Shown in pieces: positions 1 to 64,000 of a stretch of 64,000 bases of DNA (positions are counted from its first letter, which is position 1; the number at the start of each line of letters is the position of its first letter). Under the pieces are notes generated by a model. That model saw nothing but the letters and a program-made list of their open reading frames with translations, made no database searches and was not told where the DNA came from. The position numbers and the translations under genes are program-made. The DNA is taken from positions 62,001 to 126,000 of the forward strand of contig JANSYN010000001.1 in the NCBI GenBank assembly GCA_024742415.1. Reading direction: 5' to 3'. The DNA comes from Gammaproteobacteria bacterium (GTDB lineage Bacteria; Pseudomonadota; Gammaproteobacteria; Pseudomonadales; Halieaceae).

Positions 1-1207
1 GCGCCGCAACATGGGTTGCCGCCGCAAACATCATCACTACCGGAACGCGCGTCTGGTTTCCGGTCATGATGAGAATGTCCATCACTGGCCCGGAAATGAC
101 GCTGATGATACCACTGGCCACCAGTATTATCAGTATCGTGCTGGCGACCTGAAACTCTTTGCCGAACAATCCGATCATTGGTTCGGCGAAAAACACCAGT
201 ACCAGGCTGATACTCAGAGTCGTCCATAGGCTGCCGTGCGCGCTCTGCGTTGCCAGTAGCTGCAGGTCACGCTTGTTGCCTGATGCATGTGAAGCGGCTA
301 TCGAAGGCTGGTTGACCATGCTGACCACAGTTTTAGGTATTGATGCGAGATTGGCCAGGCGCTCTGCCGCGAAATACGCGCCTGCCGCTGCCGGGCCGGC
401 CAGAAAACCCACCAGCAGCACGTTGGAGTAGCGAATGATTTGCCCGGCGATTCGCGTCAGGAAAACTGGCATGGCCGTGCTGAAGATCTTTTGCGGTGCG
501 AATTCCTCCGGCGGATCTTCACCCGATTGATCCTCGCGCACTTTGGTTGTGTGTAGTTTGTGATAGATCAGTGCGTGCAGCGCAACGCTGGCAAAGACGC
601 TCACGCCGACCATCACAAGGACCTGCTCGCCGCTGGGCGACGCCGTGACCAGTCGCCAGCACAGGAACACCAGTGCCGCAGTCAGCCACGGACGCAACAG
701 TTGCATGGGAACCAGCGCCAGTGCCAGCCATTGTCGTGAGCGCGAAATGTCACGCAGGAAAAACGAGTAGGTGACCGCAGGCGCAAACACCAGCGCGATC
801 AGCGCGACGTCATGGTAAATGCCGCCACCGCTATCGCCCCAGAAAAGCCAGAGCATTGCTGCCACAGCCAGGGGCAGTAGCACAATACGCAGCAATAGCG
901 CTGCGCCATGGCGAATCAATGCGCTGATGGCCTGTTCATTGTGTCGCGCGGACATCGATGCAATGAAGCGCCCCGTGACCATGGGAATACCTGCACAGGC
1001 CATCGTGCCCACCATGAACAGCAGTGTCTGGCCCCAGGCGTAGATACCATACTGCGCCGTATCGCCTACGATGCGGGCGATAATGACCTGGAGAATAAAA
1101 ATCGAAAACAGCCCGCCAAACTTGATGCCGCCGGCGAGTACGCCGCGGCGCAAAAAACCGCGCTTCGAGTAGCGATACTTCTTTGGTACCTGCCGGGGGT
1201 CAGTCAT
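1..1207 (-). CDS. Wzx-like polysaccharide flippase, partial (3' end beyond window)
   Basis: Integral membrane protein, probably the flippase that moves undecaprenyl-linked oligosaccharide across the inner membrane. The frame is open from the ATG at 1207 to the left edge of the window, so about 400 residues are present and the C-terminus is missing. After a basic N-terminus (KKYRYSKRGFLRRG) come successive hydrophobic segments; the first is GGLFSIFILQVIIARIVG, the typical start of MATE/Wzx-type polysaccharide transporters. The start overlaps the end of the upstream ligase/polymerase gene by 8 nt, so the two are likely translated together. The family call rests on hydrophobicity pattern and context; an oligosaccharide exporter with another substrate is possible. 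Confidence 0.75.
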   Translation of the reverse strand, partial: MTDPRQVPKKYRYSKRGFLRRGVLAGGIKFGGLFSIFILQVIIARIVGDTAQYGIYAWGQTLLFMVGTMACAGIPMVTGRFIASMSARHNEQAISALIRHGAALLLRIVLLPLAVAAMLWLFWGDSGGGIYHDVALIALVFAPAVTYSFFLRDISRSRQWLALALVPMQLLRPWLTAALVFLCWRLVTASPSGEQVLVMVGVSVFASVALHALIYHKLHTTKVREDQSGEDPPEEFAPQKIFSTAMPVFLTRIAGQIIRYSNVLLVGFLAGPAAAGAYFAAERLANLASIPKTVVSMVNQPSIAASHASGNKRDLQLLATQSAHGSLWTTLSISLVLVFFAEPMIGLFGKEFQVASTILIILVASGIISVISGPVMDILIMTGNQTRVPVVMMFAAATHVAA

Positions 1208-2588
1208 TGGCTGCTGACCCGGTTATGGACGCGCTGTACTGCCGGTAAAGACCAAACGTGAGCAAGACCATCAGTACCCAAGGCAGTTTATTGGGTGACA
1301 GCAGCATACTCTCGCCGAGGTTGCCCAGAAGCAGGGCCGCCAGCATAGCGCCGTACACAGTACCTGTTGCACTGAGTGTTTTGCGCAGACCGCGCCGTAT
1401 AACGCCAAGCACCAGCGGCACAGTACCCAGTAAAAACAGCGCCAGGCCGACAAAACCCAGGTGCACAGTGAGCTCGACAAAACCGTTGTGACTGCTGGCA
1501 GGGTGCCAGGGCTCGCGCTCCCAAATGTAGGCAGAGGGGCCGTCAATACCCAGCCAGAAGCCGCCCGGTGAGTAACCCAGAACAGGCCTTTGCTGAATTT
1601 GCGTCCACAGGTGCTGCCACAGTTCTATGCGTCCGCGCCCGGTGGAAAAATCGCTACTGCGCGGCGCCAGTGCCTGCGCGGTGGGAATGATGTTGCAGGC
1701 AGCGGACTCGCCCTGCGCCTTGCCCTCGATACACGACACCGTCACATCAAGCACGATCGGCGCCATGATGCGCGCCTGCGTCTGCAGGACAAAGCAACCC
1801 AGAATCAGTGCCGATGTTGCAATCGCCAGCAGGCCGAAGCGCTTGCGGCCGGTATAAAACGCATAGCCGCACAGTACGCAGAAAACAATTGTCCAACTCA
1901 GGATCGAGGTTTTTGACGTTGACAGTGCCAGCAGGGCAAACGCCAGCAGAAAGCCTGTGAGGTAGTAGCCGCGGTAGGCACGCTGTCGTAACGCCATCGT
2001 AAAAAATGTGGCACCGGCGATGACGGTGTACAGGCCCAGGTGGTTTTTATGCTGAAATACACCGCGCCACAGGCCCTGGTGGTTACCCTGCATGACCCCC
2101 GATTCCGGAAACATGAGTGCCATGACGTAGCTGCCAATGACCATCACCGCAAGGGCGATGGCCAGCAGGTGCAGCATGACATCCGTGTCCAGCCGGTATG
2201 CCAGGTACAGTGCAAATACACTGCCACCCAGAATGCCGGCGGTTTTCTCGATTGACTCAGCAGTATTGACGGACCACAGCGGCGAGACCAGTGTCATGGC
2301 CAGCAGCAGGAACATGAATTTCTGACGCAACAGTGCATCCATCACCGCGCGCCACTGTGCCAACAGCAACAAACCGGAAATGGCATAGATACTCAGGAAC
2401 AGAAGCAACCTGACAGGTGCATCGGTGGCAGCGGCCACCTCGCCGGGAGCCACGCCTGTAAACAGGGTGCTTGACCAGGCGCGACTGAGCAGCAGCAGCG
2501 CGGCAATCACGAACAGGCTTTCCGGCCAGGTCGGTTTGACGGGGGCGTGAGTGCCTGTGATCAGGGCTTGTTTCAAGCGTGTTCTCAT
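1200..2588 (-). CDS. O-antigen ligase / Wzy-type polymerase family protein
   Basis: Predicted 462-residue polytopic membrane protein of the O-antigen ligase/polymerase superfamily. It would either polymerise repeat units or attach finished polysaccharide. It has about ten to twelve hydrophobic segments and a large periplasmic loop carrying a short Cys pair region, followed near residue 367 by SHNGFVELTVHLGFVG, which matches the conserved C-terminal Wzy_C block. The start at ATG 2588 is preferred: an upstream in-frame start would bury the end of the preceding gene, and the residues it would add do not look like a membrane protein. Polymerase and ligase cannot be told apart from sequence by eye. 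Confidence 0.8.
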   Translation of the reverse strand: MRTRLKQALITGTHAPVKPTWPESLFVIAALLLLSRAWSSTLFTGVAPGEVAAATDAPVRLLLFLSIYAISGLLLLAQWRAVMDALLRQKFMFLLLAMTLVSPLWSVNTAESIEKTAGILGGSVFALYLAYRLDTDVMLHLLAIALAVMVIGSYVMALMFPESGVMQGNHQGLWRGVFQHKNHLGLYTVIAGATFFTMALRQRAYRGYYLTGFLLAFALLALSTSKTSILSWTIVFCVLCGYAFYTGRKRFGLLAIATSALILGCFVLQTQARIMAPIVLDVTVSCIEGKAQGESAACNIIPTAQALAPRSSDFSTGRGRIELWQHLWTQIQQRPVLGYSPGGFWLGIDGPSAYIWEREPWHPASSHNGFVELTVHLGFVGLALFLLGTVPLVLGVIRRGLRKTLSATGTVYGAMLAALLLGNLGESMLLSPNKLPWVLMVLLTFGLYRQYSASITGSAAND

Positions 2589-2614
2589 AATGGTTGACAA
2601 GGGCTCACGGCGGA

Positions 2615-3472
2615 TTAATGACGGTGGTCTGAAGCGTTGCGCTGCGCCGCGAAGCGGCGCCAATGGGTCACTGTGGGCCGCAGCAGGCCCCAGGGTTCGA
2701 CCAGGTAGCGCCGCCAAAGTCGTCGCGGGTCGTGCGCCAGGCGATACAGCCAGCCCAGCCCCGCCTTGCTCATCCACAGGGGTGGCCTGGCCTGGGCTCC
2801 GGTGAAGTAATCGAGGGTAGCGCCGGTCTGTGTCACGCAGGCAAAGTCCAGTTGGTCAATGTTGCGCAGTAGCCAACGCTCTTGCCGTGGCATACCCATA
2901 CCAATCATCAGCAGGTGAGGTTGTTGTGCGTTGATCATTGCGGCGATCTGCGCCTCGTCATTGAAGTAACCGTGGTGCAGGCGAATATCCAGGCCGGCAT
3001 ACTGGTGTTCAATGCGCGCTTGTGCGCTGGCCACGACCTCCGGGCTGGATCCGAGATAAAACAGCCGCCACTGGTGTCGGCGAGCGTGTTCCAGCAACTG
3101 CGGAAAGTGATCCATCAGTGAAAAGCGCGGCGTGTTTTGCCACCGCGCGCCAAACAGCCGGCAGAGTAACCTGATGGGCATGCCATCGATGTAACAGTCG
3201 TGACTGCGCGCGTAGAAGGTGGCCATGTCCGGTACGGTATGCCGCAGGTAGAGGCTATGCAGGTTATGGCAGGCGCAGATCTGGCGCTGCCTTGACAGCG
3301 CCAGGCACTCGCCGATAAACGCCAGCCACTGCTCTGCTGTGCGCGGCGTCATTTGGGTACCAAAATAGGCCGTGGCGGGACAGTCGCTGCCCGATGTGCC
3401 AGCGCTGGCACCACCGACAGATGCGCCTTGTGCTTTTTCGCCGCTGCCGTTGTCATCACTGGGCCTGCTCAC
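2615..3472 (-). CDS. WecG/TagA/CpsF family glycosyltransferase
   Basis: Cytoplasmic-face glycosyltransferase, 285 residues, that would add the second sugar (ManNAcA- or ManNAc-type in characterised members) to a lipid-linked primer. The hallmark is GMGMPRQE at residues 191-198, with YIDGMPI near 95-100 and FYLGSSPEVV near 138-147. The first 35 residues are a Ser/Gly-rich, low-complexity extension not seen in the usual 240-250 residue proteins. Translation starts at GTG 3472, which overlaps the TGA of the sulfotransferase gene as GTGA; this implies coupling. The natural partner is the initiating sugar-phosphate transferase encoded two genes upstream. Confidence 0.9.
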   Translation of the reverse strand: MSRPSDDNGSGEKAQGASVGGASAGTSGSDCPATAYFGTQMTPRTAEQWLAFIGECLALSRQRQICACHNLHSLYLRHTVPDMATFYARSHDCYIDGMPIRLLCRLFGARWQNTPRFSLMDHFPQLLEHARRHQWRLFYLGSSPEVVASAQARIEHQYAGLDIRLHHGYFNDEAQIAAMINAQQPHLLMIGMGMPRQERWLLRNIDQLDFACVTQTGATLDYFTGAQARPPLWMSKAGLGWLYRLAHDPRRLWRRYLVEPWGLLRPTVTHWRRFAAQRNASDHRH

Positions 3473-4380
3473 TCTAACCAGTGCTCCAGATGCCTTCCGG
3501 TGATCTGTTGCAGGCGCAGGACGTCCTCACGATAGAAGTCTTTCAGGTAATCGCGGGTTGCATCGTCCATGGGCGGGAACTGCTCCAGGTTGATGTCGTC
3601 CAGTTTGCCCCTGATACGCAGCACTAGCCAGTACGGCAGTATGGACTTCGCCGCACGCTTGAGCTTGTGTGAGCGCATCAGGTTCTGCAGGGATTTCGAC
3701 CGTGGTTTTCCCGAGCGATTATAGCGATGCTCGTAGGGCGGCTCGACGGCAGCGTCAATATCGAGGAAGCGACAAACACGTTGCCAGAACCCCTCGGGGT
3801 CGGTGCGCATGTCGTCGTAAAAAAGCACCAGCAGCTGATCTGCCGGAAATTCCCGCTGGTAGTTTTCCAGGTCCTGGCTGTACAGGCCCATGCGCCGGTA
3901 GCGCAGCAGGTGCTCCGGCTCGCCACGCTCTGCTTCCAGTTCAAGAGCGGCAGCCAGCGTAGCGCACGGCTCAACGTCGGCTCCGCGCGCGTGACACCAG
4001 GCAGAGTAGGCGCGCTCTACCGGGTTGCGGAAGATCACGATGATCTTTGACTGTGGATTGTAGCGCTTGAGTTTCTGCGGCATACCTGGAAATGACAGGT
4101 ACCAGGTGCTCGCTTCACCGATAACTTTTTGGGCGTCGGTTGCCTCGGCAAACAGCGCGCGATAGCTCTGTTCATCGCGCACGACATAGCGCGTGGCGGG
4201 GGCCGGGCGTCCGTAGCCATCGGGAAAGACATAACCGTCCTCGCCAAAGGCGAGGTAACCAGGCTCCTTGGGAAGTGACATACACACCTGTGGGTGCTGG
4301 CGCAGCCAGCCGGCCAGCGCGCTGGTGCCCGACTTCTGTGCGCCGACGATAAACAGGTTTGGCAGACGCTCAGTAGGCAT
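3469..4380 (-). CDS. PAPS-dependent sulfotransferase of the polysaccharide cluster
   Basis: Sulfotransferase of the Sulfotransfer_1 type, 303 residues. The 5'-phosphosulfate loop is GAQKSGTS at 13-20. The 3'-phosphate binding residues appear in FRNPVERAYSAW, with Arg118 and Ser126 in the expected places. The fold would move sulfate from PAPS to a hydroxyl group, here presumably on a sugar. The gene overlaps the sugar-phosphate transferase gene (11 nt) and wecG-like gene (4 nt), so it belongs to the cluster rather than being a passenger. Sulfated extracellular polysaccharide is the inferred product. A lipid or protein acceptor cannot be excluded. Confidence 0.88.
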   Translation of the reverse strand: MPTERLPNLFIVGAQKSGTSALAGWLRQHPQVCMSLPKEPGYLAFGEDGYVFPDGYGRPAPATRYVVRDEQSYRALFAEATDAQKVIGEASTWYLSFPGMPQKLKRYNPQSKIIVIFRNPVERAYSAWCHARGADVEPCATLAAALELEAERGEPEHLLRYRRMGLYSQDLENYQREFPADQLLVLFYDDMRTDPEGFWQRVCRFLDIDAAVEPPYEHRYNRSGKPRSKSLQNLMRSHKLKRAAKSILPYWLVLRIRGKLDDINLEQFPPMDDATRDYLKDFYREDVLRLQQITGRHLEHWLE

Positions 4381-5770
4381 GTTTTCCAGACCACCCCCCG
4401 AGCAGGGTCAGCATGATGATTTTCATGTCCAGCCACAAGGACCAGTGTTCGATGTAGTACAGGTCGTACTCGATGCGCCGCTGCATTTTGTCGAGGGTTT
4501 CTGTCTCGCCACGCAGGCCGTTCACCTGCGCCCAGCCGGTGATCCCTGGTTTCACGCGATGGCGCTGCATGTAAGCATCGATGCGGCGCACGTAATTTTT
4601 GTTCAGTGCAACGGGGTGTGGCCTGGGGCCAACCACTGACATATCGCCTTTGAGTACATTGATGAATTGGGGAAGCTCGTCGAGGCTGGTGCGACGCAGG
4701 AAAGCGCCGATGCGCGTCACGCGCGGATCATCACGCTGCGCCTGTTGGGCACCATCGCTTTGGCTGTTGTCGTGCCGCATGGTTCGAAACTTCAGTACCT
4801 GAATAACCTTCCCGTCCCAGCCGTGGCGCTGTTGCCTGAAAAACACAGGGCCAGGAGAGTCACGCTTGATCAGTGCGGCCAGCAGCAGGAGCAGTGGCGA
4901 CAGGACGACCAGTGCAACCAGTGCGATGAGCTTGTCCACCGCGGCCTTGATCAGCATGTTTGGCCCTGCCAGCGGTGATGCATTGAGATCAATCACCATC
5001 ATCCCGGCCACTTCCGAGGGTATGTGATTGAGCAGTGCCAGCATCGACAGGTCAGGGATATAGCGCACAGTGATGCAACTGGCCTGGAGGAGGTCGATGA
5101 TGGTTTTCTGGTCTGCCAGGGCGCCGCTGTCCATGGCGATCCAGACTTCATCAATCTCGGGTTCAGGTTCGGAAATCAGCGCTTCCATCGCTGTCAGTGT
5201 GATACTGGCAATGCCCTCTGGCGCGGGCTCTGCAGCGCCTTCGTGCGTGGCCACCAGGCCGCAGATACGCCAGTTCGCATCACTCGCTGCCTGCGCCTTA
5301 TGGATAACGGATCGGGCAAAATCGCCGTGCCCCACAATCAACACATTGGTTGAAGGCGCCTCGCGGTCATTGAGTGCGCGCAGCAGCAGTGACACCAGCC
5401 AGCGAAAAGCAAACAGTGCGGCGACGGCGTAAAAAAACCAGTAGCCCATCCACAAGCGCGAAAATTCTGCGGTTTGCTTGGTGAAAGTACCGGCCACCAT
5501 AAGCAGCGCGGTCACTGCAAACAGACCCGGCAGTGCGTTGCCGGTATCGCGCCAGTGCAGCTCGCCGCGCCACGATCGATAGGCGCCCGTCAGCGGGAAA
5601 ATCACCAGCACCAGGCCCGTACCCAGAATAAGCACCGACAGGTAATCCAGTGGGATGTCCCATCGCGACCAGCGCGTGTAGTAGGCCAGCCAGCCTGCAG
5701 CGGCCACCAGCAAACCATCGATAAGCGGTGCGACGGTGCTTGCGCTTGCAGTGTTCCTGCGCCGGGCCAT
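4370..5770 (-). CDS. Undecaprenyl-phosphate sugar phosphotransferase (WcaJ/WbaP type)
   Basis: Polyprenyl glycosylphosphotransferase of 466 residues that starts repeat-unit assembly by moving sugar-1-phosphate onto undecaprenyl phosphate. The N-terminal half has four hydrophobic segments and a Rossmann-like CoA-binding-type domain ([15 protein letters not shown] near 144). A further membrane hairpin leads to the catalytic bacterial sugar transferase domain at about 270-466, with [22 protein letters not shown] and [10 protein letters not shown]. Its start shares one base with the stop of the upstream HD-like gene. Which sugar is used (glucose, galactose or an N-acetylated sugar) cannot be decided here. 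Confidence 0.93.
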
Positions 5771-6528
5771 TACCGGTGAATCCTGCGTTGAACTGCGGTA
5801 AAACCACGCATAAGCAGTCGCTCGCCGCGTGGCAATAGTTTGAGTGTTGCGCTCGGGGGTAATTGCACCTTCGAAAAACCTGGGTCACTGGCCGGCGCCA
5901 GCGTTTGCGCCGCGCTGCCCAGCGCCTGAAATTCATGTTCCAGGCGGGTTTTGAGGTCTGTCCACTGCGCCAGTGTGCAAAGCGCCAGAATGTTCTGTTG
6001 CAGTGTGCTGGACAGATACTTGCGGTTCTTCTTACCCAGGCCCTGCAGCATCCCCGCGTCGCTAAAGTCATCCAGCAGGTTTGCCAGCCGCACCGTGATG
6101 GCGCTGCGCTGGACGCTGGTCAGCGTGTGCCATTGAGCCCGGTGCTGCGCGATGGCCTCGGGCTGCCATGCGATCTGGTGATAGTGCTGGACGATCGTGG
6201 CTGCCTCATCGCCGACGGCGGCAATCACCCACTGGTGCTTTTTTGTGGTGTATCCGGCGCCGTATCCGAAACCAAAATCGCCTGCCATATGCACGGCGTG
6301 CAGTAGGCCGGCGATCACTTCGCTCACAGGCGCCGGGCGCGTGGCGAGGATACTCGCTGTGCCTACAAGGTGTGCCAGAAACGGTTTGCCACTGCCGCGA
6401 AAGTGTGCGGCGAACAGGGGCAGCACGGCGGCGTAGGCGGCGCGCACCCGGTCAACCTCAGCTGCTGCGTAGCCGGCGTCCTGCATTTGGCTCAGTAGTT
6501 GCAGATTCGTCTGCGCAAAGTGAAACAT
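5770..6528 (-). CDS. HD-like domain protein in the polysaccharide cluster
   Basis: A 252-residue soluble protein without a signal peptide. Residues 45-85 resemble the start of an HD domain: GKPFLAHLVGTASILA followed by IAGLLHAVHMAGDFG, where the usual His-Asp pair reads His-Ala. This resembles the DUF6817 group of HD-like proteins sometimes found in polysaccharide loci; I name that family from memory with moderate confidence. The start is ATG 6528, six bases after the GT2 stop, and the end overlaps the sugar-phosphate transferase start by one base, so it is part of the operon. No reaction can be assigned. Confidence 0.55.
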   Translation of the reverse strand: MFHFAQTNLQLLSQMQDAGYAAAEVDRVRAAYAAVLPLFAAHFRGSGKPFLAHLVGTASILATRPAPVSEVIAGLLHAVHMAGDFGFGYGAGYTTKKHQWVIAAVGDEAATIVQHYHQIAWQPEAIAQHRAQWHTLTSVQRSAITVRLANLLDDFSDAGMLQGLGKKNRKYLSSTLQQNILALCTLAQWTDLKTRLEHEFQALGSAAQTLAPASDPGFSKVQLPPSATLKLLPRGERLLMRGFTAVQRRIHR

Positions 6529-6534
6529 CAGCCG

Positions 6535-7626
6535 TTAGTGGGCGTTTTTAGTCGTGAGCAGCCCGCGCTGCCTGAGCCAGTGCCCGAGTGTGCGGCGGGC
6601 CACGATGGGGAGGTTCTGCCCCAGCCAGGACTTTTGAGACTGCTGAAACAGCTGGCGGTGCCGCGCTGTCCAGTCGGACAGTTTTTGCATGCTCGCATCG
6701 TCCTCGGCCAGACCCCACTTGGATTTGATATGAGCGATGGATGCGTCGGACCACTCCCGGCGCCAGCGCAGCTCAAAAAACTCGCGGTCGCACGCCTGGA
6801 ACGGGGAGGCGGTGTCGTAGCGCACCACCGACGTGGGTTCGAAAAAAATCTGTCCGCCTGATTGGTGAATCTGTCGCGCCAGATCGACATGTTCGTTGTT
6901 GCACATCAGGCCCTCGTCAAGGAACTGTCGTTGCGCGAAGACATCCGTGCGTACCAGTACACAATGGAATTCGAAATAGCCGGTGGGCTCACGCACCATG
7001 CTGCTCCTGACCAGGCGCAGCGGCTGCTTCATATACCGGTGCCCGCAGGTGACCGTGGTCTTGCCGTTGTCTTGTGTTTCGGTCAGTGTACCGCCGGCCA
7101 TGTGCACCACGCGAAGGCTGGACGTGCCCTCAAGGATGATCGGCCCTACCGCCCACGCGTTGGTCGCCCACGCGCATTCCAGTAGCTGTTGCAACCAATC
7201 CTGGTCTGTGTAGAGGTCGTTGTCGACGAAGGCAACATAGCCGGTGGCACTGTGCGACAGGCCAATATTGCGTGCCCGGTTGGGGGACAGGTACTCATCC
7301 TTGCGCACGTAGGTAAAGCCGTGCTCGCGGCAGATGGCTTCAATCTCGCGGCCTATAGCGGGTGGTGAATTGGCGTCGATATAAACCAGCTCAAAAGCGG
7401 TGCCCGCTGTGGCAATAATACTGCGCAGGGAATCGGCTGAACTGCTGAAGCGTTCGCGCTGTGTCACGCAAATGGTCACGTCTGCGGCGTTTGCACAAGC
7501 CTGGGAGGGTGATTGCCCGGGTGCTGTCTCTAAAGTCCCGTCGTGCGCATCACGGCCTGCCTCGGGGGGCGTATTGCCTGTAGTGTTGCTCCTGGCGTTG
7601 GCGGTGTTGGGGTCTGCCTGGCTCAT
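6535..7626 (-). CDS. Glycosyltransferase family 2 protein
   Basis: GT-A fold glycosyltransferase, 363 residues from ATG 7626. The family start ICVTQRERFSSSADSLRSI is followed by LVYIDANSP and the nucleotide-sugar/metal site FVDNDLY (a DxD-like Asp-Asn-Asp). A basic C-terminus (RRTLGHWLRQRGLL) may sit at the membrane. An in-frame TTG at 7665 would add 13 residues; the ATG is preferred. It is the first gene of the leftward cluster, so the promoter should lie between 7627 and the divergent fucosyltransferase gene at 7767. Acceptor and sugar are unknown. Confidence 0.85.
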   Translation of the reverse strand: MSQADPNTANARSNTTGNTPPEAGRDAHDGTLETAPGQSPSQACANAADVTICVTQRERFSSSADSLRSIIATAGTAFELVYIDANSPPAIGREIEAICREHGFTYVRKDEYLSPNRARNIGLSHSATGYVAFVDNDLYTDQDWLQQLLECAWATNAWAVGPIILEGTSSLRVVHMAGGTLTETQDNGKTTVTCGHRYMKQPLRLVRSSMVREPTGYFEFHCVLVRTDVFAQRQFLDEGLMCNNEHVDLARQIHQSGGQIFFEPTSVVRYDTASPFQACDREFFELRWRREWSDASIAHIKSKWGLAEDDASMQKLSDWTARHRQLFQQSQKSWLGQNLPIVARRTLGHWLRQRGLLTTKNAH

Positions 7627-7766
7627 GGCTGCGCGGGGTCCGTGGAAGTGGCGCAAGTTTAGCAAGATGCCGCCTCAACGAACAGGTGTTTGCCCTGAAC
7701 ATCGCTTGCCGGAATGCGTTTTTCGGTTAATATTGCGGCCTCTTCCTTCCCCGGTGCCCATGTACC

Positions 7767-8693
7767 ATGGTTCATTTACAAATGAACGGTTTTATCGCCG
7801 ACAACCTGTTCCAGTACAGTGCGGCGCGGATCATTGCGCAGGAGCTGGGCTATGCCCTGTCGGTCAGTCACTCCAGGGGCAAGGGTGGTGTGAATGCGGT
7901 AGAGCTGATGGAGCTGCTGGCGCACTGCAAGGACGCGCCGCTGGCCCTGCCGGGAGAGGCCCACGACGCACCGGTTGATCACTGCGCGCATGAGTCCAAC
8001 CCCGCGTTTGACAATTACTTTATCGATCTCGACACGGTGCTGGCGGACCGTTCACCGCGGCGCATCGAAATGCGCGGGTATTACCAGTCGTATGACATGT
8101 TGCGGCCCTACAAGGAGCGCATCCGCAGCTGGTTTGAGATGAGGCCTGACACACGCGGTTACGACCTGTCGCCCCAGGACATCGTGGTGCACATCCGCTG
8201 GGGCGACATCGTCGTGTTCGATATGGCGATGAGCCTGGGATTTTACACGCAGCTACTGCCAACGCTCGAGTATCGCCATCTGTATGTGTGTGGCTGCGGC
8301 ATCAATGCCGAGGTCAAGGCCGCGCTGGCGCCGTTTTCGCCGCGCTATGTCATCGGCACGCCCGCCGAGGATTTTCGCTTCATGCTGGCTTTCAACCAGA
8401 TCGTACAGTCCAATAGCGGGTTTGCGTGGTGGGCCGGTTTTCTGTCACAGGCAACCGCCATCTATGCGCCTGTCATGGGCCCCAATACCCGTACGCAACA
8501 CCCCAAAACCACCGGCCCGCAGCTCATCATCGATGACGAGAGCCGTTACCACTACATCCATGATGTGCCGTACCTGGAGCGTGATTACACGCTGGCCGAT
8601 GTGTATAGCTCGCGCGATCAGTTGCGTAAGAAGCGCATTGCCAGTTCTATTTTGCAGGTGGTGAAGCGTTCAGTCAGCCGGCTTGTGCCCTGA
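7767..8693 (+). CDS. GT11-like alpha-1,2-fucosyltransferase family protein
   Basis: GT-B type glycosyltransferase of 308 residues. The N-terminus MNGFIADNLFQYSAAR is a variant of the GxxGNQLFQYAxAR start of bacterial alpha-1,2-fucosyltransferases. HIRWGD at 142-147 corresponds to the GDP-fucose binding HxRRGD motif, with Trp in place of the second Arg. SNSGFAWWAGFLS matches the third conserved block. The gene is divergent from the polysaccharide operon and converges on the GDPD gene, overlapping it by 20 nt. Transfer of fucose is likely but the altered motif leaves the sugar open. Confidence 0.72.
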   Translation: MVHLQMNGFIADNLFQYSAARIIAQELGYALSVSHSRGKGGVNAVELMELLAHCKDAPLALPGEAHDAPVDHCAHESNPAFDNYFIDLDTVLADRSPRRIEMRGYYQSYDMLRPYKERIRSWFEMRPDTRGYDLSPQDIVVHIRWGDIVVFDMAMSLGFYTQLLPTLEYRHLYVCGCGINAEVKAALAPFSPRYVIGTPAEDFRFMLAFNQIVQSNSGFAWWAGFLSQATAIYAPVMGPNTRTQHPKTTGPQLIIDDESRYHYIHDVPYLERDYTLADVYSSRDQLRKKRIASSILQVVKRSVSRLVP

Positions 8694-9474
8694 GGGCCCG
8701 CTGCCGCAGTGACTCCAGCAGCACTGCGTCATTGCTAAATACCCACTCGATACCGCGCGCGACCTGACGATAGAAGCAGTTTCGGGAGGCGGGGAAGCCA
8801 ACGCCCAGCTGTTGGCCTGCACGGGCGTGACTGTCCTGCAAACGCTTGCCCAGCAGCAGGTAGTGACCTCCGATGCCAGCGCAGCCCCGCTGCAGGGCAT
8901 AGCGGCTCATTGCAGCAACGTTGAGCTCGGCAACAGGCAGGCACGCCTGTGGCGGAACAAACGCCAGACGATCGAACATCGGCGTATGCAGTGAAAGCAC
9001 ATGGTAGTCCTGCACCGGCGTCAGGGCAGACAGCGCATCGCGCAGGGCATGCGCATGACGCTCTCCCCGCGGCCAGTCTTCCGCTTTCACTTCGAGCATC
9101 AGGTGCATTTTGCCGGCGAAGGATGCAATGACCTCAGCAAGGCTGGGAATGTTCGGCAGGATGCGCCGCAGTTGTGCAAACGTCAGCGTCGACACGGGCT
9201 CACCGCGTCCGAATACGCGCACCGGGTCAGTGTCGTGGCAGATGACCGGCACAGCATCGGCGGTGAAGCGTATATCGCACTCGATGCCCCAGACGCCTGC
9301 GTCACAGGCAGCCCGGAATGCCGCCAGCGTATTTTCATGTACCTCGATGTTATCGTGTTCCCCGCGATGTGATATCAGCCGGCAGCGCTGAAGCTGCGTT
9401 GGCGTCGGCGTTGCGGCTGGCATGCGCGCAGCCGCGGCATCCGCCACACTCATTGCAATATCAAGTACACTCAT
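8674..9474 (-). CDS. Glycerophosphodiester phosphodiesterase family protein
   Basis: GDPD-fold phosphodiesterase, 266 residues from ATG 9474, without a clear signal peptide. Family blocks are LISHRGEH (first catalytic His and Arg), ENTLAAF, GIECDIRFT with the metal-binding Glu and Asp, and VICHDTD with the second His; LMLEVKAED supplies the third acidic ligand. The enzyme would hydrolyse glycerophosphodiesters to glycerol-3-phosphate and an alcohol. The last 20 nt overlap the end of the convergent fucosyltransferase gene. A TTG at 9504 could add ten residues. Confidence 0.85.
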   Translation of the reverse strand: MSVLDIAMSVADAAAARMPAATPTPTQLQRCRLISHRGEHDNIEVHENTLAAFRAACDAGVWGIECDIRFTADAVPVICHDTDPVRVFGRGEPVSTLTFAQLRRILPNIPSLAEVIASFAGKMHLMLEVKAEDWPRGERHAHALRDALSALTPVQDYHVLSLHTPMFDRLAFVPPQACLPVAELNVAAMSRYALQRGCAGIGGHYLLLGKRLQDSHARAGQQLGVGFPASRNCFYRQVARGIEWVFSNDAVLLESLRQRALRAQAG

Positions 9475-9603
9475 GTTGCTGGCCCCGGTCCGCAGGATGC
9501 GCAAGTCTCATAGCTTAAGCCTTCCACGGATGCGGGTGTAAGTCCATCGGCGCCCGGTCTGTTGCAGGGGCTGGGAATACACCGGGCATGGGCCCGCTGG
9601 GGT

Positions 9604-9661
9604 GGGTATAACGGCTCGTACGGCGATGGGTACAACCGCAGGTGTAACCGCAGGTATAACC
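9604..9661 (+). repeat. 12-bp degenerate tandem repeat upstream of the UMF1 transporter
   Basis: Five units of 12, 12, 12, 12 and 10 bp lie directly before the ribosome binding site of the next gene. The clearest are GGGTACAACCGC (9628-9639) and AGGTGTAACCGC (9640-9651), then AGGTATAACC. The unit is a multiple of three, so the stretch reads through in the downstream frame as a Tyr/Asn/Gly/Arg-rich peptide. The TTG start at 9679 places it in the 5' untranslated leader. Confidence 0.75.
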
Positions 9662-9678
9662 AAAATAAAGGAATATTC

Positions 9679-11016
9679 TTGAGCGAATCTGACTCCGTGG
9701 CTGCAGCGCGCGCCGCCATGCCGCCGGCGACCCGCCGCGAACTTGTCGCCTGGGCGTTTTTTGACTTTGCCAACTCGGGCTACACTACGGTTGTGCTGAC
9801 CACCGTGTACAGCGCCTATTTTGTTGCCGTGGTGGCAGCAGGCGTAGAGGCACGCTCGCCTGGCAGTGCCACTTTGTTGTGGACGCTCTCGACCGCCACG
9901 GCGAATCTTATCGTTCTGTTCAGCGGCCCTGTGGTCGGTGCGATTGCCGATCAGCATGGCTGCAAGAAGCCGTTTCTGTTGGTGACCGCAGTGACCTGTG
10001 TTGCAGGCACCGCACTACTGGCCATTGCGGGCCCTGACTACCTGTACCTGGCGATGTTCCTGCTGGTGTTGTCAACCGTGGCTTTTGCCAGTGGTGAGAA
10101 TCTCATTGCCGCTTTTCTGCCGGAGATCGCCACACGCCAGAACATGGGTAAAGTCTCTGGCTATGGCTGGAGCTTTGGCTACCTGGGTGGCCTGTTTACC
10201 CTGGGCATGTGCCTTGCCTATGTGAGTTTCGCCGAGTCGCGTGGCTTGCCTGCTACCCATTATGTACCGGTGACGTTGCTGCTGACTGCAGTGACCTTTG
10301 CGGTGACCGCAACGCCGACCTTTCTGTGGTTGCGCGAGCGCGCCATTGCGCGCCCTGTGGCGGTGAGAAAGTCCTATCTCCGTATGGGCCTGGCACAGGT
10401 AGCCAATACGCTGCGCCACGCGGCGCAGCTGCCCGACCTGTTCCGCTTTCTGGTGTGCCTGCTGTTCTTTCAGGCGGGCGTATCTACGGTGATTGTGGTT
10501 GCGGCGATCTATGCGCAGCAGGTGATGGGTTTCAGCAGCAGCCAGTTGATTGGTGTTGTGATGGTGGTCAATCTCACCGCTGCACTGGGTGCTTTTACCT
10601 TTGGATATGCGCAGGACCGCTGGGGTTCTATCCCCTGTCTGGCGGCGGCGTTGTTGCTCTGGATTATCGCAATCAGTATGACTTTGCTCGGCTCGGCCCC
10701 ATGGCTGTTCTGGCTGGCCAGTAACTTGATCGGGTTGGCGATGGGGGCCACCCTGGCCGGTGGGCGCGCGCTCATCGGGAGAATGACTCCCGCCGCGCGC
10801 AATGCCGAGGTTTTCGGCCTGTGGGGTTTGGCCAATCGTGCGGCGGCAATTATTGGGCCTATCAGCTATGGCGCAATTACCAATCTCAGTGGCGGCAACT
10901 ACCAGCTGGCGTTGATGTCGACGCTGGCCTTTTTTGTGGTGGGTCTGTTTCTGCTGTTGTTTGTGAACGAGCAGCGCGGTGTTGATGCAGCCGCTGCGGC
11001 AGCGCCAGTGGCCTGA
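9679..11016 (+). CDS. UMF1-type MFS transporter
   Basis: Twelve-segment major facilitator protein of 445 residues. ELVAWAFFDFANSGYTTVVLT after the N-terminus is the signature of the UMF1 (Atg22-like) family, whose substrates are mostly unknown; VVGAIADQHGCKKPFL is the loop 2-3 motif. The start is TTG 9679, giving Met-Ser-Glu-Ser-Asp, because AAGGA lies six bases upstream. No in-frame ATG precedes the first membrane segment, and the frame upstream is only repeats. It stands alone between two genes of other function. Confidence 0.88.
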   Translation: MSESDSVAAARAAMPPATRRELVAWAFFDFANSGYTTVVLTTVYSAYFVAVVAAGVEARSPGSATLLWTLSTATANLIVLFSGPVVGAIADQHGCKKPFLLVTAVTCVAGTALLAIAGPDYLYLAMFLLVLSTVAFASGENLIAAFLPEIATRQNMGKVSGYGWSFGYLGGLFTLGMCLAYVSFAESRGLPATHYVPVTLLLTAVTFAVTATPTFLWLRERAIARPVAVRKSYLRMGLAQVANTLRHAAQLPDLFRFLVCLLFFQAGVSTVIVVAAIYAQQVMGFSSSQLIGVVMVVNLTAALGAFTFGYAQDRWGSIPCLAAALLLWIIAISMTLLGSAPWLFWLASNLIGLAMGATLAGGRALIGRMTPAARNAEVFGLWGLANRAAAIIGPISYGAITNLSGGNYQLALMSTLAFFVVGLFLLLFVNEQRGVDAAAAAAPVA

Positions 11017-11199
11017 GCAGCCGTTGCGCCCCGGTTTTTGCGGCGTCAGTTCGTCGTCGACAGCCGTTGTGCAGCGTCTCTTGGCGCTGTGCTTATGGCC
11101 GCGCTATAGTCGCGGGGTGAATGCAGGCAGTAGTTGAATAACGATTCGCGCAGGTGGCACACGTCCAGTAGTGCCGGTGCGGTGACAGTGAGTGTAGTT

Positions 11200-12840
11200 A
11201 TGACGATTACCAGATGTTTCAAGACACAGGTTTTTCGGGTGGCATTCGGCATTATCCTGCTCGGCATAATGACGGGCTGTGCAGACGGCAACGATGCCGT
11301 GCCGGTCGCGGGTAAGCCGCAGCCTGACAACCCTCGCGTGGATGGCCCGATCAGCGGCGGGGGTGGGGCACAGTGCTGCATCATCAGTTTTGGCCCGCTG
11401 CAGGTGGATTTGCGTGAGCAGGGCTATACGCCAGGGACACCGTTTTACGCCGGCCTGAATTTTGATGAGGCAGAGGTCGGCTATCGTGAAACGGAGTATT
11501 TCATTTCCGGCACCGCCACCGCTTACATGCCTCTCGGGCCGCTGACCGAGGACGGTGTGTGGGCCGCCGAGCCCGCCGATTCGGCAGCTTATGTCTCGCG
11601 CATTGTCGTGTTGCGACCAGAAAACGCCGCGGATTTTAACGGTACTGTCGTCGTCGAGTGGTTTAACGTGTCTGGCGGCCTGGATGCGGCGCCCGATTGG
11701 ACACAGATGCAAACAGAGCTGCGCCGTGAAGGGTATGCCTGGGTGGGCGTGTCCGCACAGTCGGCGGGTATTGAGGGCGGCGGCGCCTTCGACCTTCCCT
11801 TGAAACTGATCGACCCAGAGCGTTACGGCGGTTTGATGCATCCCGGTGACAGCTTCTCCTATGATATTTTTTCGCAGGCGGCGCAGGCTGTGCGTCGCCC
11901 CTCAGGCATCGACCCACTGGATGGTTTGCAGGTGGAGCGCATGATCGCCGTTGGGCAGTCGCAGTCGGCGGGACGCCTCACTACCTATTACAACGCGGTG
12001 CAGCCGCTGGTCGATGTATTTGACGGTTTTGTCATCCACAGCCGAGGCGATGGCAGCTCGCCGCTCTCACAGGAGCCGCAGGTGGCGGCGCCGACACCCA
12101 GCCCCACGCTGGTGCGCACCGACTTGCCTGCCCCCGCGCTTGGCCTGCAGACAGAAACTGACCTCTTTCGCCTGGGGTCCGTCGCAATGCGCCAGGCTGA
12201 TGCGCCCTCTTACCGGTTGTGGGAGGTGGCAGGGGCAGCCCATTCGGACGTGTATACCACCATCAAGGGTCCGCTGGATCGCGGCACTGATCCCGCGGTG
12301 GCCGATGTCGTGTCCAACAAGGATGCGCGGCCTCCGTTTATCCAGTGCGAATTGCCGGTAAATGACGGCCCCGGCCACTGGCTGGCAAAGGCCGCGGTCG
12401 CGGCGATGGATAACTGGATTCGCAGCGGGCAGGCACCGGCCACCGCGCCGCGACTGGCGCTCAATGAACAAGGCACGGGGTTTGCGCTGGATGAACTGGG
12501 CAATGCACTGGGCGGTATTCGAACGCCCTACGTGGATGCGCCGGTGGCAATACTGTCGGGCGAGGGGCAGCCACAGGCGAGTGTCTTCTGCGGCCTGTTT
12601 GGTACCACGCAGCTGTTTGATGCCGCGACGCTGTCGATGCTGTATCCCACGCAAAGCAGCTATATCAATGCGGTAGACACGTCTACAGACGCGGCAGTTG
12701 CCGAGGGATTCCTGCGGCCCGCCGACGCCGAGTTGATCAAGCAGCGGGCGCGCAGTTCAGGTATTGGCGCCTTGACCGGCGGCCTGGCGTTTCCGCCGGT
12801 CGGTGGCGCCGCCCAGGTTCAGTTCGATAGCGCGAGATAG
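11200..12840 (+). CDS. Alpha/beta-hydrolase domain lipoprotein (Abhydrolase_10 type)
   Basis: Secreted lipoprotein of 546 residues. The type II signal is basic (MTITRCFKTQ), then hydrophobic, ending in a lipobox-like IMTGC, so the mature protein would begin at that Cys. The body matches the large alpha/beta-hydrolase domain family, with FNGTVVVEWFNVSGG and the nucleophile elbow GQSQSAG, in which the second Ser-containing position is the likely catalytic Ser. VAGAAHSDV near the C-terminal third supplies a His. Substrates in this family are poorly known. ATG 11200 is chosen over a TTG 66 nt upstream because it gives a normal signal peptide. The 3' end overlaps the MAPEG gene by 22 nt. Confidence 0.78.
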   Translation: MTITRCFKTQVFRVAFGIILLGIMTGCADGNDAVPVAGKPQPDNPRVDGPISGGGGAQCCIISFGPLQVDLREQGYTPGTPFYAGLNFDEAEVGYRETEYFISGTATAYMPLGPLTEDGVWAAEPADSAAYVSRIVVLRPENAADFNGTVVVEWFNVSGGLDAAPDWTQMQTELRREGYAWVGVSAQSAGIEGGGAFDLPLKLIDPERYGGLMHPGDSFSYDIFSQAAQAVRRPSGIDPLDGLQVERMIAVGQSQSAGRLTTYYNAVQPLVDVFDGFVIHSRGDGSSPLSQEPQVAAPTPSPTLVRTDLPAPALGLQTETDLFRLGSVAMRQADAPSYRLWEVAGAAHSDVYTTIKGPLDRGTDPAVADVVSNKDARPPFIQCELPVNDGPGHWLAKAAVAAMDNWIRSGQAPATAPRLALNEQGTGFALDELGNALGGIRTPYVDAPVAILSGEGQPQASVFCGLFGTTQLFDAATLSMLYPTQSSYINAVDTSTDAAVAEGFLRPADAELIKQRARSSGIGALTGGLAFPPVGGAAQVQFDSAR

Positions 12841-13211
12841 AACAGGTACATGCAGATGCCGAAGCCGCCGATGAAAACCAGCGAGCGCAGGGCATCGCGA
12901 TCGGCTATGTAAAGCGCGATGTAAACCAGGCGCAGCAGCGTGAATGCAATGGCCAGGCTGGCAATGCTTTCCAGGGCAACACCGGCTATCACAAGCGCCA
13001 GCAGCGCCGCGCTGAACAGGGCCAGCGCTTCCCAACAGTTGGCCTGCGCCGCCACGGCGCGCGCGCCCGCGCCGGTCAACTGCGCAGACTGCACGCGTGG
13101 TTCCTTGTTGTCGACGGCGCCGAACTGTTTATGGCGAAAGTAGCCGGCTATCCACGCGCAGGCAATGGGCAGAATGCAGAGCACCAACAGGCAGCTGATA
13201 ACGGTAGTCAT
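12819..13211 (-). CDS. MAPEG family membrane protein
   Basis: A 130-residue protein with four hydrophobic segments, the size and shape of bacterial MAPEG proteins (membrane-associated eicosanoid and glutathione metabolism). The pattern is an N-terminal segment with a conserved Trp/Gly region, a loop ending in AQANCWEALALFSAAL (compare the family RAxxNxxEALPxF), then LRLVYIALYIAD, matching the RxxYxxxYxxD block. Bacterial members may act as glutathione transferases or peroxidases; the reaction here is unknown. It converges on the hydrolase lipoprotein gene with a 22-nt overlap. Confidence 0.88.
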   Translation of the reverse strand: MTTVISCLLVLCILPIACAWIAGYFRHKQFGAVDNKEPRVQSAQLTGAGARAVAAQANCWEALALFSAALLALVIAGVALESIASLAIAFTLLRLVYIALYIADRDALRSLVFIGGFGICMYLFYLALSN

Positions 13212-13427
13212 GAGTGTGGTCCTTTTTTTCGTTTTGAGGTTGCGGGTGAAACCGGAGGCTTGAGTTGCTCACCGGCTGTGATGCTTATGCATAGGCGCCG
13301 CGTTGCGGGGCAAGGCCTTGCGCTCGGCGCTCTCTGCGATGGGTTGTACGCACTGCGCCACCCCACCCGGCGCTCCTCCACCCAGGCGCAGGCACGGAAG
13401 GGCTGGGCGCGCAGCGCGGCAGCCTGA

Positions 13428-14789
13428 CTATTGCGGCGGGCAACTGCGCTCGCCCGCAGGCATGGCCAGTAACTCTTCAAGCAGGATAGGCCGGTCTGTC
13501 ATAATGGCATCGACGCCAAAGTCGATCATGCGCAGCATCTCTTCGCAGGTGTTGATCGTCCATACCTGCACGGCCAGATTCACGGCATGGCTGGCATCAA
13601 CAAACGCCTGGGTGACAACCTCGAGGTCAATATCGACCTGTCCGATCTGGCTGGTATCAGGTGGCACCTGCCAGGTGATGTGTTCCGCAACCGTTGGAAA
13701 CTCCCCCGTACCCAGGAAGCCAAAAACGAGTTCCGTGCCCTGATCCAGTGGAATAGAGGTATAAACGCAGGGGGCTACGGCCTTGAAGTTGTTTGCTGCC
13801 TCGTCCACAAAAGACGCCGCGATCATGTCAGTAGAGCGGCCATAGCGTTGCAGCAGGTCGGCAATTTGTGCCTCATAGTTGCCGGCGCCATCGAGGTCGG
13901 GCTTCAGTTCGATGTTGATCAGGTTGTGCGGAAAACGCGCCAGGGCCTCTTCCAGTGTCGGGATGCGGAAATCCTCTGCGCTGTAGCCGGGCGGGGGCGG
14001 TACATCGCCGGTGGCAATGCCGCGATACAGATAATCCTCATCAGGACGGCCGCGCGGTGTGCCTGCATCCTGCACGAACCAGTAAGCGGCATCCAGTGCG
14101 CGCAGTTCCGCCAATGTCAGGTCAACCACGTTGCCGGTGCCGTTGGTGGTGCGGTCAACATCCAGGTCGTGCAGGATCACCAGTTCGTTGTCGGCTGTTT
14201 GGTAGACGTCCATTTCCAGCACGTCAGCCCCGGCGCGCGCCGCCTCGGCATAGGCAAACAGCGTGTTTTCAGGGAAGTCGGTGACGCCGCCACGGTGCGC
14301 AAAGTTCAGTGGGTCTGCGCCATTGACCAGCCACGGGTTGGGCAGGGGGTCGAACGGTTCATCGCAGCGACTGTCGTCATTGGCGATGGTCGCGGTGATT
14401 TCCGTGGCCGTCGCGCTGGCTGCATCATTGGTGGATATCGACAGCATCAGGGTTTCGGCATCTTCCTCAAGGGCATCGCCAATCATGTCAATCGCGATAT
14501 AACCCTCGATCGCGCCTGCGGGTATCTCGATTTCTCCAGCTGCCTGCAGGTAGTCCTCGCCGGCAGTAGCGGTGCCATCGCGCGTGCTGTAGCTCACGGT
14601 CACCGGTCGCTCCTGTGCATGAGTCATGGTGACCCGCAGCATTAACTGGCGCATCTCGCCCGGTGCCCCCTCTGGCGCTGCGCTAGGCACCACAGTCAGG
14701 GAAGAGGGCCCGGCGACAGGATCCGATTGGTCAGAGCAGGCCACCGTCAGGGTCAATAACAGCAGGCCGGCGAGCGTTTTCAGTGTCAT
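13428..14789 (-). CDS. Lipoprotein with Calx-beta and glycerophosphodiesterase domains
   Basis: Exported lipoprotein of 453 residues. The signal ends in a lipobox (LTVACS, Cys at about 18). Residues 40-135 form a Calx-beta domain, with the signature VSYSTRDGTATAGEDY, which usually binds calcium. Residues 160-450 form a GDPD domain: FAHRGG, PENTLFAY, LEMDVYQTAD and VILHDLDVDRTTNG give the two catalytic His and the metal ligands. It would cleave glycerophosphodiesters at the cell surface or in the periplasm. GGAG seven bases before ATG 14789 supports the start. The second GDPD gene in this window (8674-9474) lacks both signal and Calx-beta domain. Confidence 0.9.
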   Translation of the reverse strand: MTLKTLAGLLLLTLTVACSDQSDPVAGPSSLTVVPSAAPEGAPGEMRQLMLRVTMTHAQERPVTVSYSTRDGTATAGEDYLQAAGEIEIPAGAIEGYIAIDMIGDALEEDAETLMLSISTNDAASATATEITATIANDDSRCDEPFDPLPNPWLVNGADPLNFAHRGGVTDFPENTLFAYAEAARAGADVLEMDVYQTADNELVILHDLDVDRTTNGTGNVVDLTLAELRALDAAYWFVQDAGTPRGRPDEDYLYRGIATGDVPPPPGYSAEDFRIPTLEEALARFPHNLINIELKPDLDGAGNYEAQIADLLQRYGRSTDMIAASFVDEAANNFKAVAPCVYTSIPLDQGTELVFGFLGTGEFPTVAEHITWQVPPDTSQIGQVDIDLEVVTQAFVDASHAVNLAVQVWTINTCEEMLRMIDFGVDAIMTDRPILLEELLAMPAGERSCPPQ

Positions 14790-14999
14790 GGGTGTTCTCC
14801 AGATGCCAATGGCTTTGCGTTGTTCGTGGTGTTCTCAGGGTGATGTTAATTTACCGGCATTTTCGCGCACTGAATATAGCACCCGCGCCATTTGGGGGCT
14901 GCCCGGGACAAAATGCGTTTGTATGATCCAGATAAGCAGACTCGCAGGGCCTGTAACGTCATCGCGCTGCGGGCGGGCAGTGTCAAGCCGCGCTGATGG

Positions 15000-15554
15000 C
15001 TAATCCGCAAAGGCCTCGCGCACGCGCGGCTGATAACCGCGACGGATCAGCGAGGCCGGGTAATCGTTGCTGCTGCGCGGCGTGGGTCGCAGCGGTGGAT
15101 GTGGCCCGGGGTGTACTGCGCCGGGCCCTGGATGACGCCAGCGGGAGGGATAATAGTAGGGCAGCGTAATATCGTACTGGGGTTCACGGCTGACCACTTC
15201 GCTTGGCCGCGATTCGCGATCGAGTTTACGCAATTCGGCGCGGTGCTTTTCCCTGGCCATGCGATCTGCCGCCATGCGGTCGGTGGTCGCGCGCATCTGC
15301 TCCAGCCGGTCCTGTTGCAGGTCATCGGGATTGGCTGCGGGCACCTCGAGTTGCAGCGTTTCAACCGTTGCGCTGCTGCCCGGCGGCGTGTCAGAAAAGG
15401 TCACAACGCCGTTGTCATCGACACTGCGATAGACCGTTGCACCGTGCACGCTGGCGCTGCACAGGGCCAACAGACACAGGTACAGGGCCCAGCGATGGCT
15501 GGTCGGTTGCGCGTGCTGTTGTGGCGGTGGCCGCTGCGACATGTACACGTTCAT
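15000..15554 (-). CDS. DUF4124 domain protein, exported
   Basis: Protein of 184 residues with a signal peptide (hydrophobic ALYLCLLALCSASVHG at about 23-38) and a DUF4124 domain directly after it: TVYRSVDDNGVVTFSDTPP. DUF4124 proteins are common small periplasmic or envelope proteins in gammaproteobacteria and have no known reaction. The rest is an Arg/Glu-rich, probably helical stretch and a Pro-rich tail. An in-frame ATG at 15542 would shorten the N-terminus by four residues. It follows the methyltransferase-like gene on the same strand with a 55-nt gap. Confidence 0.75.
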   Translation of the reverse strand: MNVYMSQRPPPQQHAQPTSHRWALYLCLLALCSASVHGATVYRSVDDNGVVTFSDTPPGSSATVETLQLEVPAANPDDLQQDRLEQMRATTDRMAADRMAREKHRAELRKLDRESRPSEVVSREPQYDITLPYYYPSRWRHPGPGAVHPGPHPPLRPTPRSSNDYPASLIRRGYQPRVREAFAD

Positions 15555-15609
15555 TCGCCCATAAGGTAACAGTGCCTACGTGCAGTATAGTCGCTGCAGG
15601 GCAGGTGAT

Positions 15610-16191
15610 TCAGCCCTTTTTGGTACCAAGTAGCAGTTCCAGCCGTCGGTCTGCCAGCAGCACGCTGCGTTCCATGACGAAGCAGTGCAGGGCGTCCCTG
15701 AGGCGGTTTTGATTGTGTGGCCGGTATCCGGGCAAGGCGTCAGGGCGAGTCCGCAGGCTGAGCGTGTGGGCATCGGCAATGCCGTACAGGTGGTTGCCCG
15801 GCGGTGTTCGGGGGTTGTGTACGGAAAAACCATGGCCCTTGCAGTGTGGTGCCAGGTGGGGACGCAAGGCATGTACGAATGCGGCCAGGGCAGCTTCCTC
15901 GAGATAGCTGAAGATATCCCAGAACAGGCAGATGTCGAACTGTACGTTGCCGGGCAGCTGCAGCAACTCTGTGAAGTAGTGTTGCAGGCCCAGATCGGTT
16001 TCTTCCTGTGTAGGCATCGGTAATTCGGCGAAAAGGTCAAACACCTGCAAACGACAGCGGTAGTGCGAGAAGAACTCAATGGTATCGCTACAGGCAGGAC
16101 CAATATGCAGCACATTGATGCGCTGTTCTTCATCCACGTTGCGAAACAGCTCGGGCAGCAACTGGGTTGTCTGGGTTGCGGTGATGGTCAC
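15610..16191 (-). CDS. Methyltransferase-like protein (class I SAM fold)
   Basis: A 193-residue protein starting at GTG 16191. RINVLHIGPACSDTIEFFS resembles the first strand and SAM-binding loop of class I methyltransferases, with HIGPA in place of a Gly-rich loop. FDICLFWDIFSYL followed by ALAAFVHALRPHL matches the later strand-helix pair that ends in the typical LRPGG-like turn. The binding loop is poor in Gly, so activity is uncertain. It lies 74 nt after the bactofilin gene on the same strand and may be part of that transcript. Confidence 0.6.
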   Translation of the reverse strand: MTITATQTTQLLPELFRNVDEEQRINVLHIGPACSDTIEFFSHYRCRLQVFDLFAELPMPTQEETDLGLQHYFTELLQLPGNVQFDICLFWDIFSYLEEAALAAFVHALRPHLAPHCKGHGFSVHNPRTPPGNHLYGIADAHTLSLRTRPDALPGYRPHNQNRLRDALHCFVMERSVLLADRRLELLLGTKKG

Positions 16192-16265
16192 AGAGTATCC
16201 ACCGCCTCCGGTAGGGAAGCGGTTCTAACGGTCAGAGTATGGGTGATGCGGTGTGCTGGGCTGCG

Positions 16266-16778
16266 TTAGCCGTTGTTCACGTTCAAGTCAGGCACACTGG
16301 AATTTGCCGGAGTATGCGCAGCCAGCGAGGGCCGTTGCGCACTGCTTTCACCGGGGTCCATATCGATGCTGCCCTTGAAGATGGCGCCGTCTTCAAGCGT
16401 GACCCGCGGCGCGACAATGTTGCCTTTAACATTGCCCGACTTCGACACGATGACTTTTTCACTGCCCTGTATGTCGCCCGTCACGTTGCCGTCGACGGTG
16501 ACCACGCGTGCGTCAATGTCGGCCAGCACCTCGCCGGACTTGCCGACGGAAACCTGCTGGTCTTTCATGGTGATGGTACCCTCGACCTTGCCCTCGATGA
16601 GAAGATCTTCTTCGCCGGATACTTCGCCCTTAATGGTGATACTTGGACCAATCATAGCGGTACTCCTGGAGCTTGCTGGGGGTGTGGGAACAGCGGGGTT
16701 CTGTGGCGCTGCAGAATCATTCGAGGTGGCAGCGGTTTTGCTTTTGGGTCGGTCAAACATAGCCATTGCTATCGCCAT
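16266..16778 (-). CDS. Bactofilin family cytoskeletal protein
   Basis: Self-assembling bactofilin of up to 170 residues. The central part, about 45-145, shows the repeated beta-helix pattern: ITIKGEVSGEEDLLIEGKVEG, then VLADIDARVVTVDGNVTGDI, then VKGNIVAPRVTLEDGAIFKG. Flanks are Pro/Ser/Ala-rich and disordered, as usual. Bactofilins form nucleotide-free filaments that position envelope enzymes. Three Met codons (16778, 16766, 16760) lie close together. Met 16760 gives MFDRPKSK, a common bactofilin start, so the true protein may be six residues shorter. Confidence 0.92.
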   Translation of the reverse strand: MAIAMAMFDRPKSKTAATSNDSAAPQNPAVPTPPASSRSTAMIGPSITIKGEVSGEEDLLIEGKVEGTITMKDQQVSVGKSGEVLADIDARVVTVDGNVTGDIQGSEKVIVSKSGNVKGNIVAPRVTLEDGAIFKGSIDMDPGESSAQRPSLAAHTPANSSVPDLNVNNG

Positions 16779-17022
16779 CTAGTTTCACTGGGGGCCGAAC
16801 ATCCTATCAGCCTGCAAAACCGGATACCAGCGTGACGCTGCAGCGCAGTTGCAATACGTCACTGCGCCTGCCAGTTTTTTTCATCGCTACCCGGGATCGT
16901 GATGTGCGCAGCGGCTGTGCAAAAAGAAATGGCCACGCGGCGGCTCCTGCGGCGGGACTGTGCCGGGCGCCGCCAGCGCGGAACGGCGGCAAGCGTTGCA
17001 TTTCGCAGTGCATGAGCCTACA

Positions 17023-17040
17023 TTAATACAGTTGTATTAA
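17023..17040. promoter_or_regulatory. Palindromic operator candidate before the sulfotransferase gene
   Basis: A perfect inverted repeat with 7-bp arms and a 4-bp centre: TTAATACAGTTGTATTAA. It ends 31 bp before the ATG at 17072. Short AT-rich ATAC-N4-GTAT palindromes of this kind are typical TetR-family operators. No TetR-type gene is encoded nearby, so the regulator would act from elsewhere. The role is inferred from symmetry and position only. Confidence 0.55.
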
Positions 17041-17071
17041 AATCCTGAACAGGCCCGCAGAAGCGCATCCT

Positions 17072-18340
17072 ATGGCAGAACCCATTCGCATTACCGACCT
17101 GGCGCATCCGGTACTCAATGACATACAACAGGCGGCGCGCGATTACGCCCAGTGCCTTGACGTGGAATTGAGCGCACAGAGCATTCTCGCTGAGGCTGCC
17201 GCAGTAACCGGCCTGGAGGATTTTGGCCCCGCGGATTTTCTGCCGCGGCTCGAGCTGCTTTGCGCGCAGTGGAATGCCGATGAAGGGCTGCACAACCTGG
17301 GGCGCCTGTCACTGCGCAACAAACTCCTGCAACATGCACGCAGCCGCCTGCTGATCCAGGACACCTTGCGCCGTCACCCGCAAATCCATGATGTTCAATT
17401 GAATACCCCGATCATTGTGGCTGGCCTGCCACGCTCGGGAACCACCCACTTGCTCAACCTCATGGCCGCAGACTCAAGACTGCGGGCGCTGCCCCTGTGG
17501 GAATCCTACGAACCGGTGCCGATGCCCGGTGAACAGCCCGGCAGTGATGGCGTAGACCCGCGTTACCAACGCTGCGCTGAGCAGTGGCAGATGATGCAGT
17601 CGATGTCGCCGTTGCTGGCGGCAATGCACCCTATGAACCCGGATCATATCCATGAAGAGCTGGAGCTGATGGGTCCGGACTTTGCCTCGTACAATTACGA
17701 ATGGCTGAGTCCGTCACCGCTGTGGCGTGATCACTACTATGCCACGGATCAGACACCGCATTACCAGTACATGAAAACCGTGTTGCGATTACTCACCTGG
17801 CAGGATGGCGATCACAGTGGCGCAAAGACGCAGTGGGTCCTCAAGTGTCCGCAGCACCTGGAGCAGTTGCCCGTGTTGCGCCAGGTGTTTCCCGATGCGA
17901 TGGTCGCGGTCACGCACCGCGACCCGGTGTCGGTGATCCAGTCTGCGATTACCATGCTGGCCTATGGCCAGCGCAGCACTCGCCATGTGGTTGAGCCGCA
18001 GGCACTGCTGCATTACTGGACAGAGCGCGTTGTACACTTGTTGCAGGCCTGCACGTCCGATCGCGACTGCCTCGGGCAGGCGCGAAGTATCGATGTGCTG
18101 TTCCATGAGTTCATGGCGGATGATTTAGCCATGGTTGAAAACATCTATGAACGGGCCGGTTTGGCGATGACACCGCAGGCCCGCGCTGAACTGCAGTCTT
18201 ACCTTGCGGATCACCCACGCGGCAAGCATGGTCAGGTGGTGTATGACCTGCGCGGTGATTTTGGTGTTGAGCCGCAGGCGTTGCGCCAGCGCTTCGATTT
18301 CTACTTCGAGCGATTTCCCGTACGCGTGGAAGTCACCTAA
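17072..18340 (+). CDS. Sulfotransferase family protein (Sulfotransfer_3 type)
   Basis: A 422-residue protein related to the large sulfotransferase family of marine proteobacteria and actinobacteria. The 5'-phosphosulfate loop is PRSGTT at 120-125. THRDPVSVIQSAITM holds the Arg and Ser that bind the 3'-phosphate of PAPS. An N-terminal helical region of about 110 residues precedes the loop, as in this subgroup. The likely acceptor is a small hydrophobic alcohol or a lipid, unlike the sugar-cluster sulfotransferase at 3469-4380. The next gene, 88 nt downstream on the same strand, encodes an alkylsulfatase-like hydrolase. A symmetric operator candidate lies just upstream. Confidence 0.85.
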   Translation: MAEPIRITDLAHPVLNDIQQAARDYAQCLDVELSAQSILAEAAAVTGLEDFGPADFLPRLELLCAQWNADEGLHNLGRLSLRNKLLQHARSRLLIQDTLRRHPQIHDVQLNTPIIVAGLPRSGTTHLLNLMAADSRLRALPLWESYEPVPMPGEQPGSDGVDPRYQRCAEQWQMMQSMSPLLAAMHPMNPDHIHEELELMGPDFASYNYEWLSPSPLWRDHYYATDQTPHYQYMKTVLRLLTWQDGDHSGAKTQWVLKCPQHLEQLPVLRQVFPDAMVAVTHRDPVSVIQSAITMLAYGQRSTRHVVEPQALLHYWTERVVHLLQACTSDRDCLGQARSIDVLFHEFMADDLAMVENIYERAGLAMTPQARAELQSYLADHPRGKHGQVVYDLRGDFGVEPQALRQRFDFYFERFPVRVEVT

Positions 18341-18428
18341 CGCGGTCGGCGTTGTAGCGACAAGAAGCGGTTGGCGTCGCCGGCCTTGCTGGGCGCAAAC
18401 GCCGTGGCTTACTGACAGGGGTATTACG

Positions 18429-19670
18429 ATGCGAGAGCCGATCTACAAGCAGCGCCCGGTTGAACCCAACCCGGCGGATTTCAAGGCGCACAAGGTGCAT
18501 GACTTTATCGTGCTGTGCGAAGCGTTCAGTAATAACTACCTGATCATGACCGCGCAGGGCAATATTCAGATCAATGCCGGTATGGCGATTGAAGCGCCCA
18601 TTATCCGGCAGAATTTCGCGGCGTTTTCAACGCAACCCACCTCCCATGTGATCCTGACCCAGGGGCATGTTGATCATGTCGGTGGCGTGGCTTATTTGCG
18701 TGAGCAGCACCCGGGGCTGACGGTCATTGCGCAGGCCGGTAATCCCGAGCACCAGGCCTATGACGGTCGCCTTGCCAGTTTTCGCGCCAGTCGATCGGCG
18801 TTCGCGTTTACGCAAAAATTTGCCGCGGCCTTTGACAACTATGCGCGCCACGGCGTGACCGAGTTCCCCACCCAGGATGTTCCCACCCCTGATGTGCTGG
18901 TGGAGGACAACCTGCGCCTGAGCGTGGGTGGTTTAGCGCTTGAAGTTATTGCGGTACCTGGTGCCGAGACCAATGACTCGCTGATTGTGTGGCTGCCCGA
19001 ACAACGCATCTGCTTTACTGGCAATCTTTTTGGATGCCCCTTCGGGCACTTTCCCAACCTGGTGACGATACGCGGAGACCGCTATCGCGATGCATTGACC
19101 GTGGCGGCCGCAGTAGAGCGCGTGCGTGACCTGAAACCGCAGATGATTCTGTATGGTCACCACGGCCCGGTGGAGGGGGCCGAGCTGATTGAACGTGAGC
19201 TGGACGCTCTGCATGGCGCCATTCACTACGTGCACGATGCGACAGTGCGCGGCATGAACGACGGTGCAGACGTCTACACCTTGATGCGGGAGATACAGCT
19301 ACCGCCGGAGCTGGAAGTGGGTCAGGGCTACGGTAAGGTGTCCTGGGGCGTGCGCGCAATCTGGGAGAACTACGCGGGATGGTTCCACCATCGCTCTACG
19401 ACAGAGCTTTACAGCGTTCCCTTTACCAGTGTTCACCCCGACTTGCTGGAGCTGGCCGGTGGCAGCACTGCGCTGGTGCAGCGTGCCCGGGAAAAGCTCG
19501 CCGCGGGCCAGCCAGAGCAGGCGCTGCACCTGCTCGACATTGCGCTGTCGGGCGATGATCCAGCGGCCCGCGCTGTGGCCGCGCAGGCGCATCGCGCGCT
19601 GTTGCAGCACAGTGAAAATTTCTGGTTAAGCGCCTGGCTGGAGCAGCAGATCGCGACGCTGGAATCCTGA
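18429..19670 (+). CDS. Alkylsulfatase-like MBL-fold hydrolase
   Basis: Metallo-beta-lactamase-fold protein of 413 residues, related to the alkylsulfatase (SdsA/BDS1) branch. The metal motif reads TQGHVDHVGG at 77-86, so the first His of HxHxDH is Gln78. PGAETNDSLIVWLPE, GNLFG and GHHGPVEG match alkylsulfatase blocks. The region after about residue 255 resembles the helical dimerisation domain and a short C-terminal helical tail. The usual reaction is hydrolysis of alkyl sulfate esters, but substrate is not proved. The ATG at 18429 is chosen because earlier in-frame starts lie within the sulfotransferase gene. No signal peptide is seen. Confidence 0.75.
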   Translation: MREPIYKQRPVEPNPADFKAHKVHDFIVLCEAFSNNYLIMTAQGNIQINAGMAIEAPIIRQNFAAFSTQPTSHVILTQGHVDHVGGVAYLREQHPGLTVIAQAGNPEHQAYDGRLASFRASRSAFAFTQKFAAAFDNYARHGVTEFPTQDVPTPDVLVEDNLRLSVGGLALEVIAVPGAETNDSLIVWLPEQRICFTGNLFGCPFGHFPNLVTIRGDRYRDALTVAAAVERVRDLKPQMILYGHHGPVEGAELIERELDALHGAIHYVHDATVRGMNDGADVYTLMREIQLPPELEVGQGYGKVSWGVRAIWENYAGWFHHRSTTELYSVPFTSVHPDLLELAGGSTALVQRAREKLAAGQPEQALHLLDIALSGDDPAARAVAAQAHRALLQHSENFWLSAWLEQQIATLES

Positions 19671-19749
19671 GTCCCGCGCCGAGCGGGGAACGCAGCAGCC
19701 TGGCGTTACGTGACGCTGGCCGCGGTTACGGTCGGCGTGACCCAGTTGG

Positions 19750-20772
19750 TCAGACCTTACCGCTATCGGGGAGGTAATCCCGCGTCAGCTCGCGCGAGAC
19801 TTTCCACAACCTGGCCGCCATGGCATCGTCCTGCAGGTAAGGGGTCTCCCCCTCGTTGGGCTGGCAGTCGGCAAAATAAAAGCCGCGCACGCCTGCCAGG
19901 TCGGGGTGCGTTGCCACGTAGGTCTGGGTAGCAGCGCCCTCGGGAATGTTCTTCATAAATAACCATCCAAAGTATTTTGACGCCCATTGCTGCCAGGTGG
20001 GCAGGTGCTGCACAAGGTTGGTGCGAATTACGCCCGGATGCACGCTGTTGGCGGTTGCTGCGGTGTGAGAAATCTGCCGCGCGAGTTCCCTGGCACACAG
20101 GGCATTGGCCAGTTTGGATACGCCGTAGGCATCCCATGGATGGTAGTGCTGGCTGCCATCGAGATTGTCAAACTCGATGCCTTTGTCGGCGCGCCGGTGC
20201 GCGAGTGAACTGAGTATGGTGAAGCGCCCGGCGGGGGCGGCCAGCACGCTCTTGCGCAGTTGGTTGATCAGGATGAAGTGCCCCAGGTGATTCACGGCAA
20301 ACTGTTTTTCTACGCCGTTGACCAGTTCCAGTTCCGGCAGCGCCATAATACCCGCGTTGGTAATCAGGCCGTCCAGTGGCGTTTGCAATGCGCGGATGGA
20401 ATCTGCACAACGCACGACAGATTCCCAGTCAGCCAGGTCCAGGAAGGCGGGCGTAGTGCTGCCGGTGACACTGGCGCAGGCTGTTTCGGCTTTTTCCCGG
20501 GTGCGCGCAATGCCAATGACATGGGCGCCGCGCAGGGCCAGCACACGCATGGTTTCCAGCCCGAGGCCGGAGTTACAGCCGGTGATGGCGATTGTCAGGC
20601 CATCCAGGTTCAGCCCCTGCGTGACGTCCTCGGCGGTAGACTTGCTGTTAAACGGGCTGCGCGGCGGTTCACGGGTAATAATCTGCGCCACGACCGAGGC
20701 GGGCAGGGCGGACAGCACGGCCAGCGTTGTGCCGTACTTGAGCAACAGCCGTCGATTGATGGGGTGCTGCAT
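19750..20772 (-). CDS. SDR family oxidoreductase with Tat-like signal
   Basis: A 340-residue short-chain dehydrogenase. Residues 7-30 look like a twin-arginine signal: NRRLLLKYGTTLAVLSALPASVVAQ, with two Arg, a mildly hydrophobic core and an AxA-like end. The Rossmann domain starts near 60 with TGCNSGLG, continues with NAGI, and has the catalytic YGVSK. The arrangement resembles retinol dehydrogenase/WW-type SDRs. GGAG before the ATG at 20772 supports the start. If exported, it would carry its NAD(P) through the Tat system already bound. Otherwise the N-terminus is a membrane anchor. Confidence 0.8.
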   Translation of the reverse strand: MQHPINRRLLLKYGTTLAVLSALPASVVAQIITREPPRSPFNSKSTAEDVTQGLNLDGLTIAITGCNSGLGLETMRVLALRGAHVIGIARTREKAETACASVTGSTTPAFLDLADWESVVRCADSIRALQTPLDGLITNAGIMALPELELVNGVEKQFAVNHLGHFILINQLRKSVLAAPAGRFTILSSLAHRRADKGIEFDNLDGSQHYHPWDAYGVSKLANALCARELARQISHTAATANSVHPGVIRTNLVQHLPTWQQWASKYFGWLFMKNIPEGAATQTYVATHPDLAGVRGFYFADCQPNEGETPYLQDDAMAARLWKVSRELTRDYLPDSGKV

Positions 20773-20984
20773 GGTGGGGTCTCCGCGAGCCTGTGGTTGA
20801 AAAAAAGTGTATCAGCGAGTCGGCTATAAGCCCGCAGCCTGGCGGTACGCGGGCAATCTGGCTGTCACACACTAGGTCGCAGGTGTGAGCAGTGGCGCCT
20901 GGCGCCTCGGCCAGCGTGTCTCGGGGTGATGCGCGCCGCCTGGCACGGCGCGCAGCGGCTCAGGCTGCCCTGCGGGCCGTACCG

Positions 20985-21776
20985 TCAGGTGAGCAGTTCA
21001 GGCTGTTCCCGGGTAATCACGTCATACAGTGGCTGAAAGCTGAACCAGCCTGCCAGGGGAGTGCCCACGGTGTCGTAGGTTTGGCGGGCCACGGCATCGT
21101 CAATGAGCCGCGGTGTTCCTGCCGCATCGGCTGCAAGCTGTGCCTGGCAGCTGCGTTCCATGGTGATATACCACCAGGCCGCGGCGTCAATCGTCTCGCC
21201 GACGGTGAGTAACCCGTGGTTCTGCAAAATGGCTGCTTTCTTGTCGCCCAGTGCTGCGGCGATACGTTCGCCTTCGCTGTTGTCCAGTACGACGCCGGTG
21301 AATTCATCGAACAGCACATGGTCGTCGTAAAAAGCGCAGCTGTCCTGGGTGATCGGGTCCAGGGTTTTGCCCAGGGCGGAGAACGCCTTGCCATACACCG
21401 AGTGAGAATGCGCCGCAGCTGTCACCGCCGGGTTGGCCATGTGGATGCGCGAGTGAATGGTGAATGCCGCGCCATTGAGCAAGCCCTCGCCCTCCACGAC
21501 CTCGCCGTGATGGTTGACCAGCAGCAGCTCGGAGACGCGCATTTGCTTAAAGGAGCGACCCATGGGGTTGACCCAGAAGTGATCCAGTTTTTCGGGGTCG
21601 CGCACGGTGATGTGGCCTGCCACGCCCTCATCAAAGCCCATTTTTCCAAACAGGCGCAGCGCTGCGGCGAGTTTGTTTTTGCGATCCTGGCGAATCGCTG
21701 CAACACCCTCGGGCATCAAGTCCAGTGGGTTGGAGTCCTGCATATTCATAACAATGCTGTTGCTGGGCTGCGACAT
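20985..21776 (-). CDS. Class II aldolase/adducin family protein
   Basis: A 263-residue protein of the zinc-dependent class II aldolase/adducin fold. Zinc ligands are visible in AAHSHSVYG and LQNHGLLTVG, and AGHITVRDP is the usual N-terminal block. Characterised relatives are fuculose-phosphate aldolase and similar enzymes; many longer members of unknown substrate act on small hydroxy compounds. The start ATG 21776 follows GGGAG at a usual distance and avoids a 21-residue extension. It lies 115 nt downstream of fghA on the same strand, so read-through from the formaldehyde genes is possible. Confidence 0.85.
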   Translation of the reverse strand: MSQPSNSIVMNMQDSNPLDLMPEGVAAIRQDRKNKLAAALRLFGKMGFDEGVAGHITVRDPEKLDHFWVNPMGRSFKQMRVSELLLVNHHGEVVEGEGLLNGAAFTIHSRIHMANPAVTAAAHSHSVYGKAFSALGKTLDPITQDSCAFYDDHVLFDEFTGVVLDNSEGERIAAALGDKKAAILQNHGLLTVGETIDAAAWWYITMERSCQAQLAADAAGTPRLIDDAVARQTYDTVGTPLAGWFSFQPLYDVITREQPELLT

Positions 21777-21891
21777 GGTGTGAGCTCCCTGGTAAGCGGT
21801 ATCTGGCCAATAGTATGGCGCGTTCTGGTGACTATGCAATGAGACCCTGTAAATTCCAGTCTCGATCGAAACAGTCGTGGTCGATGTTCAG

Positions 21892-22725
21892 TTACAGATG
21901 CTGTGCATGAAAGCGGATGTGGTCCTCGATGAAGGTGCTGATGAAGAAATAGCTGTGATCGTAACCATCCTGCATGCGCAGCGTCAGTGGGTAGCCCGCA
22001 TCGGTGGCAGCGACCTGCAGCAGGTGCGGCTTGAGTTGCTCCGCCAGAAAGTCATCTGCGCTGCCCTGGTCCACCAGCATTGGAAGCTGGGTGGGGGCCT
22101 GTGGCAGTAAGGCGCAGGCGTCGTAAGCCCGCCATGCCGTGCGATCCTCGCCCAGGTAGTTGCCTAGTGCTTTCTCGCCCCAGGGACAGTTCAGGGGGGA
22201 GCAAATTGGCGCAAATGCGGATACCGAGCGGTAGCGGTCTGTGTTTTTCAAGGCGATGGTCAGTGCGCCGTGCCCGCCCATGGAATGGCCGGATATTGCC
22301 GCTCTTTGCGCATCGACGGGAAGCTCCGCACTGACCAGGGCGGGCAGTTCCTCGACGATATAGTCGTACATGTTGTAGTGCGTTGACCACGGCGCCTGGG
22401 TTGCATTGACGTAGAAACCAGCGCCGAGGCCAAAATCGTAGGCACCGTCGGGGTCATCGGGCACGCCATCGCCACGCGGGCTGGTGTCGGGGGCGACAAT
22501 CGCAATGCCGGCGGCGGCCGCGGCGCGCTGGGCAGCGGCCTTGGTAACAAAGTTCTCGTCTGTGCAGGTCAGGCCAGACAACCAGTACAGTACGGGCACG
22601 TCGCCAGCTGACGCCGCCGGCGGCAAATAGACTGAGAAGTTCATGGTGCAGTTGAGTGCCCGTGACTGGTGCTCATAGCGTAACTGGCGCCCGTCAAAGC
22701 AGCGGTTTTCAGCAATCTGTTTCAT
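21892..22725 (-). CDS. fghA: S-formylglutathione hydrolase
   Basis: Serine hydrolase of 277 residues, the standard length, that turns S-formylglutathione into formate and glutathione, the last step of glutathione-dependent formaldehyde oxidation. Diagnostic blocks are [19 protein letters not shown] and the nucleophile elbow [10 protein letters not shown]. The Asp and His of the triad fall in DQGSADDFL and DGYDHSYFF. It is encoded 95 nt after adhC on the same strand and is almost certainly co-transcribed. The start ATG 22725 matches the family N-terminus ([12 protein letters not shown]). Confidence 0.96.
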
Positions 22726-22820
22726 GCAGGTATCCGGGGTTGTTCCTGTGTTTGTATGCAAGACTGTATTGTCGTTGCGATTTCGCGCTCGCGCACCGCA
22801 CACGATGGCGCTTGCCTTCG

Positions 22821-23927
22821 CTAATACAGTACCACCGAACGAATGCTCTGGCCGCTGTGCATGAGGTCAAAGGCGCTGTTGATAGCGTCCAGCGGCATGG
22901 TGTGGGTGATCAGGTCATCGATATTGATCTTGCCTTCCATGTACCAGTCAACGATCCTGGGGACGTCTGTGCGACCGCGCGCGCCGCCAAAGGCGGTGCC
23001 GCGCCAGGAGCGCCCAGTGACCAGTTGGAAGGGGCGGGTGGATATTTCCTGCCCTGCGCCGGCCACGCCGATGATGCAGCTTTGTCCCCAGCCCTTGTGG
23101 CAGCACTCCAGTGCCTGGCGCATGACATTGACGTTGCCGATACACTCAAAGCTGTAGTCCACGCCGCCGCCAGTCATGTCGATCAGGTGGTCCACGACGT
23201 TGTCTACCTCATTCGGATTGACGAAGTCGGTCATGCCAAACTGCTTGCCCAGGCTGGCCTTGTCGGGGTTGGTGTCGACACCGATGATGCGCGTTGCACC
23301 GACCATGCGCGCACCCTGGATAACGTTCAGGCCGATCCCGCCAAGACCAAACACCGCCACGGTGGAGCCGGGTTCTACGTTCATGGTAAAGGCCACGGCG
23401 CCAATGCCAGTGGTCACACCGCAGCCGATGTAACAAATCTTGTCGAAGGGCGCGTCCTTGCGCACCTTGGCCAGGGCGATCTCGGGCAGCACGGTGAAAT
23501 TAGAGAACGTGGAACACCCCATGTAGTGCAGGATGGGTTCGCCATCGAGTGAAAAGCGGCTGCTGCCATCGGGCATCACGCCCTGGCCCTGGGTGGAGCG
23601 GATCGCCTGGCACAGGTTAGTTTTGGGGTGCAGGCAAAAATCACATTCGCGGCATTCCGGGGTGTACAGTGGAATGACGTGATCGCCCGGCTGGACGCTG
23701 GTGACGCCGGCCCCCACCTCCACGACAACGCCGGCGCCCTCGTGGCCCAGCACTGCGGGAAACGCGCCTTCGGGATCATCACCGGAGAGAGTGAACGCAT
23801 CCGTGTGGCAGACACCGGTGGCTTTGATCTCTACCAGTACCTCGCCGGCTCGCGGCCCCTCGAGGTCCAGCTCGACGATTTCCAGGGGCTTGCCTGCTGC
23901 AAAAGCGACCGCTGCGCGTGTTTTCAT
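22821..23927 (-). CDS. adhC: S-(hydroxymethyl)glutathione dehydrogenase / class III alcohol dehydrogenase
   Basis: Zinc- and NAD-dependent medium-chain dehydrogenase of 368 residues that oxidises S-hydroxymethylglutathione, and can also reduce S-nitrosoglutathione. The catalytic zinc site is [12 protein letters not shown] and GHEGAG. The structural zinc site is [15 protein letters not shown]. The NAD fold shows [14 protein letters not shown]. Start ATG 23927 has GGAG six bases upstream and gives the standard MKTRAAVAF; an ATG four codons earlier is less likely. With fghA downstream it forms the formaldehyde detoxification pair. No FrmR-type repressor gene is seen. Confidence 0.97.
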
Positions 23928-24025
23928 GAGTATCTCCATCGTGCAAAAAAATATGCGGGCCAGTCTATAGGCTTAACGCGGCAATTAGAATACGGGCGCC
24001 GCAACGCGTGGTTGATCCCCCCGTT

Positions 24026-24904
24026 TCAGCTTGCATGGCACAGCTGCAGCCACTGCTTGAGTGCGGCACCGTGGAATTTTTCGCGGTGGGTGATCAGGTA
24101 CCACTGGCGTTTGAAGTCACGTCCGGGAACCGCTACGGGCACCAGAGTGCCGCGCTCGAAGGCATCCTGCAGGCAGATTCTCGACAGACAGCCGACACCC
24201 AGGCCTGCTTCAACGGCGCGCTTTATCGCTTCAGTGTGCTGAAGTTCCAGATCGATATGCAGATCACTGAGAATGCCCTGCATGGCGCGATCGAATGCCT
24301 GGCGAGTGCCAGAGCCCGGTTCACGTAAAATCCAGCTCTGCTGCATCAGCGCGTCATCATCCACGGCCTTGACGCCTGCCAGGGGGTGCCGAGGATGCGC
24401 AAACACCACCAGCTCGTCTGCGCGCCAGTGTGTTATCTGCAGTGCGCTGTGGTGCAGCTCGCCTTCAATCATGCCCATGTCGAGGTCAAAGCTGGCCACC
24501 TGGTGCGCGATCGACTGCGTATTGGCGACCTGCAGGTTGATCTGTGCCTGGGCAAAGCGCTTTTTGAACTGTGCAATCATGGGCACGGTCACGTAGTTGC
24601 CGATGGTGAGGGTGGCGCCAATATTGAGGTGCCCAACGGTGAGGTCGCCGGCCAGTGCGGCCTCGAACGCCTGCGCCTGATCCAGCAGGCGCTCTGCCTG
24701 TGGCCGCAGTTCATGCCCCAGTTCACTCAGTTGCAGGCGTTTACCGACGCGGTCGAACAACTGGACGCCAAATTGCCCTTCCAGTTCTTTCAGGGCGCTG
24801 CTGGCCGCTGACTGCGACATCGCCAGGCCCTGGGCCGCTCGGCTGACATTCTCGTGCCGGGCAACACCCAGGAATACTTCGAGTTGACGCAGGCTGTAGC
24901 GCAT
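24026..24904 (-). CDS. LysR-type regulator, FinR-like
   Basis: LysR-type transcription factor of 292 residues. The winged helix-turn-helix fills residues 1-60 (LRQLEVFLGVARHENVSRAA, then SQSAASSALKELE), and the two-lobed effector domain follows. It is divergent from the ferredoxin-NADP reductase gene across 131 bp, the arrangement described for FinR and fpr in Pseudomonas, where FinR activates fpr under oxidative or sulfite-related stress. That role here is inferred from synteny; a CysB-like or other metabolic role is possible. The shared promoter region has an ATC-N9-GAT site. Confidence 0.85.
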   Translation of the reverse strand: MRYSLRQLEVFLGVARHENVSRAAQGLAMSQSAASSALKELEGQFGVQLFDRVGKRLQLSELGHELRPQAERLLDQAQAFEAALAGDLTVGHLNIGATLTIGNYVTVPMIAQFKKRFAQAQINLQVANTQSIAHQVASFDLDMGMIEGELHHSALQITHWRADELVVFAHPRHPLAGVKAVDDDALMQQSWILREPGSGTRQAFDRAMQGILSDLHIDLELQHTEAIKRAVEAGLGVGCLSRICLQDAFERGTLVPVAVPGRDFKRQWYLITHREKFHGAALKQWLQLCHAS

Positions 24905-25035
24905 GGGGTAGTACCTCCCGAGCGGGTATTATATATCTATAAAATAGATTAACTATATCAAATATATCTGTTTTACAGGTATGTGGCCAGCGCCTATTCT
25001 GTCGCCAATGCAACGCGTCTTATCAGGAGTATGAA
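24905..25035. promoter_or_regulatory. Divergent promoter region with LysR-type boxes
   Basis: This AT-rich 131-bp gap separates the LysR-type gene from fpr, in sharp contrast to the GC-rich genes around it. ATCTATAAAATAGAT at 24935-24949 is a perfect inverted repeat and fits the LysR-type consensus ATC-N9-GAT. A second inverted repeat, CTGT-TTT-ACAG, lies at 24968-24978, nearer to fpr. Autoregulation of the regulator plus activation of fpr is the expected logic. Promoter elements are too degenerate to place. Confidence 0.65.
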
Positions 25036-25809
25036 ATGGCGGATTTACTGCGACAGGAAGTCACCCAGGTGCACCATTGGACCGACAGCCTCTTTAGCTT
25101 CAGGACAACACGCAACCCGGGCTTTCGGTTCAAGAACGGGCACTTCACGATGATTGGCCTGGAACAGGAGGGGCGACCCTTGCTGCGCGCTTACAGTATG
25201 GCGAGCGCCAATTATGAAGATGAGTTGGAGTTTTTCAGCATCAAGGTCGCCGATGGCCCGCTGACATCCCGGCTGCAGAGCATTGCCGTGGGTGATGAGG
25301 TGCTGGTCAATAGCAAGGCGACAGGCACACTGGTGCAGGACAACCTGCTGCCGGGCAAGCACCTGTACCTGCTGGCGACCGGGACCGGGCTCGCGCCGTT
25401 CCTGAGCATTATTCGCGACCCGGAAACCTATGAAAACTACGACAAGGTCGTATTGACCCATGGCTGCCGGTTTGTCGATGAGTTGGCCTATCGCGACCTC
25501 ATCACGCAGGAATTGCCAAATCACGAATATCTCGGCGAGGCGGTGCGCGACAAGCTCGTCTATTACCCGACGGTAACCCGCGAGAAGTTCACCAACAATG
25601 GCAGGCTGACGGATTTGCTGCGTATCGGCAAGCTGGCGCACGATGTGGGCCTGCCCGCGATCAACCCGCAGGATGATCGTTTTATGATCTGCGGCAGCCC
25701 CAGCATGCTCAAGGATCTCTGCGGCATTCTGGATGAGCGGGGTTTTACGGAAGCGCGCCACGGCGAGGCAGGGCACTATGTCATTGAGCGAGCCTTTGTC
25801 GAAAGCTAA
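25036..25809 (+). CDS. fpr: Ferredoxin--NADP reductase
   Basis: FAD-containing ferredoxin/flavodoxin-NADP reductase of 257 residues, the normal size for the bacterial (FprA/Azotobacter) subclass. FAD is bound by RAYSMASANYEDELEFF and the NADP side is formed by ATGTGLAPFLSIIRD and FMICGSPSMLKD. The C-terminus ends in YVIERAFVES, in line with this subclass. It moves electrons between NADPH and ferredoxin or flavodoxin and helps supply iron-sulfur enzymes under oxidative stress. AGGAG lies six bases before ATG 25036. Confidence 0.95.
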   Translation: MADLLRQEVTQVHHWTDSLFSFRTTRNPGFRFKNGHFTMIGLEQEGRPLLRAYSMASANYEDELEFFSIKVADGPLTSRLQSIAVGDEVLVNSKATGTLVQDNLLPGKHLYLLATGTGLAPFLSIIRDPETYENYDKVVLTHGCRFVDELAYRDLITQELPNHEYLGEAVRDKLVYYPTVTREKFTNNGRLTDLLRIGKLAHDVGLPAINPQDDRFMICGSPSMLKDLCGILDERGFTEARHGEAGHYVIERAFVES

Positions 25810-25941
25810 CCCGCTTTGGCATCACCCTGCATAAGGTTGGCGCAGCGCGGGAGCACCCGGGCTCAAAGCGAGGCTTTGCGTTGGCTGCGGCGTCCCTTAT
25901 GATGGCAGCATCACAGGGATGCGACTTGTCAGGGAGGGGCG

Positions 25942-26472
25942 GTGAGCCTAACCGTTATCGCGCTGGTGCTGCTGGTGGTCGCCGCGGCGATCGCCTACAT
26001 TATCTGGAGGCAGGCGCAAAATACCCGCTCGTCATCGTCCAGGGAGCGGGCTGCCAAAGGTAAACCGGCCAATCGTGCCGATGCGGCGGCATCCAGGCAG
26101 GGTGTCGGCGCGAAGAAGCCACCTCGCAGCAGTGCCGGCAAGCGCAGCGCCGGGCGCAGTCACAAGCACAATCAGGCACCGCCGCTGAATCCTTTCCGGG
26201 CGACCTCGATCAAACCGGGTAAGCAGGCCTGCGAGGCCGTAATCGCAGTGAAGCGAAAGCGCTACCTGGTGGCGCGCGATGACATCCCTTCACTGCCGCT
26301 GGCCGGGTGTACCTCATTCAATTGCAATTGCAAATACGTCAAGCACAGTGATCGTCGCAATGCGATGGAGGGGGATCGCAGGGCCCTGGGCGGCCTGCGT
26401 CGTGAGTTGATGTCACAGGCGCGGGATACCGAGCGCAGGAGGGTGCGCAGGGGCCGCCGTTCGGATGATTAA
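25942..26472 (+). CDS. Membrane-anchored basic protein with Cys-rich C-terminal motif
   Basis: Hypothetical 176-residue protein starting at GTG 25942 behind a strong AGGGAGG. Residues 4-22 form one membrane anchor (VIALVLLVVAAAIAYIIW). Residues 25-90 are a Lys/Arg/Ser/Ala-rich, disordered linker. The C-terminal part carries Cys97 and the block GCTSFNCNCKYVKHSDRR, with Cys123, Cys128, Cys130 and His135, which may bind a metal. The very C-terminus is Arg-rich. I do not recognise a named family for this protein. It has no obvious operon partner. Confidence 0.7.
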   Translation: MSLTVIALVLLVVAAAIAYIIWRQAQNTRSSSSRERAAKGKPANRADAAASRQGVGAKKPPRSSAGKRSAGRSHKHNQAPPLNPFRATSIKPGKQACEAVIAVKRKRYLVARDDIPSLPLAGCTSFNCNCKYVKHSDRRNAMEGDRRALGGLRRELMSQARDTERRRVRRGRRSDD

Positions 26473-26473
26473 G

Positions 26474-26504
26474 TGCCTGCCGGTGCCACCTGCCAGGGCA
26501 GGCA
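26474..26504 (+). terminator. Stem-loop after the Cys-rich protein gene
   Basis: TGCCTGCC (26474-26481) pairs perfectly with GGCAGGCA (26497-26504) around a 15-nt loop, starting 2 nt after the stop codon. No run of T follows, so it is at best a weak or Rho-assisted terminator, or it protects the mRNA 3' end. Confidence 0.35.
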
Positions 26505-26540
26505 ACGGCGCTACAAAATGGCAAAACGAACAGCACAGCA

Positions 26541-26588
26541 AATAGCACAACAAATGTGACAGCCAATGTGACAGCCAATGTGACAACG
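26541..26588. repeat. 12-bp tandem repeat between convergent genes
   Basis: Two exact copies of AATGTGACAGCC (26553-26564 and 26565-26576) are followed by a third that differs at its last three bases (AATGTGACAACG) and preceded by a more diverged unit (26541-26552). The array lies between the 3' ends of the Cys-rich protein gene and the convergent MaoC gene. It reads without stops on the minus strand as a Val/Thr/Leu-rich peptide, but I see no sign that it is translated. Confidence 0.75.
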
Positions 26589-26607
26589 ACGGCCACGCAG
26601 CGGGGCG

Positions 26608-27051
26608 TCAGCCGCTGCGCATCTGGATCAGTGCGCTCGTCACGTAGCTGAACAGCAGTGTGCCGCGCTGATTGAACAGCTCTGCCCTGGACCTGAGAAT
26701 CGCTTCCCCCGGGCGCGAGCGCGAGGGGCGTTTATCCAGGTACAGGCAGTGACACTGCAAGACGTCGCCGGCGTAGGCAGGTGCATGGTTTCTCAATTCG
26801 TCGATGCCCAGTGAACTTAACGCGGCGATTTTCTCGGTGGCGCTGTGACCGAGTTGGACGCTGATAGCGAACAGGTGGACGGTAGAGGCAACCAGTCCGC
26901 CGTAGAAAGTGTCTTTGGCGGCTTCTGGGTCCGTATGGAAGGGAAAGGGATCCCATTCCTGCGCCAGCGCAATGATGTTCTGCTCGGTGACATGATAGCG
27001 CGCGGGAAACACCACGCTCTGGCCGACGACGATGTCTTCATAGTAAGTCAC
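26608..27051 (-). CDS. MaoC-type hotdog dehydratase
   Basis: A 147-residue protein of the MaoC/(R)-hydratase hotdog family, which adds water to or removes it from acyl-CoA thioesters. The hydratase motif is visible as WDPFPFHTDPEAA, with the catalytic Asp and His in place, followed by YGGLVASTVHLFAI. The start is GTG 27051. It stands alone at the end of a convergent pair, with a divergent lipoprotein gene behind it. The substrate is unknown; medium-chain or branched acyl-CoA is usual. Confidence 0.85.
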   Translation of the reverse strand: MTYYEDIVVGQSVVFPARYHVTEQNIIALAQEWDPFPFHTDPEAAKDTFYGGLVASTVHLFAISVQLGHSATEKIAALSSLGIDELRNHAPAYAGDVLQCHCLYLDKRPSRSRPGEAILRSRAELFNQRGTLLFSYVTSALIQMRSG

Positions 27052-27382
27052 GGTTGGACGACACTCCCTGCGTTGTTGTAAGCGGCGATAAATGGCCGGG
27101 CGTCCCTGTTGTGCGGCCCGGTACTATAAGCGCGGCATGGGGATTGTCCAATACGCACCGGCGGGTCTGTCCCCGGGTTGGCGCAGGAGTCAACCGGGGA
27201 ATAAATAGTTGTACGTGCCTGCTCCTGCGTCCTGCCGGCTGGCGCGCCGCGTCTGCGCCAGTCCGGGATTGCGGTTGCCGTGTTCCGGTGCGGCGTATAC
27301 AGTGAGGCCAACATGAAGGAGAGCCTTTTTCGGTTCCCGGATTTCGCTCACCGCAAATAGATTGCCAGCAGGAGAACCCCTT
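27052..27382. other. Intergenic region between divergent maoC-like and DUF4136 genes
   Basis: No gene is supported in these 331 bp. A possible promoter for the rightward lipoprotein gene is TTGCCG (27275-27280) and TATACA (27296-27301); the 15-bp spacing is short. The leftward promoter for the MaoC gene should also lie here but is not clear. I see no riboswitch-like structure or tRNA. Confidence 0.4.
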
Positions 27383-27958
27383 ATGTCCTTTGCCAATACC
27401 CGTGCCCTTGCGGCCCTGTTGCTCATTGCCCTGGTAACGGGCTGTAGCTCCACGCCCAAGGCGACGATGGATTACGACACCAGCTACGACTTCTCCAAAG
27501 TCCGCGCTATTTACATTCAGCCGTTTGATCGGAATACGCCGGCAACCATCAAAGTCTCAGACATTCAGATCGGGCGGGTAACCGATGCATTGCGAACCGA
27601 GCTGTTACGCCGTGGTTATGAGATCGTTGAAAACCGCGCTGATGCCGACATGTTTTTGTCCTGGCACCTGGTTACTGAAGAGCGCGCTGATGTGCGCACC
27701 TACAACAGCTACAGCTACTACAATTGCTGGCGCTGCGTGGGCCCGGTTGGTCCGGGTGTAACGGACGTGTCCGTTAACTACTACACGCAGGGTTCATTTT
27801 TTGTAGACATGATCGACCCGACCAGCCTGCGTTCGGTATGGCGCGCAGTGATTGAATCGCGTCTGCGCAGTCAGCCAGACCCGGAAAAAGCCGCGGAAAA
27901 TCGCGCGGCCGCGGCCCAGGCGGTGTTTCTGGAATTTCCGCCCGGAAGCGCTCAGTAG
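27383..27958 (+). CDS. DUF4136 lipoprotein
   Basis: Predicted envelope lipoprotein of 191 residues. The signal peptide ALAALLLIALVTGCSS ends in the lipobox VTGC. The mature part matches DUF4136: DYDTSYDFSKVRAIYIQPF near the start, then DALRTELLRRGYEIVENRADADMFLSWHL, and YTQGSFFVDMIDP with RSVWRAVIESRL. The family is widespread in gammaproteobacteria and its role is unknown. AGGAG precedes ATG 27383. The next gene (SDR) begins 18 nt later on the same strand and is probably co-transcribed. Confidence 0.88.
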   Translation: MSFANTRALAALLLIALVTGCSSTPKATMDYDTSYDFSKVRAIYIQPFDRNTPATIKVSDIQIGRVTDALRTELLRRGYEIVENRADADMFLSWHLVTEERADVRTYNSYSYYNCWRCVGPVGPGVTDVSVNYYTQGSFFVDMIDPTSLRSVWRAVIESRLRSQPDPEKAAENRAAAAQAVFLEFPPGSAQ

Positions 27959-27976
27959 ACAGTGGGCGCACAAGGG

Positions 27977-28819
27977 ATGGATAAACACACGGTCCTGATC
28001 ACCGGATGTTCCAGCGGCATTGGTGCGGCACTGGCGCTGGAGATGCACCGCCGCGGGTGGCAGGTGTTCGCAACGGCGCGTCGTCCCGCAGCGTTGCAGC
28101 CGCTGGCCGACAAGGGCCTGCACACCCTGCCCCTGGACGTTAACGACGATGACAGCATCAGCCAGGCCTTGCGCGCCGTTGCGGCGCAGGCAGGGCAACT
28201 GGATATGCTCGTCAACAACGCGGGCTTTTCGCAAGTGGGTGCGGTGGTAGATTTGACGCGCGAGGATTTGCGCAGGCAATACGAAACCAATGTGATCGCT
28301 CCTGTTGCCGTCACGCGCGCGGCCCTGCCGCTGCTGCGCAAGGCCGTAGCGGCGCGCGGCAATGCGACCATTGCCAATGTAGGCAGCATTGTCGGTACCT
28401 TTACCACGCCTTTTGCCGGGGCCTACTGCTCAAGCAAGGCCGCGTTGCACGCCTTGTCGGACGCACTGCGCATGGAGTTGGCTCCGCTGGGTATTCACAT
28501 GGTGACCATACAGCCCGGTGGCATTCGCTCGGCCTTCGGTGACCATGCTGAGGAGGGCTTAACCCTGCCCGCAGACTCCCTCTATCACCCGGTTGAAAAG
28601 GGCATCCGTGCGCGCGCTCAAGCCGGGCAACAGGGTGCAACGCCCGCTGAAGAATTTGTGCAGAAAGTGGCTGACGGGCTGTTGCAGGAAAGACCCCCGG
28701 CGATCATTCGCGGTGGCAAGAACAGCCTGCGCCTGCCCTTGATGAAAAAGCTGTTACCCATGGCAGTGTTCGACAACATCCTGGCCAAAAACTTCGGCCT
28801 GGATCGCTGGAAGCCGTGA
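27977..28819 (+). CDS. SDR family oxidoreductase
   Basis: Classical short-chain dehydrogenase of 280 residues. The nucleotide site is TGCSSGIGAAL, the NAG motif is VNNAGF, and the catalytic motif is YCSSK. The sequence after the core (PPAIIRGGKNSLRLPLMKKLLP) resembles membrane-associated retinol/steroid dehydrogenase-like SDRs. The gene follows the DUF4136 gene closely. A GTG at 27962 would add five residues and is also possible; neither start has a clear ribosome binding site. Confidence 0.85.
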   Translation: MDKHTVLITGCSSGIGAALALEMHRRGWQVFATARRPAALQPLADKGLHTLPLDVNDDDSISQALRAVAAQAGQLDMLVNNAGFSQVGAVVDLTREDLRRQYETNVIAPVAVTRAALPLLRKAVAARGNATIANVGSIVGTFTTPFAGAYCSSKAALHALSDALRMELAPLGIHMVTIQPGGIRSAFGDHAEEGLTLPADSLYHPVEKGIRARAQAGQQGATPAEEFVQKVADGLLQERPPAIIRGGKNSLRLPLMKKLLPMAVFDNILAKNFGLDRWKP

Positions 28820-29130
28820 CCGCCCGCAAGCTCAGCGTTTTGAAAACCCACCCGGGGAGGGTTGCGTGGTCGCATCAGCGGCAGGAGTCTGCATCGGCCT
28901 GGTGGCATGCTGCCGGTGACTGTCTGGCAATGACTTGACCGCCAGCGACTGCTCCGCCAGAGACCGACTTACCAGAGATCGACTTACCAGAGATCGACTT
29001 ACCGGAGATCGACTTATCAGAGAGCGACTTACCAGAGATCGAGCCACCAGATATCGACTCACCAGAGATCGAGGCACCAGATATCTAGCCGCGTGAGACC
29101 GGCCACCGGTGGCTGACCGGTAGCCGCGCG
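28820..29130. other. Intergenic region with 15-bp repeat array
   Basis: These 311 bp lie between the convergent SDR and acyl-CoA synthetase genes. Apart from the tandem repeat at 28959-29093, I see no gene, no convincing terminator and no RNA. Frames that stay open across the repeats do so because the unit length is a multiple of three. Confidence 0.6.
28959..29093. repeat. 15-bp tandem repeat array with a GATC site in most units
   Basis: Nine 15-bp units, the last diverged, run head to tail. The main form is AGAGATCGACTTACC (exact at 28974-28988 and 28989-29003). Others differ by one to four bases, for example AGAGAGCGACTTACC and AGATATCGACTCACC. An older unit may lie just before 28959. Four or more units hold GATC. 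Unit drift increases toward the right. It fills the gap between two convergent genes. Confidence 0.9.
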
Positions 29131-30939
29131 CTAGTAGCCTGCCTGGGCAGCGACGACCCTCGTATAGAAGTCCTGGTCGAGCGGCTCGTAGACGCTGCTG
29201 CCCGGTTTCAGTACGTACAGCGGGTCACTGACCTGTTGCGGGTCGTAGCCCTCCTTGCGCAAGTCACCCTTGACCATCTTGAATGTCACCGTAGTGCCCA
29301 GTTCCGGCTGTATGCGCAGGAACAGCGGTCGCGCATAGCTGGGCAGTTCCTCATGCACGTGGCGCGAGAAATCCTGCAGATCCAGTTCGTCAATGCCCTC
29401 GGCCAGGGTGATGGCCGCCATGCCCGCTTTGCCATCCGCCCCGGGAACAGCCACGCCGTAAACGTTGCAGAAATTGATCTGGGGATGCGCGTTGATAATC
29501 TCGCCGACTTCGTTGGTGGAGACGTTCTCGGACTTCCAGCGGAAGGTGTCGCCAACGCGGTCAACAAACTGGTAGTGCTTCATCCCCAGGCTGAAGCCCA
29601 CGTCGACGGTTTTCATCATGTCGCCGGTGTTGAACCAGGCGTCGCCGTCTTCGAGCGCGTTGCGCAGGATTTTCTTTTCGGTTTCCTCGGTGCTGCTGTA
29701 ACCCTCGAATGCGGTGTCCTCGGTGATCTTGCCCAGCAGCAGCCCGGGTTGTCCGTCGGGGACTTCAATGCAACGACCCTGCGCGTCGCGCACGATCTCA
29801 TCGTTGTCGACATCGTATTCAACCAGGGCCAGCGGCACGCTCGTGGTGCCCACGGTGAAGTCTTTGTTGAGCATATTGATGAAACCGACGTTACCTTCGC
29901 TGGAGCCATAAAACTCGGCAACGCGAGAGATGCCATAGCGCTGCTTGAACTGCATCCAGATGTCGGGCCGCAGGCCATTGCCCATGACTTTTTTCAGCGG
30001 GTTGCGTGGGTCATCAGGCTGCGCCGGCGTGTTCAGCAGGTAGCGGCACAGTTCGCCAATGTAAACGAAACAGGTGGCGTTGTGTTCGCGCACCTCGGGC
30101 AGAAAATTGCTGGCTGAAAACCTGCGTCGAATGAACATGCTGGCCCCTGTGGCAAACGCTGCTCCCACTCCAAGGAATAATCCGGTGCCGTGATACAGAG
30201 GCAGGCACAGGTAAATGCGATCTTTTGGCGTACACTTCAGGCCGCCCTTGTAGGAAAGCACTGACGAGATGTGAAAGCGTCGGTTTGATATGACCGCGGC
30301 CTTGGGTAATCCCGTGGTGCCCGAAGTAAATACGTACAGTGCGCGGTCTGCCAGGGTGTTTTGTTGCGTGTCGGGCGGGTTGCTGGCCGGGGCATCGGCG
30401 GCCAATGCGTCGAGGTCTGCTGCCCATTCGGGACACGCCTGTGTCCCGGCATCGGCGACGTAGAAGTAATGCTGCAAGGAGGCCAGCGCCTCGTCGTTGC
30501 GTACCTCGTCGATGGCGGCGGTGCGCTCCTCGCCAAAAATACAGGCCCGGGAATCGGTGATGCTGATGCAGTGACGCAGCGAGCGCCCCGTGAGGTTGGT
30601 GTTGATCAGTGCGGCGACGAGCCCCAGCTTGTTCATCGCGATGAGCGCAGCGAGAAACTCGATGCGGTTTTCCATGACAAGGCTCACCGCATCCCCGCGT
30701 ACCAGGCCGGTCTCCTTCAATACCGCGGCGTAGCGATTTGCGTGTTCGTTCAGTTCGCTCCAGGTGCGGCTCTTGCCTTCAAAGATGACGGCGGTACTGC
30801 TGCCATAGCGCTGCACCGTTTGCTCAAAGCGCGCGGCAAAACAATCCGGCGTCGACAGTGGGCGCGGTTGAACATGCTTGTACACCTGGGCAAGTGTAGG
30901 GGCTTCAAGCAGGGTGGAGGTGATATCGGCCAAACTCAT
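29131..30939 (-). CDS. Very-long-chain acyl-CoA synthetase (FadD6/FATP-like)
   Basis: AMP-forming acyl-CoA ligase of 602 residues from ATG 30939. The ATP/AMP P-loop is YVFTSGTTGLPKAAVISN, and EFYGSSEGNVGF is the A5 block. DAWFNTGDMM with FVDRVGDTFRWKSENVST marks the hinge of the FATP/very-long-chain branch. The C-terminal Lys is probably in TVTFKMVKGDLRKEGYDP. It activates fatty acids, possibly on uptake, and is a membrane-associated enzyme in relatives. The gene end faces the 15-bp repeat array. An alternative start 63 nt upstream is less likely. Confidence 0.9.
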   Translation of the reverse strand: MSLADITSTLLEAPTLAQVYKHVQPRPLSTPDCFAARFEQTVQRYGSSTAVIFEGKSRTWSELNEHANRYAAVLKETGLVRGDAVSLVMENRIEFLAALIAMNKLGLVAALINTNLTGRSLRHCISITDSRACIFGEERTAAIDEVRNDEALASLQHYFYVADAGTQACPEWAADLDALAADAPASNPPDTQQNTLADRALYVFTSGTTGLPKAAVISNRRFHISSVLSYKGGLKCTPKDRIYLCLPLYHGTGLFLGVGAAFATGASMFIRRRFSASNFLPEVREHNATCFVYIGELCRYLLNTPAQPDDPRNPLKKVMGNGLRPDIWMQFKQRYGISRVAEFYGSSEGNVGFINMLNKDFTVGTTSVPLALVEYDVDNDEIVRDAQGRCIEVPDGQPGLLLGKITEDTAFEGYSSTEETEKKILRNALEDGDAWFNTGDMMKTVDVGFSLGMKHYQFVDRVGDTFRWKSENVSTNEVGEIINAHPQINFCNVYGVAVPGADGKAGMAAITLAEGIDELDLQDFSRHVHEELPSYARPLFLRIQPELGTTVTFKMVKGDLRKEGYDPQQVSDPLYVLKPGSSVYEPLDQDFYTRVVAAQAGY

Positions 30940-31028
30940 GACAACGACTCGCAGTAGTGGATTGGTGAGTCTGAAGATAGCCTGTTCATTCCAAGTCGGC
31001 AATTGTTACCGGGCTGGCATGGCTGCAA

Positions 31029-31787
31029 TCAAGCCAGGGAGAACGTGCCGGACAGCGCCGCGTGGTCAGACAACTCGCGCCAGGGCCCGCTACCCAGACG
31101 GCTGCAGTTTTGCGGCTGCAGGCCACGGTAGTAGATGCGGTCTACCGAAAGTAGCGGAGCCCACACGGGAAATGTGCGTGCATGCCGGCCACGCAGCGTG
31201 ACGAACAGTTCCTCCAGGTTCAGGTCCTTGTGCAAGTGCAGCTCTGCGCGCCGCCGCCAGTCATTGAAATCACCGGCGATGATCATGGGCTCATCGCGCG
31301 GCACATGGCGGTTGATTCGATCGGTCAGCGCCTCCAGTTGTTCGCGGCGCTCCTGCTCCAGCAGGCCCAGGTGCACACACAAAGTATGCAGTGGTTGCCC
31401 GGTGTCCGGAAGTTCAATCACGCCGTGCAGAATACTGCGGCTGGTGCGCGGAAAAACCGAGACGTCGATGTTTTCCCAGGACACAAAAGGGTAGCGGCTG
31501 AGGATGGCGTTGCCGTGGTCCCCCTTGCGGTAAATCGCATTTCTGCCATAAGCATAATGCGGCCACATTTCGTCGGCCAGATATTCGAAATGCGGTTGGT
31601 CCGGGTAGGAAAAACGCCGCCGCTTGGCATCACTTTTCATGGCGGTGCCGTGAATCTCCTGCAGGAATACGATGTCCGCGCCGGTTTCTGCAATGCGTTT
31701 GCGCATCGAGTCGAGCACGAAGCGACGATTGCCCGTGCAGTACCCTTTGTGGATGTTGTAGGTAAGAATCTGGATGTCGTGGCTCAA
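31029..31787 (-). CDS. Endonuclease/exonuclease/phosphatase family protein
   Basis: DNase I-like metal-dependent phosphoesterase of 252 residues. Motifs are LTYNIHKG (first Asn), VFLQEIHG (metal-binding Glu), MIIAGDFNDW (Asp and Asn) and ELSDHAALSG (catalytic His). The group includes nucleases and phospholipid or inositol phosphatases. Start is TTG 31787 behind GGGGAC. It is 29 nt downstream of the CDP-alcohol transferase gene on the same strand, so a lipid-related role is plausible but not shown. Confidence 0.87.
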   Translation of the reverse strand: MSHDIQILTYNIHKGYCTGNRRFVLDSMRKRIAETGADIVFLQEIHGTAMKSDAKRRRFSYPDQPHFEYLADEMWPHYAYGRNAIYRKGDHGNAILSRYPFVSWENIDVSVFPRTSRSILHGVIELPDTGQPLHTLCVHLGLLEQERREQLEALTDRINRHVPRDEPMIIAGDFNDWRRRAELHLHKDLNLEELFVTLRGRHARTFPVWAPLLSVDRIYYRGLQPQNCSRLGSGPWRELSDHAALSGTFSLA

Positions 31788-31816
31788 GGGTGTCCCCGTT
31801 GCTGCGATTGGCTAGG

Positions 31817-32482
31817 CTAGTCGCTGTTGTTGTCGCTATTGTTGTCGCTATTGTTGTCGCTGTTGTCGTAGCTTTTGTCGTAGCTTTTGTCGTAGCTTTT
31901 GTCGTTGCTGTCGTTTACGAATGCCTGGCTAGCGCGCAGCCGTGCGGCGTCGCGCGCTTTCCCGCTCCAGGACACGACGTAGTCCAGGCCGCTGGCCAGC
32001 GCAAAAAAGATCACCAGCCACTGGGCAACGTCGATCAGTACCGTCGGTATGCCTGTGACGACCAGTGAGAGCAGCAAAAGCAGGCAAAAGCCGATCTGGA
32101 AGCACATGTTGCCTTTGCTCAATGTGGTGGCCGCAAACTCGACCTGACCATAAAACAGCGTGTAAACGGATGCGCCGCTAACGATGACGACGTCGCGGGC
32201 AATGACAATCACAGCGAGATACCACGGCACGAGGTCGGTCAGGCCAAAGCACAAAAAGCAGGCGGTAATAATGGTTTTGTCGGCGATCGGGTCGAGGATT
32301 GCGCCCAGTCGACTGAAGGCATTGAATTTGCGCGCCAGCAACCCGTCCAGTGCATCACTGGCGCCTGCCACGAGGCCGATCAGCAGCGCCAGGTCATACT
32401 GCTGTTGCACGATGGTGATACCCAGGGGTACTGCCAGGAACAGGCGCATCAGCGTCAGTGCATTGGGTAGATGCTTTAACAT
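31817..32482 (-). CDS. CDP-alcohol phosphatidyltransferase with repeat tail
   Basis: Integral membrane enzyme of 221 residues that joins an alcohol to a CDP-activated lipid, as in phosphatidylglycerophosphate or cardiolipin synthesis. The full catalytic signature is present: Asp43, Asp46-Gly47, Ala50-Arg51, Gly60, Asp64 and Asp68 (SDALDGLLAR, then GAILDPIADK). About five more hydrophobic segments follow. Residues 190-221 are a hydrophilic tail built of SYDK and NSDN units encoded by a 12-bp DNA repeat, unlike the rest of the family. ATG 32482 directly follows AGGA. Confidence 0.9.
   Translation of the reverse strand: MLKHLPNALTLMRLFLAVPLGITIVQQQYDLALLIGLVAGASDALDGLLARKFNAFSRLGAILDPIADKTIITACFLCFGLTDLVPWYLAVIVIARDVVIVSGASVYTLFYGQVEFAATTLSKGNMCFQIGFCLLLLLSLVVTGIPTVLIDVAQWLVIFFALASGLDYVVSWSGKARDAARLRASQAFVNDSNDKSYDKSYDKSYDNSDNNSDNNSDNNSD
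31820..31912 (-). repeat. In-frame 12-bp repeats coding the tail of the CDP-alcohol transferase
   Basis: On the plus strand the array reads GTCGCTATTGTT-type units (31820-31855), a 9-bp partial (31856-31864), three identical copies of GTCGTAGCTTTT (31865-31900) and a related unit (31901-31912). On the coding strand these give three SYDK-type and three NSDN-type tetrapeptides. The stop codon (31817-31819) directly follows, so gain or loss of units changes only tail length. Confidence 0.9.
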
Positions 32483-32548
32483 TCCTGTGTCTGGCTACGG
32501 CCACTCGGTAGTTACAGTTGCGTGATCATGCCCTGCAAAGTGTAGCGT

Positions 32549-34087
32549 TTACGGCGCTTGCCCGGTAGTGCGCTTACCCGGGCCGGGGCCCAGCAGATAC
32601 ACCGCCAGCGCGCGCTGTTCGTCTTCGCTCAGCGGAAAGATCGGCATCGGTGCCTGCGGTGCCTGCAGTGCGTCTATTACAGCAGCATAACCCATACGCT
32701 GTGCAAGGCCGTCCAGCCGCAACGGGTTTTCTCCAGCGGCGTGACAACTGGCGCAGTTGTATTGCTCATATAGCGCTGCGCCGCTTGCCGCCATTGCCGC
32801 AAGGTCGGCCTCTGCCAGCCACGCCGGTGGTGCCGCATCGAGGCGGCTGCGTGGTTTTGTTCCGGCAAGCGGTTGGTTGCTGACAGGGTTGGATGACCCG
32901 ACCCCATAGGTGATCTTGTAGATGGCGCCGGCGTAATCGTCAGAGACATAAATCGCGCCATCGGGACCCTGCACAACGTCCACCGGCCGACCACTGATGT
33001 CGCCGTCCAGATTGAACCCCGTCAAAAAATCGCGTTCCTCGATGCCGCCGTCTGTCCAGTGTAATGAAACGACTTTGTAGCCGTCCGGTTCGCTGCGATT
33101 CCATGAGCCATGCAGGGCGACCAGTGCGCTGCGCTGAAACTCGGGCGGCAGCCCGCTACCATCGAGGAAGCGTATGCCCAGCGGAGCGTTGTGTGCACGA
33201 AAGCCGTGTTCGGGTTCGGTGGGGGGCGGGCTGTCTGCGGGTAGCTGCTCACCCATATCGGGATCGGGAATATTGGCGCCGTTGAAATAGGGCCAGCCAT
33301 AGAAGCTGCCGGCCTCGATGCGATTGAGTTCGCAGGGCGGAAAGTCATCGCCCAGCAAATCGCGGCCGTTGTCAGTCGCATACAGTGCGTTGTTCCAGGG
33401 TGCCCAGTCGAAGCCCACGCTGTTGCGCAGTCCGTCGGCAATGATTGCGCCGCTGCTGCCGTCCAGTCGAAAGCGCATCATTGTTGCGCGGCGCGGATCC
33501 TCTTCTTCGCAGACGTTGCAGGTCGAACCCTGGGCCAGGTACAGCCGCTCGTCCGGCCCCACACGCAAGGTCTTGCTCCAGTGGTTGCCGTTGTCGGTCA
33601 AGCCATCGACCAGAACCTCGCGTTCGCCGGTGATTGTCGCGGAAGCGTCATCAAAGGGCAGGCGAATAATGCGGTGGGATTCGGCGATGTATAGCCAGCC
33701 GGCATGTACGTCCAGACCCAGAGGGCGTTTGAGGTTGTCCACCAGTACGCGCTGCGCGTCTGGCAGGCCATCGCTGTCGGCGTCGCGTTGCAGCAGCAGG
33801 ATATCACCCATGTGCGGCCGGCTAACCAGAAGATCGCCCATCGGGGTCATGTGCAGGAAGCGCGCGCGGGGCGTGTCGCTGGCATAGAGCGAGACGGAAA
33901 ACCCGGGTGGTAACTGATACCGCTGTTTGACCACCCCGCTGTCGGCCGCAGGGCCGGACCAGCCGGTCATGACATTGAGCATCATTCGCAGGCTGGTGCT
34001 GTCTATGGTGCCACTGGCAACAAGGGCGACAGGGATTGCTGCCAGCAGCAGTACGACAACGGCGAGGGCAATGAGGATCTTGCGCAT
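32549..34087 (-). CDS. Sorbosone-dehydrogenase-like beta-propeller with fused cytochrome c
   Basis: Exported protein of 512 residues. A signal or anchor at 4-25 (ILIALAVVVLLLAAIPVALVA) leads to a six-bladed propeller of the PQQ/sorbosone dehydrogenase type (LPPGFSVSLYASDTPRARFL, KRPLGLDVHAGWLYIA, GRPVDVVQGPDGAIYVSDDYAGAIYKI, each a short part of a blade). The C-terminal domain has a haem c site, CASCH at 445-449, with Met481 as likely axial ligand. It would oxidise a sugar or alcohol in the periplasm and pass electrons to its own haem. AAGGA lies seven bases before ATG 34087. Confidence 0.88.
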   Translation of the reverse strand: MRKILIALAVVVLLLAAIPVALVASGTIDSTSLRMMLNVMTGWSGPAADSGVVKQRYQLPPGFSVSLYASDTPRARFLHMTPMGDLLVSRPHMGDILLLQRDADSDGLPDAQRVLVDNLKRPLGLDVHAGWLYIAESHRIIRLPFDDASATITGEREVLVDGLTDNGNHWSKTLRVGPDERLYLAQGSTCNVCEEEDPRRATMMRFRLDGSSGAIIADGLRNSVGFDWAPWNNALYATDNGRDLLGDDFPPCELNRIEAGSFYGWPYFNGANIPDPDMGEQLPADSPPPTEPEHGFRAHNAPLGIRFLDGSGLPPEFQRSALVALHGSWNRSEPDGYKVVSLHWTDGGIEERDFLTGFNLDGDISGRPVDVVQGPDGAIYVSDDYAGAIYKITYGVGSSNPVSNQPLAGTKPRSRLDAAPPAWLAEADLAAMAASGAALYEQYNCASCHAAGENPLRLDGLAQRMGYAAVIDALQAPQAPMPIFPLSEDEQRALAVYLLGPGPGKRTTGQAP

Positions 34088-34442
34088 TTTTGGGTCCTTG
34101 CAACGCGGGTGGTGAGCTGGAGATTTGCGCCGGGCACTATATCACAGCGTGTGAATCCGGCGTCCCCCGGGGGCGCTGCATCGGCGCTTCTGCAGATTGG
34201 AATAATGTGAACAAATTCACATTCCTAAATCGAATAAAAATTGTAAATCAATGACTTAAATGTGGACATTCCTAAAAAATTTGCCTATTTTCAAGCTAGG
34301 GACCCGTTTTTGGGCCTTAATTCGCGGCGCTGCCTGGCGATTTTGGACGCGGGTGCAAGCAGTTTTTGGTGCCACCGGGCGTGATGGCAAACAGCCTGAC
34401 AACAACCTCAGACAGGAACCTCAAGCAGGGTGAGTAGAAGCG
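34088..34442. other. AT-rich intergenic region with regulatory-type repeats
   Basis: The 355-bp gap between the divergent dehydrogenase and HD-GYP genes holds no gene. Bases 34196-34310 are clearly AT-richer than the surrounding DNA and contain the inverted repeat at 34204-34223 and an 11-bp direct repeat, ACATTCCTAAA, at 34219-34229 and 34266-34276. Both promoters should lie here. Confidence 0.6.
34204..34223. promoter_or_regulatory. 20-bp palindromic operator candidate
   Basis: AATGTGAA (34204-34211), spacer CAAA, and TTCACATT (34216-34223) form a perfect inverted repeat. One copy of the direct repeat ACATTCCTAAA overlaps its right arm. The TGTGA-N6-TCACA core (TGTGAACAAATTCACA) also fits the Crp/Fnr-type half-site pattern TGTGA...TCACA, with the usual 6-bp spacing. 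Control by a Crp-like protein is a fair guess. Confidence 0.6.
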
Positions 34443-35729
34443 GTGCTTAAGACCTTGAAAGTACCAACGGTCGATCTGGACATTGGCATGTATGTCAGTG
34501 GCCTGGACAGGCCGTGGCTGGGCACGCCATTTGTGACCCAGGGCTTCTTTATTGAGTCGGCCGATGACATCGAGCGGTTGCGCCAGCACTGTGACTGGGT
34601 GCTGGTGGACAGCCGCCGCAGCCACAAGCCCAAAGTCCTGCGCCCCAAGCCCGTGCGCTCTCCCGAAACGGGGGCCGGTACTGACAAAAACCGGCTGGAG
34701 CGGCGCCGCGTGCCGATCAGGCAGATCTTTCACGGGCGCACCATCGCGCCCTACAGTGATGATACCTATTGGGAAGACGAGCAGCCCCTGGCGAATGAGG
34801 CACTGGATACGCTGGTGCACGATATCGATGACATGTTCGGCGATGTCAGCGGCGGCCAGAAACTCAATGTCATACGCCTGCGCAAGTCGGTTGAACCGGT
34901 GGTGGACAGTATCAGTCGCAACCCCGATGCCTGCCTGTGGGTGGCGCGGCTCAAGCGGCATGACAAATACACTTACAAACACTCGCTGGGCGCGTCTATC
35001 TGGGCGGTGTCCATGGGCCGGCAACTGGGTCTGCCGCGGCATGATCTGCGCTCGCTGGCCATGGGCTGTATGTTGATGGATGTCGGCAAACTGCGCGTTG
35101 ACCAGGAACTGTTGCAGGCCGACCGCGAACTCAATGTTGAAGAAATGGCCGAGGTTGCCAGCCATGTCAATCATGGTCTGGATATCCTACAGGAAAGCGG
35201 CGTAATGAATCAGGACGTGCTGGATATGGTGGCGCATCACCATGAGCGCTACGACGGTTCGGGTTATCCGGCAGGCCTGCACAACAACCAGATACCGCCG
35301 TTTGCGCGCATTGCCGGCATTGTGGATACCTACGATGCAATCACCACGGCGCGCAGCTACGCGGATGCGCTGTCACCGTCGGATGCGATCAAGGTGTTGT
35401 ACAGAGCGCGTGATCTGGATTTCCAGGCCGAACTGGTAGAGGCCTTCATCCAGGCGATCGGAATTTATCCTGCCGGTACGCTGGTGGAACTGTCCTCTGG
35501 CGAGGTCGGCGTGGTAGTGGCTGAATATCGCACGCGTCGCCTGCGCCCGAAAGTCATGATTCTGCTGGATGAAAAAAAACGCCAACTGCGTAAATCCAGG
35601 GTGATTGACCTGCAGGAGTTGTCCGCAGCTAACGGTAACCTGCCGCTGTCAATTGTGCGCAGCCTGGAGCCTGAAGCGTTCGGTATTGATCTGGCAGACG
35701 TTGCGAGTCGCATAGCACCGGTTTCCTGA
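34443..35729 (+). CDS. HD-GYP domain protein with altered metal ligand
   Basis: Cyclic-di-GMP phosphodiesterase-family protein of 428 residues from GTG 34443. Residues 1-60 match DUF3391 (LKVPTVDLDIGMYVSGLD). The HD-GYP domain spans about 165-380: YKHSLGASIWA with His180, HHHERYDGSGYP with the GYP at 274-276, and DTYDAITTARSYADALS. The central HD pair is changed: LMDVGK has Met212 where catalytic members have His, while Asp213 and Lys216 remain. Loss of one metal ligand may abolish catalysis, leaving a c-di-GMP sensor. Upstream DNA has a Crp-type palindrome. Confidence 0.9.
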   Translation: MLKTLKVPTVDLDIGMYVSGLDRPWLGTPFVTQGFFIESADDIERLRQHCDWVLVDSRRSHKPKVLRPKPVRSPETGAGTDKNRLERRRVPIRQIFHGRTIAPYSDDTYWEDEQPLANEALDTLVHDIDDMFGDVSGGQKLNVIRLRKSVEPVVDSISRNPDACLWVARLKRHDKYTYKHSLGASIWAVSMGRQLGLPRHDLRSLAMGCMLMDVGKLRVDQELLQADRELNVEEMAEVASHVNHGLDILQESGVMNQDVLDMVAHHHERYDGSGYPAGLHNNQIPPFARIAGIVDTYDAITTARSYADALSPSDAIKVLYRARDLDFQAELVEAFIQAIGIYPAGTLVELSSGEVGVVVAEYRTRRLRPKVMILLDEKKRQLRKSRVIDLQELSAANGNLPLSIVRSLEPEAFGIDLADVASRIAPVS

Positions 35730-35976
35730 GCGCGGTTGCATTTGTCGCGGACGGTGCCGTGCGCCTGCTGTTCCCGGCTTTGCAGCCATTGCTGCACGTT
35801 GTTCGGGCTTCCCCCGCAGGCCTGTTACCAGCACCGTTGCGCTAGTGTAGTAACCGACACTCATTGAGTTCCGCGCCATTTTCCCAAAAAATAAGCACTG
35901 CTTTGCGCGCTGTGTGTTGCTATGCTCCCGGGCGATGTCGATCGTAATGACAACTCTCTGACCTGGAACCTGAGTT

Positions 35977-36549
35977 ATGATTTCAAGCGCTAAAAAACTC
36001 TGCCTGTTGCTGGTGCTGTCCATGGGCGCCGGTAGTGCCCTTGCCAACAGTTATGCCGATGCTATTCGCTCGTTCAACGATGCCGGTGAAAGTGCCGAGT
36101 ATTTCAAGTCAGCCTATGGCTACGCCGTGTTTCCCAGTATTGGCAAGGCAGGCATGGGCATTGGCGCAGCGCATGGCCAGGGGCGCGTCTTTGTCGGTAC
36201 CCGGCACGTGGGTAACTCCTCCATGACGCAGTTGACTATGGGCATTCAGCTTGGTGGACAGGTGTACAGCCAGATCATCTTTTTTGAGCATGAGCAGGCA
36301 TTCAAGGATTTCACCACTGGCAATTTTGAGTTCAGTGCGCAGGCAACGGCAGTGGCAATCACTGCCGGCGCCTCGGCCGAGGCCAATACCGGTGGCGGTG
36401 TCGCAGCGGGCGTGAGTGGCGGGCGCAATGACGCCAGGACGGTGCATGCGGGTTACCGCAAAGGCATGGCCGTGTTCACTATTGCCAAGGGCGGACTCAT
36501 GTTTGAAGCAGCACTCGGCGGCCAGAAGTTCACTTATCAGCCGTTGTAG
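35977..36549 (+). CDS. SYLF (Ysc84-like) domain protein, exported
   Basis: Protein of 190 residues with a signal peptide (LCLLLVLSMGAGSALA, cleavage after about residue 24). The rest is a SYLF domain: YGYAVFPSIGKAGMGIGAAHG, GGQVYSQIIFF, then a Gly/Ala-rich middle and KGGLMFEAALGGQKFTY. Bacterial SYLF proteins are periplasmic lipid-binding proteins; eukaryotic Ysc84 binds lipid and actin. The substrate here is unknown. The last 20 nt overlap the convergent lutC gene. Confidence 0.88.
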   Translation: MISSAKKLCLLLVLSMGAGSALANSYADAIRSFNDAGESAEYFKSAYGYAVFPSIGKAGMGIGAAHGQGRVFVGTRHVGNSSMTQLTMGIQLGGQVYSQIIFFEHEQAFKDFTTGNFEFSAQATAVAITAGASAEANTGGGVAAGVSGGRNDARTVHAGYRKGMAVFTIAKGGLMFEAALGGQKFTYQPL

Positions 36550-37231
36550 CAAGCGCGTTGGCCAGTGCGTCCTTTGGTAGTTTGCCGATCACTATGACAT
36601 GCCAGGCCCTGGGGCCATGAGCGCCGCATACAAGCTGTCCCTCGATATCAGCGGTGCTTGATGGGCCTGCGACAAAATTAATCCCACGCGGACGACCAAT
36701 GCGTTCCATATCAGCCTGGATGCGTGGCCAGGCGTCTTCGCTGGTTGCTACGATATCGGCGCTGTCCACCAGCGTAATGTGATGCTCAGCCAGCAGATTG
36801 TTGGCCGATGGATTGCCCTTGCCCGTCCAGCTGACGGTGGCTCCCAGTTCGGCGACGCCGAGTCTGGCAAAACCCACGGTTAATGGTTCGCCCACTTCCA
36901 CGGTGCCAAAGCGCGGTAGCAGCCCTGCGTCCCGCCACGGCATGGCTGCGAGCCTCGGGTCATTGCCTGCGACAAATCGCTGTGTGCGATAGTGGGTGTA
37001 GAGGTAGCGGCCGATGGCCTTGACCGCAGCGCTGCGGTCCTGCGCGTGATCCACGGTGCCGCGGTTGCTCAGCACATTGGTGAGAAATGCCTGCTCTGTG
37101 TTCTCGCAAGGCAGGGGCGGATAGGGGGCATGACCGAGCGCCCAGCTTTCACGCAGGATGTCGTTGGCCGTGGCCTCGGCGCTGGCTGTTTGCAGCCGCG
37201 CGAAAATCGCACTGCGTGCCTCAGTGCTCAT
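36530..37231 (-). CDS. lutC: LutC-type lactate utilisation protein (LUD domain)
   Basis: LUD-domain protein of 233 residues from ATG 37231. TVEVGEPLTVGFARLGVAELG and ADIVATSEDAWPRI are family-like blocks, and FVAGPSSTADIEGQLVCGAHGP near the C-terminus is diagnostic. It acts with LutA and LutB in oxidising L-lactate to pyruvate. The start overlaps the lutB stop by 11 nt, as expected for one transcript. The 3' end overlaps the SYLF gene. Confidence 0.92.
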   Translation of the reverse strand: MSTEARSAIFARLQTASAEATANDILRESWALGHAPYPPLPCENTEQAFLTNVLSNRGTVDHAQDRSAAVKAIGRYLYTHYRTQRFVAGNDPRLAAMPWRDAGLLPRFGTVEVGEPLTVGFARLGVAELGATVSWTGKGNPSANNLLAEHHITLVDSADIVATSEDAWPRIQADMERIGRPRGINFVAGPSSTADIEGQLVCGAHGPRAWHVIVIGKLPKDALANALATTADK

Positions 37232-38654
37232 GGCGCTGTCGCTCACGGCGCTGCTTGTCGTGCAACTGTTGCATAAATGTTGCCGCCTGTGGCGCTGGAA
37301 AATCACGCTGGCTGCTCCAGCCGCCGGCAAAGGGCAGGTGGCGCAGGTAACCTTTGCGCCGCCCCAGTAGTCGCAGGAGTTTGACCGCGATACCGCTGAG
37401 GCTATGGTACAAGCGCGGTCGTTGTGCAAGCCAGGCGTGGGCGGCAATGCCAAAGCGCCAGCGCGCCGGTGTCAGTTTCTCGGTGTACTCGCGGGCGCGC
37501 AGGTCGCGCAGCATGGCGGGAAGCGGGATGTCTGCCGGGCAAACTTCTTCACAGCGTCCGCAGGCGGTGCAGGCGTTGGGTAATGCAGCGCTTTGTTCCA
37601 GCGAGGTTAGCAGGGGCGTCAGTACCGAGCCCATGGGCCCCTGATAGACCCAGCCATAGGCGTGGCCGCCAACGCTTTGATAGATGGGGCAGTGATTGAG
37701 ACAGGCGCCGCAGCGCAGGCATTCGAGTATGCCGCGATACTCGCTATCAAGAATGTCACTGCGTTCGTTGTCCAGCAGAACAATGTGGACCTCGACCGGG
37801 CCGTCCTGGTCCTGCGCCCGGCGCGGGCCGGAATAGAAGCTCGTATAACAGGTTTGCGGCTGGCCGGTAGCGGAGCGCACCAACAGGCGCAACATGGCGG
37901 TGGCGTCTTCTGCGCGCGGTAGCACCCGGTCAATCGTGGTGCAGATCACCAGCACAGGGGGCAGGTTGGCGCACAGGTCGCCGTTGCCCTCGTTGGTGAC
38001 GAGCATCGCATAGCCGTTCTCGGCGATGAGTGCGTTTGCACCAATGATGCCGACCTCCGCCTGCAAAAAATGCGTTCTGAGCACCTCACGCGCTTCGGCG
38101 ACCATGTCGCTTGTGTGCTCGAGCTCGCGCTCGCCCAGCGGGTGAATGTCGAGGAAGAGCTGACGCACGTCATCGGCGGACTTGTGCAGTGCCGGGCCCA
38201 CGATGTGGCTGGGTGTTTCGCCGGCCTGTTGCACGATGTATTCGCCCAGGTCGGTTTCTATGACTTGCAGCCCGGCCTTTTCCAGTTCGGCTGTCAGCCC
38301 GGTTTCCTCGGTGACCATGGACTTGCCCTTGGCAATCCTGCGCGCGCTGTGTTGCTGGCAGATATCCAGCACAGTGCTGTTGAGCTCTTGCGGCGTGCGC
38401 GCAAAATGCACGTGATTGCCGTTGGCCAGGGCCTGCGTTTCAAACTCGGCCAGATAGTGGGCAAGGTGGTTCAGGGTGTGCTGGCGTACGCGCTTGAGAT
38501 GTTTGCGCGTGGGTTCATAGCTGCTGAAACCGTCAATGCTCTGCTGGCGTATGATCGGCGTAAAAGCGGCCATGATATCGCGGCGCTGCGCGGCCGCCGT
38601 ATCGTTCATTGCCGTTGCGGCATTGGCCAGGAACGTGTCGCTTTTTTGCTCCAT
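37221..38654 (-). CDS. lutB: LutB-type iron-sulfur protein
   Basis: Lactate oxidation subunit of 477 residues. The N-terminal LUD domain (ARRIAKGKSMVTEETGL) is followed by two 4Fe-4S sites, CLRCGACLNHCP and CTACGRCEEVCP, and a basic C-terminal tail. It starts at ATG 38654, 3 nt after the lutA stop, and ends inside the lutC start region. The complex replaces flavin-dependent lactate dehydrogenases in many bacteria. Confidence 0.95.
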   Translation of the reverse strand: MEQKSDTFLANAATAMNDTAAAQRRDIMAAFTPIIRQQSIDGFSSYEPTRKHLKRVRQHTLNHLAHYLAEFETQALANGNHVHFARTPQELNSTVLDICQQHSARRIAKGKSMVTEETGLTAELEKAGLQVIETDLGEYIVQQAGETPSHIVGPALHKSADDVRQLFLDIHPLGERELEHTSDMVAEAREVLRTHFLQAEVGIIGANALIAENGYAMLVTNEGNGDLCANLPPVLVICTTIDRVLPRAEDATAMLRLLVRSATGQPQTCYTSFYSGPRRAQDQDGPVEVHIVLLDNERSDILDSEYRGILECLRCGACLNHCPIYQSVGGHAYGWVYQGPMGSVLTPLLTSLEQSAALPNACTACGRCEEVCPADIPLPAMLRDLRAREYTEKLTPARWRFGIAAHAWLAQRPRLYHSLSGIAVKLLRLLGRRKGYLRHLPFAGGWSSQRDFPAPQAATFMQQLHDKQRRERQRHEH

Positions 38655-38657
38655 CGC

Positions 38658-39446
38658 CTAGGTATCCTTGCCAATGGCGGGTGCGCTGAGGTCGCCACTC
38701 AACAGCTCGGCGACATGGCGCACCTCTATGGGCTGGCCGTTGCGGCTGGCGCGTCCGGCCAGGCTCAGCAGGCAGCCCATGTCGCCACCACACAGCAGCT
38801 GTGCCTGGCTGGCCTGCACGTCTTTGAGTTTGTTGTCTGCCATGCGCGCGGAAATCTGCGGCATCTTTGCGCAGAAGGTGCCGCCGAATCCGCAGCACAC
38901 TTCCGGCTGCTGTAACTCCTTCACCGTGATCCCGCACACAGAGTGCAATAGTTCGCGCGGCTGCTTGCGCACGTGCAGCTCGCGCAACCCGGCGCAGCCG
39001 TCATGGTAGGCGACGCTGTCCGTCTTCACTTTGACAACGGGTAAGCGAGCGGGAGCAACGCTATGCAAGAAAGCGTTCAGTTCATAGGTTTTCGCGGCGA
39101 CTGCCAGGGCCCGTTCGCGCCACGGTCCTTCCAGTAATCGGGGATAGTGTTCGCTGATCATGCCCGCGCAGGAACCGGAGGGAACCACAACATAGTCTGC
39201 GGCCTCAAGCTGCTTCAGGGTTTGCCTGGCCAGGGCGCGCGCACCGCGGTAATCGCCGCTATTGTAGGCGGGCTGGCCGCAGCAGGTCTGCTGCCCGGGA
39301 ATCACAACTTCACAGCCCGCACGCTGCAGTAATGACAGGCTGGCAAAGCCGACGGATGGTCGGAAGAGATCCACCAGGCAGGTGATAAACAGGGCAACTG
39401 TGGGGCGCTCGGAAGGCACGCTTTGGTCCGAGGACACATCGTTCAT
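38658..39446 (-). CDS. lutA: LutA-type Fe-S oxidoreductase subunit (CCG domains)
   Basis: Protein of 262 residues with two cysteine-rich CCG domains: ITCLVDLFRPSVG and TCCGQPAYNSGDYRGA in the first, and VCCGFGGTFCAKMPQIS in the second. It is first in the lutABC set. ATG 39446 gives the usual N-terminus and follows a GGAG-poor region, so start confidence is moderate. No lactate permease or GntR-type LutR gene lies beside it, and the promoter should be within 39447-39543. Confidence 0.93.
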   Translation of the reverse strand: MNDVSSDQSVPSERPTVALFITCLVDLFRPSVGFASLSLLQRAGCEVVIPGQQTCCGQPAYNSGDYRGARALARQTLKQLEAADYVVVPSGSCAGMISEHYPRLLEGPWRERALAVAAKTYELNAFLHSVAPARLPVVKVKTDSVAYHDGCAGLRELHVRKQPRELLHSVCGITVKELQQPEVCCGFGGTFCAKMPQISARMADNKLKDVQASQAQLLCGGDMGCLLSLAGRASRNGQPIEVRHVAELLSGDLSAPAIGKDT

Positions 39447-39543
39447 GGAGGCTATGTTCCTGCGCTGAAGTGGATGCCTGACCTGGGGCTGGCAGTGATG
39501 GTCAGGTGCAGTATATCGAATTGCCGGCGACTGTGCCGCCGCA

Positions 39544-42405
39544 TCACGGCAGGCTCGCAAACAGCCAGGGCCAGAGTAAGCACAAAGTGGCTGCCAACAG
39601 GCAGGCCGCAATGGCCAGAACGGCCTGCATCACAGGGGGGCGCGCCTGCAGCAGTTTCACCAGCAGCGTGCCGCGGTCGACTTTGACGGCGCCGCGCGCC
39701 AGCGGCGCTACCGTTTGGTTAACCTGCATAGTATGAAACGCGGGCAGCAGGGCATTGCCGCAGTAAACCACCACATCGTGCAACATCAGGAAGCCGCCGC
39801 GATACTGGATGTCTGCACCGGCGCCCAGCTGGTAGTGCTGTGCATGGTCCACCAGCATGAGTTGATGATGATAGGTGCCGATATGTCCGACCGGGCTGCG
39901 CATGACCAGTAACAACCCGATCAGGGGGCCAGCCAGAACAATCACCAGCGCCAAGAGCTGCGAAGTCGGTGTGCCAAAGCCGATCGCTACCAGGCAGCAG
40001 GCCGCGCCCAGCAGGCAGCCGCTGATAAGCCGGCGGCGCAGCGCCAGCGTGCGTCGCGGTGCAATCTCGATCCACTCAAGATCATCGGCAATCTCATCCA
40101 CCGGCGCCGCGCCACGCTCTTTGCCAGACTTGTACACCAGCGAGCGCAGGCGATTGATGTAGCGCATCCACAGTCCCCACAGCAGCAATAACACGGCGAC
40201 CAGCCCGGCGCCGTTGAGTGCGATGTGTTGTAGCCTTTGCCGCTGTTTGTGGTCGGCGCGCAGCTGCTGCAGCAGCGTGGATTCAAATTTGGCCTCGGGC
40301 TGGCCGACGGTGTTGAAGCGCGCCAGTGATTGCGCATTGCTGCCCTGAACAAGCAGCTTCTCGCCCCAGCGTGATAGCGTCACCGGTAATCGGTCGGGAG
40401 CCGCTGGCAGCGCGCCCAGCGTTGCCCAGGACTCGTCGAAGCGGAATACACCAGCGTTACCCGTGGCCTGTTGATACAGAACCACCCACCATTGCTCGCG
40501 GTGAAACAGGAAGTCGCCGCTGCGGTCCAGGCCGGCCTCTACCGCCGGTGCCGGCAATAGCAGGGCCTCGTCCAGTTGTTCGCCGAACGCATTGCTGTCG
40601 TAGCGCAGAACCCGGATGGCAGGCCCGACATTGCTGTTGACGAATAACAATCCGCTGTGCAGTGCGAGCGCCGGCAGCGCGGGTAAGGGCACCGCTGCCT
40701 GGGCCAGCAGGTTGCCCTGGCGATCAAACTGCAGCAGTTGGTCATTCCCGGCGTCGGCGATAAACACGCTACCGTCCAATGGGTGCAACTGGTAGTTATC
40801 GACACGGGAACCCTGTGGCAGCGTGACCGCCACCTGGCAAGCCCCTTGCGCCAGATCGCAGCGCAAAAGCTGGCTTGCGGCGGCATCAGCAGCAAGCGAG
40901 CCGACGGCATAAAGCTGGTCATCGGCAGAGAAGCGCAGTGGCGGTGACAGCGCAGCAACGCCAAGCGATTCCAGTGCGATGGCTGTAGCGGCAACCCCCG
41001 CGCGGTCATGTTTGAGCAGGTTTTTTCCCGCCAACAGGTACAAATTACCCGCGCTGTCGGTGGCCGTTGCCTGAATGCCGACGAACGGTTGCGCCGCCGG
41101 TAGTTGCCAACGCACGATGCCCAGGAGCAACAGCCCGGCGCAGCCCAGGACTGCAATCTGCAGGCCGGTTCGGGCTGCACGGCGCGCACGCTGGGCTCTC
41201 TCCCGAATCGCCGCGGTAACTCTAAACGCATTGAGGGTGTAAAAATTGGGTTCATTGGGTTTGCGTCTGCGTGGCGCAGCGCCTTTTGATCCAGAGCCCC
41301 AGGTGCTGTCTTTAAGGGGTACGCCCAGGCGGCTTTTTACCCTGGCCTGTACCGGCTTGATGGCCGCGCCGCGCGTCAGTTCAGCGGCGCCGCGTTCTAT
41401 GGCGCCTTCTTCCAGCCCCGCACGCTCTTGCTGTTCTGCAGCACTGCGCCTGGCCTGTTCAATATCGCGCAAGATGCGCTGCCGCGCCGCCTCTTCAGCG
41501 GCTTGTTGTCGGGCGGCTTCCTCTTCTGCGCGTCGTGCTGCCAGGAGGCGTTGTGCTTGCTGCTCGGCGATGTGTTGCTGTTCCAATGCCGCTGCTGCCT
41601 CGCGTTCTGCCTGAGCCTGGCGCGCCTGTTGCTCGGCTTCCAGGGCGGCTTTTTGTGCCGCTTTTTGCTGTTCGCGTTGTGCTCTTCGTGCCTGTTGCTG
41701 CGCTTTTGCGGACGCCTTGCTGCGCTCTCGTTCGGCTTTGCGCTGCGCAGCTGCCGCTGCCTTGCGTTGTGCGGCGTCCTTGCGTGCACTGCGTTGTTGC
41801 ATGGCCCTGGCCTTCTTTTCCCGGGCAGCGCGTTGCTTTGTCGCTCGCTGTTCCTGCTGACCTTGTGCCTGGTCGTTGGTTTCTGCGGCTTTGTTTTGTG
41901 CCAGCTGCAACTCCAGTTGACGATCCGCGGCGTCTGCGCTGTGTTCAGCGTTTTCGATGCCCTGAGTGTTGCCAGCGAGTGGCGCCGCTGCGCGTCTGGT
42001 TTTATTCCTGGCGTTTTTTTTGCGCGCTGGCTTTGCAGTTGGCGCGGGCTGTGTCGCCTCGGCTGTGCTGTCGCTGACAGGCAGGAGAGTTTCGCCGGAC
42101 TGCACCGGCGCTGGCGCGGCGCTGGTTTTTGCGCGGTGACGCCGCGCCGTTTCTTCCCAGGCCAATTCCTCCGGCGTTACCTTGACCAGTTCGGCGACGA
42201 TGCCCAGGCGTCGCATCTCCTGGTAGCACTGGGCGGCTTCCTTGCGCTCGAGGTTGCGGCGCAGAATGATCGGCTCACCGCTGAAAAAGCGTTCCAGGCG
42301 CTCTGGGTCGGCGATCTGGAAAGCCTCTGCGAAGCGCTGCCTGACTTCCCGGGGTTGTTCGCCCGAGAGAATTTCGCCGCTAAACGTGAGATTGAATCGG
42401 TTCAA
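39544..42405 (-). CDS. Large multidomain membrane protein: coiled coil plus propeller-like domain
   Basis: A 953-residue protein without a known name. Residues 1-78 form a small charged domain (FSGEPIILRRNLERKEAA, then GIVAELVKV). Residues 155-335 are an Ala/Gln/Arg/Glu-rich long coiled coil. A membrane segment lies at 415-433. Residues 440-700 have repeated strands of NHL/propeller type, such as VFIADAGNDQLLQFDRQGN. More membrane segments are at 729-747, 793-810, 817-834 and 925-950. The coil is probably cytoplasmic and the propeller periplasmic. Start is TTG 42405 after GAGGAG, overlapping the stop of the preceding gene as TTGA. Confidence 0.7.
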   Translation of the reverse strand: MNRFNLTFSGEILSGEQPREVRQRFAEAFQIADPERLERFFSGEPIILRRNLERKEAAQCYQEMRRLGIVAELVKVTPEELAWEETARRHRAKTSAAPAPVQSGETLLPVSDSTAEATQPAPTAKPARKKNARNKTRRAAAPLAGNTQGIENAEHSADAADRQLELQLAQNKAAETNDQAQGQQEQRATKQRAAREKKARAMQQRSARKDAAQRKAAAAAQRKAERERSKASAKAQQQARRAQREQQKAAQKAALEAEQQARQAQAEREAAAALEQQHIAEQQAQRLLAARRAEEEAARQQAAEEAARQRILRDIEQARRSAAEQQERAGLEEGAIERGAAELTRGAAIKPVQARVKSRLGVPLKDSTWGSGSKGAAPRRRKPNEPNFYTLNAFRVTAAIRERAQRARRAARTGLQIAVLGCAGLLLLGIVRWQLPAAQPFVGIQATATDSAGNLYLLAGKNLLKHDRAGVAATAIALESLGVAALSPPLRFSADDQLYAVGSLAADAAASQLLRCDLAQGACQVAVTLPQGSRVDNYQLHPLDGSVFIADAGNDQLLQFDRQGNLLAQAAVPLPALPALALHSGLLFVNSNVGPAIRVLRYDSNAFGEQLDEALLLPAPAVEAGLDRSGDFLFHREQWWVVLYQQATGNAGVFRFDESWATLGALPAAPDRLPVTLSRWGEKLLVQGSNAQSLARFNTVGQPEAKFESTLLQQLRADHKQRQRLQHIALNGAGLVAVLLLLWGLWMRYINRLRSLVYKSGKERGAAPVDEIADDLEWIEIAPRRTLALRRRLISGCLLGAACCLVAIGFGTPTSQLLALVIVLAGPLIGLLLVMRSPVGHIGTYHHQLMLVDHAQHYQLGAGADIQYRGGFLMLHDVVVYCGNALLPAFHTMQVNQTVAPLARGAVKVDRGTLLVKLLQARPPVMQAVLAIAACLLAATLCLLWPWLFASLP

Positions 42406-43634
42406 TCAGCTCCTCGCACCGGTGTAAAAGTGATCCCCGCATTGGCCTGCAGGCGGTCGAGATAGTGTTGGCCCAGGGCGGAGGCGGGTGTCCAGAACCC
42501 GCCCTCGGTGAGCGCAGGGTCCCTGGCCAGGCAGAGCGCAGCCTCGGCCAGCATTTTGGAAGTGGAGCCGTAGCCTGGGTCCATGTCTCCGGTAACCCGA
42601 ATGCGCATATCCTTGCTGCGGTCTTGGGGGTGCGCACCGTGGAAGAAAACTTCGTACCCGCCCGATTCGCGTACTTCCCGACTGGGCCCCTCACCGGGTT
42701 TGGGTAACACGCGCTGGGCGAGTTTCCGGGTTGGCCCCAGAGCAAGCGCCAGCATGCCCGCGCCGGAGGCGGCACTGAGCAGCAGGGCCTGGGTGCGCGA
42801 TTTGTTCAGTATGGCCTCGTCATAACGAAAGTCTGCGCCCCAGGGCAGGCCCAGCAGGGCATTGCTGCGGCGCACGACGCGCGTGTTGATCGCAGCCATT
42901 ATGAAGGGCGAAGTCCACTGCTGGAAATCCTCATCAAACACCGCGCCCGTCTGGTCGGCGCCATCGTTGCCCGGGGCTATGCCCGGTGGATAGAGCACAT
43001 ATGGATTGGCAACCTGTTCGCGGATGGAGGGATCCTGGCGTGCCTCTTCCATCATGTTAAAGATGCTCGCGATGGTGCCGCCACTGGCACCGCCGCGGCT
43101 GCTGCCGACGCGGCCTTTCACCCGGGTGGCGTACACGCCGTGCTCGGCGTGCAGCAGTTGCTGCAGGTGCCATACGCCCATGTCGAAGGGCACCGAGTCA
43201 AATCCGCAGGTATGCACGATGCGCGCACCGCTGTCGACGGCCATCTGCTGGTACTGGGGGATAACACGCGCCATCCACTGTACTTCGCCGGTAAGGTCAC
43301 AGTAGTCCGTGCCCGCGGCGGCGCAGGCGGCTACCAGCGCGGTGCCATATTTGGCGTAGGGGCCAACCGTGGTGCAGATCACGCGGGTGCGCTCGGCCAT
43401 GGCCTTGAGGCTGGTTGCGTCCGCGCTGTCGGCCAGCACAAGCGGTAGTCGGTCACGCTGGCCTTGTGCCAGGTAGGCGTGCAGCACCTCGTCGAGTTTC
43501 TCCCGGCTGCGACCGGCTACCGCCCAGCGCAGTTCACCGTCCACGCCGTAGGTGTTGACCAGATACTCAACCACCAGGCGGCCGGTAAAACCGGTAGCGC
43601 CCCATACGATCACATCAAATTCACGATTGTCCAA
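42402..43634 (-). CDS. Trans-acting enoyl reductase-like / saccharopine dehydrogenase-fold protein
   Basis: A 410-residue NAD(P)-binding protein of the saccharopine dehydrogenase-like group that includes mycobacterial trans-acting enoyl reductase. The Rossmann start is VIVWGATGFTGRLVVEYL; WAVAGRSREKLDEV and YCDLTGEVQWM follow, the latter typical for the group. Residues 180-215 hold the Gly/Ser-rich SSRGGASGGTIAS. Start is TTG 43634 after a strong GAGGAGG. The stop is used in a TTGA overlap with the 953-residue protein, so the two are likely made together. The substrate is unknown; a lipid intermediate is plausible. Confidence 0.85.
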   Translation of the reverse strand: MDNREFDVIVWGATGFTGRLVVEYLVNTYGVDGELRWAVAGRSREKLDEVLHAYLAQGQRDRLPLVLADSADATSLKAMAERTRVICTTVGPYAKYGTALVAACAAAGTDYCDLTGEVQWMARVIPQYQQMAVDSGARIVHTCGFDSVPFDMGVWHLQQLLHAEHGVYATRVKGRVGSSRGGASGGTIASIFNMMEEARQDPSIREQVANPYVLYPPGIAPGNDGADQTGAVFDEDFQQWTSPFIMAAINTRVVRRSNALLGLPWGADFRYDEAILNKSRTQALLLSAASGAGMLALALGPTRKLAQRVLPKPGEGPSREVRESGGYEVFFHGAHPQDRSKDMRIRVTGDMDPGYGSTSKMLAEAALCLARDPALTEGGFWTPASALGQHYLDRLQANAGITFTPVRGAD

Positions 43635-43696
43635 GCTGCCTCCTCATATGCCGCAAGCTGATGCCCGCGGGCTCCTCACGGCCCTGTGACGCGCAA

Positions 43697-45253
43697 TCAG
43701 TGCACGCCGTGCATCATCTTCTTCAAGCGTGGTGATAGCAACAACAAGAGCAAGCCGACAACCACTCCGGTGATCATCAGGCTGTTAAACAACTGTGTAT
43801 AACTGGCCAGAGCGGCCCCGATGTCGGCCACGCTGCCATCAACGGTTTCGACCGCGGCCAGTTTGGCCAGCTGCACCGCGACAAACTCCGAGTAGGCGGT
43901 AGCCAGAAACCACGAACCCATCATCACGCCAACAACGCCGGGCACGGCGAGTTTGGTGACGGCTGACAGTCCCACAGGAGACAGGCACAACTCGCCGGTG
44001 GTATGCAGCAAGTAGGCAAGCATCAGCCAGTATCCCGCGACGAGGCCGGCACTATCGGGCATGGCGGCGCCCACGACCAACGCACCAAAGCCCAGGCCGG
44101 CCTGGGCAATACCCAGTGCGAACTTGACCGGGGTGCTGGGCTCCAGTCCGCGCCGCGCCAGGGCTGTCCACAGCCAGGCAAACAGTGGCGCGAAGAGAAA
44201 AATAAACATAGGGTTGAGGAAGCCCAGCTGGGAGGCGTTCAGGGTAAAGCCGAGAATGTTGCGGTCGGAAACGCGATCGGCAAACAGCGTCATTGAAGCT
44301 CCGGCCTGTTCAAACAGCGCCCAGAACACCACCGTGGACAGCGTCAGCACCATCAGCACGATCATACGGCTGCGTTCCACCGGCGTGCAGCGAGCGGTGA
44401 TAAACCAGCTCAGCCAGAGCAGCACAGCCAGTGCCATGGTGTTCAAGGCTATCCCAACCGCGGCGTGGAACTGCAGCATTTGCCAGACCACGACAACAGC
44501 GAGGCACGAGCCCAGGTAGATTGTCCATTCCCGGCTGACTCCCAGTGCAGATCTTTCGCGCAGCACGGCCGGATCCTTAGGCTCGGCAATACCGTGCAGG
44601 TGCTTTTGCCCCCAGATGAACGTGACCAGCCCCAAAACCATGCCGATGCCGGCAGCGCCAAAGCCATAGCGCCAGCCCCAGGTCTCGCCCAGGTAGCCGC
44701 AAAGCAGCATCGCTGCAAAGGCGCCCAGGTTGATGCCCATGTAGAAAATGGTGAAGCCGCTGTCGCGGCGCGGGTCGTCAGGGCTGTAGAGTCTGCCGAC
44801 AATGGTTGAGATATTGGGCTTGAGAAACCCCACGCCGATAACGATCAAAGCCAGCGAAAAATAAAAAACTTGCAGTGCGCTGTCATCGCGCACGATCGAT
44901 TCGCCCTCATAGCGGGCCTGTTCACCTTCCGCGGCCATGCCCAGGTGGCCCAGTGTGAGGAGGATGCCGCCGAATATCACCGCCTTGCGCATGCCGAGGT
45001 AGCGATCCGCGAGCATCCCGCCCAGTACGGGCATGGCGTATACAAGCGCCGCGTAACTGCCCAAAACCTCAAGACCACCGGTATCGCTGAACAGGTGGTA
45101 CTTTGTCAGGTACAACAGCAGCAGGGCTTTCATGCCGTAAAATGAAAAACGCTCCCACAGCTCTGTGGCAAAGCAGATATACAAGCCGCGCGGATGGCCA
45201 AACAAGCCACCGCTGGAGACTGCATCGACCGCTGGGCTGGCTGGACTGGACAT
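43697..45253 (-). CDS. POT family proton-dependent peptide transporter
   Basis: Major facilitator protein of 518 residues with about fourteen hydrophobic segments, of the DtpA/POT type that takes up di- and tripeptides with protons. ELWERFSFYGMKALLLLY is the E-x-x-E-R-F-like start of the family, and FLKPNISTIVGRLY and FTIFYMGINLGAF match PTR2 signatures. Start ATG 45253 avoids a 23-residue extension with no family match; ATG 45289 is also in frame. It stands alone on its strand. Confidence 0.92.
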   Translation of the reverse strand: MSSPASPAVDAVSSGGLFGHPRGLYICFATELWERFSFYGMKALLLLYLTKYHLFSDTGGLEVLGSYAALVYAMPVLGGMLADRYLGMRKAVIFGGILLTLGHLGMAAEGEQARYEGESIVRDDSALQVFYFSLALIVIGVGFLKPNISTIVGRLYSPDDPRRDSGFTIFYMGINLGAFAAMLLCGYLGETWGWRYGFGAAGIGMVLGLVTFIWGQKHLHGIAEPKDPAVLRERSALGVSREWTIYLGSCLAVVVVWQMLQFHAAVGIALNTMALAVLLWLSWFITARCTPVERSRMIVLMVLTLSTVVFWALFEQAGASMTLFADRVSDRNILGFTLNASQLGFLNPMFIFLFAPLFAWLWTALARRGLEPSTPVKFALGIAQAGLGFGALVVGAAMPDSAGLVAGYWLMLAYLLHTTGELCLSPVGLSAVTKLAVPGVVGVMMGSWFLATAYSEFVAVQLAKLAAVETVDGSVADIGAALASYTQLFNSLMITGVVVGLLLLLLSPRLKKMMHGVH

Positions 45254-45387
45254 CGTTGTTATTCTCTGGCGTTGCTGGTTGCGCTTCATTATAGAGGCGA
45301 AACACGCCTGGCGGGAGTGCATAGCCAGTTAACAGCCGTTGATTTATGCTTGTCCGTTCAACGGCCATCATGCGAGAGGCGTGTAAA

Positions 45388-46776
45388 GTGAGCGATTCCA
45401 ACGCCGCTGCGATTCAAACCCGAACGGTGCAGGCGCTGCGCGACCTGCTCGGCGAGAACAGCGTGCGCGAGCAGGCTGATCCGGCGCTGCCTGACGTGAT
45501 TGTCAAACCGCGCAGTACGCAAGAGGTCTCGCAAATTCTGCAAATCTGTTCTGCCAACGGACAGGCGCTGGTGCCTCTGGGAGGGAAAACCGGCCTTGCC
45601 AACGGACACTTCCAGACCGGCAGCGAGATCGGCTTGTCGCTGGAGCGAATGAGTGCGATTGAAGAAGTGGACGCGCAAAACCGCACGATGACCGTACAGG
45701 CCGGCTGTATTCTCCAGGTGGCCTCCGAGGCTGCCGAGCGCCATGAGCTGCTGCTGCCCCTGGACCTCGGCGCCCGTGGCAGTGCCACGATCGGCGGTAA
45801 TGTTGCGACCAATGCGGGCGGCAATATGGTGATTCGCTACGGTATGACGCGTGAGATGGTGCTTGGCCTGGAGGTCGTGCTGGCCGACGGCACGGTGGTC
45901 AGCAATCTCAACAAGTTATTGAAAAACAACACAGGTTACGACCTGCGGCAATGGTTTATCGGTGCCGAAGGTACGCTGGGGGTGATTACGCGCGTGGTGT
46001 TACGCCTGCGCCCGCGGCCGCAAAGCCAGAATACGGCGCTGCTGGCAGTGGACCACTTTAACGAGGTGGCTGCCTTGCTCCGGTTTATGGATCGGCAATC
46101 CGGTGGTGCGCTGTCCGCCTTTGAGGTGATGTGGCCCGAGTTTTACGAGTTTGTCACGCGCAACGGCAGCCTGCACAGGCCACCCCTGCCGCATGGGAGC
46201 GCCTATTATGTGCTGGTGGAAACGCAGGGTTCTGACCCGGTCGCCGACGCGCAGAAATTCGAAGAGATGCTGGCTCAGGCGATGGAGCAGGGTCTGCTCG
46301 CTGATGCGGTGCTGTCGCACTCGCAGGCGGAGCGAAACGCGCTGTGGGAAATTCGTGACGATGTGCTCAGCTTTTATGCGCTAGGCCCCAGTATTCCGTT
46401 TGATGTGAGTATTACGATCGACAGAATGGAAGATTTTGTGCGCGACGTGCGCGCGGGTATGGCGCCATTTGAGGACAAGATCTGCGTGGTTTTCGGGCAC
46501 CTCGGTGACAGCAACCTGCATGTTCACCTGGGCAACACGCAGGCGGAGAACTTCGACTATGCCGCGCTGTGTGAGCTGCTCTACAGCGCGGTAGAGCGCT
46601 ATGGAGGCTCGGTGTCTGCCGAGCACGGCATTGGCCTTGGCAAGCGCGAACAGCTACATCGCAGCCGCAGCGCGGCGGAGTTGCAGCTTATGATGCAATT
46701 GAAGAAGATGCTTGACCCACAGAATATACTCAATCCGAATAAAATATTTGCCGCGGAAAAAATCGCGGCGTTGTGA
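45388..46776 (+). CDS. FAD-linked 2-hydroxyacid dehydrogenase (GlcD/D-2-HGDH type)
   Basis: FAD-binding oxidoreductase of 462 residues. The N-terminal FAD domain shows PLGGKTGLANG and GARGSATIGGNVATNAGG; the C-terminal oxidase domain ends with SAEHGIGLGKR, diagnostic for the GlcD/D-lactate/D-2-hydroxyglutarate group. It would oxidise a D-2-hydroxyacid to the 2-oxoacid. GTG 45388 (VSDSN) after GAGAGG is preferred over ATG 45370 and 45346. The next gene, 29 nt away, encodes a ThDP enzyme that could use a 2-oxoacid. Confidence 0.9.
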   Translation: MSDSNAAAIQTRTVQALRDLLGENSVREQADPALPDVIVKPRSTQEVSQILQICSANGQALVPLGGKTGLANGHFQTGSEIGLSLERMSAIEEVDAQNRTMTVQAGCILQVASEAAERHELLLPLDLGARGSATIGGNVATNAGGNMVIRYGMTREMVLGLEVVLADGTVVSNLNKLLKNNTGYDLRQWFIGAEGTLGVITRVVLRLRPRPQSQNTALLAVDHFNEVAALLRFMDRQSGGALSAFEVMWPEFYEFVTRNGSLHRPPLPHGSAYYVLVETQGSDPVADAQKFEEMLAQAMEQGLLADAVLSHSQAERNALWEIRDDVLSFYALGPSIPFDVSITIDRMEDFVRDVRAGMAPFEDKICVVFGHLGDSNLHVHLGNTQAENFDYAALCELLYSAVERYGGSVSAEHGIGLGKREQLHRSRSAAELQLMMQLKKMLDPQNILNPNKIFAAEKIAAL

Positions 46777-46805
46777 CTTAACGCCTGCTTTAAGGAGAGT
46801 GTCCA

Positions 46806-48365
46806 ATGAACGGCGCAGAAAGCCTGCTGACCACCTTGTTGAATAACGAGGTGGAGGTCTGTTTCACCAACCCGGGTACCTCCGAGATGCATTTTGTGGC
46901 GGCGCTGGATGAAGTGGACGGCATGCGCTGCGTGCTGTGTCTGTTTGAGGGTGTACTGTCGGCGGCAGCGGATGGTTATGCGCGTATGGCGCGCAAGCCT
47001 GCCTCGACCCTGCTGCACCTGGGCCCGGGTCTGGGTAATGCCCTGGCCAACACGCACAACGCCAAGAAGGGCAACGTGCCGATGGTGAACATCGTCGGCG
47101 ACCACGCCACCTATCACCTGCAATACAATGCACCGCTCACATCGGACATCGAGGCGATAGCGGCCCCGGTGTCGCACTGGGTGCACACCTCCACTGCATC
47201 CGGGGCTATCGGCAGGGACGCGGCAGAAGCCGTGCGACAGGCCGCAGGGCATCGTGTGGCGACGCTCATGCTGCCGGCTGATGTGTCCTGGGGTGATAAC
47301 CCCAATGGCGCGGAAGCCGCTGTTGGGCCTTTGCCTGCCGCCACAGTGCCACAGAGCCGGATTGACCAGGCCGTAGAAAAATTGCAATCAGGCGCCTCCT
47401 GTATGCTGATGATTGGCGGTGTGGAAGTCAGCCGGGAGCGTGGACTGGCATTGAGCCGCATTGGCAAGGCCTGCGGTGCGCAGGTGAGCAGCGATACCTT
47501 TCCCGTGCGCATCGCGCGCGGTGAGGGCAGCGCGGTGCTGGGCCGCTTGCCGTACCTGGCCGAGCTGGCGATTGACAGCATCAAGGACGTTGAGCACCTT
47601 ATCCTCATTGGCGCATTGCCTCCGGTATCGTTTTTTGCCTATCCCAATGTGCCCAGCGAGATAGCCGCTGAAGGTTGCGACGTGCTGCAGTTGGCGGAGC
47701 CGGGTGAAGACATTGACCAGCTGCTGGAATCACTGCTGTCGGCACTGGATGCGCAGGCCGTAGAACCCGATGTGCAGGCGCTGGACTTGCCGCCGCTGTG
47801 CTCGGGCGCGCTGGATGTCAACGCGGCCGCGCAGGCCATCGCGCACTTCCTGCCGCAAGACGCCATTCTCGTTGACGAGGCCAATACCAGTAGCACCTTC
47901 ACCTCGGCCTACACGACCAGCGCCCGGGCCCATGACCAGCTGTGCCTGACGGGCGGGGCGATTGGTTGGGGGCTGCCGGCAGCGGTGGGGGCCGCAATTG
48001 CCTGCCCACAGCGCAAGGTAGTTGCTCTTGAGGCAGATGGCAGCGCGATGTACACCCTGCAGGCGCTGTGGACGATGGCGCGTGAAGACCTGGATATCAC
48101 CGTGGTGATTTTCAACAATCGCAAATACAGCATTCTGGAACTGGAGTTTGGCCGCACTGGTGCACGTGGCGGAACGCCTGGGCCAAAAGCCGCCAGTACC
48201 CTGTCGATTGGCAACCCGGACCTCGATTTTGTCGCGCTGGCGCAGGGTATGGGGGTGAGTGCGACTCGCGCCACCACGGCCGAAGAGTTCAATACGCAGT
48301 TTGAAGCAGCGGTTAACAGCCGCGGTCCGCGCCTGATTGACGCCATCGTACCGACGGTTTTCTAG
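46806..48365 (+). CDS. Acetolactate synthase-like ThDP enzyme
   Basis: Thiamine diphosphate-dependent enzyme of 519 residues, related to the large subunit of acetolactate synthase and to IlvX-like proteins. The catalytic Glu is Glu48 (CLFEGVLSAAADGYAR). The ThDP/magnesium site begins near 409 with EADGSAMYTLQALWTM and ends in VIFNNRKYS. No small regulatory subunit gene is beside it. Substrate may be pyruvate or another 2-oxoacid, perhaps formed by the upstream dehydrogenase. AAGGAG precedes ATG 46806. Confidence 0.88.
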   Translation: MNGAESLLTTLLNNEVEVCFTNPGTSEMHFVAALDEVDGMRCVLCLFEGVLSAAADGYARMARKPASTLLHLGPGLGNALANTHNAKKGNVPMVNIVGDHATYHLQYNAPLTSDIEAIAAPVSHWVHTSTASGAIGRDAAEAVRQAAGHRVATLMLPADVSWGDNPNGAEAAVGPLPAATVPQSRIDQAVEKLQSGASCMLMIGGVEVSRERGLALSRIGKACGAQVSSDTFPVRIARGEGSAVLGRLPYLAELAIDSIKDVEHLILIGALPPVSFFAYPNVPSEIAAEGCDVLQLAEPGEDIDQLLESLLSALDAQAVEPDVQALDLPPLCSGALDVNAAAQAIAHFLPQDAILVDEANTSSTFTSAYTTSARAHDQLCLTGGAIGWGLPAAVGAAIACPQRKVVALEADGSAMYTLQALWTMAREDLDITVVIFNNRKYSILELEFGRTGARGGTPGPKAASTLSIGNPDLDFVALAQGMGVSATRATTAEEFNTQFEAAVNSRGPRLIDAIVPTVF

Positions 48366-48556
48366 TTGCCACAGCCAGCGCGTCAGCGCGATCAGCCCGG
48401 CGCAGGCCCTTGGATACCGCGCTGGTGGCAGCCTCGTGAATGACAGCGCCGCAAGCGCGCGCGGCACCCACAGCGTGGTCATGAATTTCAGCGCCAACTA
48501 CAGTAGAATACCGCGCTTTTCACGGGCCCACCGGCCCCCGCACTAGAGACCCACGC

Positions 48557-49666
48557 ATGAGTCATTACAAAATAGCCCTGCTTGAGGGCGACGGCATCGG
48601 CCCGGAAATTGCCCGCGAGGCAGTCAAGGTATTCAAGCTCGTTGAAGAGCGCAACGATGTCACCTTCGAAATTACCCACTGTGATTTTGGGGCCGGCGCC
48701 TACTTCAAGTGTGGCCACCCCTTTCCCGATGAGACCAAAGCCGTCTGCGATGCGGCAGACGCCATCATCAAGGGGCCGATTGGTTTAAGCCATGAGGAGT
48801 CACAGAAAATCCCTGTAGATATGCAGCCGGAGCGCGGTGCGTTGCTGCCCATGCGTCGTCGCTATAACACTTTCGCGAATTTCCGCCCGGTGTCACTGCC
48901 CAAGGCCCTGGCGCATTTTTCGCCGCTCAAGCCCGAGATTATCGGTGAGGGCATCGACATCGTGATGGTGCGCGAGCTGGTCGGCGGCCTGTACTTCGGC
49001 GAAAAAGAGGTGGGTGTGAATGAGCAGGGCCTGCGCTACGTGCGTGAGACGCTGGAGTACGACGAGGGCCAGATCAGCCGCGTAGTGCATGAGGCTTTTA
49101 AGCTGTCCATGCGGCGCAAAAAGGTGCTGCACAATATTCATAAGAGCAACGTGCTCAAATCCAGCGTGTTGTGGAACGAAGTGGTTGAGGAAATCGCACC
49201 TGAGTATCCGGAAGTGGAAGTCAGGCACGTGCTGGTGGACGCCGCGGCCACGCTGCTGTGCCTGAATCCCGGGCAGTTCGATGTCATGGTCATGGAAAAC
49301 ATGTTTGGCGACATCCTGTCCGACCAGGGTGGCGGTATACTGGGGTCTCTGGGTTTGATGCCCTCGTCCTGCAAGGGCCCCGACAAGAGCTACTACGAGC
49401 CTTCCCATGGCAGTGCACCCGATATAGCTGGCAAAAATATCGCCAATCCTTATTCAATGATTGGCTCGGTCGCCATGATGCTTGAGGATTCCTTTGGCAT
49501 GGCCGAAGAGTCGCGTAACGTCTGGCGCGCCATGCAAAGTGTGTTTGGCGAGGGCTTTTCTACACCGGATTTGTCCAAGCCTGGCGCGGGCGTGACCATG
49601 ATTAATACGGACGAGTTTGGCGACAAGGTGGTAGAGGCGCTGGCGGCAATGCCCAGGCCGGCCTGA
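48557..49666 (+). CDS. 3-isopropylmalate dehydrogenase family protein
   Basis: NAD-dependent decarboxylating dehydrogenase of 369 residues from the isocitrate/isopropylmalate family. EGDGIGPEI is the usual start; MRRRYNTFANFRPV and VRELVGGLYFGEKE bind the malate part of the substrate; SHGSAPDIAGKNIANP is the nucleotide-binding signature. The residues between, such as ECGHPF-like KCGHPFPDE, differ from standard LeuB, so substrate may be isopropylmalate, methylmalate or tartrate. Its neighbour, 88 nt away on the other strand, encodes an isopropylmalate/citramalate synthase, which suggests a shared leucine- or isoleucine-type pathway. Confidence 0.85.
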   Translation: MSHYKIALLEGDGIGPEIAREAVKVFKLVEERNDVTFEITHCDFGAGAYFKCGHPFPDETKAVCDAADAIIKGPIGLSHEESQKIPVDMQPERGALLPMRRRYNTFANFRPVSLPKALAHFSPLKPEIIGEGIDIVMVRELVGGLYFGEKEVGVNEQGLRYVRETLEYDEGQISRVVHEAFKLSMRRKKVLHNIHKSNVLKSSVLWNEVVEEIAPEYPEVEVRHVLVDAAATLLCLNPGQFDVMVMENMFGDILSDQGGGILGSLGLMPSSCKGPDKSYYEPSHGSAPDIAGKNIANPYSMIGSVAMMLEDSFGMAEESRNVWRAMQSVFGEGFSTPDLSKPGAGVTMINTDEFGDKVVEALAAMPRPA

Positions 49667-49754
49667 CAGGCGCGGCCCCCAGCGGCGCGCGTTGTAAGCG
49701 TTGCACCCGGGGCTGTCCCGTCTCTCGAGTGCGGCGTCAGCGTGAGGTTTGGGC

Positions 49755-51326
49755 CTAGCGCAACGTGTGCAGCTGTGACAGCACACCGCTGTCGGAACCG
49801 CGCTCGTGCCACTGCAGGTTGATCATGCGCAGGGCGGCCAGAATCGCGGCAAACACCTGGTTGGAATGTAACCCCCGGGTTTTATACTCGCGGCCGTCGC
49901 AATCCCAGGTGATCACGCATTCAGTCAGTGCGTTGGTGTGGCCGCCCTTGGGAATGCGTACCTCGTAATCCAGTAGCGCCGGAATCTCGAAATTGCGCGG
50001 CTTGAGCACTTTATTCATCGCATCGATGAAAGCATCAAAGCCGCCATTCCCCGAGCCTGACGCCTGTTCTTTCTTGCCGTCCAGTTCTACCCGAAGGCTC
50101 ACTGTAGACTGTAAATCCAGGCCGCTGGTGATCGAGCAATTGAGTAACTTGATATGGTGATACTCCTTTCCCTCAAGCACTTCAGCGATGATGAACGGTA
50201 AATCGTCAGCAGTGATCAGTTCTTTTGAATCACCGAGTTTGACGATGCGCGCCAGCACTTTTTTCTGGTTTTCCTCAGACAGGTTCAGCCCCAGCGCCTC
50301 GAGGTTTTTTGCAAGCGACGCCTTGCCACTCATTTTGCCCAGTGCATAGCTGCGTGATCTGGCGAACCGCTCGGGACTTAGCCGCGTTTCGTACAAACCG
50401 CCTTTCTGGTCGCCGTCGGCGTGGATGCCGGCTGTTTGTGTAAAGACATCCGCACCAATGATCGGCGCATTGGCCGGGACACGCTTGCCCGAAAAGGTCT
50501 CGACCATGCTGCTGAGCTGCACGATGTAGGATTCGTCGATGCTCAGTTCCAGCCCGAGCTTGTCACGCAGGACCACGGCAACTTCGGCCAGCGAGGCATT
50601 GCCTGCGCGTTCGCCCAGGCAGTTGACCGTGCAGTGTATGGAATCGATGCCGGCCTCGACGGCAGCCATCACATTGGCAGTGCCCAGACCGTAATCGTTG
50701 TGCGGGTGAAAATCGAACTGCTGCTGTGGGTAGCGGGCACGCATGTCGCTGAGGCTTGCATGCACCTCGGCCGGGGACATAACGCCCAGAGTGTCGGGCA
50801 GCATGAAGTGCCTGATGCCGCAGTCTTTGAGTTTGTCCATCATTAGATACACATACTCGGGGCTGTCCTTGTAGCCGTTGGACCAGTCCTCGAGGTAGGC
50901 ATTTACGCCAAGGCCACGCTCGAGCGCGTAGTCGACGGTGCGCAGGATCTCGCTGACATGTTGATCCAGGTTTTTGCCCAACTGTTCGCGACAGTGTTTT
51001 TCACTGCCCTTGGTCAGCAGGTTGATGACCCGACCGCCGGTTTCAACGATCCAGTCGACACTGAGCGTATGATCGACAAAGCCCAGTACCTCGATGCGCT
51101 CATCCAGGCCGCGCTCCCTGGCCCATGCGTTAATGCTGGAAACGGCATCCTTTTCACCCAGGGATACCCGGGCTGAGGCAACTTCAATGCGGTCGACCTT
51201 CAATAACTCCAGCAACGCCTTGGCCAGGTTGACCTTCTCGGCCGGCGAGAACGAGACGCCCTGCGTTTGTTCCCCGTCACGCAACGTCGTGTCCATCAGC
51301 TGGATATGTCGTTTGTCACTGCTCAT
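49755..51326 (-). CDS. 2-isopropylmalate / (R)-citramalate synthase family protein
   Basis: Acetyl-CoA-dependent DRE-TIM aldolase-type synthase of 523 residues. The metal and active-site start is MDTTLRDGEQTQGVSF; HPHNDYGLGTANVMAA and NCLGERAGNASLAEV complete the catalytic core. The C-terminal 150 residues carry the LeuA-type allosteric regulatory domain (SSDKR start, then SVSLRVELDGKK). RIEVASARVS resembles citramalate synthase-type members more than classic LeuA. It makes either 2-isopropylmalate (leucine) or citramalate (isoleucine). It converges with the dehydrogenase gene at 48557-49666. Confidence 0.88.
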   Translation of the reverse strand: MSSDKRHIQLMDTTLRDGEQTQGVSFSPAEKVNLAKALLELLKVDRIEVASARVSLGEKDAVSSINAWARERGLDERIEVLGFVDHTLSVDWIVETGGRVINLLTKGSEKHCREQLGKNLDQHVSEILRTVDYALERGLGVNAYLEDWSNGYKDSPEYVYLMMDKLKDCGIRHFMLPDTLGVMSPAEVHASLSDMRARYPQQQFDFHPHNDYGLGTANVMAAVEAGIDSIHCTVNCLGERAGNASLAEVAVVLRDKLGLELSIDESYIVQLSSMVETFSGKRVPANAPIIGADVFTQTAGIHADGDQKGGLYETRLSPERFARSRSYALGKMSGKASLAKNLEALGLNLSEENQKKVLARIVKLGDSKELITADDLPFIIAEVLEGKEYHHIKLLNCSITSGLDLQSTVSLRVELDGKKEQASGSGNGGFDAFIDAMNKVLKPRNFEIPALLDYEVRIPKGGHTNALTECVITWDCDGREYKTRGLHSNQVFAAILAALRMINLQWHERGSDSGVLSQLHTLR

Positions 51327-51426
51327 GCTAAACCTTTACGGGCCCGAAGACGGGCTGGATTGACGATAACACGCCATTATCCAACGATTGTGCCGCCATG
51401 TATACGCGCTGCGCCGGCGCTCGCGG

Positions 51427-52104
51427 CTACTGCAGCCAGCCACCGGCGAAGGGGATGGCCTGGCCCACGAAGAAATCGCTGTCGCCGGAAACAAGAAACA
51501 GGGCGAACAGCGCGTCCTCACGCCCGGTTGCGAGGCGCCCCAGGGGTACCTGCTTCATCATTTTTTGATACTGCTCGGTGCCAATCAGCTCCGGCGGGTA
51601 GTAGACAGGGTTTTCGACAAAGTTCTGCGCGATGAGGTTCACCTGCACATTGTGGCGCGCCGCCTCCTGGCCAACGGCCTTGACGTAACCTACCTGTGCG
51701 GCCCGTGCCGCACTGTACGCCGTTGCGGTGCGCACGGGTTTGAGTCCCGTTGCACTGCCATACACCACTACCTTGCCCGTTCCGCGCTCGTACATTTGCG
51801 GCAGCGCAGCACGGCACAGCGCGTGCAACGGGTGCACCATTACATCGAACATGCGGTGCCAGTCGTCATCACCAATATCGACAGCGGCGGCCTTGCCCGC
51901 CGGCGTGGCAAGATTGGCCACCAGGATGTCTACGTGTCCGGCCTCGGCGACGGCCGCCGCCGCTGCGCCGGCCTTGGTGAGGTCGCGGTGATCGGCGATG
52001 ATCGTGGCGCCGTGCTCCTGGAACAGCGCGCTCGTCGCCGGCCCCATATAATCGTCGGCCTGGGTCAGTAACACCCGCTTGCCGGCCAGTTTCTGTTCGC
52101 TCAT
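51427..52104 (-). CDS. Halohydrin dehalogenase-like SDR protein
   Basis: SDR-fold protein of 225 residues from ATG 52104. Instead of the Gly-rich NAD site it has TQADDYMG at 14-21, which fits the halohydrin dehalogenase signature T-x4-(F/Y)-x-G. The catalytic set is Ser117, Tyr130 and Arg134 (SATGLKPVRTATAYSAAR), fitting S-x12-Y-x3-R; normal SDRs have Lys where this has Arg. FVENPVYYPPEL matches the region that shapes the halide pocket in these enzymes. Such enzymes release halide from vicinal haloalcohols to give epoxides, without NAD. It is divergent from a thioesterase gene. The activity is inferred from motifs. Confidence 0.85.
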   Translation of the reverse strand: MSEQKLAGKRVLLTQADDYMGPATSALFQEHGATIIADHRDLTKAGAAAAAVAEAGHVDILVANLATPAGKAAAVDIGDDDWHRMFDVMVHPLHALCRAALPQMYERGTGKVVVYGSATGLKPVRTATAYSAARAAQVGYVKAVGQEAARHNVQVNLIAQNFVENPVYYPPELIGTEQYQKMMKQVPLGRLATGREDALFALFLVSGDSDFFVGQAIPFAGGWLQ

Positions 52105-52261
52105 TGCTGTGACTCCGTTAAGCCGGTGGGGGATCGCGATCGTGCCTGTGCGCGTTATCCACTGCACCGCGTTGACTGTGCTAATCTGCGCGGTTGCAGG
52201 CGCTGCCAGCAGCGCTGCGACCCATTCCCTGCTAACTGTTGATCAAAGGTACGTTCCCATC

Positions 52262-52648
52262 ATGCAAGATTTTTCCGTAACAATCACACCGCGATTCTAT
52301 GAAACCGATGCAATGGGCCATATCAATAACGCCACGCTGGCTGCCTGGTTTGAGGTTGCACGCGTGCGCTACATCGAAGCCCTTGCGGGTGACGGTGCGG
52401 CCGTTGGCAGGGACTGGATACTCGCCACCATTACCGTCGACTTTCTCGACGAGACATTTTACGGCTCCGATGTGGAACTGCGCATTGTTGATGCCAGCAT
52501 CGGCAATACTTCGCTCACGGTATTTTGTGAGATGTGGCAGGACAACCGCCTGACAGTGAAAGGCAAGGCGGTAGTGGTGCATATCGATTACGATGCGAAA
52601 CAACCACGCCGCGTGCCCGATGCGATGCGCAGACGCCTCTCCCCGTAA
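52262..52648 (+). CDS. Acyl-CoA thioesterase (4HBT hotdog)
   Basis: Hotdog thioesterase of 128 residues, near-standard length for YbgC/4-hydroxybenzoyl-CoA thioesterase-type proteins. TPRFYETDAMGHINNATLAAWFE holds the catalytic Asp region and the conserved Gly-His-x-Asn, quoted here only in part as ETDAMGHINN. FLDETFYGSDVEL and VKGKAVVVHID follow. It hydrolyses an acyl-CoA of unknown chain. ATG 52262 is chosen because the longer frame has no family match upstream. Confidence 0.88.
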   Translation: MQDFSVTITPRFYETDAMGHINNATLAAWFEVARVRYIEALAGDGAAVGRDWILATITVDFLDETFYGSDVELRIVDASIGNTSLTVFCEMWQDNRLTVKGKAVVVHIDYDAKQPRRVPDAMRRRLSP

Positions 52649-52841
52649 CGCCTGCCACTGATGGTAACGCGGGCAGCGCAAGACTACCCCCGCAAGCTGC
52701 GGGTTGGTTTAAAGGCGCAGGGCTGCTGTTAGCGCGCGCCACCGTGGAGGCTGGCAACGGCGTCGGGGTATCGTCGGGTCTGGCGATCGCACTCGCTACG
52801 GTGATTGCAGCGCAGTTAGCTCGGTTTAGTCACCACCGGCT

Positions 52842-53375
52842 TTAGCGTTGGCCCCACTGAAACAGGTTGAAAAAATTGTAGGACGGATCCTGTGGGCCGG
52901 GGCTGCCGATGTGTGAGCCTTCGATCATCGGGTGTTTGAGGTCTACCCGCGAGGGTTGGTCGATCGTCGCCCAGTCTGCCAATACCGCACGCTCAGCGAA
53001 CTTCCATTGCTGGTTGCGCCTGGCGTACTTGTCCAGGTAGCGACCGCCGATCAGTAAATCCAGGGGCGCGGTCTCCGTGGCCACCTGGTGATAGGCCAGC
53101 ACGTAGACCTCTCCCTCGGCGTAATCGCCATCGAGCTTGATGTTGATGTTGGTGATGTTGTGGTGCAGGATTTTCATCGGCGCCTGGATTTGCGGAAGCT
53201 GGTCGATGAATGCCATCGCCAGGCCCTTGAAAAACGCACCATGGTCGTCGGTGGCGTCCTCGTGATAGAGCGAACGCATGACGTCATTGTCGTGGCGGTC
53301 TGCCGCACGCGCATACGTGTAAAGCAGCTCGGTGATTTCGTGTTTATCGAGCATGGCTTGTAGTCGAGCATCCAT
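52842..53375 (-). CDS. NTF2-like (SnoaL_4 type) protein
   Basis: Cone-shaped alpha+beta protein of 177 residues in the NTF2/SnoaL superfamily. The N-terminus ITELLYTYARAADRHDND is typical of the SnoaL_4 branch that includes dehydratases and dehydrochlorinases with an Asp/His pair. Trp-rich WKFAERAVLADWATID is the C-terminal strand. No activity can be assigned. The gene starts at ATG 53375, sharing one base with the pdxJ stop, so it is co-transcribed with pdxJ. Confidence 0.82.
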   Translation of the reverse strand: MDARLQAMLDKHEITELLYTYARAADRHDNDVMRSLYHEDATDDHGAFFKGLAMAFIDQLPQIQAPMKILHHNITNINIKLDGDYAEGEVYVLAYHQVATETAPLDLLIGGRYLDKYARRNQQWKFAERAVLADWATIDQPSRVDLKHPMIEGSHIGSPGPQDPSYNFFNLFQWGQR

Positions 53376-54142
53376 TACGGTGTTTTCCCCAGTGCGTGTT
53401 GGTAGGCGGTAATGGTCGGCGCCAGCCCCATGCGAATCGCGTCAACAATCAGTGCGTGTCCAATCGAGACTTCCAGCAGGCCGGGTATGTCGGCAAAGCG
53501 CGGCAGGTTGTCAAGGTTCAGGTCATGGCCAGCGTTGACGCCAAGGCCGCAGTCCAGTGCCGTTTCGGCCGCTTCACGAAACTGCGCATAGATAGCGTCA
53601 ACCCCTTTACCGGTCTTGCATGCCTGGGCGTAGCTTTCGGTGTACAGCTCGATGCGGTCCGCACCCACTTGCTGCGCAAGGCGAATTTGCCCCGGGTCCG
53701 GATCCATAAAAAGACTGATGCGAATACCTTGCGACTTCAGGGTCTCTATCAAGGGCGCAACACGTTCGCCGTCTTTCCTGAGATCAAAACCATGGTCTGA
53801 GGTCAGCTGTTTGTCGCCGTCGGGCACCAGCGTGCACTGGGCCGGGACAATGGCGCTCACCAGGGGGATAAATCCGGGATAATCGCCAACACCGTCGCGG
53901 TCGCTTGCGCGCGGCCCGCTGAAGGGATTGCCCTCAATATTGAACTCAACCGACAACATCCCGGCCAGGTCGTGGCAATCCTGCGCGCGGATATGGCGTT
54001 GGTCGGGCCTTGGGTGCACGGTAATGCCGTCAGCGCCGGCATCAATACACAGCTGTGCATGGTGCGGAATATCGGGGCAGGTGGTGTCGCGTGAATTCCT
54101 GATCAGCGCAATTTTGTTCAGGTTGACGCTCAGGGCAATCAT
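53375..54142 (-). CDS. pdxJ: Pyridoxine 5'-phosphate synthase, divergent N-terminus
   Basis: TIM-barrel enzyme of 255 residues that joins 1-deoxyxylulose-5-phosphate and 3-amino-2-oxopropyl phosphate to make pyridoxine phosphate. The catalytic His and Arg are in TVHPRPDQRHI, the Glu in FNIEGNPF, the second His in VNAGHDLN, and the phosphate site in VSIGHALI. The N-terminal VNLNKIALIRNSR differs from the usual VNxDHxATLRxAR: the Asp-His pair that contacts deoxyxylulose phosphate is Asn-Lys. It is linked to a cyclophilin gene (4-nt overlap) and the NTF2-like gene rather than to acpS. Confidence 0.88.
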   Translation of the reverse strand: MIALSVNLNKIALIRNSRDTTCPDIPHHAQLCIDAGADGITVHPRPDQRHIRAQDCHDLAGMLSVEFNIEGNPFSGPRASDRDGVGDYPGFIPLVSAIVPAQCTLVPDGDKQLTSDHGFDLRKDGERVAPLIETLKSQGIRISLFMDPDPGQIRLAQQVGADRIELYTESYAQACKTGKGVDAIYAQFREAAETALDCGLGVNAGHDLNLDNLPRFADIPGLLEVSIGHALIVDAIRMGLAPTITAYQHALGKTP

Positions 54143-54708
54143 GGCTGCGTGACGCGCATGATCTCCTTGATCAGGATGGGTTCTTCGGGCACATCGCGCC
54201 AGCGGCCTTTCTTGCCGGTGGGAGCGGTGGCGATGAAATCGACAACGTCCATACCCAGGATGACCTCCCCAAACACGGTATAACCGGGCTGGCGTGGCGC
54301 CCAGTCCAGGCGCAGGTTGCTGCGCTGGTTGATGAAAAATTGTGAGGTGGCGGAGTCCGGATCGCCGGTGCGCGCCATGGCGATGGTGCCACGCGTATTA
54401 TGCAGGCGGTTCTTTGACTCGTTGACAATGGGCTCGCCCGTGGTTTTTTGCGTCATGTCGGGCAGGAAACCGCCGCCCTGGATCATAAAATCGGCAATCA
54501 CGCGATGAAAAATCGTGCCCTCGTAGAAGCCGCTGTCAACGTACCCAAGGAAGTTCTCCACGGTAACCGGAGCCTTGTCGGCAAACAGCTGCAGCGTGAT
54601 ATCGCCTTCACTGGTCTTGATCATGACCTGGGGGTTGTTCACGGTGTCCTGTGCATTGGCGACCAGGCCAAGGCTCAGTAGCAGGGTCAAACAAAAAGTT
54701 CTTAACAC
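54139..54708 (-). CDS. Cyclophilin-type peptidylprolyl isomerase, periplasmic
   Basis: Cyclophilin of 189 residues with a signal peptide (TFCLTLLLSLGLVANA). The isomerase core is clear: GYVDSGFYEGTIFHRVIADF, then MIQGGGF, GTIAMARTGDPDSATSQFFIN and VFGEVILGMDVVD. It speeds up proline cis-trans change during folding of exported proteins. The start is GTG 54708, seven bases after AAGGA; an ATG 33 nt upstream gives a longer, less signal-like start. It overlaps pdxJ by 4 nt. Confidence 0.93.
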   Translation of the reverse strand: MLRTFCLTLLLSLGLVANAQDTVNNPQVMIKTSEGDITLQLFADKAPVTVENFLGYVDSGFYEGTIFHRVIADFMIQGGGFLPDMTQKTTGEPIVNESKNRLHNTRGTIAMARTGDPDSATSQFFINQRSNLRLDWAPRQPGYTVFGEVILGMDVVDFIATAPTGKKGRWRDVPEEPILIKEIMRVTQP

Positions 54709-54731
54709 GGTAGTTTCCTTGTGATTGACGG

Positions 54732-55406
54732 TCAGGCCCAACTGGAGTTGCGCTTTTTCTTCGGCATGAGGCGCGGCGCGACCAGCGCGATGATCACGCC
54801 GAGCAGCACGGCCAGCGCGCCATTGATAAACTCATCGTTGCGCAGTTTGTCTTGCAGGCGCTGGTTTTCTGATTGCAGCATCTCGACGTTGGAGCGCAGT
54901 TTCTCCGATTCCTCAACCAGGCGACGATTGTCGATATCCATTTGCAGGGCGCGGCCCGACACCTGCTTGATCTGGCTGAGTTCTGCAGAAAGCGCTTCCA
55001 GGTCGGAGTCACTGCTGGAGACCTGCTCGGTCAACTGTGTACGCTCAGCCCTTAGGGCGTTCAGTTCCTCCTCGAGTTCACGGTTCTTGTCCTGGGTGCT
55101 TTGGGCCAGCGCCTTGGCGGAGTCAAGCTGTAGCGCTGCCGGGACGTCAGCCATCAGGTATTGACTGCGGATCCAGCCGCTGGTGCCTCGTGCCGTGGTG
55201 ATCTCGGCCCATTCGTTATCGTCTGAGGTGCGCGCCACGGTCATTTTGGTGCCCGAGGGTATGCCGCGATGGATAATTCGATAGTCATTGCCGGGGCCGC
55301 TACGTAGCGGAACAAACTGCTTGTCGCTGACGTAGCGGATGTCTTGTGCGATGGCTGAGGTGCCAAAAATACCGAGTAAAACGAACAATAAAAGTGCTGA
55401 TCGCAC
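54732..55406 (-). CDS. SH3-domain, coiled-coil envelope protein (TIGR04211/YgiM type)
   Basis: Exported protein of 224 residues. Signal LLLFVLLGIFGTSAIAQ is followed by a bacterial SH3 domain (YVSDKQFVPLRSGPGNDYRI, with WAEITTARGTSGWIRSQYL). A coiled coil covers about 100-185 (NRELEEELNALRAERTQL), and a membrane segment near 195-212 with a basic end (RLMPKKKRNS) closes it. Start is GTG 55406 after GGGAG. It lies 23 nt upstream of the cyclophilin gene. Function of the E. coli relative is poorly known. Confidence 0.9.
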   Translation of the reverse strand: MRSALLLFVLLGIFGTSAIAQDIRYVSDKQFVPLRSGPGNDYRIIHRGIPSGTKMTVARTSDDNEWAEITTARGTSGWIRSQYLMADVPAALQLDSAKALAQSTQDKNRELEEELNALRAERTQLTEQVSSSDSDLEALSAELSQIKQVSGRALQMDIDNRRLVEESEKLRSNVEMLQSENQRLQDKLRNDEFINGALAVLLGVIIALVAPRLMPKKKRNSSWA

Positions 55407-55586
55407 GGTGTCTCCCTTTTTTGTGCAACGGCCTGCGGCCAAGTGTGGGCGGGCAACGCGCATTCTAGCTGCGCCGTCGGCAATTTGTCACCCGCAGTGG
55501 CGGGGCGCGGTGTCGGGATGGCGCCGATGGGTGTGCCCAGATGGCGGTCTTACGCCGACACTGCCCGAGCAGCAGTGTGCTGCACT

Positions 55587-55886
55587 TCAGGGCAGTACGC
55601 GTTTGTAGGGTTTGACCACAACCCGCCTGAAGACACCGGCATCGACATAGGGGTCAGAGTCGGCCCAGGCCGTGGCGGCCTCGAGGCTGTCGAACTCGGC
55701 AATAATCAGGCTGCCGGTAAAGCCGGCCTCACCGGGATCTTCGGTATCCAGTGCCGGATGCGGCCCGGCGACCAGCAAACGCCCTGCATCGACCAGCGTC
55801 TGGAGGCGGTCAAGGTGTGCCGCACGCGCGCCCTGGCGCAGGGGCAGGCTGTTGTCTACATCTTCACACAGAATGGCATAGAACAT
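55587..55886 (-). CDS. yciI: YciI family protein
   Basis: Dimeric ferredoxin-fold protein of 99 residues. The N-terminal [20 protein letters not shown] and the His in [15 protein letters not shown] match YciI, as does [34 protein letters not shown] ends it. YciI carries a His-Asp pair at a small active-site pocket; the reaction is not established. It is encoded 18 nt downstream of yciB on the same strand, as in E. coli and Pseudomonas. Confidence 0.93.
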
Positions 55887-55904
55887 GGTGTGATCTCCTG
55901 GCGG

Positions 55905-56510
55905 TCAGTCGTCCTGTGGCAGTGGGCGCTCGGTGGCGTCTTCTTCCTTGAGGTATGGACTGACGACAAGTGCGGTTAGCACGGTGAGTAACAGGGTGAA
56001 ACCGATCGCTGAATAGAGCTTGTAGTTGACCCACGCCTCTTCGCTGAAGCCATAGGCGACCACCAGATTGAGGCCGCCCACCACGAGGAAGTTGGTAATC
56101 CACATCAGGTTGAGTTTGGTCCATACAGCCTTGGGCAGTGGTAGCTGGCTACCCAGCAGGCGCTCCATCAGGTTTTTTTCACCGATAAACTGCGACGCCG
56201 CAAACGCGAGAGCCATGCCCCAGTTGAAGATGGTGGGCTTCCACTGGATGAACAGGCCGTCACGCAGCGCCAGGGTCAGCGCCCCAAAACCCAGTACGGC
56301 CAGGCTCAGCCAGATGAGGCGCTTTTCGATTTCGCGCGTGAGCGCATAGACCAGCAGCACCTGCAGCACGGTGGCGATCATCAATGCCGCCGTGGCCGAG
56401 AAGATGCCATCCACCTCGTGTGACCACTGGCCGAGTGTAATGACCTGGCCATCCATCTTGTAGATGACGAAGAACAGGACAATGGGGATAAACTCAAGCA
56501 GTTGCTTCAT
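55905..56510 (-). CDS. yciB: Inner membrane septation protein A (YciB/IspZ)
   Basis: Five-segment membrane protein of 201 residues. MKQLLEFIPIVLFFVIYK, TLALRDGLFIQWKPT, LPKAVWTKLNLMWI and WVNYKLYSAIG are close to E. coli YciB, which helps envelope and division protein organisation. The start ATG 56510 begins the family sequence. A much longer in-frame reading upstream is antisense to the PHP gene and is not real. It is divergent from rnm across about 97 bp. Confidence 0.95.
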   Translation of the reverse strand: MKQLLEFIPIVLFFVIYKMDGQVITLGQWSHEVDGIFSATAALMIATVLQVLLVYALTREIEKRLIWLSLAVLGFGALTLALRDGLFIQWKPTIFNWGMALAFAASQFIGEKNLMERLLGSQLPLPKAVWTKLNLMWITNFLVVGGLNLVVAYGFSEEAWVNYKLYSAIGFTLLLTVLTALVVSPYLKEEDATERPLPQDD

Positions 56511-56606
56511 GGATTCAACGGGGCTCCGGCTGGTACCATAGTCGTTTGGCTGGCCGGGCAGTGTACGCGTGATACCGGTTGCAGCAGAACCCAGAGTGTA
56601 AAGATT

Positions 56607-57464
56607 GTGCTGATTGACTTCCACACCCATACCCGCGCGTCTGATGGCGCGCTGACACCGCAGCAGTTGCTGGGCAGGGCCGTGGATGCCGGTGTCTCCA
56701 TGCTGGCCATTACCGACCACGACACCGTCAATGGCTATCTTGAAGTTCGTGACCATGATCTGACCGCGTCGGGCTTGCAGCTGGTGGCGGGGGTTGAGCT
56801 GTCCTGTCGCTGGCAGGGAGTGACGATCCACGTGGTTGGGCTGGGAGTGGACTGCGAGCATGCGCAGATGCGTCATGCCATGGCCGTAATGGACGCCGCC
56901 CGCACTGAGCGTGGCGCGCTGATCGCGCAGCGTCTTGCCAAGTGCGGCTTCGAAGGTGCGCTGGAAGGCGCGCTGCAAGAGGCCGATGGCAGCCAGCTCG
57001 GGCGTCCGCATTTTGCCGCCTGGATGGTCGAGCAGGGCCACGTGGTCGATCACAATACCGCCTTTGACCGCTACCTGGGCCAGGGCAAGACGGGCGATGT
57101 CAAAACCTGTTGGCCAGATCTTGCCGAGGTGGTGGGGTGGATCGAAGACAGCGGTGGCGCATCGGTGCTCGCACATCCCTACAAGTACAAGTTTACCGGC
57201 ATGAAGCTGCGGCGGCTGGTGATGGCCTTTGTCGCTGCTGGTGGCAGTGCGATTGAAATCCGCAGTGGGCGCCAAACGCCTGAGCAAATGACGCAGTTGC
57301 GGCGCCTGGCCCGGGAGTATGACCTGGAGGTGTCCATTGGAAGCGACTTTCACCGCGACGGGCCGTATGCTGCGCCGCTGGGGGTGGAAACACCCCGGCA
57401 TGAAGGCCTGCGCGGTGTCTGGCAGCGTTGGCAGTCTGCCCCGGACGAGGGCGCTTCGTCTTGA
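56607..57464 (+). CDS. rnm: PHP-domain RNase/phosphatase (RNase AM, formerly TrpH/YciV)
   Basis: PHP-fold phosphoesterase of about 285 residues. Metal motifs are DFHTHTRASDG, AITDHDTV, VELSC and the late GSDFHRDG. SGGASVLAHPYKYK fits the family. Relatives act as 5'-3' RNase on RNA ends and as 3',5'-bisnucleotide phosphatase. The start is GTG 56607 directly before the first motif; GTG 56598 is an alternative. Its TGA overlaps the TTG of yciO, so the two are translationally coupled, as their synteny in E. coli suggests. Confidence 0.93.
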   Translation: MLIDFHTHTRASDGALTPQQLLGRAVDAGVSMLAITDHDTVNGYLEVRDHDLTASGLQLVAGVELSCRWQGVTIHVVGLGVDCEHAQMRHAMAVMDAARTERGALIAQRLAKCGFEGALEGALQEADGSQLGRPHFAAWMVEQGHVVDHNTAFDRYLGQGKTGDVKTCWPDLAEVVGWIEDSGGASVLAHPYKYKFTGMKLRRLVMAFVAAGGSAIEIRSGRQTPEQMTQLRRLAREYDLEVSIGSDFHRDGPYAAPLGVETPRHEGLRGVWQRWQSAPDEGASS

Positions 57465-58084
57465 GTCAGTTTTTCCAGATACATCCAGACAACCCGCAGG
57501 CACGCCTGGTACGGCATGCGGTAGAGATTATTCGCGCCGGGGGTGTGGTGGTCTATCCGACGGATTCCGCCTATGCACTGGGCTGCCATATTGGCGACAA
57601 GAGCGCGCTGGACCGGATTCGCCGCATTCGCAAGCTGGATGACAAACACAATTTTACGCTGGTGTGCCGAGACTTGTCCGAGATCGCCACCTATGCCCGT
57701 GTGAGCAACGGGGTCTACCGCTTGCTGCGCCACGCCACGCCCGGCCCGTTCACGTTTATTCTCAAGGCGACCTCGGAACTGCCGCGCCGCCTGCAGAATC
57801 CCAAGCGCAAGACAGTAGGGCTGCGGGTGCCCGATAACGCCATCGCGCAGGCGCTCCTGCAGGACCTGGGAGAGCCGCTGATGAGCGTCAGCCTGATACT
57901 GCCCGGCGAAGACCTGCCGCTGATCGACCCCTACGAGATCAGGGATTTACTCCAGCACCAGGTGGATTTGGTAATTGATGGCGGTTGGTGCGGGCTGGAG
58001 CCGACCACCGTGGTCGATCTCGTTGACGACACGCCGCTGATACTGCGCGTGGGCAAAGGTGACCCATCAATATTCGAGGATTAG
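57461..58084 (+). CDS. yciO: YciO, Sua5/YrdC family protein
   Basis: Protein of 207 residues with the YrdC nucleotide-binding fold related to threonylcarbamoyl-AMP synthase. The start TTG 57461 gives MSQFFQIHPDNPQARL, matching E. coli YciO at the N-terminus and nearly in length. KHNFTLVCRDLSEIATYA and TPGPFTFILKAT carry family residues. It overlaps the rnm stop as TTGA. YciO is a paralogue of the tRNA t6A enzyme TsaC and its own role is less certain. Confidence 0.94.
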   Translation: MSQFFQIHPDNPQARLVRHAVEIIRAGGVVVYPTDSAYALGCHIGDKSALDRIRRIRKLDDKHNFTLVCRDLSEIATYARVSNGVYRLLRHATPGPFTFILKATSELPRRLQNPKRKTVGLRVPDNAIAQALLQDLGEPLMSVSLILPGEDLPLIDPYEIRDLLQHQVDLVIDGGWCGLEPTTVVDLVDDTPLILRVGKGDPSIFED

Positions 58085-58174
58085 GAGCGTACCCGTGTGC
58101 ATGAGCAGTCGCGGCCGATGCCTGCGCCTGGATTTGAGCCGGGCGTTCCGACCACCTCAGGCCGGTAAATTGTG

Positions 58175-59152
58175 ATGCAGGCCTGGACAGCCGCCGCGGT
58201 GGGTGCGCCCGCGGACGTGCTGACACTGGGCGAACGAGAAGTGCCCGAGCCCGGCCCGGGTGAGGTGCGCCTGCGGGTTGCCGCTGCGGGCCTGGGCCTG
58301 CCCGATGTGCTCATGTGCCGTGGTGCTTACCTGTTCACTCCCGAGGCGCCCTTTGTGCCCGGCCAGGAGGTGGTTGGCGTGGTCGAGAGTGCCGGCCCTG
58401 GCAGTGTGCACCTGCCCGGTGAGCGCGTGATGGGGGTCACCGGTTTTTACAATGGCCACGGAGGGCTGGCAACGTATTGCCTGGCGCCCGATTTCTCCCT
58501 CTACCCGGCGCCATCGGATATGCCCGATGCGCAGGCTGCGGCGTTCACCATTGCTTATCACACCGCCTGGGTCGCCCTGCAACCGCGCGCGCAGCTGCAG
58601 CCCGGGCAAACACTGCTGGTGCACGGTGGCGCCGGTGGTAGTGGAAACGCAGCACTGCGCCTTGGCAAGGCGCTGGGCGCCAAGGTGATCGCCGTAGCCG
58701 GTGGCGCCGCCAAGGTGGCATTTTGTCGCGAGTCCGGTGCCGACCACGTCATAGACCATCACGCGCAGGATTTTGTCGCAGCGGTGAATGGGCTGACCGA
58801 GGGTCGTGGTGCTGACGTCGTATTTGATCCGGTCGGTGGTGAGATATACGCGCGCTCGGTGCTGTGTACCGCCTCCGGTGGACGCCTGCTGGCGGTGGGT
58901 TTTGCCGCGGGCACCTGGGGGCAGCCCGATGCCGGACAACTGGTGCTGCGCAACTGCGCCGCGGTCGGCGTTTATGTGGGTGCGCATGGTCATGACGAGA
59001 TGCTCGCCGCCCACAGCCAACTGTGCGACCTGTATCGCGAGCAGCGCCTGCAGGTGGCAGCGCCGGGCATTGTGCCCTTTGCCGCGGCGGTCGAGGGCCT
59101 GGTCGCACTCGAGGCGCGCTCTGCACTGGGCAAGCTGGTGGTGTTCGGCTAG
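58175..59152 (+). CDS. Quinone oxidoreductase-like zinc-type dehydrogenase
   Basis: Medium-chain dehydrogenase of 325 residues, quinone-reductase branch. The NADPH-binding core is VHGGAGGSGNAALRLGKALG; VPGQEVVGVVESAG and FTIAYHTAWVAL are QOR-type blocks. The zinc ligands of alcohol dehydrogenases are missing, so it is probably NADPH-dependent and zinc-free. It starts 91 nt after yciO on the same strand, at ATG 58175 (a GTG is the codon before). The substrate is unknown. Confidence 0.87.
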   Translation: MQAWTAAAVGAPADVLTLGEREVPEPGPGEVRLRVAAAGLGLPDVLMCRGAYLFTPEAPFVPGQEVVGVVESAGPGSVHLPGERVMGVTGFYNGHGGLATYCLAPDFSLYPAPSDMPDAQAAAFTIAYHTAWVALQPRAQLQPGQTLLVHGGAGGSGNAALRLGKALGAKVIAVAGGAAKVAFCRESGADHVIDHHAQDFVAAVNGLTEGRGADVVFDPVGGEIYARSVLCTASGGRLLAVGFAAGTWGQPDAGQLVLRNCAAVGVYVGAHGHDEMLAAHSQLCDLYREQRLQVAAPGIVPFAAAVEGLVALEARSALGKLVVFG

Positions 59153-59368
59153 GCGCTGTTGTGCCCCGCAGACCGGCCACAACCAGCGAACTGTCCCACG
59201 CCAGCCAATGGCCCGGGCAGCCCAGTAGTAACCGACCTGCGATCGTCAGGGCTCAACGCACGCGCCGTGTCTGTAAAACTGACTTTTAAGACCAGCATGT
59301 TGGCAGACGCGGACATGTGAATGGCCAGCGCAAACGCCTAGTATCTGGTCATCCACAGGAGAACGCGA

Positions 59369-60604
59369 ATGAATGCTATTGACCCATCGTCGGCCCAGAC
59401 GTCGCAAACCGCCCATGAACGCAGCCTCGACTACGCCGCGTTTGATGCCGACAACCACTACTACGAGGCGCGCGATGCCTTTACGCGGCACGTGCCCAGG
59501 GCGATGCAGCCGCGCTGTGTGCAATGGGCCACGATTGACGGACGCGAGCATCATATTGTGGGGGGCAAGTTGGCGCGTGCGGTGAAGAACCCCACCTGGA
59601 ATCCGATCTCTCTGCCCGGTTCGATAGCGCCATACCTGCACGGCAAGGAACTGACCGAGGAGGACATCCAGCGCATGCAGGCGCACGAACCACTGCCCGA
59701 CTATTACATGAATAACGATGCGCGCATTGCCAAACTGACGGAGCAGGGGCTGGAAGCGGTCTGGCTTTTTCCGACGCTCGGCGTGCTCTACGAGGAGCTT
59801 CTCAAGCACGACACCGAGGCGGTTAAGACACAGTTTACGGCATTCAACCGGTGGCTGGACGAAGACTGGGGCTGTAACTACAAGGGTCGGATCTTTGCCG
59901 CCCCGTATTTGTCGCTGTGTGATGTAGACTGGGCCTGCCAGGAGCTGGAATGGGCGCTGCAGCAGGGCGCCACCGTGGTGTGCATGCGCCCGGCGGCCAT
60001 CACGCTGGCAGACGGCAGTACCCGTTCACCGGCTGACCCGATGTTTGACCCGTTCTGGTCGCGCCTGAACGAGTCGGGAATTACGCTGGTCATTCACGCG
60101 GCCGATTCCGGTTACACGACGCAGGGCTATGTACAAGACGGTTTTTCAGCAGACTTCAATGGCGGTGTATTCTCGCCCAATATCAAGCACTTCAATATTG
60201 AGCGTGCCGCGTATGATTTTCTCATCACCTTGGCTTATGAAAAGCTGTTTGAGCGCTTCCCCAACCTGCGCCTGGCATCCATAGAGAATGGGGCAGAATA
60301 CCTGCCCGACCTGTTTCGCAAATTGCGCCAGAGCCGCGATCGCATGCGTGGCTATTACGCAGAGGATCCCGGTGAGCTGTTCAAGAAACACGTCTGGATC
60401 AATCCCTTCTGGGAAGACGATGTGAATGAGGTCGCCCACTATATGGGCGTTGACCGCGTCATCTTTGGCTCCGACTGGCCGCATATCGAGGGCATGCCGC
60501 AGCCACTGGATTACCTGGCCGAGTTGGAGCAGTTTGATGCCGCCCAGAAACAGCTGATACTGCGCGATAATGCGCGTGCGTTGAATACGCCGAAGCCGGC
60601 CTGA
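59369..60604 (+). CDS. Amidohydrolase family protein (ACMSD-like)
   Basis: TIM-barrel amidohydrolase_2 family protein of 411 residues. FDADNHYYEARD has the DxDxHxxE start typical of this branch. LVIHAADSGYT gives a further His. FGSDWPHIEGMP holds the catalytic Asp. Relatives are decarboxylases and hydrolases of aromatic or alicyclic acids. Substrate unknown. AGGAG precedes ATG 59369. A 216-bp gap separates it from the preceding gene. Confidence 0.88.
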   Translation: MNAIDPSSAQTSQTAHERSLDYAAFDADNHYYEARDAFTRHVPRAMQPRCVQWATIDGREHHIVGGKLARAVKNPTWNPISLPGSIAPYLHGKELTEEDIQRMQAHEPLPDYYMNNDARIAKLTEQGLEAVWLFPTLGVLYEELLKHDTEAVKTQFTAFNRWLDEDWGCNYKGRIFAAPYLSLCDVDWACQELEWALQQGATVVCMRPAAITLADGSTRSPADPMFDPFWSRLNESGITLVIHAADSGYTTQGYVQDGFSADFNGGVFSPNIKHFNIERAAYDFLITLAYEKLFERFPNLRLASIENGAEYLPDLFRKLRQSRDRMRGYYAEDPGELFKKHVWINPFWEDDVNEVAHYMGVDRVIFGSDWPHIEGMPQPLDYLAELEQFDAAQKQLILRDNARALNTPKPA

Positions 60605-60650
60605 CTGGGTGCGCAAGCCAACAATCGCCTGCTTCGGCCAGCAGGCGCAG

Positions 60651-60839
60651 TCAGCCCGGCGACTCCCGTGGGTCGCTGTCTGTTTCCCGCTCCCCCTCGT
60701 TGTTGGCGCCGCGCCTGAATCCGCCAACTGCGCTACCGAGATCGCTGCCAAGGGCGGCGAGTCTTTTGCTCCCGAACAATGTCACTACGATCAGCAAGAT
60801 TATGACGAGCTGCCAGATACCAATGCCACCGAGGCCCAT
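60651..60839 (-). CDS. tatA: TatA/TatE-type Sec-independent translocase subunit
   Basis: Pore-forming Tat subunit of 62 residues. GIGIWQLVIILLIVVTLFGSK is the membrane helix and hinge; KRLAALGSDLGSAVGGFRRG is the amphipathic helix, and the tail is acidic and polar. No tatB or tatC gene is nearby. The gene lies about 255 nt downstream of the Tat-dependent phoX-like gene on the same strand, in a position to serve it. ATG 60839 gives the normal short N-terminus. Confidence 0.92.
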   Translation of the reverse strand: MGLGGIGIWQLVIILLIVVTLFGSKRLAALGSDLGSAVGGFRRGANNEGERETDSDPRESPG

Positions 60840-61094
60840 GGTGTTTCTCCTTGTTGGATGGGAAATTCCCGTGATGATTGTGAATAAAGTTGCGCGGCGT
60901 CCACGTCCTTCGAATTCGACTCGCCCGAATGCTCTAGTGTGCGCGCCGGGGATTGCTGTTCTGCGCAAGTGCGCACCGCAGTGGTTTGGGATGCGGAGAC
61001 GCCAGGTTCTCCTGGACGCCCCCTGACAGGGCGGCGCGAGAGATATTGCTAGTCTCTGGCGATACCTCGCGCAGCCTTGCTTTGTCCGCCGGGC

Positions 61095-63014
61095 CTACGA
61101 ACCGACTATCCCTCCATCTTTGCGGCTGATAACGATGGTGCAATCCCGTGGTACTGTGACGCCGTCCGTAGGTGCGGGAAAGTTGGTCGCTGTCGGCTCC
61201 CCGTTGCCCGGATGCTGCGTGTTGATGAACATCGTGCGTTGATTTGGCGTCACTGTGATTCCAGTGATTTCGTCATCAGTTACCCCGGTGAACAGTCTTT
61301 TGATGTCCAGATCCTGGGAGTCACCGCGATCATAGGCGCTTGCGACCAGCATCTGGTTGTTGAGACCTTTCTGCTGGGTGCCGTCAGTTTGTATGAACAG
61401 GCGGCCATTGGGGTCGATCCAGATTCCATCCGGATCGCTGAAGGTACGCTCGTCGCCGTCGCCATGGGTATCCTGGGCGAAGACGAAGATATCCCAGTTG
61501 AACGTCAGTCCGGTGTGGTTGCGTGTGTCGCGCCAGCGAATAATGTGGCCATCATTGTTCGGGGCCAATGGGTTTGCAGCATTAGGTTCGTCACGCCGAC
61601 TGTTGTTGGTCAACGTGCAGAAGACGTCCTGGTTGGGAGCAACGCTGATCCACTCCGGTCGGTCCATCGGCGTTGCGCCAAGCAGGTCGGCCGCTATGCG
61701 CGCATACGTGAGCACATTCGCCTGACCCTCATCCCCATAGCCGAACCGCTCCGCGAGCGCGGGGTGCTCGTTGGTCAGTTCCAGCCAGTCGCCTGTGCCA
61801 TCATCGTTGAAGCGGGCGACGTACAGTTTGCCGTGATCCAGCGGACTCAGCCCGCGCGCACGCATTGCGCGCCAGTTTCCGTCCGACACAAACTTGTAGA
61901 TATAGTCGAAGCGCTGGTCATCTCCCATATAGACGACAACCCGTTTACCTCGGCCCACAACAACAGTGGCCTGTTCATGCTTGAAGCGGCCCAGTGCGGT
62001 GCGTTTGACCGGGGCAAGCCAGGGGCGCATGGGATCGATTTCAACGACCCAGCCAAAGCGATTGTCTTCTCGGGAGATTTCCGCTTCCGCCAGGTCGAAA
62101 CGTCGGTCAGAACTGTGTCCTTCCCAACCATAGCCAAACCCGCCCGCAGAAAAGCCATAGCGCGCCTGTTCTTCGGTGGGCACCCAGGCACCAATGCTGT
62201 CGCCGAAGTAGCCATTGAAGTTTTCCTCGCACGTCAGGTAGGTATCCCACGGAGTCGGGCCGCTGGCGCAGTTGTTCACCGTGCCTCGCGCTTCGGACTC
62301 TGGTTGTATGACCTCGTAGCCGCTCACCGGGCCACTGAATCTCACGCGTGTGTTGGGTGTGATTCTGCGATTGAAGTAGCTGTCTTTTACCACCGTCCAT
62401 CTGCCGCGGCGTTTGCGGATGTGCACCATTGATACGCCGTGCGCGGCCTGCGAAAGCCGAATGTCGTCATCCGATTCCGGTGAATCTTTGCCCAGTATGT
62501 GAGAGTTGCCGCCAAACTCGTGGTTGATGGCCAGGATGCCCTCACGGTTGCGCCCACGATGCCGCAACGGGAAAAAATGCATTCCGTCGTGCCCAATGCC
62601 GATCATGTTTTCCTGTTCATAGGCAGTAGGGCGGGTGTTCGGATCTCCAGTGTATTCGGCGATGCCCGAGCGTAGCGGGGTGCCCCATGGGATCAATACC
62701 TGGTATTCATAGTCCTCAGAAATAGAGGGCTCGGGTCCATTGCCCTGGGCCACAGTGACCGGCTCAAATTCTATTGAACTATCGCGCCGATCCCAGCGGT
62801 CTTCATCGTGATCGTCGTCTCGATCCCAGCGTGACTGGAACTTGTCATCATCGTCGTGCTTGTTCTTTGCGCTTGCGGCGCTCGGCAGAATGAAGCTGCC
62901 TGCCGCAGCGGCAAGACCGCCGGTCATAAACTTGCGGCGTGAGGCCCGCGCACTCAAAACTTCGTTAAAGGGGCGGTTGCCAGAGGTATTTGTGCTTTCT
63001 TCATCATGTTCCAT
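61095..63014 (-). CDS. PhoX family protein (DUF839), Tat-exported
   Basis: Exported protein of 639 residues of the PhoX/DUF839 family, which includes the calcium- and iron-dependent alkaline phosphatase PhoX. A Tat signal near 24-55 has SRRKFMTGGLAAAAGSFIL and a helper AxA cleavage site. A polar Asp/Arg-rich stretch (DDDDKFQSRWDRDDD) follows, then the propeller, with GIGHDGMHFFPL, LAINHEFGGNS and TPWDTYLTCEENFNGY as family blocks. It would free phosphate from organic esters in the periplasm. ATG 63014 is preferred to 63083, which adds 23 residues. Confidence 0.9.
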   Translation of the reverse strand: MEHDEESTNTSGNRPFNEVLSARASRRKFMTGGLAAAAGSFILPSAASAKNKHDDDDKFQSRWDRDDDHDEDRWDRRDSSIEFEPVTVAQGNGPEPSISEDYEYQVLIPWGTPLRSGIAEYTGDPNTRPTAYEQENMIGIGHDGMHFFPLRHRGRNREGILAINHEFGGNSHILGKDSPESDDDIRLSQAAHGVSMVHIRKRRGRWTVVKDSYFNRRITPNTRVRFSGPVSGYEVIQPESEARGTVNNCASGPTPWDTYLTCEENFNGYFGDSIGAWVPTEEQARYGFSAGGFGYGWEGHSSDRRFDLAEAEISREDNRFGWVVEIDPMRPWLAPVKRTALGRFKHEQATVVVGRGKRVVVYMGDDQRFDYIYKFVSDGNWRAMRARGLSPLDHGKLYVARFNDDGTGDWLELTNEHPALAERFGYGDEGQANVLTYARIAADLLGATPMDRPEWISVAPNQDVFCTLTNNSRRDEPNAANPLAPNNDGHIIRWRDTRNHTGLTFNWDIFVFAQDTHGDGDERTFSDPDGIWIDPNGRLFIQTDGTQQKGLNNQMLVASAYDRGDSQDLDIKRLFTGVTDDEITGITVTPNQRTMFINTQHPGNGEPTATNFPAPTDGVTVPRDCTIVISRKDGGIVGS

Positions 63015-63300
63015 GTGATGGGACTCCGTGTTTTTAAAGGCATTGGATGGCGTGCCCCGGGCCGTGGTGGCCGGTAGCGACAAGTTTGAGCCTATGCTGG
63101 CGAAGTGACGCTCACGCTAAGTTGCGGTGAAGTTTTTGTGGCAGTTATGTGTCGCGTGGCGGCCAGTGGTGCAGGCTGGGGCAGGGTGCCGTCCGGCCGA
63201 CCCGCAAGGCCGCCTCGCGTACTCGGCTCCCTGTCAAGTTACGCGCCTTTTCGGGAATCCTGGGGTATACTGTTGCGGTGAAAATAACAGGTGAGGCATC

Positions 63301-64000
63301 GTGTCAGCCAACGAATCGGATTCCCCAATGACGGATAAGCCGGTTGACTCTCCGGGGCCGACCACGCTCGCGCAGCCGCAACAGGGCGAGATGCCGTTCG
63401 CCGTGGTGATGGGGCAAGCCATCACCGAACTCCCCAAAGACCTGTATATCCCGCCGCAAGCGCTGGAAGTGTTTCTCGAGGCCTTCGAGGGGCCGCTGGA
63501 TTTGCTGCTGTACCTGATTCGTCGGCAAAACCTGGATATCCTGGAAATCGACGTTTCGCGGATCACTGAACAATACATGCAGTACGTCGAACTGATGGAT
63601 TCCATGCGGTTCGAGCTCGCCGCCGAATACCTGCTGATGGCCGCCATGTTGGCGGAAATCAAGTCGCGCATGCTGCTGCCACGCTCTTCGGAAGTTGAAG
63701 AGGACGAAGAAGACCCGCGCGCACAGCTTATCCGCCGTTTGCAGGAGTATGAGCGCTTCAAGAAGGCGGCAGAAGATATCGAAGAGGTTCCGCGCCTGGA
63801 GCGCGACACCTGGGTGGGCAGTGCCAGGCCGCCGGAAATCCAGCGTACCCAGCCCGACCCCGATGTCGATATGCGTGAATTGCTTGTTGCGCTGGGAGAG
63901 GTCCTGCGCAGGGCCGACATGTTTGAAAGCCATCACATCCAGCGTGAGGCGCTGTCCACGCGCGAACGTATGAGCCAGGTGCTCGACGCCTTGAGCGGCC
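63301..64000 (+). CDS. scpA: Segregation and condensation protein A, partial (3' end beyond window)
   Basis: Kleisin subunit that links Smc and ScpB in chromosome condensation. The frame is open from GTG 63301 to the right edge, giving about 233 residues. EVFLEAFEGPLDLLLYLIRRQ is the diagnostic ScpA start, here at about 50-70; AAEYLLMAAMLAEIKSRMLL follows. The acidic linker (EEDEEDPR) and the start of the C-terminal part are present, the winged end is missing. AGGTGAGG lies five bases before the GTG. A preceding 50-residue Pro-rich extension is longer than in many homologues. Confidence 0.95.
   Translation, partial: MSANESDSPMTDKPVDSPGPTTLAQPQQGEMPFAVVMGQAITELPKDLYIPPQALEVFLEAFEGPLDLLLYLIRRQNLDILEIDVSRITEQYMQYVELMDSMRFELAAEYLLMAAMLAEIKSRMLLPRSSEVEEDEEDPRAQLIRRLQEYERFKKAAEDIEEVPRLERDTWVGSARPPEIQRTQPDPDVDMRELLVALGEVLRRADMFESHHIQREALSTRERMSQVLDALSG

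What the first reader, a model, noticed from the sequence alone, without database searches (positions are those of the whole stretch)
51427..52104. Both published halohydrin dehalogenase signatures in one SDR-like gene
The protein has T-x4-Y-x-G at 14-21 in place of the NAD loop and S-x12-Y-x3-R (Ser117, Tyr130, Arg134) as catalytic set. Both were checked against the bases. Ordinary SDRs have a Gly-rich loop and Lys. These enzymes are rare in genomes, and neither a haloalcohol pathway nor an epoxide hydrolase gene lies beside this one, so its natural substrate and reason for being here are open.
Basis: partly seen in the sequence, partly recalled or inferred. Interest (0 to 1): 0.75.

Follow-up and report, generated by a model that had tools for sequence, protein, structure and literature searches.

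The report
Halohydrin dehalogenase gene, B-like clade
This looks like a genuine halohydrin dehalogenase gene, an enzyme that turns halogenated alcohols into epoxides; it is an ordinary member of a known family, but in many of its relatives it sits beside genes that remove epoxides, which suggests what these enzymes do in nature.

Summary
Window 51427-52104 (minus strand, 225 aa) carries T-x4-Y-x-G (T14, Y19, G21) and S-x12-Y-x3-R (S117, Y130, R134). The nearest solved proteins are halohydrin dehalogenases (HHDHs), not NAD-dependent SDRs: HheB at 57.5% identity, then 7b73 at 49%. A tree places it in a supported clade with HheB. It is a new member of a known enzyme family; activity is inferred, not shown.

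It occupies a variable slot next to a citramalate-synthase-like gene; 2 of 18 genus genomes have it. Relatives' context is more telling. In its clade, 12 of 20 testable rows have a glutathione S-transferase (GST, two lineages) or epoxide hydrolase (EH, two families) immediately upstream on the same strand. Across both sister clades and others fetched, 20 of 50 loci have a GST within 1 kb, against 0.6 expected; 12 HheD-like loci have none.

Most likely it forms epoxides from vicinal haloalcohols, and unlinked GSTs or EHs remove them here. EH operons with HHDHs are published; the searches I ran showed no report of GST linkage.

The parts
51427..52104 (-). halohydrin dehalogenase gene (225 aa, HheB-like)
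   Evidence: translation; PDB phmmer; tree; alignment
52042..52065 (-). motif 1, T14-x4-Y19-x-G21, nucleophile-pocket loop in place of the Gly-rich NAD loop
   Evidence: T14, M20 and G21 invariant and residue 19 Tyr or Phe in the 28-row alignment
51703..51756 (-). motif 2, S117-x12-Y130-x3-R134 catalytic set
   Evidence: S117, Y130, R134 invariant in 28 of 28 rows
49755..51326 (-). citramalate-synthase-like gene, 100 bp downstream, co-directional; neighbour, probably not a partner
   Evidence: found in 11 genus genomes in which the HHDH search found nothing
52079..52648 (+). 4HBT thioesterase-like ORF (true start probably near 52262, by eye), opposite strand; neighbour
52842..53375 (-). SnoaL-like gene; upstream neighbour, found with pdxJ in several genus loci

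Best explanation
The gene encodes a cofactor-free halohydrin dehalogenase of the HheB-containing clade. Ser117 holds the substrate hydroxyl. Tyr130, activated by Arg134, removes the proton. The alkoxide displaces the neighbouring halide, which leaves through the pocket lined by the motif-1 loop, giving an epoxide plus halide (mechanism taken from established HHDH biochemistry, by homology). Its natural task is most likely detoxification or catabolism of small vicinal haloalcohols, with the epoxide then removed by glutathione conjugation or hydrolysis. In many relatives that second enzyme is the neighbouring gene. In this genome the candidates (about 18 GST genes, two EHN-type epoxide hydrolase matches) are unlinked. 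Shown: sequence, motifs, phylogeny, relatives' gene order. Inferred: activity, direction, substrate and the second step.
For: Both motifs. 57.5% identity to solved HheB, 48.9% to 7b73, 47.3% to 8xxb. Starred 22-row clade with HheB, apart from 7b73 and 8xxb. Catalytic set invariant in 28 of 28 rows. Purifying selection against the genus mate G127: dN 0.23, dS 1.33 by NG86, the latter near saturation. Context: in the 22-row clade, 12 of 20 testable rows (window included; the HheB reference and L101, whose contig starts inside the gene, left out) have a GST or EH as the immediately upstream same-strand gene. GST within 1 kb in 20 of 50 loci (L057, a partial gene, left out of the 51) against 0.59 expected from 1,063 GST_N_3 matches in 177.3 Mb. 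A GST model built from this genome's own GSTs gives 20 hits in the first kb and 10 in the next seven. Control: 2 of 88 SDR domain matches in this genome have a GST domain within 1 kb. Unlinked sinks in G000: 19 GST_N_3 matches in about 18 genes, two EHN matches.
Against: No enzyme assay. No GST or EH is near the gene in this window, nor in the genus mate G127. The GST type linked in the closest relatives occurs in 12 of 18 genus genomes, 10 of which lack a detected HHDH, so it is not a dedicated partner here. The eight Rhodospirillaceae-type loci have no GST or EH hit within 5 kb, and 12 HheD-like loci have neither in their flanks, so linkage is not a family-wide rule. A haloalkane dehalogenase or other halohydrin source was not searched for in the genome. 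Loci in one clade are not independent.
Confidence: 0.72

Rival explanations
1. The enzyme works mainly in the reverse direction in the cell: it opens toxic epoxides with anions (chloride or bromide, nitrite, cyanide, cyanate), so GST and EH neighbours are parallel epoxide sinks rather than the next step.
For: HHDH reactions are reversible and accept several anions (PMC4989007, abstract and section 4). Some host names are of marine bacteria (by recall, for example Halioglobus), which live in high chloride. Six alphaproteobacterial loci (L019, L020, L022, L023, L025, L027) carry an O6-alkylguanine DNA alkyltransferase-type gene 191-291 bp downstream, which fits epoxide stress.
Against: A halohydrin product is itself toxic and must be removed; no gene for that was recognised. 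The EH operon with HheC is read in print as haloalcohol detoxification (PMC11976700 passage).
Confidence: 0.15
2. Gene order is hitchhiking: GST, EH, glyoxalase, efflux and HHDH gather in general stress islands without a shared substrate.
For: Many of the 15 loci with the C2 GST share a wider block (glyoxalase, GST, HlyD/RND-type efflux, malate synthase G in some), with unrelated genes sometimes between HHDH and GST. In the window the gene lies in a slot that holds a Dus gene or other genes in genus mates.
Against: Four unrelated enzyme lineages (two GSTs, two EHs) take the same place, directly upstream and same strand, in the focal clade. GST hits fall from 20 in the first kb to 0 in the second.
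Confidence: 0.25
3. The protein is a classical NAD(P)-dependent SDR that happens to match the motifs.
For: It passes the Pfam SDR models.
Against: No Gly-rich loop, Arg for the catalytic Lys, nearest solved proteins are HHDHs by a wide margin.
Confidence: 0.02
4. The fold is kept but the natural role is not dehalogenation, for example another epoxide or alcohol chemistry on a physiological metabolite.
For: Two papers say natural substrates or functions are unsettled (PMC4989007 passage; PMC11976700 passages). Several relatives, the window among them, have no GST or EH nearby.
Against: The motif residues of tested HHDHs are all kept, and epoxide-consuming neighbours recur.
Confidence: 0.12

Closest known systems
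HheB, halohydrin epoxidase B (PDB 4zd6, 4zu3, 5b12)
   Same: 57.5% identity over 221 residues, both motifs, similar length, same clade in the tree
   Different: HheB has a long branch (1.12) in the tree; residues after the pocket differ (NFVENPVYYPP here, HWTQNKEYFWP in HheB); the HheB-producing strain was enriched on pollutants (PMC4989007 section 5)
HheD-type enzymes (7b73, which I recall as HheD2; 8xxb)
   Same: 47-49% identity, both motifs
   Different: separate supported clade (100/95), motif-1 aromatic is Phe, no GST or EH hits in the flanks of 12 HheD-like loci
HheC of Agrobacterium radiobacter AD1 with its epoxide-hydrolase operon
   Same: same chemistry expected; an HHDH-EH operon is published for HheC (PMC11976700 passage)
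   Different: here the linked enzyme in relatives is more often a GST, and nothing is linked in the window
Isoprene pathway GST IsoI with dehydrogenase IsoH
   Same: an epoxide is removed by a GST (PMC10057887 passages); the upstream GST of L009 has IsoI as its only NCBIfam match at E<=1e-5
   Different: that match is 37 bits against a cut-off of 300, no isoprene-type monooxygenase was seen next to the HHDH, and IsoH is NAD-dependent

Membership tests
Halohydrin dehalogenase | motif 1 T-x4-F/Y-x-G | tested here: met
   T14, Y19, G21; motif definition from PMC4989007 section 5
Halohydrin dehalogenase | motif 2 S-x12-Y-x3-R | tested here: met
   S117, Y130, R134, invariant in 28 of 28 rows
Halohydrin dehalogenase | closer to verified HHDHs than to NAD-dependent SDRs | tested here: met
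   HheB 4.4e-78, 7b73 1.5e-66; first 3-oxoacyl-ACP reductase 2e-20
Halohydrin dehalogenase | reversible dehalogenation of vicinal haloalcohols and epoxide opening by anions | not testable with these tools
   needs purified protein
Halohydrin dehalogenase | Rossmann SDR fold, homotetramer, halide site in place of NAD | not tested
HHDH subtype B | groups with HheB apart from other subtypes | tested here: inconclusive
   starred 22-row clade with HheB (96/95), but HheB is a long branch, the bootstrap had not settled, and subtypes A, C, E, F and G were not put in the tree as named references (6a41 only as a fragment)
Classical NAD(P)-dependent SDR | Gly-rich T-G-x3-G-x-G loop | tested here: not met
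   loop reads TQADDYMG
Classical NAD(P)-dependent SDR | catalytic Y-x3-K | tested here: not met
   Y130-SAA-R134
HHDH-GST or HHDH-EH operon | epoxide-consuming gene directly beside the HHDH gene | tested here: not met
   not met in the window; met, immediately upstream and same strand, in 12 of 20 testable rows of its clade

The most novel reading that the evidence does not exclude
Halohydrin dehalogenases of this clade are the first step of an undescribed glutathione-coupled pathway: HHDH makes the epoxide and a co-transcribed GST (replaced by an epoxide hydrolase in some lineages) removes it. This would give HHDHs a natural role without man-made pollutants; the window's copy would be a version that uses unlinked GSTs or EHs.
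Probability: 0.4. Interest if true: 0.65.

Novelty: new member of a known kind. Interest (0 to 1): 0.42.

Why it matters
HHDHs are valued catalysts whose natural role is unsettled. A 2016 review says only two of the then known HHDH genes lie in an operon with an epoxide hydrolase, and that other physiological functions cannot be excluded (PMC4989007, passage). The recurrent GST or EH gene directly upstream of many HHDHs of this clade turns that into a test: express the pair and ask whether the GST takes the epoxide the HHDH makes. It also offers ready-made enzyme pairs for biocatalysis.

Tried and rejected
Rejected: an NAD-dependent SDR. Rejected: the window neighbours as pathway partners. Eleven genus genomes without a detected HHDH have the citramalate-synthase-like gene; the slot beside it holds a Dus-type gene in 7 (L111, L127, L129-L133; one member, L129, scanned with Pfam, the rest by clustering), other genes in 3 (L126, L128, L135) and nothing before SnoaL in 1 (L134). 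Rejected: a dedicated GST partner in this genome; the homologous GST (47%) is at G000:C18 next to an ordinary SDR, and the type is found in 12 of 18 genus genomes. Not decided: TauD, HpaB-like, malate synthase G, molybdopterin oxidoreductase, transporter and other neighbours in relatives.

Limits. Gene calls in relatives are my own ORF picks by length and conservation, apart from the annotated L141. Pfam was run on representatives, not on every neighbour. The tree's bootstrap had not settled, and the SDR outgroups and the 6a41 fragment have long branches. The expected value uses rounded genome sizes and treats loci as independent, which they are not. The own-GST model used 16 of the 19 matches. 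The loci are outside the 50-locus count: of these 16, three have a GST 791-1459 bp away, L182 has none, and 12 I call HheD-like from 45-49% identity (not placed in the tree) have no GST or EH hit. L048 has two epoxide-hydrolase-model hits at 2.7 and 4.6 kb, not counted as adjacent.

Literature: halohydrin dehalogenase with glutathione and gene cluster, 0 papers; a six-term search with min_terms 3, 294 papers, 25 listed. From that list I looked at passages of PMC6100074 and PMC3414701, which hold both glutathione and a haloalcohol or halohydrin dehalogenase, and saw no GST-HHDH gene linkage; the others of the list with both words were not opened. PMC3414701 says (passage, 2012) that genes for the known haloalcohol dehalogenases seemed very rare. 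Schallmey 2014 (PMC4249193) is not held; two HheE searches gave nothing.

Full report
Observation. The ORF at 51427-52104 on the minus strand encodes 225 residues. Motif 1 (T14-QADD-Y19-M-G21) and motif 2 (S117-x12-Y130-x3-R134) are as reported. The start ATG has a GGAG ending 8 bases upstream, and the protein start matches L009 and L010. In 1,569 other ORFs of at least 150 aa, both motifs in order occur once, outside an SDR layout; 0 of 18 canonical SDR ORFs carry either. The gene is under purifying selection against its genus mate G127: 70% amino-acid identity, dN 0.23, dS 1.33.

Identity. Pfam and NCBIfam give only general SDR matches; the best NCBIfam score is 99 bits against a cut-off of 238. 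Against PDB sequences the best are HheB (4.4e-78), 7b73 (1.5e-66) and 8xxb (2e-62); then a drop to 6a41 (1e-30), other HHDHs and general SDRs near 2e-20. Pairwise identity is 57.5% to HheB, 48.9% to 7b73, 47.3% to 8xxb and 36.8% to a 6a41 fragment. The label HheD2 for 7b73 is recalled; passages of PMC5892878 describe Hhed2 as a gammaproteobacterial HHDH with 47% identity to HheB. In a 73-row tree the window protein lies in a starred 22-row clade with HheB (96/95), next to a 25-row sister clade, while 7b73 and 8xxb fall in a separate clade (100/95). HheB has a long branch and the bootstrap had not settled.

Distribution. One scan of genome contigs gave 57 loci; 51 of them have 50-73% identity, most titled as gammaproteobacterial or alphaproteobacterial metagenome-assembled genomes, with a few beta- and Chloroflexi records. 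In the window's own family 19 of 140 genomes have a match at E<=1e-45, in its genus 2 of 18, in its order 20 of 390 drawn genomes at E<=1e-60. One plasmid record of 72,556 matched at E<=1e-30 (Novosphingobium resinovorum pSA2, 60%). G034 and G035 agree with L009 and L010 in match position, the latter titled Halioglobus, so the family is probably Halieaceae (inference).

The window's locus. In G127 the homologue sits in the same place beside the citramalate-synthase-like gene. In 11 genus genomes without a detected HHDH this slot holds a dihydrouridine-synthase-type gene (7), other genes (3) or nothing (1). The neighbours here are therefore not evidence for a pathway. The genome holds 19 GST_N_3 domain matches, two EHN-type epoxide hydrolase matches and four alpha/beta-hydrolase matches to the L093 epoxide hydrolase, the best 35% over about half its length; none lies in the window.

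Context in relatives. GST genes recur beside HHDH: directly upstream and same strand in L009 and L010 (44 and 57 bp) and in six alphaproteobacterial loci (L019, L020, L022, L023, L025, L027; adjoining or overlapping ends); upstream same strand in L029 (101 bp); divergent in L015, L021, L030 and L051; and downstream after a glyoxalase-type gene in L032, L033, L035, L037, L039, L042 and L059. Representatives of these five lineages share at most about 31% identity in their best local match, where that match is 26 residues or longer. An alpha/beta-fold epoxide hydrolase (best PDB match of L093's copy 5ng7, 8e-38) is directly upstream, same strand, in L093, L094 and L095, and an EHN-type epoxide hydrolase in the Novosphingobium plasmid. 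In the focal 22-row clade, 12 of 20 testable rows have one of these immediately upstream on the same strand (8 GST, 4 EH). The eight without are the window, L092, L018, L040, L097, L098, L099 and L012.

Controls. A GST model built from 16 GST domains of the window's own genome, not from the neighbours, finds 20 GSTs within 1 kb of HHDH and 10 at 1-8 kb in 68 loci, in 1-kb bins 20, 0, 3, 0, 1, 2, 3, 1 with 132 to 92 kb of sequence per bin. From 1,063 GST_N_3 matches in 177.3 Mb of 50 host genomes, 0.59 loci would be expected within 1 kb; 20 of 50 are seen. Loci are not independent; five events instead of 20 would have probability about 3e-4 in the same model. In this genome 2 of 88 SDR domain matches (the HHDH among the 88) have a GST domain within 1 kb. 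Results against: 12 HheD-like loci have no GST or EH hit in their flanks, and the neighbours scanned from that group (GNAT, DnaT, PLD, GGDEF-EAL) look unrelated; the eight Rhodospirillaceae-type loci have none within 5 kb.

How it works. By homology to HHDHs (PMC4989007 section 4), Ser orients the hydroxyl, Tyr with Arg takes its proton, and halide leaves to the pocket formed by motif 1 and other loops, without NAD. The natural substrate is not known. The relatives' gene order points to an epoxide as the product that must be removed.

Known and new. An HHDH-EH operon is published for HheC, and by 2016 two HHDH genes were known in such operons (PMC11976700 and PMC4989007 passages). A GST that conjugates an epoxide is known from isoprene degradation (PMC10057887 passages). 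I found no report of GST-HHDH linkage in the searches (open-licence papers only; listings, and passages of two papers). The window gene itself is a new member of a known family.

Noticed in passing
L019, L020, L022, L023, L025, L027, 191-291 bp downstream of HHDH: An O6-alkylguanine DNA alkyltransferase-type gene (PF01035 on the L019 representative) lies on the same strand just after HHDH, with a GST and a TauD-type dioxygenase before it: fits a module against alkylating agents.
   Followed up: partly
L011, L016, L021, L028, L030, L051, downstream of HHDH: An HpaB-type flavin monooxygenase-like gene (165 bits against a cut-off of 480 for the L051 copy) follows HHDH on the same strand, second in L021; its substrate is unknown.
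   Followed up: no
L032, L033, L035, L037, L042, about 7.6-7.8 kb downstream of HHDH: Partial ORFs at the locus ends match the EHN-type epoxide hydrolase model built from L141; cut by the locus ends, so not examined.
   Followed up: no
window 51327-52841 and genus loci L126-L135, L111: The region between the citramalate-synthase-like gene and SnoaL/pdxJ is a variable slot in the genus: HHDH, a Dus-type gene, carboxylase-like genes, other genes or nothing.
   Followed up: partly
L141 7995-8672 and L105 8056-8724: Two HHDH homologues have Ser for Thr in motif 1 (SMAELYMG in L141, SSADRYMG in L105) with motif 2 intact; strict motif searches would miss them.
   Followed up: no
L054 5279-6286; L182 5784-7615: A TIR-domain gene lies upstream of one HheD-like gene, and AAA_21 plus DUF4276 genes lie beside another HHDH gene; both look like defence-type genes.
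   Followed up: no
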